Part shown: positions 1 through 35,643 of the stretch, in pieces
Numbering within the stretch: the first letter of the stretch is position 1
How the letters are laid out: each line of letters starts with the position of its first letter
Virus record (IMG/VR): IMGVR_UViG_3300015263_000241
Coordinates: 1-35,643 of that record
Source of the DNA: a virus
Length of the DNA: 35,643 nt
Direction: 5' to 3' (one strand)
Made by a program: the position numbers and the translations under genes
Notes under the pieces: model-generated
Databases searched by the model: none
The model's input: the letters and a program-made list of their open reading frames with translations, nothing else
Told to the model about the DNA's origin: nothing

Positions 1-50
1 GCAGCCGCTGCCAGCCCAATGAGCAAAAGAACCAATAGCATGTTATCCAT
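1..50 (-). CDS. Partial small membrane or signal-peptide protein (5' end only)
   Basis: An ATG at 48-50 opens a frame that runs off the left edge of the window. The 16 visible residues begin MDNMLLVLLLIGLAA, a strongly hydrophobic stretch typical of an N-terminal membrane anchor or signal peptide. It starts 3 nt after the metallophosphoesterase stop, as expected of a gene in the same operon. The ribosome binding site is weak (GAGTGGG about 13 nt upstream). Function cannot be judged from so short a fragment. Confidence 0.45.
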   Translation of the reverse strand, partial: MDNMLLVLLLIGLAAA

Positions 51-53
51 GAA

Positions 54-1085
54 TCAAAGCACCCACTCTCTGCTTGAATTGAAGTCAGTCACGCCTCCAT
101 ATTGAGTCAGAGTGACAAATCCATTCATTGGAGGGCGCATGAATGCGGTGGAATCAAGAGTGTACTCCATTACTGTCGCCAAACAGCCGCATTCAAAGTA
201 TTTTGTATCCTCTCGATAAACAGACGACACTTGATGTGTATGTGCTTGTACGAATACCCTAGGAGCAACAATACCCAAACGCTTTGCCCATCCCTTGTTG
301 GTGAAGAAATCTCCTAATAGTGTTGCCGGTCGTCCCTCGATAGACGAGGATCGTTCTGCATGTGCGATAATCGCATCCCCTATTTGTGTCCACCAATCAT
401 CAATATACTCGACATTTTCAAACGGACGGACAATAAGATCCAATGGCTCATTGTCAAATAGATACAATAACTCCGCAGGAACCATGTCCTGCACCTTTTT
501 CATTGCCCTTGCATCATGATTTCCGCGAATGATTCGCACCCATGGAAATGTCTGAGACAAGTACTCAACTAGACGAACCGTGTTATCAATCTCTATCTCA
601 TGTGGAACACTCTTGCGCTTTCTATGGCGCGAGCATCCGTACATATCCATCACGTCGCCACCAATAATCACCATATCAGCGGTTCTGTTGAGGTCTATCG
701 CCTTCTGTAGTTTCTCTTCGTCTGTAAACGGTACGTGAATGTCTGATATAACAAGCACTTTGCGCTTAGGTTTTGCGAGGATACTTTCCAGTAAGGTAAA
801 ATCCTTCTCAACGTTGACCACTCCTTCAATCTCATTACGATACTTGTCATAGTATGGCATGATCTGAGCGCGGGGACGATCACGGATATATTCAGCTCTC
901 GCTCTTGCATATGCCAAAGCGTTCTTTATTTGATCCCTAGTGGGGAGTCTTCGTACCTCTTCTGGAAATTCATCCTTGATAACATAGGCCATTTCAGGCT
1001 GAGTGTATCTTGCTGCTTCTAATTCAAGTAGTCGTTTTAATATCTCTGGATAACTGCTCCATCTGATAATCTCGTCGCTATACAA
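54..1085 (-). CDS. Calcineurin-like metallophosphoesterase
   Basis: This is a 343-residue protein with the full dinuclear-metal phosphoesterase signature: DIH (about 115-117), GGD (142-144), GNHD (188-191), an isolated His in AHAE (242) and HTH (282-284). Such enzymes cleave phosphomono- or diesters; the substrate here is unknown (nucleic acid end, nucleotide or protein phosphate). The first 100 or so residues are helical and charged and precede the catalytic core; they might bind DNA or a partner. The start is a TTG at 1083-1085, 9 nt downstream of an AGGAG box. A TTG at 1094 would touch that box directly and is less likely. It follows the zinc-ribbon gene by a few bases. Confidence 0.85.
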   Translation of the reverse strand: MYSDEIIRWSSYPEILKRLLELEAARYTQPEMAYVIKDEFPEEVRRLPTRDQIKNALAYARARAEYIRDRPRAQIMPYYDKYRNEIEGVVNVEKDFTLLESILAKPKRKVLVISDIHVPFTDEEKLQKAIDLNRTADMVIIGGDVMDMYGCSRHRKRKSVPHEIEIDNTVRLVEYLSQTFPWVRIIRGNHDARAMKKVQDMVPAELLYLFDNEPLDLIVRPFENVEYIDDWWTQIGDAIIAHAERSSSIEGRPATLLGDFFTNKGWAKRLGIVAPRVFVQAHTHQVSSVYREDTKYFECGCLATVMEYTLDSTAFMRPPMNGFVTLTQYGGVTDFNSSREWVL

Positions 1086-1097
1086 TGGCGTCAACTC

Positions 1098-1391
1098 CTA
1101 ATACTTTCCACGATCAGTCCATGCATCCAATATTGCATCCAGCGAGGTATCATTGTACTCTCGCTCCCTACGACGACGCTCACGCTGGGCGTCGTTTTTT
1201 AGTGCCTTAACCCAAGGCTTCTTGTCCTTGATATCGTCTTTGAATTGTGTATAACATCGCTGACAAAATTCAAGTGAACCAGAGGTAGGTCGTTCACAAC
1301 TTACACACTTAGCCACATCAAATTCCTTCCTCCAGAGTAGATTATCTTTAATAATTTCTAAAAATTCTTCCCACGAAGCATCATAAAGCAT
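1098..1391 (-). CDS. Small zinc-ribbon protein, unknown function
   Basis: This 97-residue protein has two CxxC pairs (C29/C32 and C43/C46), the layout of a zinc ribbon or zinc finger, followed by a highly basic segment with QRERRRRERE near residue 70-80. Such small zinc-binding phage proteins often bind nucleic acid or a host polymerase; the role here is not known. The ATG is at 1389-1391 and the ribosome binding site is poor, which suggests translational coupling to the gene 4 nt upstream. It lies in the operon that starts at the 2081-2110 promoter. Confidence 0.7.
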   Translation of the reverse strand: MLYDASWEEFLEIIKDNLLWRKEFDVAKCVSCERPTSGSLEFCQRCYTQFKDDIKDKKPWVKALKNDAQRERRRREREYNDTSLDAILDAWTDRGKY

Positions 1392-1395
1392 CGTA

Positions 1396-1557
1396 TTATT
1401 CTCGTATAAGTTTTATCAATTCCTTAGCGTCATCTACATGATTTTTAGCCTCGCATCCTGGAATAGTACATATTACTTTCGCAAGATACGTTGCTACTGT
1501 GATCTCTTTCTCTGTAGGAAGCGGTACTGCAACTTTCTTAGGTCTTCCTCTTGGCAT
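1396..1557 (-). CDS. AT-hook-like microprotein (53 aa)
   Basis: The ATG at 1555-1557 follows GTGTAAGGTA, so an AAGG box lies just upstream, and the gene begins 4 nt after the regulator's stop. A longer in-frame start at 1647 lies inside the upstream gene with no such support. The protein begins MPRGRPKK, matching the AT-hook core RGRP that inserts into the minor groove of AT-rich DNA. The rest is a short helical segment with CTIPGC and one His, possibly a minimal metal site. Placement after the HTH regulator suggests a DNA-binding accessory, but this is inference. Confidence 0.6.
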   Translation of the reverse strand: MPRGRPKKVAVPLPTEKEITVATYLAKVICTIPGCEAKNHVDDAKELIKLIRE

Positions 1558-1561
1558 TACC

Positions 1562-2032
1562 TTACACCCGTTCCATGATAGTTTGAACCTTCTCAATCTC
1601 ATCATCATTGAGAATATAGGGGTCGGGCTTGCCCATACGCTTGGCAATCATCTGGAACATGCGACTGTCTGAGTATTCGAACCCCAACTCCCTAGATATC
1701 TTCCAGTAGGCAGATTCAAGCCTACGGGAAATGGTTCGTTGATCTACATATATATTCTCTTCTTTCTGGATCATCGCACTGATATCACGACGGGATAATC
1801 TGCCATCCAGTGCAACATAGCGGAGCATTTGTAACTCCTGCTTAGAAAGCATGCCTCTCTTCCATAGTCGCTTAATAGCAATTTCAATATCAATCTTTGT
1901 TATAATATCAACGTTTACGAGAGGTTCCGGGTCATATTCTCGGACATATGCAAGTCTTGCACCTTTATATGGAGAATATGTATAGTAATTTTCTAGTAGT
2001 GTGCGTGTTAAGTGTGCTGATCGCTTCTTCAT
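1562..2032 (-). CDS. Helix-turn-helix / sigma region 4-like regulator
   Basis: The chosen ATG (2030-2032) sits 9 nt after AGGAG and gives 156 residues. A longer frame back to 2152 would run through the promoter and palindrome and is rejected. Residues about 63-115 read as a helix-turn-helix of the sigma-70 region 4/LuxR kind: LSKQELQMLRYVALDG, then SRRDISAMIQ and RTISRRLESAYWKISREL. No core-binding sigma region 2 is visible, so it is more likely a transcription regulator than a full sigma factor. It is the first gene after a strong promoter carrying a 34-bp palindrome at the start site, which fits autoregulation or control by another phage factor. Confidence 0.65.
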   Translation of the reverse strand: MKKRSAHLTRTLLENYYTYSPYKGARLAYVREYDPEPLVNVDIITKIDIEIAIKRLWKRGMLSKQELQMLRYVALDGRLSRRDISAMIQKEENIYVDQRTISRRLESAYWKISRELGFEYSDSRMFQMIAKRMGKPDPYILNDDEIEKVQTIMERV

Positions 2033-2046
2033 AAATGAATTCTCCT

Positions 2047-2080
2047 GTTGAAACCGTACCGTTTTCGGTACGCTTTCAAC
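2047..2080. promoter_or_regulatory. 34-bp near-perfect palindrome at the transcription start (operator candidate)
   Basis: On the plus strand GTTGAAAC CGTACCG TTTT CGGTACG CTTTCAAC reads as an inverted repeat: two 15-nt arms with one internal mismatch around a TTTT centre. It begins 1 nt beyond the -10 box of the promoter at 2081-2110, so it covers the expected start site and early leader. No U-tract follows on either strand, so it is not a terminator. A repressor operator, or an RNA hairpin controlling the ribosome binding site of the HTH gene, are the likely roles. Confidence 0.7.
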
Positions 2081-2110
2081 ATTATACTTCCTTGGAACGT
2101 ATTTCGTCAA
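2081..2110 (-). promoter_or_regulatory. Sigma-A/sigma-70 type promoter
   Basis: On the minus strand TTGACG (2105-2110), an 18-bp spacer and a perfect TATAAT (2081-2086) form a near-consensus housekeeping promoter. It lies at the 3' end of the dNMP-kinase-like gene and points toward the HTH regulator and the genes left of it. The 34-bp palindrome begins right after the -10 box. Confidence 0.75.
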
Positions 2111-2615
2111 GGAGTTTAGTAATCGCTTGTCTAGTTTTTTCACGATCTTCATTCAAAACCACATAATCAGCACTATAGGATGCGGTTTTGTCGTCAAAGA
2201 AACTTTCGGATAGCAAAAGACTCCCATCCGCAGCATTACGCAAGGACTTGCCAATGTGTCGCCTACGCTGCCGCTCGGGAGCCGCAATGCGAATGATAAT
2301 GAACCCATCCTCACGCAATGCCTGTAACTCCGAGATATATCGAACATCTTCAATCACAATGTCCTTTGTGATCCTCGTCATTCGACTAAATAGATATCTC
2401 AGATGAATCGTAGGATCAATCTTGTATAACGCATCATAGATATCCACTCTGCGTTCCCAAGTAGGTCGCTGGTATCGCTTGTATCCATACATGTCTCGCA
2501 TGAATTTCGCAACACCGTCATCCATTCGTACTCGTTTGAAATTGTGGTGTCGTTCTAGGAAGAAGGCAACAAATGTTTTACCTGTCGCCCTCTTCCCTAT
2601 CAAAGCTATCTTCAT
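2082..2615 (-). CDS. P-loop nucleotide kinase-like protein (dNMP kinase family, copy 2)
   Basis: This 177-residue protein begins MKIALIGKRATGKT, giving a Walker A motif at residues 7-14, with IEDVR at 88-92 as the probable second acidic motif. The layout matches small phage deoxynucleoside monophosphate kinases of the T4 gp1 type, which phosphorylate dNMPs to dNDPs. It shares the pattern [I]-[ED]-D-[VL]-R-x5-E-x3-L-x3-G-F-I with the kinase-like gene at 3168-3755, so the two look like paralogues. Its ATG overlaps the stop of the HD gene by ATGA, indicating translational coupling. Substrate specificity cannot be read from the sequence. Confidence 0.7.
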   Translation of the reverse strand: MKIALIGKRATGKTFVAFFLERHHNFKRVRMDDGVAKFMRDMYGYKRYQRPTWERRVDIYDALYKIDPTIHLRYLFSRMTRITKDIVIEDVRYISELQALREDGFIIIRIAAPERQRRRHIGKSLRNAADGSLLLSESFFDDKTASYSADYVVLNEDREKTRQAITKLLDEIRSKEV

Positions 2616-3175
2616 CGATTCCGTAACCCCTTCTCAAGTCTACTGAGATAGGCTACTTCTAGTATTGCTGATCCGGGTGAATACCCCATAATTGTAGCCG
2701 GTAATGGCTCCATGCCATCCATCGACCACTCACCAACCTCAGCATTCTTAAACAGGGCCGCACGTTCGGTAAGTAGAATTCGCGTATCAGCTTCAATGAC
2801 TTCTTGTGGCATTACTGGATCAAGATTGAACCGCACACAAATAGCATTCCAAACCCTGTCTTCCAATTCCTTGTAATTTGTGAGTAATCTTTTAACTGGA
2901 CGAGGAACGTCCACAATGTACGCTTCTGTTGCATCATGCAGCAACCCATAGATTGCATTCTCTTCACTAACACCTTCTGACACAAGAATGCAATGCTCTG
3001 CCACAGAATAGAATTTATCTATATGCCCGCCAAACCTACATAGGCGTGACAGAGCATGGACAATATCTTTTGGATCGATATCTTCTGCAATAGGATGCTC
3101 CGGATAGAATCTCTTTCCGGAATATGTCTGCATCCATTCGCCACGCAGACGTTCAATCTCTTTTGTTTCACTCAT
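2612..3175 (-). CDS. HD-domain phosphohydrolase (YfbR-like 5'-nucleotidase family)
   Basis: This 187-residue protein carries the phage-type HD hydrolase pattern: DIVHALSRLCRFGGH (residues 37-51), YSVAEHC with the first metal His at 61, LLHDATEAYIVDVPRPVK with the HD pair at 80-81, and a distal Asp at 130. Relatives of this family remove phosphate from dNMPs or act on other nucleotides. The ATG at 3173-3175 is preceded by GGGAAGTAAAG; an ATG at 3196 has no ribosome binding site. It overlaps the upstream kinase stop by 8 nt and sits between the two kinase-like paralogues, so a role in adjusting the nucleotide pool is likely. Confidence 0.85.
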   Translation of the reverse strand: MSETKEIERLRGEWMQTYSGKRFYPEHPIAEDIDPKDIVHALSRLCRFGGHIDKFYSVAEHCILVSEGVSEENAIYGLLHDATEAYIVDVPRPVKRLLTNYKELEDRVWNAICVRFNLDPVMPQEVIEADTRILLTERAALFKNAEVGEWSMDGMEPLPATIMGYSPGSAILEVAYLSRLEKGLRNR

Positions 3176-3755
3176 CTTTACTTCCCAAAATTCCATAGTC
3201 TAAATCATCTAGGCTCAATGGAGAATTATTCTTCAGGATATAGTCGGGGACTATGTGCTTGTATTCTTGCTCAGAAGCGTGCAGAAGGGCCTCTGGAGCC
3301 GCGTTAGGGTACAGAGTGGACATTCGCTCCACTCTGATATTTTCGTCTGCATCCACATAAATTAATATGAATCCATTCTTCTTCAACCACTTAGCTTCGT
3401 TTGCTAGACGAAGATCATCAATCACTACACGATATTTGCTAAGGTTGGGAAGATATTTATTCATTTGTATTGTATTAAGGGCATATTTAATCCATACATC
3501 CTCGTCAATAGAACGCATAGCATCACCAAGTTTTTGTAGAATGATGCGGTCTGGACCGTCCTTATACTGCACCCCAAACAATTCATATGCAAGGCTCTTC
3601 AATTTATCTGCAAATGCAACCTTCCTATAATTGTGATTGGCAACCAGATGATTAGCGAGATAGGTCTTGCCACTAACCATCGGCCCATAGAATGCAATGC
3701 GCTGAAATGGTTCGGTAACTTTTGGAAGTTTAGGCATAGGCAACATATTCGTCAT
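3168..3755 (-). CDS. Deoxynucleoside monophosphate kinase-like P-loop protein (copy 1)
   Basis: About 195 residues from the ATG at 3753-3755, which follows GGGAGGATGC. A TTG at 3767 or an ATG at 3746 are alternatives. Walker A is GPMVSGKT (24-31) and IDDLR lies at 112-116, followed by NEAKWLKKNGFILIYVDA, typical of T4 gp1-like dNMP kinases. The family converts dNMPs to dNDPs for phage DNA synthesis. It overlaps the preceding small gene by 26 nt. It is related to the second kinase-like gene downstream; having two may reflect different nucleotide targets. Confidence 0.75.
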   Translation of the reverse strand: MTNMLPMPKLPKVTEPFQRIAFYGPMVSGKTYLANHLVANHNYRKVAFADKLKSLAYELFGVQYKDGPDRIILQKLGDAMRSIDEDVWIKYALNTIQMNKYLPNLSKYRVVIDDLRLANEAKWLKKNGFILIYVDADENIRVERMSTLYPNAAPEALLHASEQEYKHIVPDYILKNNSPLSLDDLDYGILGSKDE

Positions 3756-3972
3756 GCATCCTCCCAATCATTGTGGCATACCATGCACGAACGAGATCAG
3801 CACTATGAAACTGTCCGAATTCCTCTAGTGCTTCAATTAGATTTGGGATATCCCCCAGTGACGTAACAGGCACTCCAACGAAATTCGCTCGCTCATTGAC
3901 AAACTTAAACATTTCAGATCCATTCAATGTGGGGGACTCTTTCTTCGTGTATACTAATCTACCGGTTCCCAC
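3730..3972 (-). CDS. Small hypothetical protein
   Basis: This 80-residue protein from a GTG at 3970-3972, with GAGAG 5 nt upstream, has no motif I recognise. It is mixed alpha/beta with SLGDIPNLIEALEEFGQF in the middle and an aromatic, acidic end. It overlaps the deaminase stop by 19 nt and the kinase start by 26 nt, so it is locked in the same translational chain. A later start (TTG at 3927 or ATG at 3912) is possible but lacks better support. A role beside nucleotide metabolism is only suggested by location. Confidence 0.55.
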   Translation of the reverse strand: MGTGRLVYTKKESPTLNGSEMFKFVNERANFVGVPVTSLGDIPNLIEALEEFGQFHSADLVRAWYATMIGRMHDEYVAYA

Positions 3973-4445
3973 TCTTGCTCTCTTTCAATAATAATCTGAT
4001 TGATTGAATATGGAGCCCATGTATCAGGTGCATCCAGAAGATACACATACTTATAGCCTGCAAACTTTATTGCCATGGCACATGAGTGGCAGGGATAGGT
4101 TTCCCTGCCGTACATCACACGATCATCATGGGCTGACACACCAGCAAGAAGAAAATAATCTCCAATTTGTGTATCAGACCACTTGATAAGGGCGGCTACT
4201 TCTGAATGGATTTCTCCACCAACCTCCACCCGTTCTCCATTTGCAAAATCAAATCTAGTACGGGCACAGGTAGTACGAGTGCAGCATTTTCCAACTCTGC
4301 TGTTTGAAGCAGATACAACTATATCAGCAGAGTCAGCCATACCCCTCTTGATAATAACGGAGCCAAACTTTCTGCGTATGCAGGGACTTTCTTTGGCTAC
4401 ATCTATTGCCAGATCAGTGTACTCAGAGATTAACGATGGTGTCAT
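3954..4445 (-). CDS. dCMP/cytidine deaminase-like zinc enzyme
   Basis: A 163-residue protein with the zinc deaminase signature: HSE (80-82, His ligand plus catalytic Glu) and PCHSC (118-122, two Cys ligands). Upstream lies a second Cys cluster, GKCCTRTTC (52-60), as seen in dCMP deaminases that bind another zinc. The family converts dCMP to dUMP, feeding dTMP synthesis. The ATG at 4443-4445 lies 12 nt after GGGAGG; longer starts run back into the previous gene. It heads the nucleotide cluster with the HD and kinase genes. A modified-nucleotide substrate is possible but not shown. Confidence 0.8.
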   Translation of the reverse strand: MTPSLISEYTDLAIDVAKESPCIRRKFGSVIIKRGMADSADIVVSASNSRVGKCCTRTTCARTRFDFANGERVEVGGEIHSEVAALIKWSDTQIGDYFLLAGVSAHDDRVMYGRETYPCHSCAMAIKFAGYKYVYLLDAPDTWAPYSINQIIIEREQEWEPVD

Positions 4446-4821
4446 TCGCTGGCTCACCCTCCCCAATTTGATACCTATAAAGCATAACAAGTTGATGCTC
4501 TACCTTCACTTGCTGAAGATCGGCCAACGCTTTCAGCAATTCCTCTTCGGTAATTGTGAATGATACACCATGATTCTCACCAATCTGCACACTAAGGTAC
4601 AATCCGGGTGACGTAGATGGAATCTCAGATTCCTCATCCTGATTCTCTAGGACAGCATCGACCACCGGATACCCGACAATCTCTACAATGCGATCATCGC
4701 GCAACTTGTCATAGTCGAAAATCTCTTCCTCCCCAGTAGGATCATAGAAATAATCGGCTCGGAAATTAAAGTATATTCTCCCCGGCATGTGGGTAACGGC
4801 GTTATTGTTGTTCGCTGCCAT
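4423..4821 (-). CDS. Hypothetical acidic protein
   Basis: The ATG at 4819-4821 follows AAAGGA with 8-nt spacing, giving 132 residues that start MAANNNNAVTHMPGR. The protein is strongly acidic (EEEIFDYDKLRDDR and NQDEESEIPSTSPG) and rich in beta-type segments, with a late helix EEELLKALADLQQVK. I recognise no family. It overlaps the deaminase start and begins 15 nt before the nuclease stop, so it sits between a DNA nuclease and a nucleotide enzyme. The acidic character might suit a DNA mimic or a partner protein; this is speculation. Confidence 0.6.
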   Translation of the reverse strand: MAANNNNAVTHMPGRIYFNFRADYFYDPTGEEEIFDYDKLRDDRIVEIVGYPVVDAVLENQDEESEIPSTSPGLYLSVQIGENHGVSFTITEEELLKALADLQQVKVEHQLVMLYRYQIGEGEPANDTIVNL

Positions 4822-5611
4822 TGAGCAATTCCTTTCGCTGTGTGAGCAATTGTGTTTCCAACTCTCTGTCATCACATACAGCACCCTTGAACTCACACCA
4901 ATTGCATACCTGTGAGTGATAAATTCTATATCTGATATCTCTACGGTTCATTTCTAGAGCATTGTGCAGCATGCGCTGCAATTCCTCTATGTCCTTCATG
5001 GTCCTGTGGGTGACCAACTGCTTGCCATTGCGTAAGTGGTGCCAGCGCAATTCCTTGGGCAGTTTGCCGAACAATTCGTATCCGGCCCACGCATAGGTGG
5101 TAAACTGCAAGTCGTGATCTAGGAACCATGCATCCGGCTCTCTTGATCCTGACTTGTAATCAATGACGATGTATTCTCCGTCATCGTCGAAGTCGATCCT
5201 GTCGATCTTTCCAACAACAACAATCTCATCCTCAAAAGGTAACTTGAATTCCTTCTCAGATGCATAGGGGATCGCTGGAATTTTGCCTTGTTCGATACCA
5301 CGAGTAAACAACTCCAACATTTCTAGTCCCTCGGCCTCTTGCTTCTTCATCTTGGGCCAAGTGACATAAACCTCTTCGTCCTCTATAATACGTCGATACT
5401 CTGTAAGGAATTTATTACCAACGAAATCAAGTGACCATTCTGGCTGCTTGTGTCCTTCTTCAAGTGCAAGATGCAAAGAGTTTCCTAGCGCCAATGCATC
5501 TGTTGTCTTTGATCGCATGCCTGCCTCGTATCGCAAAAATGCGGCATACGGGCAAGCGAACATGTGAATGAATGAGTATGATATGTGCTTTATCTGCTTT
5601 ACCTTAGCCAC
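4802..5611 (-). CDS. Cas4/RecB-like PD-(D/E)XK exonuclease with predicted Fe-S cluster
   Basis: This 269-residue protein has the RecB-family nuclease order: GNSLH (43-47), KIDRID (Asp 137), DYK (151-153, catalytic D and K) and a QFTTYAW motif (169-175). One Cys at 20 (FACPYAAF) plus CNWC (236, 239) and Cys 246 match the four-Cys 4Fe-4S staple of Cas4 and AddB nucleases. Such proteins resect or process DNA ends during phage recombination and replication. The GTG start at 5609-5611 is 6 nt after GGAGG. It overlaps the gene upstream by 8 nt. No cas1, cas2 or CRISPR array is near, so this is a stand-alone phage nuclease. Confidence 0.88.
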   Translation of the reverse strand: MAKVKQIKHISYSFIHMFACPYAAFLRYEAGMRSKTTDALALGNSLHLALEEGHKQPEWSLDFVGNKFLTEYRRIIEDEEVYVTWPKMKKQEAEGLEMLELFTRGIEQGKIPAIPYASEKEFKLPFEDEIVVVGKIDRIDFDDDGEYIVIDYKSGSREPDAWFLDHDLQFTTYAWAGYELFGKLPKELRWHHLRNGKQLVTHRTMKDIEELQRMLHNALEMNRRDIRYRIYHSQVCNWCEFKGAVCDDRELETQLLTQRKELLNGSEQQ

Positions 5612-5957
5612 TAACTACCTCCCCCGGATCTTTATTGCTCATGATAGCAGCAAGGTAGTCCGCAATAAAATCTGATAACTCAGGAGAGACAGTATCAATC
5701 AGAGCTACAATGAGTATATATTCTGCATCTATACGATCACATGTCTGTCCGAAATGGGGACTATCACCGGTAAACTTCTTAATAGTCTCATGACTATCTA
5801 GAACGTCCTTACCAAGTTCAAGCAAGTCTTCCACAGAAGATGCATCATAACGTGCCGCTAGTGGAGTAGCAGAAATTCTATCGATATCATCTATATCTAG
5901 ATTACGAGACTTAGCCCACTCCTGAAAGTATTCATTATCCTTAATCTTCTTATGCAT
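5604..5957 (-). CDS. Hypothetical helical protein
   Basis: The ATG at 5955-5957 is 9 nt after GGTGG and gives 117 residues starting MHKKIKDNEYFQEW. The protein is mostly helical with an acidic centre (DIDDIDRIS, SSVEDLLELGKDVLDS) and a final PELSDFIADYLAAIMS helix. I recognise no family. It overlaps both neighbours by 8 nt, in the run leading into the Cas4-like nuclease, which hints at a nuclease or recombination accessory without proving it. Confidence 0.6.
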   Translation of the reverse strand: MHKKIKDNEYFQEWAKSRNLDIDDIDRISATPLAARYDASSVEDLLELGKDVLDSHETIKKFTGDSPHFGQTCDRIDAEYILIVALIDTVSPELSDFIADYLAAIMSNKDPGEVVSG

Positions 5958-6234
5958 AAGTAATTTCCACCTCAGTTGAATCACTGAAATACACGGGACG
6001 GATAGCGAATGCTGTCCAAACGGATCGCCCGCGATGAATAAATGCTGCTGTCAATGGGGAAATAGTTGTCACCGGCTGATCAAATGTCCACCGAATGCGA
6101 ACCTTGTCCTTAACATGGGCAAGGGTCACAATTTTCGTCGCAGTTACAGCCTCACCATACTCATTGAAAATGGTGAGTGTTGCATCTTCTGGTGACCGTG
6201 TAATCTTCTTGATCAGATCCTCTGTTGACAGCAT
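5950..6234 (-). CDS. Hypothetical beta-rich protein
   Basis: This 94-residue protein starts at an ATG (6232-6234) preceded by GGAGAAGTAG; the upstream stop TAG directly abuts the start. After a short helix the rest is beta-type, with alternating hydrophobics such as DATLTIFNEYGE and VTLAHVKDKVRIRWTF. It may be a small single-domain beta protein. No family is recognised and no catalytic motif is seen. Confidence 0.6.
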   Translation of the reverse strand: MLSTEDLIKKITRSPEDATLTIFNEYGEAVTATKIVTLAHVKDKVRIRWTFDQPVTTISPLTAAFIHRGRSVWTAFAIRPVYFSDSTEVEITYA

Positions 6235-6546
6235 CTACTTCTCCAAATCTCTCTCTAGTTGCTTGCCAGTAATCTTGCGGGACTCAAATGCAGCAACCTT
6301 ATCCAATCGTTCAATGGTTGGATCGATAACGAGTGTCCTGAATTTCTTAATCTCGGGCCAGTCTCTGCCAAAGATTTCCATTTCGGAAATCTCGTTATGC
6401 ATTTCTCCTAGCCGCAGGGCTACTGCGGTAACTCGTTCATAGTTGTCCCAAATATGTTCGCCTTCCGCACCAACAGTGATAGTCTGAATTAACTCAGTAA
6501 CCTCGTTGGCATAAGTGTCGAGGATTTCCTGCTGGATATCATTCAT
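6235..6546 (-). CDS. Hypothetical helical protein
   Basis: The start is the ATG at 6544-6546, 11 nt after AAAGGA. The open frame extends further upstream, but only through the 3' half of the next gene in another frame, where it codes for an unlikely Cys- and Ser-rich sequence. The resulting 103 residues are helical and acidic, beginning MNDIQQEILDTYANEV and ending in a charged helix. Function is unknown. It overlaps its upstream neighbour by 8 nt. Confidence 0.6.
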   Translation of the reverse strand: MNDIQQEILDTYANEVTELIQTITVGAEGEHIWDNYERVTAVALRLGEMHNEISEMEIFGRDWPEIKKFRTLVIDPTIERLDKVAAFESRKITGKQLERDLEK

Positions 6547-6829
6547 ACGCTCGCAATTCCTTTCTGACCTCCCGCTCGATACTGCGATCAATCTCATCAA
6601 TGAATCGCTTGTTGTATGGCAGCTCGTCATGGTAATCCTGACGCAGTTTATCAAACACTGCATAAATGTCAGGCTCCACCCAATTGCGAATGCGCTTTTC
6701 CTCGTCCGACATGTTGTAGTCAAGAATAAGAAGCATCTTGGCTGCGCTCATGAATTCATGCCAGAATTCGTCGCTAATCCTGCTTTCAGGCTTGTATCGA
6801 ATGTTATTCCATGGAAGAGACTCGTACAT
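6539..6829 (-). CDS. Hypothetical protein, first gene after the GACAAGC promoter
   Basis: This 96-residue protein starts at an ATG (6827-6829) 5 nt after AAAGGAG. It is rich in charged and aromatic residues (MYESLPWNNIRYKPE at the start, a long ERE/RKE helix at the end) and has no recognised family. Being the first gene behind a strong promoter with a repeated operator-like element, it may be an early gene product. The genes that follow it down to the kinase cluster are probably co-transcribed. Confidence 0.65.
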   Translation of the reverse strand: MYESLPWNNIRYKPESRISDEFWHEFMSAAKMLLILDYNMSDEEKRIRNWVEPDIYAVFDKLRQDYHDELPYNKRFIDEIDRSIEREVRKELRAYE

Positions 6830-6841
6830 CGAGGCTCCTTT

Positions 6842-6882
6842 CGCTTGTCGCTTGTCGCATTGACAAGCGGAATTCGCTTGTC
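6842..6882. promoter_or_regulatory. Cluster of four GACAAGC/GCTTGTC half-sites in the leader
   Basis: Plus-strand CGCTTGTC (6842-6849), GCTTGTC (6850-6856), GACAAGCG (6862-6869) and CGCTTGTC (6875-6882) form a cluster. Two overlapping palindromes arise: GCTTGTC-N5-GACAAGC (6850-6868) and GACAAGCG-N5-CGCTTGTC (6862-6882). All lie between the predicted start site and the ribosome binding site of the 6539-6829 gene. This is the look of an operator array for a dimeric repressor, or of an RNA structure in the leader. Confidence 0.65.
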
Positions 6883-6901
6883 CTACTCGACTGCCATGTC
6901 C

Positions 6902-6931
6902 ATTCTATAGCACCGTTACCCTCGGAGTCAA
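6902..6931 (-). promoter_or_regulatory. Sigma-A/sigma-70 type promoter
   Basis: Minus-strand TTGACT (6926-6931) is followed 16 bp later by TATAGA (6904-6909), or 18 bp later by TAGAAT (6902-6907). It lies in a 160-bp gene-free gap, drives the genes to the left, and is flanked on both sides by GACAAGC-type inverted repeats. Confidence 0.7.
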
Positions 6932-6957
6932 CCCTTTTAATAGAAGAATCTTTCCTC

Positions 6958-6976
6958 GACAAGCCGCCTGCTTGTC
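6958..6976. promoter_or_regulatory. Upstream GACAAGC-N5-GCTTGTC palindrome
   Basis: A perfect 7-bp inverted repeat, GACAAGC CGCCT GCTTGTC, lies about 27 bp upstream of the -35 box. It is the same half-site as in the leader cluster at 6842-6882, so one protein could bind on both sides of the promoter. The rest of the 6830-6989 gap holds nothing else I can identify. Confidence 0.65.
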
Positions 6977-6989
6977 TAAATACCATCCT

Positions 6990-7715
6990 CTAATCTTCCT
7001 CAGAATTTTCACACAAACTTTCATAAAATGAAAGTAGGGGAAGATACTCCCTGCGCTTGCTTATCTCTTCCAGTAACTCACTTAAAATTCGACTATTGGA
7101 AATCAATTCCTCATGTCTTGTTTGTGTGATAATAGCCATAGTGTCGAGTTTTCTTTTCCCGCCCTGGATAACAAAGTCTCTCGGCATATTAGGAGGATCA
7201 ACATGAAGCAGTGCATTCTTCTGAAAATCAATCGCACGCTGATTGATGAGTATCCAAGCGTCAATCAACCACGTTGGCATTTTTCGATTCTTATTCTCTG
7301 TAACGTAACTGCGTGATATTGCATCCACCCGCATACCAGTTATAAACCCGATACGTCCTGTATTAGACGCGATGTTTCTGAAGGCTGGGTCTGCACCATC
7401 TGCTGCAACCATTCTTTTGGCAATATCTCGCTCGGAGTCCTTTGCCCTTCTTCTAAGGCGTCGAGCCTCCGCTGTACCGCCTCCAGCTGGTTTTGGTACT
7501 CCAATTGCTGTCTCGCTACCTGTTCCATTACGGCTAGCATTTCTAGCACTAGTTGATTTAATTCTTTGACTATTGGAAGTAGTTGGTCTGATGGTGACCT
7601 CTTCCAGCGTCCCAGTAAATTTACAACCACGGTAACATGCTCCGTTCCATTTGATATACTTCATTTTGCAATTTGAACATACCCATTCCCTCTTTGATCT
7701 AATCATTCGTCCCAT
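6990..7715 (-). CDS. Zinc-ribbon plus PD-(D/E)XK-type nuclease
   Basis: This 241-residue protein opens with a zinc ribbon (C13, C16, C27, C31). A low-complexity basic linker follows (about 40-92, Ser/Thr/Arg/Gly-rich). The C-terminal half has a nuclease-like pattern: E95 in SERDIAKR, D131 in GMRVDAIS and E140-N-K142 in VTENKNRK, consistent with PD-(D/E)XK (Holliday junction resolvase or restriction-like) folds. It would cut DNA, perhaps branched intermediates; this is inference from the motif alone. The ATG (7713-7715) overlaps the upstream stop as TAATG. The linker region is also open in another frame (see 7340-7630). Confidence 0.65.
   Translation of the reverse strand: MGRMIRSKREWVCSNCKMKYIKWNGACYRGCKFTGTLEEVTIRPTTSNSQRIKSTSARNASRNGTGSETAIGVPKPAGGGTAEARRLRRRAKDSERDIAKRMVAADGADPAFRNIASNTGRIGFITGMRVDAISRSYVTENKNRKMPTWLIDAWILINQRAIDFQKNALLHVDPPNMPRDFVIQGGKRKLDTMAIITQTRHEELISNSRILSELLEEISKRREYLPLLSFYESLCENSEED
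7340..7630 (-). CDS. Candidate nested (overprinted) coiled-coil protein
   Basis: Entirely inside the nuclease gene and in a different frame lies a 96-codon ORF with a GTG start (7628-7630) and a GGAG box 9 nt upstream (7640-7643). Its product is not the usual noise of a shadow frame: from about residue 20 to 62 it reads as regular heptads (VKELNQLVLEML, MEQVARQQLEYQ, NQLEAVQRRLDALEEG). It ends just before the nuclease's catalytic Asp and matches the part of the nuclease that is low-complexity. It could also be chance in a Gly/Arg/Ala-rich region. A coiled-coil partner of the nuclease is a speculation. Confidence 0.4.
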   Translation of the reverse strand: MVVNLLGRWKRSPSDQLLPIVKELNQLVLEMLAVMEQVARQQLEYQNQLEAVQRRLDALEEGQRTPSEILPKEWLQQMVQTQPSETSRLIQDVSGL

Positions 7716-7903
7716 TAATCAGCCCACGCTACCTTCTCAAATCGTCGCTTGAACAATCTGCCCTCGCGTGTCTGGAAATAAGTATCAATATTGAAGCCTG
7801 AACGTACAGAAAACTCAGGATTCTTACAAAGAAATTCAGCATATTCTAAGTATAGTATCCACCAGAATGTTTTAAACTTAGTATAATTATAGAAGTCGTC
7901 CAT
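7715..7903 (-). CDS. Small aromatic-rich hypothetical protein
   Basis: This 62-residue protein starts at an ATG (7901-7903) 10 nt after GGAG. It is rich in Phe, Tyr and Trp (MDDFYNYTKFKTFWWILYLE) and has a basic end (RLFKRRFEK). It overlaps the C5-methyltransferase stop by 17 nt and the nuclease start by 1 nt. No family is recognised; it might be a small adaptor for one of these DNA enzymes. Confidence 0.6.
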   Translation of the reverse strand: MDDFYNYTKFKTFWWILYLEYAEFLCKNPEFSVRSGFNIDTYFQTREGRLFKRRFEKVAWAD

Positions 7904-8651
7904 GCATTATAATCTCCTTCCCTATATATTCAGTATAGGCTGGAGGGATAGCCTCAGATAACTCAAAGTCATGTTCGGCCCAATCAATTCCCATTAATAT
8001 TTTCCACACGTCAAGGCTTCCAGTCTGTCTGCCCTTGCCGACAACAGAATAAATTTTTCTGTTCCGAGTTTTAGGATTAACTGCAATCCATTCCTCAGCT
8101 ACTGGATGCGTAACGCCCCGACACTTCTTGTGTGCAGGTTGTGGAATGTCAAAAGTACTCTCAAATAATCTATGTCTACGAGTGCCTAGACCAAACATTG
8201 TGCCGCATAGAAATAGGGGATCAATCAATTCATCCCGTGCCCCGAACACATTCTCTATAACATACGGCATATTCAGTGCGCGAAGTTTCTCACGTAGTGG
8301 AGCAATAAGTTGAGGTTCATTGAACCCCGAATGCTTCCCCTTCGACCATTTACCATCACTTGATACATGCTTGGAATAACTTTGGCAAGGAGGACTTGCG
8401 GTAACGATCTTTATATTGAAATAATTCAATAGATTAATATCTTCAAGAACTTCCAAGGCATCATATTCAATAAACCAAAACGGATAATTAGGTTGTGGTT
8501 TATGGTCAACACCGATTATATTAAACCCAGCCCGATGATATCCAACTCCTGATCCACCCACACCACAGAACAAGTCCAGCATTGTAGGTTTATTTGGATC
8601 AAGTACTAAGCCTTCAGCGGCGTCGAACGTTGGGATTCTTAAATTTAACAT
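7887..8651 (-). CDS. C5-cytosine DNA methyltransferase
   Basis: About 254 residues, beginning at the ATG at 8649-8651 (7 nt after GGGAG; a GTG 6 nt upstream is too close to the box). Motif I is LDLFCGVGG (about residues 25-33), motif IV is ASPPCQS with the catalytic Cys at about 89, motif VI is ENV and motif VIII is RRHR. It transfers a methyl group from S-adenosylmethionine to C5 of cytosine. It is shorter than typical bacterial enzymes (about 330 or more), so the target-recognition region is compact. No restriction endonuclease gene is adjacent, so self-protection against host restriction is the likely role. Confidence 0.9.
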   Translation of the reverse strand: MLNLRIPTFDAAEGLVLDPNKPTMLDLFCGVGGSGVGYHRAGFNIIGVDHKPQPNYPFWFIEYDALEVLEDINLLNYFNIKIVTASPPCQSYSKHVSSDGKWSKGKHSGFNEPQLIAPLREKLRALNMPYVIENVFGARDELIDPLFLCGTMFGLGTRRHRLFESTFDIPQPAHKKCRGVTHPVAEEWIAVNPKTRNRKIYSVVGKGRQTGSLDVWKILMGIDWAEHDFELSEAIPPAYTEYIGKEIIMHGRLL

Positions 8652-9933
8652 ATGCACTCTCCCAGTCTAGTAGTACAATTCCTTGGCGACCATTACGATT
8701 CTTCTTGATGATAATCTCTGCCACATCAGTGTCTGTTGTAGGAGTACCATAATAAGAATCTCTGTAGAGGAATATAACCACATCTGCTGATTGTTCAATA
8801 TCTCCAGAACCACGAAGGTCAGTTAATTCCGGTCGCCTATTCTTAACCTTTCCTTCAGTACGTTGCTCATTATTTCTACTCAACTGGGAAAGCAGAATAA
8901 TAGGACAATCTAATTCCTTTCCTAGTGCACGCAATTCATTGACAGTATCACCAATCTGATCGGTCTTGTTACCAGATGACGTATGGCGCATGATTTGCAG
9001 ATAGTCAACCACAATCAGTCCCAAATCTCCCCATTCATACCGCTTCTGTCGGGACACCGAAGAGATATAACTTGCAGGAACCTGTGCCTTGTCATCGATA
9101 TGGATATTGTCAGTCACATGCTCTAGCCTGTAATTTGCATCCTGTATACTCTCCATCGATTTCTTGTCAGCGAGAAATGCACCACTGCGAATATCTTCTA
9201 GATCAACTTCCGCTTCTGCGGCTAAGAGCCGTTCAAACACCTGTTCTTTGCTCTGCTCTAGAGAAAAGAACAAGACAGGACGAGTCGCTGCAATATTTCG
9301 TGCTATATTGATAGCAAATGCAGTCTTACCCATGCTCGGACGAGCAGCAAGGACAATCAATCCCTCCATTCGTTGTAGCATCAGGTCTACTTCAATGAAT
9401 CCGGATTTGACTCCCTCAACCTTGGTTGCTCGCGTATTCAATCCCTCGATAAATTTCTTGAATGACTCCGTAGTGGATTCAAGTTTGTTATCTAAAACAC
9501 GAGCCTGTAGAAACTGTGCAAACATCTGCTCCAATTGCTGAATAGCCTCATCAGGATCAGATGTTGGGGCATAGCAGACAGCTGTGATCTCTCTGCCTAG
9601 GTCAATACCCGCACGAAGTTTGGATTTTCCCTTGATAGTCTCCGCATAGAACATGATGTTGGATAGGCTTGGAAGAATCTTTTCTGAGTCCTGTACCAAC
9701 TCACGAAAGTATGTCAATGCCCCTTCATTGGAGCGCAATTTATCCTCAATCGTCAGGCTATCAAGATTGTCTGGTGCTGTAGAGGAAATTGCTTTGAAGA
9801 TTTCTTTGTGGTTTTCTTTGTAGAAATCCGCTGGCTCAATAAATTCAGTTATGCGTGGCAATAGCATTGGGTCTTGAAGAACACCAACAATTACTGCACG
9901 CTCAAAATCATCATTATACGGAATTAAATTCAT
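8614..9933 (-). CDS. dnaB: Replicative DNA helicase, DnaB family
   Basis: 439 residues from the ATG at 9931-9933; further upstream codons fall in the preceding gene's frame overlap. The N-terminal helical domain (to about 110) begins NLIPYNDDFERAVIVGVL. The RecA-like domain has Walker A ARPSMGKT (197-204), Walker B VVDYLQ (308-313), SQLSRNNEQR and DLRGSGDIEQSADVV, all diagnostic of DnaB. It forms a hexamer that unwinds the phage replication fork. It overlaps the adenine methyltransferase stop and the C5-methyltransferase start, so replication and modification genes are translated as one block. No separate loader or primase is visible in this window. Confidence 0.96.
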   Translation of the reverse strand: MNLIPYNDDFERAVIVGVLQDPMLLPRITEFIEPADFYKENHKEIFKAISSTAPDNLDSLTIEDKLRSNEGALTYFRELVQDSEKILPSLSNIMFYAETIKGKSKLRAGIDLGREITAVCYAPTSDPDEAIQQLEQMFAQFLQARVLDNKLESTTESFKKFIEGLNTRATKVEGVKSGFIEVDLMLQRMEGLIVLAARPSMGKTAFAINIARNIAATRPVLFFSLEQSKEQVFERLLAAEAEVDLEDIRSGAFLADKKSMESIQDANYRLEHVTDNIHIDDKAQVPASYISSVSRQKRYEWGDLGLIVVDYLQIMRHTSSGNKTDQIGDTVNELRALGKELDCPIILLSQLSRNNEQRTEGKVKNRRPELTDLRGSGDIEQSADVVIFLYRDSYYGTPTTDTDVAEIIIKKNRNGRQGIVLLDWESAYVKFKNPNVRRR

Positions 9934-10642
9934 ATTCCTCAATTCTTTTCCTTGCAGTATCAAAATGCTGCAAATCATTATCAATAAGGATAAAGTCTCG
10001 ACCTGAATTCAAACAAGCAATACCTGTAGTTCCGCTCCCGCATGCATTATCGAGAACAGTTTCTCCCTCATTGGTATACGTTCTGATTAAATATTCAAAC
10101 AATGACACAGGCTTCTGTGTGGGGTGCAGCCCAGTCTCCCGATTGAATTTAATCACTGACTTGGGATACTTCATACCATTATTGTTCTTGTAGTAAACAA
10201 CAGCTCCCTTGCCATGTTCATCAGAACCTTTTCGTATGCCCTTACCCACGGAATGATTAAGATTACCTTTCCACATTACTGGATTGTATGTTGGAGGACG
10301 CTTATAGAATACAAGCACGTTCTCATGGTATCGTAATGGTTGACTCTTTGCTGCACCAAAATTACTTGGCTTGTCCTTTTCCCATATCCACTCATATTTG
10401 AATAGGGATGGATTGCTCATCACAAGCGCACTTGTAAATGGTTGTGCGGCGGTCAGCACTATAGCCCCGTTAGGCTTGATGATACGCTCATACTGCTCCC
10501 ATAATGGAGCAAAAGGTATAGGAATATCCCAACTGATTCCTGTTATTCCGTAAGGTAAGTCGCATAAAATCATGTCAATAGATGCATCTTCAATGGTATT
10601 TTTCATTACCTTGATACAATCCCCAAGAATAAGCCTACTCAC
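9914..10642 (-). CDS. DNA N6-adenine/N4-cytosine methyltransferase (beta-class order)
   Basis: This 242-residue protein has motif IV as DLPYG (28-32), HPTQKP (173-178) and the SAM-binding LDNACGSGTTG (197-207). The catalytic motif therefore precedes the SAM motif, as in beta-class amino-methyltransferases. Leu replaces the usual second residue of DPPY, a variation seen in other phage enzymes. Target sequence and base (adenine or cytosine) cannot be told. The GTG start (10640-10642) is 7 nt after GGAG and overlaps the Mom-like gene by 8 nt, so the two modifying enzymes are probably made together. Confidence 0.9.
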   Translation of the reverse strand: MSRLILGDCIKVMKNTIEDASIDMILCDLPYGITGISWDIPIPFAPLWEQYERIIKPNGAIVLTAAQPFTSALVMSNPSLFKYEWIWEKDKPSNFGAAKSQPLRYHENVLVFYKRPPTYNPVMWKGNLNHSVGKGIRKGSDEHGKGAVVYYKNNNGMKYPKSVIKFNRETGLHPTQKPVSLFEYLIRTYTNEGETVLDNACGSGTTGIACLNSGRDFILIDNDLQHFDTARKRIEEYEFNSV

Positions 10643-11276
10643 CCAAACTCTCCTTCTTTGGATAGGGAAGTGATGGCATAATAACTAGTCTCCGGACCCG
10701 TCTACGTTCTGTCTTTGCTGTAGGAAGGAGGAATAGGTATCGATACTTGCCCTCTCTTCTAACACGACTCCATCCTCTTTTTCGGGCATCGTCGGCGGAG
10801 ATATTGATTCCGTTTTGTCGGGGATGCCTAAGACGATCTCCATCAAGATAGAACCATGCTCGTTGAGTACGTCCTGTATATATTGCATTAGTAGCCTGAT
10901 AGATTGTTCCGACGTGTCCCTCAGTTGCATCCGCAAAAGAGAGGACGGCCCAAAGGTCGGGCCTCTGCTTGTATAAGTCTCGTAAAACTTTCGATATAAA
11001 ATAAGATTCGGTATTTTTCCCGTATCCATCCAACACTACCAATCTATGTAACTCAGTCACATGCTGTTTGTATTCAACACCAAAAACGCTAGCCCTGACA
11101 TTCTCACTACATGGAGTGGCAATGGCTAACGCACCAACGAGAGTTTCCCCATCAAACAACCCCCAACATAAGGGACCGTTGTGGCATCCGTGGGAATAAT
11201 GATGTTTACGTATAAATTCAATTCCGGTTTTAGCAGGTATGCGTGATACGGTGAGGGAGTGGATAGCACTATCCAT
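10635..11276 (-). CDS. mom: Mom-like DNA adenine hypermodification protein
   Basis: This 213-residue protein has the Mom-family pattern: HHYSHGCHNGP near residue 25-35, a GNAT-like core GALAIATPCSENV, ELHRLVVLDGYGKNTES, and FADATEGHVGTIYQATN before YTGRT. In phage Mu, Mom converts adenine to an N6-acetamido/carbamoyl-type base and blocks many restriction enzymes; the same chemistry here is inferred. It is basic at the C-terminus (KTERRRVRRLV). The ATG (11274-11276) overlaps the upstream stop by 8 nt. No Com-like zinc translational activator is seen next to it, unlike Mu. Confidence 0.82.
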   Translation of the reverse strand: MDSAIHSLTVSRIPAKTGIEFIRKHHYSHGCHNGPLCWGLFDGETLVGALAIATPCSENVRASVFGVEYKQHVTELHRLVVLDGYGKNTESYFISKVLRDLYKQRPDLWAVLSFADATEGHVGTIYQATNAIYTGRTQRAWFYLDGDRLRHPRQNGINISADDARKRGWSRVRREGKYRYLFLLPTAKTERRRVRRLVIMPSLPYPKKESLGE

Positions 11277-11643
11277 CCTGCACCTTCTTCAATTTAGCAG
11301 CCAACTCTTCATTTCTCTTGTGGCTGGCATCTTTGATTCTCTCGATCTCAGCAAGGTATTCATCCTCTTCATCTGCATCTGTCTGCATTTCCTTCCACTT
11401 GGCAGAACATACCTTCAACACATAATTGAGAGGGTCACCATTGAGGGTGGCGGAAGACGAGGCGACTATTGCTTCAAACATGGGCCACTCACCATACAAT
11501 TTGAGTGCCTTGTAGAATCTAGGAGCAGATGAAACGGAAGAACCCATCATGGCTGAATAAAATCTCAACCAATGAGTCCTTCCGTTTCTCTTCAATTCAA
11601 CCCGCCACTCAGAAAGAGATTTAGCATCCTCTTCTGAGAACAT
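11269..11643 (-). CDS. Hypothetical protein between SSB and Mom
   Basis: This 124-residue protein starts at an ATG (11641-11643) with GGGG 6 nt upstream. The first part is mixed and the middle contains GDPLNYVLKVCSAKWKEM, which resembles the end of DnaD-like replication domains but too weakly to name it. The C-terminal 40 residues form a charged helix (DEEDEYLAEIERIKD, then KRNEELAAKLKKVQ). Its position beside the SSB gene suggests a replication accessory such as a loader; not proven. Confidence 0.6.
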   Translation of the reverse strand: MFSEEDAKSLSEWRVELKRNGRTHWLRFYSAMMGSSVSSAPRFYKALKLYGEWPMFEAIVASSSATLNGDPLNYVLKVCSAKWKEMQTDADEEDEYLAEIERIKDASHKRNEELAAKLKKVQDG

Positions 11644-11653
11644 GGGCTACCCC

Positions 11654-12421
11654 TTACGCGACACCACGAATAGCATTCAACTCATCAATGGTAGCGCCTG
11701 AAAGCATTGCCTCAATCTCTTCAACAGAGGACGGTTCCGCCAACAGAGACAAATCAAACTTGCGTTGAGGATCACCCGTTTCGGGATCAATCAACCATTC
11801 ATCTGGAGTGGGAACAACATTTCCATCAGCATCAAGCGTAGGCTGCTGTGGAACCGGAGCAATCTTTCGATCACGACCTGTACCAGTTGTGGTGAACACG
11901 ATATCGTAATCGACAATATCTGCGGATGGGAAGTCTTCCTTCTGCATTGTCTCGACAGCGTTCAAACCATTCTGGAACAACTGCGGACCCTGCTCTAGAA
12001 TCTTCACCTTATTGAGTGGTGCGTATTCAAGATTTGCGGGCAACTTGGCTCCGCAAGCCTGACACGCCTTTCCCTTGGGCGTCTGAGCAGAACAAGAAGG
12101 GCACGCACCAAACGGGGTGCGGTCTAGAACATTGATAATGAATCTCTTCTTCGCCTTGCGCTGTAATACCTCGGGATCATCCTTCTCACGACCCACAAGG
12201 CTCTTTTCAATTGGACAAACCTTCATACCCGGTTGAGTATTAGGGCAGTTTGCCATCATTCCCCGGCCATTGTTAGCCTCGGGAACCCAATGCTTCCATA
12301 CGAGCAATGGGTGGTCTTCCAGCATACGAAGAACAGTGCGATGTTCTGGCGTAAACTTTACGTATGAATCACTTGTTCGCTTGCGTGTAGTGGAATAATC
12401 ATGTACTTCTACGAACGGCAT
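11654..12421 (-). CDS. gp32-like single-stranded DNA-binding protein with zinc ribbon
   Basis: This 255-residue protein has RFIINVLDRTP (93-103) followed by a CPSC...CQAC zinc site (C107, C110, C120, C123), the layout of T4 gp32-type phage SSBs. Another Cys pair (59 and 69) lies in NCPNTQPGMKVCPI. The C-terminal third is acidic (SSVEEIEAMLSG), as expected for the tail that contacts replication partners. It coats ssDNA at replication forks and during recombination. The ATG (12419-12421) follows AGGAG by 10 nt. It is the first gene of the replication block, downstream of the 12484-12513 promoter candidate. Confidence 0.8.
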   Translation of the reverse strand: MPFVEVHDYSTTRKRTSDSYVKFTPEHRTVLRMLEDHPLLVWKHWVPEANNGRGMMANCPNTQPGMKVCPIEKSLVGREKDDPEVLQRKAKKRFIINVLDRTPFGACPSCSAQTPKGKACQACGAKLPANLEYAPLNKVKILEQGPQLFQNGLNAVETMQKEDFPSADIVDYDIVFTTTGTGRDRKIAPVPQQPTLDADGNVVPTPDEWLIDPETGDPQRKFDLSLLAEPSSVEEIEAMLSGATIDELNAIRGVA

Positions 12422-12483
12422 ATCTGGACAACTCCTGTCTCTACTGGTGCTGACGGACCCTGTGCCCGTCTTCGCACAACTTG

Positions 12484-12513
12484 ACTATATCTGATCGGCA
12501 CCTACGGCCTCAA
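12484..12513 (-). promoter_or_regulatory. Candidate promoter for the replication/modification block
   Basis: Minus-strand TTGAGG (12508-12513), an 18-bp spacer and TATAGT (12484-12489) make a reasonable housekeeping promoter about 60 nt upstream of the SSB start. It fits the need for a promoter after the terminator at 12651-12690. A further TTTATAAA lies at about 12600, without a good -35. The 12422-12650 gap also holds an isolated AGGAGG (minus strand, about 12544) not followed by a start codon. Confidence 0.45.
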
Positions 12514-12569
12514 CCCCGAAATTTAATAGTTTCTATCTAGCGAACCTCCTATTCTGTGCTATGAATCAG

Positions 12570-12591
12570 AGCTGAACAGAGCTATTCAGCT
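12570..12591. repeat. Inverted repeat AGCTGAA-N8-TTCAGCT
   Basis: A perfect 7-bp inverted repeat lies in the gene-free gap before the SSB gene, upstream of the candidate promoter. No U-tract follows on either strand, so it is not a terminator. It could be an operator, a leader hairpin or part of a replication start region; the sequence alone does not decide. Confidence 0.45.
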
Positions 12592-12650
12592 CCCCTCTCT
12601 TTATAAATTACAAACAGGGTAACACATGGGGCGTCCTAAGTTCAAGCCAA

Positions 12651-12690
12651 ATAAAAAAAGAAGGGAGACTAGTTTCGCAACCAATCTCCC
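12651..12690 (-). terminator. Factor-independent terminator ending the late block
   Basis: On the minus strand a 28-nt hairpin (12663-12690) with a 12-bp stem (two G-U pairs) and a GCGA tetraloop of the stable GNRA class is followed by TTCTTTTTTTATTT. It lies 20 nt downstream of the holin stop. It separates the structural and lysis genes from the replication block. Confidence 0.9.
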
Positions 12691-12709
12691 CTCAGTCAAT
12701 ACTAAAATC

Positions 12710-13012
12710 TTACTCAGGCTCCGGAGAATCCATAGGAATAGGGTCCGCGTTCGCCTCAGCACTCTCTTTTGCTTCACGCAAGAATTTATCAAGGCCCTGG
12801 AGAACAGAGGTTAATACAGTCGTTGCAATAAATACAAACGTTGCATTCCAGGATTCTGGAAATAGTAATCCAGCAGCAAGTAATGATAATAATGTAGCAA
12901 CGATAAGTGATAGCGCTGCTTTAAAGGCACGCAACAAGGCTCCCTTGGCGGGATACGAAAGATCACGCCACCATGGTAGATTATCCAACCAGCCAAATAG
13001 AGATATATTCAT
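12710..13012 (-). CDS. Holin-like membrane protein
   Basis: This 100-residue protein has two predicted membrane segments (about 32-51, AALSLIVATLLSLLAAGLLF, and 57-73), a Trp-rich start (DNLPWWRDLSYP) and a charged acidic tail (EAKESAEANAD...). Size, topology and position next to two murein- or peptide-cutting enzymes indicate a holin, which makes lesions in the membrane to release or activate the endolysin. The ATG (13010-13012) is 7 nt after AGGAGG, one of the strongest sites in the window. It is the last gene before the terminator. Confidence 0.75.
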   Translation of the reverse strand: MNISLFGWLDNLPWWRDLSYPAKGALLRAFKAALSLIVATLLSLLAAGLLFPESWNATFVFIATTVLTSVLQGLDKFLREAKESAEANADPIPMDSPEPE

Positions 13013-13027
13013 CTGATAACCTCCTTT

Positions 13028-13678
13028 CTATAAGGATTTCTTCTGTGTAGGATACAGAATATATGTTGTTCGGAATGCTGTATACTTTGGAAGATTTTTC
13101 ATCGCAGTATAGAATTGAGAAAGTCTCATACGATCATATTCCGGCTTCTCTGGTCTAGCAGGAGAGTTGTGATCAGGGTCACGAACGAATACGTCCCTGT
13201 GCTTTTTCAAACCCGTACCATGATATCTCTTTCCTATAGCAAGAACGGCATGCGATCCATTGAATCTGCAATCTGTCTTGCCCCATACCTCAGCATTATT
13301 TTTATTACATCTGCCAATTTTGGTAGGATATGATCCGTAGTGCACTCCTACGAGTACCGGACCAATATTGAGATACCTCCACAAGTCACCAGCGTTAACA
13401 CCAAAACCAGCCCTGTAATGAGTGATGCCATATGCTTTGAGAGCATTCAGAGTTTCAATATGATTAATACCTGTGCATGGACGCTCATCAAAACTTGTTT
13501 TGGCTTGTGCCTTACGTCTGATTTCAGCAAGACTTGGATTAATTTCCTTATAGAAATTTACAATCATTTGAATACACGTATCAGTACAACAAGACTGTCC
13601 ACCGCACGGTGCATTACGTTGTCCAAACTGGAAACGTGCCGGATATTTAAATATATTTGTTGAGTGTGGTAATGCCAC
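13028..13678 (-). CDS. C39-like papain-fold cysteine peptidase in the lysis cassette
   Basis: This 216-residue protein has a cysteine-peptidase pattern: CTDTCIQMIVNFY starting at C31 aligns with the CGPTSLAMVLNYY-type motif, Q28 could serve the oxyanion hole, H143 lies in GSHAVLAIG and Asp in VRDPDH (167/169). Peptidase C39-like enzymes cut peptide bonds, often after double glycine or in peptidoglycan cross-bridges. No signal peptide is seen. The GTG start (13676-13678) lies 7 nt after GGGGGTG. Between holin and amidase it could be a second endolysin (cross-bridge endopeptidase) or a virion-associated peptidase. Confidence 0.7.
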   Translation of the reverse strand: MALPHSTNIFKYPARFQFGQRNAPCGGQSCCTDTCIQMIVNFYKEINPSLAEIRRKAQAKTSFDERPCTGINHIETLNALKAYGITHYRAGFGVNAGDLWRYLNIGPVLVGVHYGSYPTKIGRCNKNNAEVWGKTDCRFNGSHAVLAIGKRYHGTGLKKHRDVFVRDPDHNSPARPEKPEYDRMRLSQFYTAMKNLPKYTAFRTTYILYPTQKKSL

Positions 13679-13693
13679 CTGAGATCACCCCCT

Positions 13694-14500
13694 TTACAGT
13701 GCTATAATTTCATCTGTCTTAACAGTAATTAAGTCTGCTAAGGTTGAGATTTCTTGAGCTTTTGTTTTCGCAGTAGTTAATTTGCCTTCTGCTATCTCTT
13801 GTGCAGCCACAGCTGTGTCCCTTTGCGTCTGCAATTCAGCAATTTGCTGCTCTAACAAGGCTAGAGTGTCCTGTATAGCCATTTCGCTTCCCCTTATAAT
13901 ATTTATTAATTCCGGTTGCCATGCTGGAAATCCACCTGTGTCCAACTTGTAAGGACGCCAGCAATATGGTTTCTTTGTACCTGATATTCTATTGTGATCA
14001 ATCAGTGTTTCTTTTCCAGGCACGATCTTTCCCAACTGTGTTGCTGTTGTATTAGAGCGTATGTGAATCCCCACGTATCGCATCAAATCAGCATCACCAG
14101 TCAGTAGAATAGTCTGCAACCAAGCAGAGGCATCCTTAACTGCTTGGGTCACTACCCCGTCATTGGGGCCACCATCCTCATGCTCGATACTCACAGTGTA
14201 ATAATTTGGATTTATTACTGATCCATCTGCTGCCTTTTTAGTCAGAGTCCATCCACCAGAGGCATCATAATTTCCATTGCCCCATGCAGTATCAGACAGA
14301 TCAACATATTGAGATATCTCTACTTTTCCTGATCTGTAACCAATACCAAAATGAGAAGACACATCATTAGCAGGGTTGGCAAAAGTGGCATCTGTTCCGG
14401 CGAGGTATCCCACCATACGGTGGTTAACAACGGCAATAGGTGCATATCCACTCCTGTTTGTCCACCTATTAGGTGATTCTTTAAATGTTATTTTGTACAT
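13694..14500 (-). CDS. N-acetylmuramoyl-L-alanine amidase endolysin (Amidase_2/PGRP fold)
   Basis: This 268-residue protein has an amidase fold: H27 in VNHRM, SSHFGIG at 48-54, SIEHEDGG with the probable catalytic Glu at 106, H169 in IDHNRISGT and C180 in KKPYCW as zinc ligands. It cuts the bond between muramic acid and the peptide stem. From about residue 210 a coiled coil follows (IQDTLALLEQQIAELQTQRD...), where many endolysins have a wall-binding domain; it may multimerise the enzyme. The ATG (14498-14500) is 10 nt after AGAGG, 2 nt after the glycosyltransferase stop. Confidence 0.88.
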   Translation of the reverse strand: MYKITFKESPNRWTNRSGYAPIAVVNHRMVGYLAGTDATFANPANDVSSHFGIGYRSGKVEISQYVDLSDTAWGNGNYDASGGWTLTKKAADGSVINPNYYTVSIEHEDGGPNDGVVTQAVKDASAWLQTILLTGDADLMRYVGIHIRSNTTATQLGKIVPGKETLIDHNRISGTKKPYCWRPYKLDTGGFPAWQPELINIIRGSEMAIQDTLALLEQQIAELQTQRDTAVAAQEIAEGKLTTAKTKAQEISTLADLITVKTDEIIAL

Positions 14501-14502
14501 AT

Positions 14503-15702
14503 TTATGCAGCCTCTTTCCTGACCGGCAGAATGTGGAGGCTTTCCTTGATGATGCTATCAAATCCATCCGCTATCGTATCCCAATCAAATTTTGGCTGAT
14601 TAATATATCGATATCCATCTTCTGCGAGTTTGATCCTAAGTTCTCTGCTGTTGTACAATAGATTTAGTTTGGTCACAAGGTCATCCACGCTTGGAACCCC
14701 ACCCCATGTATTGATACCACTTGTGTTTAGAATCCACGCGGACGTATCTACAGTCAAACCTCCATGACCTTCCACCAATTCCTTAAGGCAGGAATGATTG
14801 CTTGTCAACTGCGGGCACCCGGTAGCCATGCTTTCTGCTACAGGCAATCCAAATCCATCGCCCAAAGACACAAGAACATTTACATCAAATGAATTATAGA
14901 TATAGTTTAGGAATTCATCGGGCACGCCACTAGCTGGGGTCAGTCCTTCTGTAAGAATAAGTTTATCCCCTAAATCATACTGGTGTATAAGATCCGGAAT
15001 ATCATACCCGATATCCTCTAATGCAGTATGCAAATAGAGTTTTGCATCAGGCTTATCCTTGGCAAATTCAGCAAAGGCTGCTACAAGGATATCAAATCTC
15101 TTACGATACTGATTGCGAGCCACCATGCCCACGACAAATGCATCCAAGGGAATGTTCAAGCGATTTCTAGCCATCTGCTGGTTCACAGGAAAGAAAGTCT
15201 TCTTATCCACACCATGATACAGTTGGTACAAATTGCTTGGGCGTTTTCCTCCATTAGCCTCAATGACTATCCGCTCACCGAAGTCTGAGTAACAGACTTG
15301 TGCGTCTAATTCTCCTAGAGTTTTTGCCCAACCCGGCTTTAATGGGCCAGAATCTATTGGAAAGTATCCTATCGTTTTTAAATATGGGCTTTCAACTGAC
15401 TTGTATTCTATATACTTATCAATAATCCAGGGATCATTCAAGAAGAATAGTACATCTGGTTGAAATTTATTGGCTATATCCCACAACTTTCGATAGCCAA
15501 ACACTTGCTCCGGATGCGACCCTTTATCACATGGATAAATAGGATATGGGAATTCCCTCTGATCATAGGGTTCTCCATAATGGTTGACGCCTAAGACTGA
15601 TATCTGGTATCCCTTCTTGACAAATCTATTCAATAGGTTCTTGGCAACGATGCCAAAACCTGTGTTGACTGTGGGTGAATCCCCCGAAAACAATAGTTTC
15701 AA
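14503..15702 (-). CDS. Glycosyltransferase, GT4/GT-B family
   Basis: This 399-residue protein starts SGDSPTVNTGFGIVAKNLL, the nucleotide-sugar binding loop of GT-B enzymes, and has GMVARNQYRKRFDIL (residues 192-206) and DGFGLPVAESMATGCP (282-297). The usual E-x7-E is D282-x7-E290 here, a conservative change. It moves a sugar from a nucleotide-sugar donor to an unknown acceptor. Lying between the tail and lysis genes, it may glycosylate a virion protein or modified DNA, or alter the host surface. The start is TTG (15700-15702), 7 nt after AAGGAG. It is full length for its family. Confidence 0.88.
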   Translation of the reverse strand: MKLLFSGDSPTVNTGFGIVAKNLLNRFVKKGYQISVLGVNHYGEPYDQREFPYPIYPCDKGSHPEQVFGYRKLWDIANKFQPDVLFFLNDPWIIDKYIEYKSVESPYLKTIGYFPIDSGPLKPGWAKTLGELDAQVCYSDFGERIVIEANGGKRPSNLYQLYHGVDKKTFFPVNQQMARNRLNIPLDAFVVGMVARNQYRKRFDILVAAFAEFAKDKPDAKLYLHTALEDIGYDIPDLIHQYDLGDKLILTEGLTPASGVPDEFLNYIYNSFDVNVLVSLGDGFGLPVAESMATGCPQLTSNHSCLKELVEGHGGLTVDTSAWILNTSGINTWGGVPSVDDLVTKLNLLYNSRELRIKLAEDGYRYINQPKFDWDTIADGFDSIIKESLHILPVRKEAA

Positions 15703-15733
15703 TGTCCTTCTCCTTAACTATCCTTGTTGGGCA

Positions 15734-16030
15734 CTATGCCCCCGTATCAAAGTAATCTTCGTAATGAAGGAGGTTCGGGCACTTACAGTCCTTCTCAAAT
15801 GGCTCAACCATATACTCAAACTCCACATCATTAATCCTGTATGCTTTTACTTGGACTTTCTTATCCTTCCACCCATTATCCCTAGCAAAATGCACCGCTT
15901 GTGCTAGGCTAGTAGTGTTCAATAATTCCCATTGTGGCTTTCTTTGGGGCTTGGCTTCCCTGCGCCCCTGCATATATGCCTGTCTTGCCTTCTCGGCCTC
16001 AGAAGTGAATAAAACGTATGCATCACTCAT
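15734..16030 (-). CDS. Small basic hypothetical protein
   Basis: This 98-residue protein starts at an ATG (16028-16030) overlapping the upstream stop (ATGA). It opens with a helix (SEAEKARQAYMQGRREAK) and continues into an alpha/beta part with SLAQAVHFARDNGWKDKKVQVKA. The C-terminal EKDCKCPN is a short Cys pair. No family is recognised. Location suggests a virion assembly or tail accessory protein. Confidence 0.6.
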   Translation of the reverse strand: MSDAYVLFTSEAEKARQAYMQGRREAKPQRKPQWELLNTTSLAQAVHFARDNGWKDKKVQVKAYRINDVEFEYMVEPFEKDCKCPNLLHYEDYFDTGA

Positions 16031-16242
16031 TGTATTTCTATCCTCGCTTCAACTCTTCCAACACCTTCTTCACAGGTAATTTCTAATTTATGTTCCCCCG
16101 GTTCAGCACAGAAAGGGGATAGATCAATACTTTCAAAACGATATTCAAGATCATTAATTTCAATAGTTTCTGATCCGAATATCCAATATGTTATATCTTC
16201 ATCATCAACAAGAATACGTATTCCTGTAGGATAAACTGCCAT
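16027..16242 (-). CDS. Small beta-rich hypothetical protein
   Basis: This 71-residue protein starts at an ATG (16240-16242) 6 nt after AAGGAGG, an excellent site. It begins TGIRILVDDEDITYWIFG and ends with GVGRVEARIEIQ, so it looks like a small acidic beta-sandwich subunit, as found in phage tail and baseplate decoration. The strong translation signal suggests it is made in quantity. It is followed by an ATGA overlap. Confidence 0.6.
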   Translation of the reverse strand: MAVYPTGIRILVDDEDITYWIFGSETIEINDLEYRFESIDLSPFCAEPGEHKLEITCEEGVGRVEARIEIQ

Positions 16243-16255
16243 GGTCTAACCTCCT

Positions 16256-16795
16256 TTATATAATCTGTGCCATAACCTGAGCGTAATTAGGAACCTCTGT
16301 TGGTATGGTTGGATTTGTGGTACAATTACTATCATATTTGTATATATAACAAATATAAATAGTATTATTAGTTACAGTATCCGGTAAATAGCCTAACGAG
16401 AAAAGTCCTGTAGTGCTATCAAGTTCAATTACATTAGCATCATATTTAGTAGAATCAAAAACTCGTAAGGTGCCTGATAAATAAGGATAATCAGTATTTA
16501 CAGCAGCATAATCTGTAAGAGTTTCGGCAGTATATGTATCACAGGCTGTACAGAAACAGTCTCCACAACAAGCACCCGCCCCAATTATTGGAGGGGGCAA
16601 CTCAAATTGTAGATTAACTGAAACACTCATACCCTTTCTAGGTACTTTAAAATGCGCACGATATCCTACAATAGAATCAAATATATCACGTACTGTTTCA
16701 GTAGTTGGAATTTCGGCAGATTGCTTATCTAAGGCTCTCCTAGTTTCTTTAGCAATTTTATTAAGGTCTTTTCCAAATTGATTTACTTTATCCAT
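16256..16795 (-). CDS. Virion-associated protein, paralogue of the next upstream gene
   Basis: This 179-residue protein has an N-terminal helical part, then TTETVRDIFDSIVGYRAHF (about 31-49), GMSVSVNLQFELPPP (55-69) and a Cys-rich CCGDCFCTAC. The same order appears in the gene at 16813-17820 (TRDIFDVDIPF, KSVSLDLEFNKPPP, DCPRTTC), so a module was duplicated. Six or more Cys residues near position 75-87 could bind metal. No known family is recognised. Position after the tail hub suggests a tail-tip component. Confidence 0.6.
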   Translation of the reverse strand: MDKVNQFGKDLNKIAKETRRALDKQSAEIPTTETVRDIFDSIVGYRAHFKVPRKGMSVSVNLQFELPPPIIGAGACCGDCFCTACDTYTAETLTDYAAVNTDYPYLSGTLRVFDSTKYDANVIELDSTTGLFSLGYLPDTVTNNTIYICYIYKYDSNCTTNPTIPTEVPNYAQVMAQII

Positions 16796-16812
16796 TTAAC
16801 TTACCCCAGCAC

Positions 16813-17820
16813 TTATGGACAATCGCCTTGTGTACATGCGTCTGCCCCATCCCAATAGCCATATAATCCTTCAAGATAGCCTTCAGGGAAGTGGGTTCGC
16901 AGTCTTCCTACCCTGATCCAACTGGTATTTACACTCCATCCTGCGGCACCCCATCCTCCTGCTGGTGGGGGAGAAGTTTCCCAAAGAGCGCCCGTTATTC
17001 TTGTTCCTGCTGGAGCATATGTAGTAATATCCATAAGAACAACACCCGAATTTGAAGTGTAGTAAAGACCAGCGGGAAAATACAAAGCCCCCTCTTGATA
17101 AGGAATAACGGCCCAATTCAACACAGCATTCACACTACCGGGAACAAGCGCATAATTTCCTCTTGCCTCTATTCGTATAAACATAGATTGTTCAATAACA
17201 ATAGAAGTATCCTCATAATGAATCGGCCCTATAGGGGGCTCTCCGTACCAACCAGCGGGAGGCTGATTACCGTTATACTCCCAACCTGTCCCACCAGCTC
17301 TAAGTAAGGCTCCAAAGGCTTGTCCAGTATACAATTCTCCAAGGCAATATATCGTATAACATATTACTACTGTGTTTAATGTAAATGGTAAATTGGTAAC
17401 TAGAATAACAGCGGGATCATCTAAATCTCCGCTAGTTAATCTAGTATACTGGGTTTCAGGCCATGCTTCCCCGTTCACATAGATTTGAAATAATTCATTA
17501 ATAGGATGAATTCCATATTGTAATGTTATTTCATGCTCACCACTAGATAATGTGAATGTTTCACAAGTTGTTCTAGGACAGTCTACATCAGTAAAACAAT
17601 TACTTAACGGTGGAGGTTTATTAAATTCTAAATCTAGAGAAACGCTTTTTTGGTTTGGTTTAACATCAAATTGCATTTCAAAAGGAATATCCACATCAAA
17701 TATATCCCTTGTTCTTTCAACCGTGGGACGATGCGGTCGCATCTTCTTAATAGCATAATCTGCATTTGTTCTAGTTTTTTTAATATATTTTCCTACTTCA
17801 TTTAGATTATCTGAGGCCAT
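16813..17820 (-). CDS. Tail-associated protein with duplicated N-terminal module
   Basis: The ATG (17818-17820) lies 8 nt after GGAG and 19 nt inside the hub gene's end; 335 residues. The first 90 residues resemble those of the gene downstream (TRDIFDV, QKSVSLDLEFNKPPP, NCFTDVDCPRTTC). The remaining 240 residues are beta-rich and aromatic with many Gly/Pro turns (GWEYNGNQPPAGWYGEPPIG; ETSPPPAGGWGAAGWSVNTS), resembling receptor-binding or decoration domains. It could contact the host surface; a receptor-binding role is inferred from place and composition only. Confidence 0.6.
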   Translation of the reverse strand: MASDNLNEVGKYIKKTRTNADYAIKKMRPHRPTVERTRDIFDVDIPFEMQFDVKPNQKSVSLDLEFNKPPPLSNCFTDVDCPRTTCETFTLSSGEHEITLQYGIHPINELFQIYVNGEAWPETQYTRLTSGDLDDPAVILVTNLPFTLNTVVICYTIYCLGELYTGQAFGALLRAGGTGWEYNGNQPPAGWYGEPPIGPIHYEDTSIVIEQSMFIRIEARGNYALVPGSVNAVLNWAVIPYQEGALYFPAGLYYTSNSGVVLMDITTYAPAGTRITGALWETSPPPAGGWGAAGWSVNTSWIRVGRLRTHFPEGYLEGLYGYWDGADACTQGDCP

Positions 17821-20800
17821 TCTATACACTCCATATCAAATGATGTACCTGAAGAGGAAGACTCATTTCTTATAATATTTTCTATTCTTAATCGAATATT
17901 TCCTGACTTTTTAGTCCACAGATTAAAGGAGTCCCCACGTTCAAGATTTAGATTTTCTCCAGTGTGCGATATATTTATTCTTCGCTCTGGTCTGTTACGT
18001 CTTCTTAATTCCATTCTAGACAGTCCAATTAATTGCATATAATTTGCAATATCCCTGAAATCATTTTGTCTAGTAATAGTTCTTCCAAAGGCTTCTCTTG
18101 TTTTCTTATCCTCCGTAATTGCAAACAGATCAAGCCCATCAATTGCAGAGCCATAAGCAAGTAATCGTGTGGCTACTTTGGTTAAATCATTTGTAATCTG
18201 ATAGGAGACTAAAGTATTTTCCCCTTCCCGTAAGGCAACATCTGTTTCACTACCAAGTCTAGGTTCAAATATTAATCCAGACTCGGCTGCATCCCACTCT
18301 ACTTGGATGGCCTCAGCCAGAGATTTTACTATCTCAAGATGGGACTTCTGTTCAAAATTAACAGATACCCCAATACGTTCATGTGCCCCGATAGCATCTA
18401 AGTATACATATCTATAAATTGATGCTGTCTTTGAACTTGTTTTAGGGTTGCAGTTTTTACATCTATACTGAAAACTACTTGACCCCGTTTCATTAATACT
18501 AGCAGTATATTTTTCGGCTGGTGTATAAATAACCTTCATCATATACTTGCCCCAAGGAAGTCCACCAATATCATTAAAGATATCTTTACTATCAAAGATA
18601 ATGAAGTTTGGTATCTCTTGCCCACGCTTTCCAGTACTTAGATTAACGGTCAGGCTTCCATCAGAAGGATCGCCCCCCTTAGAAACAGGGATAAAGACAT
18701 GGTTATCAGTACCGGGATCATATTCGTTAACTCCCTCTTCGTAGGTAAGAAGAATTAGAGTTACTTTTCCATGCTGTCTTCCCTTTGCTGATTGTATGAT
18801 AATACGATCTCCCTCAAACTGGAAAGAAGCTGATGCACCTTTCTTATTCCACTTGTACATAGAGCCGCCAGTAAATTTCTTGTTATAAATTTGCTTAAAA
18901 GCATCTGGCTGGCTGAGAACAATTCGTGAACTATCCTCATTATACTCAGTAAATGAGGCTGACCAGTAACCTTCAAAAGAATCTACCGAACAATACCCAT
19001 CAGTAAGAAGAGTTACTTTTAACTCATAACTAGTTTCGGGCTGTAGTATGCCTGACTTGTAAGGAATTTCATACACTACATCACTAGAAATATTAGTTGG
19101 TAGTTGATAAGATGCTTCAAGAGTTGTCCAAGCACTCCAATAGTCCGCAGTTACGTTGGCCGCTCCCTTTCGTGATCCGTCTATCTTGTATCGAAGCTCG
19201 ATTTTAACAGCAGCAGCACTCACATTATCTGGTATTGTAGAATACCATTTTAAGGACTCTCCACGGAAACTTAAAACAAAATAATCATCCAGTAGATTAG
19301 TCCAAGAGTACGATCCTCCCCAAGACATGGGATCAGTTTTACCCCACCATGCATCTACCCAAGTTACTTCAGCATCTTGTGCGCCGCGTGTTCGTATATG
19401 CTTGGTATATTGTTTACCAGTTACATTACGATCAGTATAACTAGTATCATCTGATGATAAAATTAAGGTATTATCATCATCTACAATACCAAAACTAAAT
19501 CCATCAGGATAACATTGAGAGCAGTCTTTTTTATAGAATTTATAATAAGTATTGGTTGCTCCAGACCAAGAAACTTTAAACTTTCTGAATAACGTTCCTG
19601 GCTCAAATTTCCTATAATACTTTCCATCCACAGTAATCTTCGTCATTTCGGAAGTACGTGGAGTATGACTATAGGAAATTTGCATATTATTGTTATCAAT
19701 TCTTTGTATTGCTAATGGCTTAATTGTATCCTTTGGAATAATTTCTTGGTAGGCTCCCAACTCAACGATACTAGCATGGCAATCATTTGCTGGTTTAATA
19801 ACCTCATCTGGTATTTCTTTTTCAACAATAGTACCATTTTTTTTCTTATATGTCATCTGACCTATTCGATTTCCAAAATAAGAATCGTCCCCTGGACGAT
19901 ATGTGGGATCACATTGAAATGCATATCCCTCATGCGAGGCTTTGGCATCATTATCTGTTCCATACCATGCGTGTACATCTGAGATATAGGTCAGTAGATA
20001 ACGCATTCTTAGTGGACCCTCATGCCCACCTAAAAGATTAAAACTATTGATTTGTGTGCCAAGGCCACTGGCAGTTGTACCAACATAGAATTCGTATGGT
20101 CTATCAGGAGTTGTTACAATTCTACTATCTCCACCAAGTAATAAAGTGGAGTCTACTAATTCTGTATAATTCCCTAAATTTCTATCCCATACATTATAGG
20201 TAGACCCTTCTAAATATCCAGCCATTTTAAAATCGTAAGTACGATTACTTGCTCTCTGCGGTCCTCCCCACCATGGGAACATCAATTTAATTCTAGAAAT
20301 ATCGTACTCTGCACCGAAGTCTATAAGAACAGAATCAGATGCTCCTGTTCCTGTCCAGTACTCACTAGTTGTAGAAAATGTTCTAGGAGGCTCTATTTTT
20401 CCTAGAGGAATATATCCTGTTTGTTCATCGATTATAAAATCTTTGGATCGTTTACTAAGATTATAGTACTTATCCCTATCCTCAGAAACTGAGTACAGTG
20501 ATCCAAAAACTGAAGTCATATCTGCATCATCTTCGTCTTGATTATGAACCAGGATTGAAGTAGAAGGAGACACTGCTACATTTTCATATCGCATTTCTTC
20601 TACAATATAATCTATTCTTCCATAAAAAGTTTTAATAGAAGAATAATAATCGTTTAAGAATGCTGATCGCCCTGCTCCCTCTACCTTATACTCGTCCGCT
20701 CCATCTGCTATGCTTATGATTGGGCCGAAGTTTAATCTTTTATTAGTGCGGGTATCCCATACTTCCCACAATCTTGTATAAGAAGAAGCATCATATGGGT

Positions 20801-20951
20801 TTAAATAGGATGATTTTGTATCATTCTTAGGATAAGAGAAAGAAATTCCCTCACTTGCAGAACTAAGTGCCTTAGAATATACCTTATTATCGGCTTTCTC
20901 TAGAATTATAGGATTACTTCCTAAACTATCAGTTAATCTAATTTGAAGCAT
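17802..20951 (-). CDS. Tail hub / Tal-like tip protein with large insertion
   Basis: This 1049-residue protein lies after the Dit genes, where phages encode the tail-associated hub (gp27/gp44/Tal fold). The N-terminal 125 residues (LWEVWDTRTNKRLNFGPI, KVEGAGRSAFLNDY) and the last 160 (SHLEIVKSLAEAIQVEWDA, RINISHTGENLNLERGDSF) look like the two halves of the hub. Between them about 700 residues hold a discoidin-like beta domain (GASDSVLIDFGAEYDISRIK, about 205-225) and more beta domains, perhaps carbohydrate binding. It would close the tail tube and open it on adsorption. ATG at 20949-20951 with AGGTGG 6 nt upstream. Confidence 0.65.
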   Translation of the reverse strand: MLQIRLTDSLGSNPIILEKADNKVYSKALSSASEGISFSYPKNDTKSSYLNPYDASSYTRLWEVWDTRTNKRLNFGPIISIADGADEYKVEGAGRSAFLNDYYSSIKTFYGRIDYIVEEMRYENVAVSPSTSILVHNQDEDDADMTSVFGSLYSVSEDRDKYYNLSKRSKDFIIDEQTGYIPLGKIEPPRTFSTTSEYWTGTGASDSVLIDFGAEYDISRIKLMFPWWGGPQRASNRTYDFKMAGYLEGSTYNVWDRNLGNYTELVDSTLLLGGDSRIVTTPDRPYEFYVGTTASGLGTQINSFNLLGGHEGPLRMRYLLTYISDVHAWYGTDNDAKASHEGYAFQCDPTYRPGDDSYFGNRIGQMTYKKKNGTIVEKEIPDEVIKPANDCHASIVELGAYQEIIPKDTIKPLAIQRIDNNNMQISYSHTPRTSEMTKITVDGKYYRKFEPGTLFRKFKVSWSGATNTYYKFYKKDCSQCYPDGFSFGIVDDDNTLILSSDDTSYTDRNVTGKQYTKHIRTRGAQDAEVTWVDAWWGKTDPMSWGGSYSWTNLLDDYFVLSFRGESLKWYSTIPDNVSAAAVKIELRYKIDGSRKGAANVTADYWSAWTTLEASYQLPTNISSDVVYEIPYKSGILQPETSYELKVTLLTDGYCSVDSFEGYWSASFTEYNEDSSRIVLSQPDAFKQIYNKKFTGGSMYKWNKKGASASFQFEGDRIIIQSAKGRQHGKVTLILLTYEEGVNEYDPGTDNHVFIPVSKGGDPSDGSLTVNLSTGKRGQEIPNFIIFDSKDIFNDIGGLPWGKYMMKVIYTPAEKYTASINETGSSSFQYRCKNCNPKTSSKTASIYRYVYLDAIGAHERIGVSVNFEQKSHLEIVKSLAEAIQVEWDAAESGLIFEPRLGSETDVALREGENTLVSYQITNDLTKVATRLLAYGSAIDGLDLFAITEDKKTREAFGRTITRQNDFRDIANYMQLIGLSRMELRRRNRPERRINISHTGENLNLERGDSFNLWTKKSGNIRLRIENIIRNESSSSGTSFDMECIEWPQII

Positions 20952-20954
20952 AAG

Positions 20955-23900
20955 TTACCACCTGTTTCTCCAAGAAATTTCAGCGCTAGTAGCACCTGTT
21001 ATATTAAAGTATGTGACTCCCTCACCAACATAAATCTGGTAGTCTAAGTTTCTCATTAACCCATTTTTATTTACTCCGTCTATAGTGGCTGTATAATTTG
21101 CTGAGTCAATAATCAAATCTGTAACTGCACCAGAAACAGCAAAGTATCCTGTAAATAAATTATCTGCTGTGTATCCGGATACTGTAATATTTGTACCCGT
21201 AATCTTAACTGTTGCTGGGGTGTCAACTCCATCATTAAAGGTTCTACCTGTTGTCACAAGAGTTGTAGTACCTGTGATCGTGTTCATAATGTTGCTATAA
21301 AGCCAAGGCTGGGCGCTGAAGTCAACCGTGTAATCGAGGGTTGAATCTTTAGCTGAAGTAAGTATCTTGAAAGTTTTTGGAATTGCAAGGTAGTAATTAT
21401 CTAAACTATGAATATATAATTTAGCTTCCTTTTTCGCGCTCCATACCATTGTCGAAGCTTTTGTAGCCTGTGTTTTCAAACTATCATATGTCTCCCCAAG
21501 TAACTTAAACTGGAGAGAAATGATCTTTGTTTCCAATCCAATATATTCACCATGTATATCATCAAAATATGGCGATGAGTACATCTTAATTCTAGATGAA
21601 TCTTGTATAGATTCACTTTGTAGATATCCGGGTAGTAAATATCCATTATAGATAATCATTGTATACTTATCTTTGATAAGTGCCCCGGCTTGTGCAGTTG
21701 GTATTGATACTGCACGAATAAGTGCCATGCTTTGTGCGTGCTGCAATCCGGCAATCTGCGCCATAGCATTAGCCCAACCGTGCTTATACTGTGTAATCTC
21801 GGCTTGGGCCTGAGCCGCTGGGAATGTACGATACTGAATCTGTGCTTGTGCGGTAGCAATATAGATGCTAGTTGTGTACAATATCCATGCCTCAGTCTGT
21901 GCATAGCCACGACGTACAATCTCAATCATTGCCTGAGTCTGTGCCTGCTGTGTATAAGCCCTCTTAATTGAGGCCATAACTTGTGCCAAACCAGTAAGAG
22001 GTTTGATATAAACCTCAGCTTGTGCGTGAACAAATGTAAATCCAAGTGAGTAGGCCAAAGCCTGTCCAAATGCTGGTACACCAAAGGCTCGGAAGTAAGC
22101 TTGTGCTTGTCCATAACCCGCAAGTTTAAGAATGGATGCTTCAGCCTGTCCTGTGCCAATTACACCATAGGCACTCAAATACGCTTCTGCTTGTCCTGAA
22201 TATACTGAACTGGCTCGGATATTAGCCTGTGCTTGCCCAAAGAAAACCTTAGTATAGTTGAATATTAGGGCGGCAGCCTGTCCACTACGGAAGGTTGCCC
22301 TGTTTGTAATAGCACGTAGGCTGATTGATGATATCTTAGTTTCTTTATTAGTACTATCAATAATAGTACGTATTTGTATTGTAGATACTTGGATAAAGAT
22401 CAATTCGGCTTGGGCTTGAGCAAATTGAACCTTAATGTAGTTATCAATAAGAGCCGCAGCCTGTCCATATACCTGATATTGCTGCCATATATCGGCTGTA
22501 GCCTGTGCAAACATACCAGAGAATAGAACAGCACCAGCGGCTTGTGCCCGTGCTTGGTATGTGGTTTTAATATCAGCCTGTGCCTGCCCATATCCAACAT
22601 ACAGTCGCATGTAGGCTCGGGCCTGTCCCGTTTTCGTAATAACATTGTCGATCCAGGCATTAGCCTGCGCATATCCAACATACAATCGCACATAGGCTTG
22701 TGCATTTGCCGTTACTACAGTCTTTGTATGTTTAATATGTGCTTGTGCTTGTGCAAATTCCTGTGGATGGAAGATGAATGCCATAGCCTGAGCATGTCTT
22801 GTGTATGTACGTAAAATAGAAGCCCTAGCATTCGCATTAGCCCTATACTTGGTTCTGATATTCGCCTGCGCCTGTCCAAATACCTCATAGGTTATATGTG
22901 GTGTTCTATAAATAGAAACATGGGCTTGTGCATGTGCATTTTTTATGGGGGACTGGATCAGTGCCTTCGCTTGACCTACAGAGAATATAGGTCTATTTAT
23001 GATAACTCTTAGATTGTGGGCTGCTAGGCGCGTATCCGGGTTAGATACTTCGGCTATTGTTCTAACATAGAATGTTGATACTGCAAAGACACGCACCCAT
23101 GCCTGTGCTTGACCTATTACAACTGATCCAACGGCTTTAATCCAAGTAGAGGCTTGTCCAAACTGTACAGTAGTTCCTTCACTATTACTGATATATGCCG
23201 TCGCTTGCGCTAATCCAAATATCGGACGCTGTGTGATAACTCTAAGAGTTATATTACTAGTCGCCGTAGTTGGAAGTGATTGTGCTTCAATAACACGTAG
23301 GCTTAGGGCAGTAGTTGCCCATAGGAATATATAAGCTTCAGCCTGGGCAAACTGTACTTTGATATAGTTATCAATTAACGCAGCCGCCTGTGCTGATTGG
23401 GTATAGGTATTAAGTATTGCTGCCTGTGCTTGTCCTGAGGGATACCAACGTGTTTGATAAATTAAGGCAGCAGTTTGTGCTACAGGTGCGGCATAGTGAT
23501 AACTGACAGTAACATAGAATTGGTAAATATAACCACTAGCAAATGAAGACGGTGCATAATATCCAGCCTTTAGAGCAAGGATATCCTCATGTGTCCAAGG
23601 CTGACTATCCCAAGGTCTAACCGTAACCGGAGTACTGGAGAAAGTACCGTTCTGGTTTTGTCCGATACTTAAAACTGTGTAAGATGTACCAGTATCAGGA
23701 TCTACAAGACGGTATGTAGCACCACCAGAGGGTGCTGGGGTATACTGATCAACTGTTATTTGAACAGAATCAATTACATATGATCCACCAATTGGATATT
23801 GATCTGCCGGAATAGTAAAGTTGTGCCGCATATAGGAATTAGAAATAGTGTTTCTATAGTAGTCTGATCTACTAAGAACTTCTTCATCTACTGCCCCATA

Positions 23901-25040
23901 GTAGGTATCACTATTTACTAGGGTAGGTGATCCAGTCCACTCATCAGAGGTTGGACGTAGGATCATAGTAAGATTAGGCTCAATATTTGCAAGTGGGTAT
24001 GTCTGTTTAATACCTACGTTTGCTTGTCCGACTTGTGTAGATGGGAGAATCCAAGCATTTGCCTGAGCAAATCCAGCATACGTGTCTCGTATCCATACGG
24101 ATGCTTGAGCAAAAGTCTCATAGATATCAGTGATAATGGTTTGTGCTTGTGCCAAGCCATTATAGCGTAATCCCTGTACAATATCGGCTTGTGCTTGTCC
24201 CCACTGCGGGAAATCGAATGCACGAATTTGTGCCTGTGCTTGAGCAACAGGTATATTAATGATAAGTGCCTGGGCCTGTCCAACTGCCCTTGGTACTCCT
24301 GCCTGATAATGATTGAGGATTTGATCAGCATCAAGAACATAATCATAAAGAGCGCCGTTGTTCAATTGGCCGTTGTATGGGCCATAACTGTTTCCAGATG
24401 TTCCAAACATTCGTGTCGGTGCGTACACATTAGTAGCAGTAGCGGTTATTCCAGTTCGTACAAGAACACCATCTAGATAAATCTTTGGAACCTTGGCATC
24501 CAGTGTTATAACTACATGGTGCCATGTAGTAGATATTGTGGCTGAGTAGGAGGCAATAGGAACAATGGTATTGTTACCGTGAATGATTGCCTGAATTCCG
24601 TTTGTTCCAACGGACATTCCCAAGCCACGATCAGTCCCTTTTTGATCAGGGAAGAAAACATAGTTTTGGCTATTGTTTGTACCAGCAGATGTACCAGAGT
24701 TGCTTTCTGTTGCAATGTTAATAGTGCGGTTTGGATTAACCCATGCCTCCATAGAGAAGGAGTTTGTGGGGGTACTAGAGTTAAGCAGTAATTGCGACCC
24801 GCCCGACCCATTTAAACTGACTGCCTTGTTTACGTCGTCTGTAGGCATGGCAGCATAGACGCCAAGGGTTAATCCAGTAGTTGAGTATGTGCCATTTGAT
24901 CCCTTGATCGCAACGGCTGTTGTACCGGAGGTATCGGCTAATCCCCAATATCCAAATGGAAGATTACTTACAACAACAGATTGATAGCCAGTAACAATAG
25001 TTGCCTGAGCCTGAGAAAAAACCTCATAGGTTGTACTCAT
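20955..25040 (-). CDS. Giant tail fibre/Dit fusion: LamG domain, ~44 AQA repeats, Dit-like C-terminus
   Basis: 1361 residues. A first AQA repeat (8-16) precedes a LamG-like jelly roll (about 25-250, with SFSMEAWVNP, TWHHVVITLD and YLDGVLV). About 43 more copies of a 13-15-residue repeat (consensus [GA]-Q-A-x-A-x-I) fill 253-344 and 518-1124, broken by a beta domain (350-516, LRPTSDEWTG...GAVDEE). Three copies of a 36-residue module sit among them (576-612, 654-690, 885-921). Residues 1128-1361 resemble the whole Dit protein at 26183-26947. It is probably a long tail-tip fibre that joins the tube through the Dit domain and presents a sugar-binding head. ATG at 25038-25040, GGAGG 10 nt upstream. 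Confidence 0.75.
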   Translation of the reverse strand: MSTTYEVFSQAQATIVTGYQSVVVSNLPFGYWGLADTSGTTAVAIKGSNGTYSTTGLTLGVYAAMPTDDVNKAVSLNGSGGSQLLLNSSTPTNSFSMEAWVNPNRTINIATESNSGTSAGTNNSQNYVFFPDQKGTDRGLGMSVGTNGIQAIIHGNNTIVPIASYSATISTTWHHVVITLDAKVPKIYLDGVLVRTGITATATNVYAPTRMFGTSGNSYGPYNGQLNNGALYDYVLDADQILNHYQAGVPRAVGQAQALIINIPVAQAQAQIRAFDFPQWGQAQADIVQGLRYNGLAQAQTIITDIYETFAQASVWIRDTYAGFAQANAWILPSTQVGQANVGIKQTYPLANIEPNLTMILRPTSDEWTGSPTLVNSDTYYGAVDEEVLSRSDYYRNTISNSYMRHNFTIPADQYPIGGSYVIDSVQITVDQYTPAPSGGATYRLVDPDTGTSYTVLSIGQNQNGTFSSTPVTVRPWDSQPWTHEDILALKAGYYAPSSFASGYIYQFYVTVSYHYAAPVAQTAALIYQTRWYPSGQAQAAILNTYTQSAQAAALIDNYIKVQFAQAEAYIFLWATTALSLRVIEAQSLPTTATSNITLRVITQRPIFGLAQATAYISNSEGTTVQFGQASTWIKAVGSVVIGQAQAWVRVFAVSTFYVRTIAEVSNPDTRLAAHNLRVIINRPIFSVGQAKALIQSPIKNAHAQAHVSIYRTPHITYEVFGQAQANIRTKYRANANARASILRTYTRHAQAMAFIFHPQEFAQAQAHIKHTKTVVTANAQAYVRLYVGYAQANAWIDNVITKTGQARAYMRLYVGYGQAQADIKTTYQARAQAAGAVLFSGMFAQATADIWQQYQVYGQAAALIDNYIKVQFAQAQAELIFIQVSTIQIRTIIDSTNKETKISSISLRAITNRATFRSGQAAALIFNYTKVFFGQAQANIRASSVYSGQAEAYLSAYGVIGTGQAEASILKLAGYGQAQAYFRAFGVPAFGQALAYSLGFTFVHAQAEVYIKPLTGLAQVMASIKRAYTQQAQTQAMIEIVRRGYAQTEAWILYTTSIYIATAQAQIQYRTFPAAQAQAEITQYKHGWANAMAQIAGLQHAQSMALIRAVSIPTAQAGALIKDKYTMIIYNGYLLPGYLQSESIQDSSRIKMYSSPYFDDIHGEYIGLETKIISLQFKLLGETYDSLKTQATKASTMVWSAKKEAKLYIHSLDNYYLAIPKTFKILTSAKDSTLDYTVDFSAQPWLYSNIMNTITGTTTLVTTGRTFNDGVDTPATVKITGTNITVSGYTADNLFTGYFAVSGAVTDLIIDSANYTATIDGVNKNGLMRNLDYQIYVGEGVTYFNITGATSAEISWRNRW
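21669..24284 (-). repeat. Degenerate ~42-bp tandem repeat tract encoding the AQA repeats
   Basis: The region codes for about 43 consecutive short repeats with the core Gln-Ala-x-Ala. On the plus strand it shows as recurrent GCYTGTGCYTGNCC-like blocks every 39-45 bp. Repeats are diverged at DNA level, so they are old or under diversifying change rather than fresh amplification. A non-repeat beta domain interrupts the tract at about 23492-23993. Confidence 0.85.
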
Positions 25041-25098
25041 ATGCTACTGACCTCCTTCATTGTATTGAACACATTATTGTATTAATGGTTACTCTAAA

Positions 25099-26169
25099 TT
25101 ATGCTTGTAGTTTAAATCCAAATTCATTTCCATTGATATCGCTGACAGTATATGCCACCGCTGTAGCGGGATTGACTGTCTCCGAATAGAACGCTGTTGA
25201 TGGACTCAGAGAAATTGATGTATCACTATCAGAGCGCTCATAATCTGTACTTGCCTGCCGCATCACATTTCTAAGTGTACGAGTACCGGCATCGGTCTTG
25301 AACGATCTTGTGACATATGTGATACCATACACTGTTGTTGCACTTGCTGGAAGGTCTTGAAATACATAGGTATCTTTATGTCCTACAGTATTTGTATATA
25401 CATAATCAGTATCCACAGGGGGCAATTCATCAATCATTGCATAGTTATCTACTCCCGTTGAAGGAGTCCAATCAGAACTGTTTCCATCTGCGGTAGGTAC
25501 TAGATCAAGAATACGAACATCCCCTAGGAAACTCATTGTATTTCCAGTATTATCAAATAACACTACATCATCATAATCTATTGTAGTATTGCTAGATGAG
25601 AAAGACGAATTCAGATTAATACGTGTGGCGTAATCATTAGCAGTATTCGAACTATCAAGAGAAGTTGTCATTGATATCTCAGTGTTTCCATCTAGTTTCA
25701 ATTCAACATACCCATTAGTACTGCTAACTCTGATTTTTGCTTCAACCCAATACCATCTATTGGCCTGAAGAATTGTGGACCCCTCAGCCAAAGTTGCAGC
25801 AATTCCATATGTAGGGTTTCCACTATTACGTCGAACAAATGCGATGTGCGCACTTGAGTTTACAACGAGCGCACATTGATGATTAGATGTTTCTGTACCG
25901 TCCTTAAAAGTCACAAGCCATAGATTGGAAGTAACCAAACCGATCTTGAATGCAAAACTCAATAGGAATTCTTCTATTGGTGCAAACGTGTCAGACTCCA
26001 ATTCAGGGCTTGGGTTGAATCCATTATTAGTACTTGTAAAATGCAGCCCTGCTCCACTATTAGTTACCCGTGAATAAGAACTACTGATCGAGCAAGAGTA
26101 CTCAGAATTCCAACCTATAAATGATAGAGAATCAAACCCGTCGCTCAAAATTATATCACCAGCAGCCAT
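25099..26169 (-). CDS. Tail structural protein with LamG/concanavalin-like domain
   Basis: This 356-residue protein starts AAGDIILSDGFDSLSFIGW, the opening of many phage jelly-roll structural proteins. It has NRWYWVEAKIRV (138-148) and GYVELKLDGN (153-162), typical of LamG-like sheets, to about 205. The second half carries VPTADGNSSDWTPSTG and NYAMIDELP (224-251), a motif that recurs in the insert of the AQA-repeat protein (LRPTSDEW, YYGAVDEE). It is probably a tail-tip or tube decoration protein that binds carbohydrate. ATG (26167-26169) with GGAGG 9 nt upstream. It lies between the two Dit-domain genes. Confidence 0.65.
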   Translation of the reverse strand: MAAGDIILSDGFDSLSFIGWNSEYSCSISSSYSRVTNSGAGLHFTSTNNGFNPSPELESDTFAPIEEFLLSFAFKIGLVTSNLWLVTFKDGTETSNHQCALVVNSSAHIAFVRRNSGNPTYGIAATLAEGSTILQANRWYWVEAKIRVSSTNGYVELKLDGNTEISMTTSLDSSNTANDYATRINLNSSFSSSNTTIDYDDVVLFDNTGNTMSFLGDVRILDLVPTADGNSSDWTPSTGVDNYAMIDELPPVDTDYVYTNTVGHKDTYVFQDLPASATTVYGITYVTRSFKTDAGTRTLRNVMRQASTDYERSDSDTSISLSPSTAFYSETVNPATAVAYTVSDINGNEFGFKLQA

Positions 26170-26182
26170 GATATCTCACCTC

Positions 26183-26947
26183 CTATATATACCATCTGTT
26201 ATTGTATTCTATTGTTACACTTGTTGCGCCCGATACTACAAATGTGGTTTCTTCAGGTCCAGTCCAAACACGGTAGTCTGCATATCTCATGTAACTATTT
26301 TTATTTGTTGTACCTTCTAGGGCGGTGAATGCTTCAGCATCAACAACAAGATTTGTAACTATACCAGACACACTGATAAATCCTGCAAAATCTCCATTGA
26401 TCGTATAGCCAGATACAGTGATATCATTTCCAGTAAGAGTGATAGTAGTTGGAGTCCAGCCACCGTCATCAATCGTTCGACCGGTTGTGACAAAAAATGT
26501 TCGTACTCTTGCAAGACTTGACCCAGTAAGTGTTTGTGTTGTATCATCAATTAACCAAGGCTTACATTGAAAACTGACTTGATACTCTAAAACTCTAGGA
26601 CTATCACCTACGGTTTTATCCACTTTAAGAGAACTGACCATCGCATCATAGTGTTTGGTATTATATTGCACATAGAGCGGAGCGAATCCCTGTCGCTTAC
26701 TACGCAGCATTGTGGCAGCCTGTTGTACTTGTTGCTTGCAGGTTGCGTAATCCTCTTCCCATACTTTGAGTGTAAGTGAGAGCATTTTGTTTTGAAGTCC
26801 AGTCATTTCTGAGTTTGATCCATCTGCATAGGGAGCATAATGATCAGCAACACGCATGGTTGAATCGAATGACTCGTCCTGCACATAGCCGGGTAATGTG
26901 TATGAGTTGTATTTAGCCAGATAAGACGGGCTTGGACCCAATCCCAT
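26183..26947 (-). CDS. Distal tail protein (Dit)
   Basis: This 254-residue protein lies directly after the tape measure gene, the Dit position in siphoviruses of Gram-positive hosts. It begins YNSYTLPGYVQDES at about residue 12 and has the EDYATCKQQVQQAATMLRS helix region, then VLEYQVSFQCKPWL. The beta domain ends in TFVVSGATSVTIEYNNRWY. Dit forms the ring joining tail tube to tip. Its whole length aligns by eye with the last 230 residues of the AQA-repeat protein, so a second Dit-like copy exists there. ATG at 26945-26947 with GGGGG 9 nt upstream. Confidence 0.8.
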   Translation of the reverse strand: MGLGPSPSYLAKYNSYTLPGYVQDESFDSTMRVADHYAPYADGSNSEMTGLQNKMLSLTLKVWEEDYATCKQQVQQAATMLRSKRQGFAPLYVQYNTKHYDAMVSSLKVDKTVGDSPRVLEYQVSFQCKPWLIDDTTQTLTGSSLARVRTFFVTTGRTIDDGGWTPTTITLTGNDITVSGYTINGDFAGFISVSGIVTNLVVDAEAFTALEGTTNKNSYMRYADYRVWTGPEETTFVVSGATSVTIEYNNRWYI

Positions 26948-26962
26948 AATTCTGAACCCCCT

Positions 26963-29900
26963 TTATTTCGCTAATTGTCGCTTTAGTGCGGCTGCTATTT
27001 GGTTTGCAAATTGATCAAACTGTGCAGGTGTTAATACCGTACCATTCATATTCAATGTAATGTTGATCGGTCCATCTGCACCACCAAGACTGATACCAGT
27101 CTTTGAATTGACAGGAACATTAGCAATAGCGGAGAAGTCTCCCCCGCCGACACGAATTCGTCTGATTACATCTGCTTTTGTTTCTTGCTCAAGTCTTTTC
27201 TTCTCAATATCAGCCAATTCTTCAAGTGCCTTACGTAGATAGTCATCCTTTACTCCACGTACCTCTAGAATACGTTGTGTTCCTTTCAGCAATTCAACAA
27301 TATCATTCTTTGCATCCTTTGTTGCACCTGGAATCTGGCGCTGCAATGCACGAGCTCTCTTGATGGCTTCTCTAATAAGTGAGCTTCGATTATATGCGTC
27401 AGCAATTTCATCGGGAAGATCAACAGTTGATACGTCCTTTCCCTTTCTTCTACTGCTGCCGCCACCACCACTAGTGGTTCTTGATCCTCCACCTGTACCA
27501 GCACGATAAATATTGCCAATTGAAGAACCAGATTTACTGACAACTGTTTGTGCCGCTTCCAGTTCTTTGATTATGCCAGAATATGCTCCACCACCAGTAT
27601 AACCAACAATTAATCCTGAACTAATAATTGGCATAGGCTTATTAAGGGCCTTATACATTTTAATAAGTGCCCCTACATCAACCTCTACTCCAACACCGAT
27701 CTTTGCTCTATATTTAGAAATAGTTTGAAGGGCACCAAATAGTTTAGACAGTTTTTTACCTAGAACATCAGTTTGATCTCCCGTTAATCCATATGTTTCA
27801 GCTAATGCAGACATACGTTGGATTAATTCAAATGTTGATAGGGAAGCTGCATCTTCTAATCCAGGAATTTTTCTAAGGTCTTTAATAAATTGTTTAGATC
27901 CTTCTTTATCAAATTGGCCTAATACATCACCAAATGAAGAAGTATCCAAATCCTGCTGAGTCTCAGCAAGTTCATTATACGCATCCCTCAAATTCCTAAT
28001 TAAACGAACTTGTGATTTTATCTCTTCGTTTTGTGTGTTGTAGTCTGTTTCTGATATATCTCCAGCTTGGAATGAAGCAGCTAGTTCGGCTGAACGATTA
28101 GCAAGATCAGCCTGTGCTTTATCAGCAAATTCATTCATTGCTTCTTGCAAATCAGCAATTTTCTGCGCAGCCTCTTCACTTGATAAACCAAATGCATTCA
28201 TAGCCTCGGTCAATCCATCGACAGATTCTCCAGCAGCATCCGCGTAACTTTTTGCTAATTCAAATACGGATATTTTATCATTAGCTTTATCATATTCTCC
28301 ATTAAGAATAAATACGGCCTTAGCTAATTCAAGCCATTCTTCCTTTACTCGTGGCTCAAGTCGTGGTTGATTTGTTTCAGAATCAAAAGCAAATTCATTT
28401 AGTACTTTTAATGCTTCTTCCCTATCTCTTGTTCGCTGCGCCTGAGTTCTACCAATTGATCCACCTTCCCTACCGGGAGCTCCTGATGTAGAGGGGCGTG
28501 GATCTTCACCTGTAGCAAGTTGTGCTATAGCACTATAAATGAGAAGAATTTCTCTAGCCCTTTTTATATCTTCAGGTTTTACAAATGGATCAGCAACTTC
28601 TAATGCTGATAAGTACCCCGAATATTCTTCAATAACATTCGTTAGTTGTTGCGCTGGTGCAACTGACGCTGCCCATTGATCCAATGAGGTAGCCATGATT
28701 CTGAATTTTTCAGGATCAACTTCTTCCCTGATTGAGTAAAGGGCAGTACGTACACGATCCAGATTTTCAGGTGTTGGTAGGAAACTATATTCAGATTGTA
28801 GATTATCTCCCTCACCAAAAAATACATATTTTTTAATTTCTCCAATCTCAGAAAATAATTCCTTAACCTTTTGAGCATCTGTTGCTAGGCTTTTAAGATT
28901 GAATCCGTTTGGATTACTGATATTGCCTCCAGTTGTGGCAAAATCTGGTGTACGTCCAGAAGGGAATATGGATGGTATCTGCTCAAATCCTGTTTGTGTT
29001 GATCGGATTCCACCACTAAGAGTAAAGGTTCCTGCGGGCTGGAAATCAGGATTTGCTTGTTGAATAAACTTTACAGACAGGTCCCTAATAAGATTTTCTA
29101 GTCCCGATTGGTTGAGTAATCCTGCCTTAGCAAGATTAATTTCATATTCAGGAAAATCAGGAAGTGTTGACAACGCATCACTTAATGCTTCAAAAGATTG
29201 ATTGAGAGCATTATTTGCCTCGATTACATTACGAGTTGCATTAGCGTAATCTGTTTCAGCACTGGTAAGCAATGCTATCTGATCTGTTGTTCTTTTTGCT
29301 TCGGGGATTAATTCTATCTCTTGTATAGTTTTGTTTAGATTACTACGTTCTTGTTCTAATCCCTGAAGTACAATTGATGCTTCATGGAATGCACCATAAT
29401 TATTAAGAACAGCCTCACTATTCTCATTAATAGCAGTAGTACTTTTCTTTGTTTCCTCAGTGACAAGGCTAAGACCTGTACCAACTGCAAGTAACGCACC
29501 ACCTAATAGTTTGGCGTGCGGAATAGGTGCGGCAAACAACAAAGTTAATCCTGCTGTTTCCAATCCAGAACTTGCAATCTGTAATGGGCTTGCCCCACCA
29601 CTAGCCGCAGCGGCTGCACCAATAGCGCCTCCAATAGCAGCAGCGCCTCCAGATTTTATTAATCCTTTTGTAATTGCACTCTTAGCATTTGCTCTAGCAG
29701 TTGCTCCACTGTAACCGGCTAGTGCGCCCCTAGCAGAATCAATATCTAATTTAAGTTTTCTAAATGCTCCACCCATTTCAAGTAGGGTGCCAAGGAATAT
29801 CTTGCCCACGCTGGCTGCTAGTTTGACCGCAACTGCCAATGCGCCTATTTGTGCAACGAATGTGATGAGTCCTGAAGGAATGACCTCTACAAGATCAAGC

Positions 29901-32218
29901 ACTTTTTGGAAGGCATCTAGGAAACTCTCACTGACTTCACGAATAACTGTTCCGAATTTTCCGACTGCAAACTTGTCCATACGTGCTTGAATTTGTATAA
30001 GTTTTGCTTGGACGGTATCAAGTACCTTTGCATTTGCTAGGAATGCATCATTTGTAGCACCAGCACTTCTTCTCGCAGCTTCCCCAATGTCCTTAATAAC
30101 AGAGAGTAGCGCAGCAGCGTCAGGGGCACGTCTAGGACCGCCAGCAATGCCCCGTATCAGCCCTTGGACCTCACTTTGAGGTATTATGCCCTTCTGTATT
30201 TTATCTTGGATTTCTCCATAAACTTCAAGAATATTTCTTAATGAGCCATCAGTATTACGAAGCGCAATATCAAATTTATCTAAGGCTTTAACACCCGATG
30301 GTCCTCCAAGGGCACCAACAAGATTCTTGAACGAAGTAGCAACTTCTGCTGGGGATTTGCTTGTAGCCTGAGATAGTGCCTGTACTGCACCAATAGTCTC
30401 ATCTAGACTCAATCCGGCCTGACGGCTGGCTTCTGCCATATTTCCAAGGCCAGTAATAACATCAGCAATAGCAGCAGATTGCCCGCCTGCTACTGCGGTT
30501 ACTTTATTCAAAACGCCGGGAAGATCAGCAGCCTCAAGATTCAACTGCTTCATTGTAGATACAAGTAAATCAGTTGCTCGTACTGTATCAATTCCTGCCA
30601 AGTTTGTGAGAATTCCTACAGATGTTGAGAGGGATAGAATGGAAGCATTCCATTCATCGGCTGATTGTCCTGCTTTACGTGTTGCAAGAGCGATATCGTC
30701 TGCTGCTTTTACCATTTCCTCTAGGGGGGTAGCAGTAGCGATAGCCGCATCTGCAATGCTAGCAAACAATTTGGTTGCCTCTCCACGGGTCTGGTTAGCA
30801 GTAACAGACAATTGACGGATACTCTTATCCAATTCAATGACTGTGTTCAACTGTCCTGAAATAGCACGGAATGCACCAAATACCACGGTTGTAGCGATAG
30901 CGAATTCAAGAACCTTCTGGAAGTCTCTCTTCAAAGAACTGAAAATCGTTCCAAGCCCACTCATCTGCGATCCGAATCGGGTAATTGTGCGTCCAGCAGC
31001 ATCAAATTCAGCATTGAATGTCTGTACTAGTCCCGTAGCATCTTTGAATGATCCCGATACTCTTGTAACCTGACGTACAAGATCACGCTGAATATTGATT
31101 CCCTCATAGGCTTCCTGACTAATGAGATTTTTAACATAGTCGGCTGAGTTTCTATCAATAGTACGACCAAATGGGCCTACTGCTGCACCGCCCGGTTGTC
31201 CTAATCCTGCCTGTTCCAATCTTCTCAAAAGATTAGGAGCTGCCCCCTGCAAATATTGAATCTGTCTTGGCAATTCAGGTACTGAAGTACGTGCAGCATA
31301 CAATTGCTGATCAAGTGCATTCAATTCTGGAGTTGTGACACCCTGTGCTTTTCTTTCAAGGTTGGCAGTCAATCTTGCAGCCTTTATTTGACGCTTGGCT
31401 TCTTGTTCCGCTACTGCGGAATCGGCAGCTGCTCTTGCCTCATCGCCAATTGCTTTTAACAACTTCTTCTTAGCATTATCAAGAGGACCCTGCGTGCTTG
31501 TATAGATTGCAGTCTGCGCAAGAATTGCAGCATCCAAACGTGCTTCAGCAGATGCTCTAGCAGCAGTTGCGCGTGCTAATTCCGGAGATCCTTTTGCTCT
31601 AAGTGAGGCTTCAAGTAGAACGGCTTTATCGTATGCGCCTCGCGCACCGACCACAGCCGCATCAAATGGCTGTCGTGCGGTTGCAATATTATTGATATCT
31701 GCTTGCGCTCTTGTTTGACGTGATTGAGCATTTGCACCTTGAAGATTGAAAATCCTCTTCTGCTGCTCATAGTTTTGCGTAATTGCTTCTACAGTTGCTA
31801 AACGCTGATCTTCAATTCTGGATACTTTATCAGCAGATGCAGCAATTTTTCCTTGTGCCTCGATAATACGACTTACGTTACCTTCATATGATGTTACGGT
31901 TCCAGTAACAAGTCGCTGCGCATTTCCATTCTCATCGATAAACTGCCCCATAAGTTGTGAAACAGTTTTAATTGTATTACCTGTTTTTACAAAGGATCTA
32001 TTGATGGCCTCTACTCTGGCTTCTAATTGTCCCCCACCCTTAAGATCAATAATACCAGAACCGGCGAGTCCAAAATTCTTTCCAGCAATAGCGTTGCTAG
32101 CAGCCCCAAGCACTTGTGCTTGTCTCTTAACTCCATCTAGATTATTGCCAAATGCAGCTAAGGCTTGACTGGCTTGGCCCGTATTAATAACAAGATCGGC
32201 TGCTAATCGTCTAGCCAT
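26963..32218 (-). CDS. Tail tape measure protein
   Basis: This 1751-residue protein is the longest in the window. It is mostly helical, with long Ala/Gln/Arg coiled segments, a PhageMin_Tail-like core at about 450-700 (IELDKSIRQLSVTANQTRGE; LGNMAEASRQAGLSLDETIG) and a hydrophobic, Ala/Gly-rich stretch at about 860-930 likely to enter the host membrane. It sets tail length and is ejected ahead of DNA. At about 0.15 nm per residue the tail would be near 260 nm (inference). No lysozyme or peptidase motif was noticed. ATG (32216-32218) with GGTGGAG just upstream. It follows the chaperone pair directly. Confidence 0.95.
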   Translation of the reverse strand: MARRLAADLVINTGQASQALAAFGNNLDGVKRQAQVLGAASNAIAGKNFGLAGSGIIDLKGGGQLEARVEAINRSFVKTGNTIKTVSQLMGQFIDENGNAQRLVTGTVTSYEGNVSRIIEAQGKIAASADKVSRIEDQRLATVEAITQNYEQQKRIFNLQGANAQSRQTRAQADINNIATARQPFDAAVVGARGAYDKAVLLEASLRAKGSPELARATAARASAEARLDAAILAQTAIYTSTQGPLDNAKKKLLKAIGDEARAAADSAVAEQEAKRQIKAARLTANLERKAQGVTTPELNALDQQLYAARTSVPELPRQIQYLQGAAPNLLRRLEQAGLGQPGGAAVGPFGRTIDRNSADYVKNLISQEAYEGINIQRDLVRQVTRVSGSFKDATGLVQTFNAEFDAAGRTITRFGSQMSGLGTIFSSLKRDFQKVLEFAIATTVVFGAFRAISGQLNTVIELDKSIRQLSVTANQTRGEATKLFASIADAAIATATPLEEMVKAADDIALATRKAGQSADEWNASILSLSTSVGILTNLAGIDTVRATDLLVSTMKQLNLEAADLPGVLNKVTAVAGGQSAAIADVITGLGNMAEASRQAGLSLDETIGAVQALSQATSKSPAEVATSFKNLVGALGGPSGVKALDKFDIALRNTDGSLRNILEVYGEIQDKIQKGIIPQSEVQGLIRGIAGGPRRAPDAAALLSVIKDIGEAARRSAGATNDAFLANAKVLDTVQAKLIQIQARMDKFAVGKFGTVIREVSESFLDAFQKVLDLVEVIPSGLITFVAQIGALAVAVKLAASVGKIFLGTLLEMGGAFRKLKLDIDSARGALAGYSGATARANAKSAITKGLIKSGGAAAIGGAIGAAAAASGGASPLQIASSGLETAGLTLLFAAPIPHAKLLGGALLAVGTGLSLVTEETKKSTTAINENSEAVLNNYGAFHEASIVLQGLEQERSNLNKTIQEIELIPEAKRTTDQIALLTSAETDYANATRNVIEANNALNQSFEALSDALSTLPDFPEYEINLAKAGLLNQSGLENLIRDLSVKFIQQANPDFQPAGTFTLSGGIRSTQTGFEQIPSIFPSGRTPDFATTGGNISNPNGFNLKSLATDAQKVKELFSEIGEIKKYVFFGEGDNLQSEYSFLPTPENLDRVRTALYSIREEVDPEKFRIMATSLDQWAASVAPAQQLTNVIEEYSGYLSALEVADPFVKPEDIKRAREILLIYSAIAQLATGEDPRPSTSGAPGREGGSIGRTQAQRTRDREEALKVLNEFAFDSETNQPRLEPRVKEEWLELAKAVFILNGEYDKANDKISVFELAKSYADAAGESVDGLTEAMNAFGLSSEEAAQKIADLQEAMNEFADKAQADLANRSAELAASFQAGDISETDYNTQNEEIKSQVRLIRNLRDAYNELAETQQDLDTSSFGDVLGQFDKEGSKQFIKDLRKIPGLEDAASLSTFELIQRMSALAETYGLTGDQTDVLGKKLSKLFGALQTISKYRAKIGVGVEVDVGALIKMYKALNKPMPIISSGLIVGYTGGGAYSGIIKELEAAQTVVSKSGSSIGNIYRAGTGGGSRTTSGGGGSSRRKGKDVSTVDLPDEIADAYNRSSLIREAIKRARALQRQIPGATKDAKNDIVELLKGTQRILEVRGVKDDYLRKALEELADIEKKRLEQETKADVIRRIRVGGGDFSAIANVPVNSKTGISLGGADGPINITLNMNGTVLTPAQFDQFANQIAAALKRQLAK

Positions 32219-32220
32219 GC

Positions 32221-32514
32221 TTACTCCACCTCGTCTAAGTCAAACTCTATAAACTCCGTACTAGATTTATCTTTGCCATAATCAAATACCTCGTCAAAGA
32301 ACAACTGCAATTTGTACGGCTTGTCCCATAGATTTCTCGGTGGGCGCTTGTCCTTCGGCAACTCATTGAAACTATTAATCTTCTCACGATACAAGATCGC
32401 GTAGGAGATTGTGTGGGGTATTTCCATTGCTGTCATATCCAGCGATGGCATCAAGGGCAGCCCCATGATTTTGGACAATTCCAATATCACTCCCCATGGG
32501 CTACCCTCTGCTAG
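32221..32514 (-). CDS. Tail assembly chaperone, frameshifted C-terminal part (gpT-like)
   Basis: This frame has no good start of its own: the first candidate is a GTG at 32488-32490 without a ribosome binding site. It is open upstream to the slippery site at 32514-32520, in the -1 frame relative to the preceding gene. After slippage the extension reads LAEGSPWGVILELSKIMG and continues for 97 residues to the stop. The fusion would have 333 residues. This is the lambda gpG-gpGT design; the T part contacts the tape measure protein. It ends 3 nt before the tape measure ATG. Confidence 0.85.
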   Translation of the reverse strand, partial: LAEGSPWGVILELSKIMGLPLMPSLDMTAMEIPHTISYAILYREKINSFNELPKDKRPPRNLWDKPYKLQLFFDEVFDYGKDKSSTEFIEFDLDEVE

Positions 32515-33221
32515 TTTTTTATCTCTTCCGGACTCATCTCAAGGTCATTATATGCCTCACGCAATTGATCCTTGATGCCAGAATCAGTTGATAGAAAATC
32601 TTCATATGATTCAAATCCAGGAATTTTATATTTTTGATCTTCAAATGTTCCTCTCCATACCTTTTCATCCAGCACACGCTTGATGAATAATGTGAGAACA
32701 AGAAGATCAATCGTGGAAGACTTCGCGGCCTCTCTTAATTCCTCATCTGTCATATGTGCCATGGCCTCATCAATCTCTGCTGATTTTGTATCAACATATT
32801 CATCAATTGCCTTGGCATATTCATCATTGATCTTACTAATTGCAGTGTCCAGTTTCTCCTGTTCCTCCAGCGTTGGAGCGTCAGGATCAATAGCAATCTC
32901 TGCTATTGTTGGCAGATCAGGACGAACTACATTGGAAAAGGCTTCAGCTGTTAGGTTTCCACCCTTAGCTGCTTTGATAAGGCTCATACACTCTTCTCTT
33001 GAAGCCTTTTCTATTTTGGCGATATCATCCTGGTGCTTCTTTGATTTAGGATCGCGCAACTCCGCTCTATATTCTGCGGATGCTAGTCGAGCATCAAGGT
33101 AGGCTTCTTCCAGATTATCATCATCCAGAATTCTAATCCATACGTCCATAAGAACCTTGCTGTTTGCATCACGCAATGTTACCTTGTGTCCCCACTTCAA
33201 CAGTTTACTTATCTTTCCCAT
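32511..33221 (-). CDS. Tail assembly chaperone (gpG-like)
   Basis: 236 residues from the ATG at 33219-33221, which follows GGAGGAAACGGTA. An in-frame codon at 33290 lies upstream of the terminator hairpin and is rejected. The protein is acidic and helical (PTLEEQEKLDTAISKINDEY; EYVDTKSAEIDEAMAHMTD), as usual for the G part, which coats the tape measure protein during tail assembly. It ends in EEIKN-stop; the last codons ATA AAA AAC contain the slippery heptamer. It sits at the conserved place between the major tail protein and the tape measure gene. Confidence 0.85.
   Translation of the reverse strand: MGKISKLLKWGHKVTLRDANSKVLMDVWIRILDDDNLEEAYLDARLASAEYRAELRDPKSKKHQDDIAKIEKASREECMSLIKAAKGGNLTAEAFSNVVRPDLPTIAEIAIDPDAPTLEEQEKLDTAISKINDEYAKAIDEYVDTKSAEIDEAMAHMTDEELREAAKSSTIDLLVLTLFIKRVLDEKVWRGTFEDQKYKIPGFESYEDFLSTDSGIKDQLREAYNDLEMSPEEIKN
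32514..32520 (-). other. Programmed -1 ribosomal frameshift site A AAA AAC
   Basis: The minus strand reads ATA AAA AAC TAG, so the zero-frame codons contain the canonical slippery heptamer X XXY YYZ as A AAA AAC directly before the stop. A -1 shift continues CTA GCA GAG GGT into the downstream open frame. A GGAAGAGAT purine-rich stretch lies 5' and could act as a stimulator. The stop codon next to the heptamer and the gene order agree with lambda-like chaperones. Confidence 0.9.
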
Positions 33222-33240
33222 TACCGTTTCCTCCAACAAA

Positions 33241-33276
33241 AAATTAAAAAGGGGAGCAGCCGTTTGACTGCTCCCC
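33241..33276 (-). terminator. Factor-independent terminator between major tail protein and chaperone
   Basis: Minus-strand GGGGAGCAGTC AAAC GGCTGCTCCCC forms an 11-bp stem (one G-U pair) with a 4-nt loop, then TTTTTAATTTTTT. The chaperone's ribosome binding site follows 7 nt later. Partial termination here would keep the major tail protein far more abundant than chaperones and tape measure. Confidence 0.88.
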
Positions 33277-33281
33277 ATTGT

Positions 33282-33299
33282 TGTAAACATTTGTCTACA
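33282..33299. promoter_or_regulatory. Palindrome TGTAAACA-N2-TGTCTACA
   Basis: An 18-bp inverted repeat with one mismatch lies directly 5' of the terminator on the minus strand. Its TGTA...TACA form is like operators of several bacterial regulator families. Its site between the terminator and the major tail gene suggests a link to control of read-through, but this is not shown. Confidence 0.4.
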
Positions 33300-33322
33300 T
33301 ACCCAATATTCACTAATTTGCC

Positions 33323-33363
33323 ATATTTACACTCAGTGTGAATATGCCCCTAAGTGTAAATAT
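33323..33363. repeat. 11-bp inverted repeat at the end of the major tail gene, with a nested third arm
   Basis: ATATTTACACT (33323-33333) and AGTGTAAATAT (33353-33363) are perfect inverted arms 19 nt apart. A third copy of AGTGT directly follows the first arm (ACACT-C-AGTGT), so two alternative hairpins are possible. The outer arm includes part of the major tail protein's stop codon. Switching structures, mRNA end protection or protein binding are options. No U-tract follows. Confidence 0.5.
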
Positions 33364-34571
33364 TAGTACACTCCAACACCGGACATTACATACAACTCAC
33401 CAGTTGTAGATGACCAAGAGAATGTCTCGTTCATTGACTGGTTGACAGAGTTATCGTCGCCCTCTGCTGTAATTGTGATCGAAGGCACATAATAGGTAAG
33501 AACAGTCTTTCCTACGTCGCGTGGGTCCTTCAACTGAATCTTCAACGGAAGAGTTGTCTTGGCATATTCCATATCATTCTCTACGGTGCTGTTTGAAACA
33601 CCTTCAAGGATAGCAAGAAGATCGTTATCTGTCTTTAGAACAGAGATATCTCCTGTAACCTGTGGAATACCAATCTCATAACCAACCGGCTTTCCTAGTC
33701 CACCCATCTCAAGAATTTCTTCAGTCTGGAATGCAACACGGATTGAAGCGCTCTGTACTCTCGGAATGCTGTCAACGCTGATTGTAACAGGAACATACTT
33801 GCCCTGAATAGCAGCAGGAGAAGCGTCATCTAGAGATTCAAATACGCTTGTAGTAACCGGAGAACAATATGTTACCCATACAGTATCCAGAATATTTGTA
33901 CTACCAGTAGAAACTCCACCAGCATCAATGAAGGTAATTGTTGTACCTGCCACTGAGAAGTCTGTACCTTCATTCAAGAAGTTGGTATTGCCAGCAGCCG
34001 ATGTACGGTAAGCGTCAATGATGTATCCTGATGTACGAGTCAAATACGTAGGAGTATTCGCAAGTACCATCTTGGCACCACCGGAAATTGTTGTGCTTGC
34101 CTCGTAGAATACAGGCTGCTTTAGTTCCTTCTTTGAGTTAGCGCTAATTGTGTATGAAGCAGTTGAATTGGCTCGTACACCGAATGTAAGATCCATTCCA
34201 GTAACAATACCACGCTTCACGTAAAGAGCGTTAACAATCTTCTGTGTGTCTGCATCACGGATATGTCCAAGAACATCGATACCCTTGAACTCGGTGATTG
34301 AGGCACCAGATACCGGGAATGTTCCACCCGAATAACCTGTCAAGTGCGCGAATGTTGTGTGTGTTACGTCGAATGCCTCGACTGTAACGGTAACCTGTGG
34401 AGTTTCCTGTGTCTGTCCTACGTGCAACTTACGTGCCAACTCGTCTACATCTGTAGTTGGAAATGTAGCGGGCCAATCAAATCTCTGTACACGCGCAACA
34501 GCTAGGAGTCCCTTCGGTGTAGCCAATAGGGGCTGCAAGTCCCTTGAATGTACTCTTGTACGTCTAGCCAT
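33363..34571 (-). CDS. Major tail protein (tail tube)
   Basis: This 402-residue protein stands between the tail terminator and the chaperones, the classical place of the major tail protein. It is beta-rich with repeated Thr/Ser/Val strands (ETPQVTVTVEAFDVTHTTF, SGASITEFKGIDVLG, EMGGLGKPVGYEIGIPQVTG), few Cys, and a C-terminal part SVNQSMNETFSWSSTTGELYV. It would polymerise into the tube around the tape measure protein. It is larger than the 200-300 residues of many tube proteins, so an outer decoration domain may be inserted (about 150-250). ATG (34569-34571) with AAAGGAG about 12 nt upstream. Confidence 0.8.
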   Translation of the reverse strand: MARRTRVHSRDLQPLLATPKGLLAVARVQRFDWPATFPTTDVDELARKLHVGQTQETPQVTVTVEAFDVTHTTFAHLTGYSGGTFPVSGASITEFKGIDVLGHIRDADTQKIVNALYVKRGIVTGMDLTFGVRANSTASYTISANSKKELKQPVFYEASTTISGGAKMVLANTPTYLTRTSGYIIDAYRTSAAGNTNFLNEGTDFSVAGTTITFIDAGGVSTGSTNILDTVWVTYCSPVTTSVFESLDDASPAAIQGKYVPVTISVDSIPRVQSASIRVAFQTEEILEMGGLGKPVGYEIGIPQVTGDISVLKTDNDLLAILEGVSNSTVENDMEYAKTTLPLKIQLKDPRDVGKTVLTYYVPSITITAEGDDNSVNQSMNETFSWSSTTGELYVMSGVGVY

Positions 34572-34630
34572 AATCTATAATCACTCCTTTGTGGGATTTG
34601 TCATGTAACTTCCCTTTCCTCATCCTGTGA

Positions 34631-34665
34631 CTAACGTTCTGCGCGTGCGTCTGTCAGATCGTTAG
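34631..34665 (-). promoter_or_regulatory. Hairpin in the leader before the major tail gene
   Basis: CTAACG and TCTG (34631-34641) pair with CAGA and CGTTAG (34655-34665) around one mismatch, leaving a 13-nt loop. It starts 1 nt after the tail terminator stop and lacks a U-tract. It may protect or process the 5' end of the major tail message. Downstream, a 7-codon ORF (ATG ACA AAT CCC ACA AAG GAG TGA) overlaps the ribosome binding site region; whether it is translated is unknown. No clear promoter was found in the 34572-34666 gap. Confidence 0.4.
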
Positions 34666-34666
34666 A

Positions 34667-35128
34667 CTAAAAATAATCTGCTCTTAGCGTTGCCATAACA
34701 ACGCATCGCCAACGCTTTACTTTTGCGTCCCTATATAATGGTGGCAAAGTTTCTGCCGAAATAGTTTCACTATCCTCTGTATATAATACGCCAAGTACAT
34801 TGCCATTTGGGTCTTTTATATTTATAAAAAACTCATCGAGAAAATCAGCAACTTCGTCACCTATCATATCGGCTCTAGGTTCCGTTTCCATGTAGCAATC
34901 TATTTGTAGTCTACGAGAAAATGATTTTTCTGTATCCAATTTTCTACCCATCTGCATTTCAATATACTTTGAAGGTAGAAAGAATAAGGACACTAGCGGT
35001 ACGGTGATATCTTCTTCTGTCTGATATCCCTGCCGTATTTGCCCTACTCCCCATCCCGTGGCGTTAAGTTGTGTGCCTAGAGCATCAGCCAAAGCACGGC
35101 GTTCGTAGTATCTTCGCGCAATTGCCAT
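34667..35128 (-). CDS. Tail terminator / tail completion protein
   Basis: This 153-residue protein lies just before the major tail gene, the usual place of the tail terminator (lambda gpU-like), which caps the tube and joins it to the head. It has an N-terminal helix (MAIARRYYERRALADALGTQ), then beta strands (ITVPLVSLFFLPSKYIEMQM; SRRLQIDCYMETEPR) and a helix DEVADFLDEFFINI, like the alpha/beta fold of that family. The assignment rests on order and overall pattern. ATG (35126-35128) is 6 nt after AGGAGG. Confidence 0.65.
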   Translation of the reverse strand: MAIARRYYERRALADALGTQLNATGWGVGQIRQGYQTEEDITVPLVSLFFLPSKYIEMQMGRKLDTEKSFSRRLQIDCYMETEPRADMIGDEVADFLDEFFINIKDPNGNVLGVLYTEDSETISAETLPPLYRDAKVKRWRCVVMATLRADYF

Positions 35129-35137
35129 ACTGACCTC

Positions 35138-35643
35138 CTATGCAAATCGGCCACCGGGACCGCGAATTTTAGAGCCTCGTCCTTTAGGCTCATACGAGTA
35201 ATCTTCAAATCTAATATCTTCATACATATGACGATCAAAGAATTTTTCAAATGTAGACTTGGCTTCAGTTGTCGTCCATGTATCTTCATACCACGCACTA
35301 GAATATGATGTGCTATTAATGGAGGTTCGCTCCTGTGCATCAAAGTCCTCATTCCAGGCATCAATCAATGCATTAAAGTGCGCCTCAAAAACCTCACTCA
35401 TGAATGCATAGACCCGCTCTTCTATAAGGCTTCGAACATGTGTTGCCTGTATATCGGGTCCGGTAGGGCTCATACCCGAACCATTCTCTAGGAGAATCCA
35501 TTCTGGATATCTATTGCCCCACGTTGCAACTCTTGCTGCTAGTGTCTCATCATACATGCCCGAGGTAGGAACCTCGATTGTATATGTGACTGTGCCCCCG
35601 CCCTTTTTACGAGAACGTCGTGTAACAGTAACAATGTATGTAG
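35138..35643 (-). CDS. Head-tail connector-region protein, 5' end outside the window
   Basis: The frame is open to the right edge: upstream of the internal ATG at 35555-35557 it codes TYIVTVTRRSRKKGGGTVTY and then TIEVPTSG with no stop. The true start is therefore probably outside the window and this is a partial CDS of at least 167 residues. The internal ATG has only a distant GAGG box and a small hairpin (35561-35576) before it. The C-terminal part is acidic and aromatic and ends KGRGSKIRGPGGRFA. By position it should be a head-tail joining (HK97 gp10-like or neck) protein; no sequence motif proves it. Confidence 0.6.
   Translation of the reverse strand, partial: TYIVTVTRRSRKKGGGTVTYTIEVPTSGMYDETLAARVATWGNRYPEWILLENGSGMSPTGPDIQATHVRSLIEERVYAFMSEVFEAHFNALIDAWNEDFDAQERTSINSTSYSSAWYEDTWTTTEAKSTFEKFFDRHMYEDIRFEDYSYEPKGRGSKIRGPGGRFA

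Follow-up and report, generated by a model that had tools for sequence, protein, structure and literature searches.

Mom has mostly been discussed in connection with phage Mu, in which it makes a bulky adenine modification that blocks restriction. The trait of the family is the addition of a carbamoylmethyl-type group to the N6 of adenine in DNA. None of the three enzyme families considered below is new, and a review covers Mom-type modification in phages (PMC7824862). We analysed a viral locus in which a Mom relative is encoded together with two DNA methyltransferases and a replicative helicase. The window, that is, the whole stretch of DNA analysed, was the entire IMG/VR record of 35,643 bp, which may itself be a fragment. 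According to the ORF list, mom, the N6/N4 methyltransferase gene, dnaB and the C5 methyltransferase gene form a single overlapping gene chain on the minus strand. The features of the locus, in the direction of the chain, are as follows.

11654..12421, minus strand: single-strand DNA-binding (SSB)-like protein, upstream of the island (PHROG 1192, 2.5e-4, weak)
11269..11643, minus strand: 124-aa ORF directly upstream of mom, no convincing family match
10635..11276, minus strand: Mom-family enzyme, putatively adenine-modifying, 213 aa (PF25680, 2.8e-35; PHROG 1384, 2.4e-51)
9914..10642, minus strand: beta-class N6-adenine (probably) or N4-cytosine DNA methyltransferase, 242 aa (PF01555, 1.2e-23; PHROG 67, 1.5e-71)
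8614..9984, minus strand: DnaB-type replicative helicase (DnaB_C, 3.2e-75; PHROG 19, 1.4e-90)
7887..8657, minus strand: short C5-cytosine DNA methyltransferase, 256 aa (PF00145, 2.5e-7; PHROG 363, 1.2e-28)
7715..7903, minus strand: 62-aa ORF overlapping the 3' end of the C5 gene, no family match

The mom gene overlaps both the upstream 124-aa ORF and the N-methyltransferase gene by 8 bp, the dnaB frame overlaps the end of the methyltransferase gene, and the C5 gene overlaps the end of dnaB. A Shine-Dalgarno-like sequence precedes each of these four genes, and the start of dnaB is probably the ATG at 9933 and not the TTG at 9984. The initial annotation had described three distinct DNA-modifying enzymes interleaved with the replicative helicase, and this was confirmed for the ORFs, their strand, their overlaps and their families. 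Elsewhere in the window, we noted a gene for a RecB-like exonuclease (4802-5611), a group 1 glycosyltransferase gene (14503-15702; PF00534, 2.2e-13; PHROG 2170, 9.1e-45) and, at 2082-4490, two deoxynucleoside monophosphate kinase-like genes around a dNMP phosphatase gene, together with a dCMP deaminase gene. This last cluster might serve the salvage of host DNA or a further base modification.

The assignment of the Mom protein was supported by several searches. Its score against the Pfam family was 122.3 bits (cut-off 27.1), the PHROG family that it matched is named 'Mom-like DNA modification protein', and the solved Mu Mom (8bv8) was matched by sequence at 9.6e-13. When the predicted model (pLDDT 88.5) was compared with 8bv8, the fold Z was 19.8 over 195 residues with an rmsd of 3.3, while the next-best acyltransferase-like chain was well behind at a Z of 12.6. 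The initial annotation had named the loss of Mom catalytic residues as grounds for rejecting its reading of the locus; when 29 Mom proteins were aligned, the window Mom proved to have retained every near-invariant residue of the family (H26, Y27, R78, S91, D116, G123, Y126, N130, R179 and Y180). In this alignment S91 corresponds to Mu S124, whose change to alanine is the mutation in 8bv8, an entry titled 'inactive mutant' of Mu Mom; the catalytic residues were thus assigned from conservation and from this title. The best Mom match in a scan of bacterial genomes was 53% and lay on a contig of a Bacillota MAG without matching neighbours. We found no Com-like partner, as the 124-aa ORF upstream of mom contains no CxxC motif and has no Com match. 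In the SSB-primase slots of three freshwater phage loci (L216, L213 and L203), we observed short ORFs whose cysteines resemble those of a zinc finger (e.g. DYKCPKC), which recalls Com.

The N-methyltransferase carries its motifs in the order of the beta class, with DLPYG at 28-32 (motif IV), HPTQKP at 173-178 and DNACGSGTT at 198-206, and these motifs were conserved in an alignment of 29 relatives. Its nearest folds were N6-adenine enzymes (Z 24.5-24.1), followed by N4-cytosine enzymes (22.6). Because motif IV starts with D and the top folds are N6-adenine enzymes, adenine is favoured as the target; with N4-cytosine enzymes close behind, we judge N6-adenine to be very probable but not certain. 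The C5 enzyme is short, but it possesses an RRHR sequence and motifs I, IV (PPCQ), VI (ENV), VIII and X, with a short stretch separating motifs VIII and X, and in the alignment these motifs were largely common to eight relatives. It scored 30.9 bits against PF00145, for which the cut-off is 22. A peptide-pattern search of IMG/VR returned no close relatives of the window C5 enzyme or DnaB; relatives of the C5 enzyme were seen in the modification slot of a freshwater phage clade (40-43% identical), and its actinophage relatives are up to 46% identical. Judged by their sequences, the Mom, N-methyltransferase and C5 methyltransferase are apparently intact members of the families for which they are named.

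We then considered how often Mom and methyltransferases are found together in other phages. Of the 22 viral records that encode a close relative of Mom (G001-G022), 12 carried at least one methyltransferase gene or fragment (N6/N4, C5 or Dam-type), a raw count. In the freshwater phage clade, the gap between the SSB gene and the primase-helicase gene contained a modification gene (methyltransferase and/or Mom) at 48 of 59 loci, a number that counts loci and not independent events because the contigs are partly redundant. C5 enzymes were present in 32 of the 59 gaps, beta-class enzymes in 18 and Mom in 12. The modification-gene content of this slot is exchangeable and sometimes missing. Several methyltransferase genes are immediate neighbours of mom; the order was C5 methyltransferase, Mom, primase-helicase at L008, L017 and L026, and Mom, DPPY beta methyltransferase, primase-helicase at L011 and L013. 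At L230, the slot encoded a beta methyltransferase and a short homologue of the window C5 enzyme (43% identical, 2.7e-46). It also contained two members of the Mom family that are only ~30% identical to the window Mom. In addition, halovirus HGTV-1 encodes both Mom and a C5 enzyme.

The initial annotation had proposed layered modification of both adenine and cytosine. With three apparently intact enzymes this is still the natural reading, but the combination recurs in other phages and is not special to this one. If the N-methyltransferase acts on adenine, it may compete with Mom for the same adenines or share them out with it, as that annotation also suggested. As the same enzyme combination occurs in unrelated phages, the window looks like one instance of an exchangeable anti-restriction island.

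Tandem Mom-family genes, two or three in one slot and belonging to different subfamilies, were also observed (L002, 4525-6671, three genes; L009, 729-2082; L230, 3143-4376), and those of L002 and L230 score above the Pfam Mom cut-off. The presence of such paralogues in related phages suggests that there are Mom enzymes with differing specificities. Our literature search, which was not exhaustive, turned up no earlier account of tandem Mom genes or of the exchangeable slot.

The tetramer composition of the window provided a further view of the restriction that these phages may encounter. AGCT was the most avoided tetramer, with 37 coding sites against 150.5 expected (z -11.6) when the expectation was obtained by shuffling synonymous codons, which controls for amino acids and codon usage; almost all of the leftover sites were in the xxA-GCT codon phase. 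GGCC was likewise avoided, and there are relatives of the window that lack whole palindromes, such as CATG or CCGG. At L062, L159 and L160 (HGTV-1), AGCT, GATC and CTAG were entirely absent from the 50.7 kb sampled, with 151, 221 and 77 sites expected, respectively. Palindrome loss in haloviruses has been attributed to host defences (PMC7230728). The strong avoidance of palindromes in the window and in related phages points to restriction pressure, and it fits an anti-restriction role of the island. Since AGCT is still avoided, modification has apparently not removed all of this pressure; the persistence of both AGCT and GGCC avoidance suggests that protection by modification, if active, is incomplete.

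Several explanations of the AGCT avoidance were tried and rejected. AGCT was below 0.6 of expectation in 12 of the 17 records that encode a close Mom, compared with 11% of 46 control lineages. However, within one clade the ratio was equally low at the loci with a close Mom (0.59, 8 loci, a group that includes L230 with Mom genes ~30% identical to that of the window) and at those without any Mom (0.63, 47 loci). The link to Mom thus failed within the clade, indicating that avoidance is a property of the clade or host. Deamination at the sites that the phage C5 enzyme would methylate was not supported as the cause of AGCT loss, as AGTT and AACT were not enriched, and no dependence on flanking bases was evident.

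Taken together, we consider it likely that the locus represents a DNA-modification island directed against restriction and placed within an early replication operon, whose three enzymes have different targets. Some adenines would receive a bulky group at N6 from Mom, other sites would be methylated by the beta-class enzyme, probably at adenine, and the C5 enzyme would methylate a cytosine motif, so that each enzyme would cover sites missed by the other two. The modification genes would share a transcript with dnaB and the SSB-like gene, and new phage DNA would therefore be marked during copying. Islands of this kind acquire and shed modification genes, and the window trio is one combination among many.

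The position of these genes around the helicase, within the replication module and with the RecB-like exonuclease nearby, could also suit methyltransferases that are mainly regulatory, acting in the timing of replication or packaging or as a self-mark against a phage nuclease, with Mom alone serving against restriction. In related phages, however, the methyltransferases of the equivalent slot can be exchanged and are in some cases absent, which is a poor match with a fixed replication role, and we regard this scenario as improbable. It could also be argued that orphan methyltransferases, which are common in phages, simply landed near mom; relatives of the window beta family were found in 913 phage records and those of the C5 family in 297. 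A chance neighbourhood is nevertheless quite improbable, because Mom and methyltransferases recur at the same kind of site, from SSB to primase-helicase, and L230 repeats the same trio. In a further scenario, the island would supply the modification component of a restriction-modification system whose nuclease lies unrecognised nearby. A 241-aa ORF at 6990-7715 has a zinc-ribbon start and, by eye, a nuclease-like D...ExK pattern, and its only match was a weak one to the RadA zinc ribbon. Against this scenario, to which we give very little credence, no restriction-enzyme family matched among the window ORFs scanned against profile libraries. The initial annotation had stated that no restriction enzyme is present; this is likely rather than proven, because several ORFs match no family.

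An extension of the anti-restriction reading is possible but doubtful: the slot may be a dedicated exchangeable island where several paralogues of Mom act jointly with methyltransferases of differing specificity (up to four genes per slot), with some adenines being targets of both Mom and a methyltransferase. If this were true, the result would be a combinatorial mark that defeats ordinary as well as modification-dependent restriction. More generally, our results indicate that Mom is often accompanied by methyltransferases at a comparable position in phage replication modules, and these sets provide ready-made material for asking whether different DNA marks act together, partition the sites among them or disturb one another.

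Among named systems, Mom of phage Mu (PF25680; 8bv8) shares its family and fold with the window Mom, is 27-28% identical over 195 residues and has all of the near-invariant residues, including the S124 equivalent. However, no methyltransferase match was found in Mu, whose mom gene is overlapped by com and situated close to the end of the genome record, whereas the window mom is part of the replication module, shares an overlap with a methyltransferase gene and is without a Com-like partner. In the jumbo-phage Mom-nuclease fusions, adenine modification of the Mom type likewise serves as a mark of the phage's own DNA, while the window Mom is free-standing, accompanied by methyltransferases and has no fused nuclease (PMC7824862). 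In the isolated Geobacillus phage vB_GthS_PK3.6, DnaB, a Mom relative, SSB and Dam are encoded near one another, and there are two additional beta methyltransferases; unlike the window, it has no C5 methyltransferase match, and its Mom, annotated as hypothetical, is just 32% identical to ours. The freshwater clade (L008, L011, L013, L017, L026, L002 and L230) also carries Mom and/or methyltransferases in the replication module, there between SSB and primase-helicase. Its helicase is a PrimPol fusion rather than DnaB, and its modification genes all precede the helicase, whereas those of the window lie on both sides of dnaB; within this clade, L230 encodes the same three enzyme types as the window.
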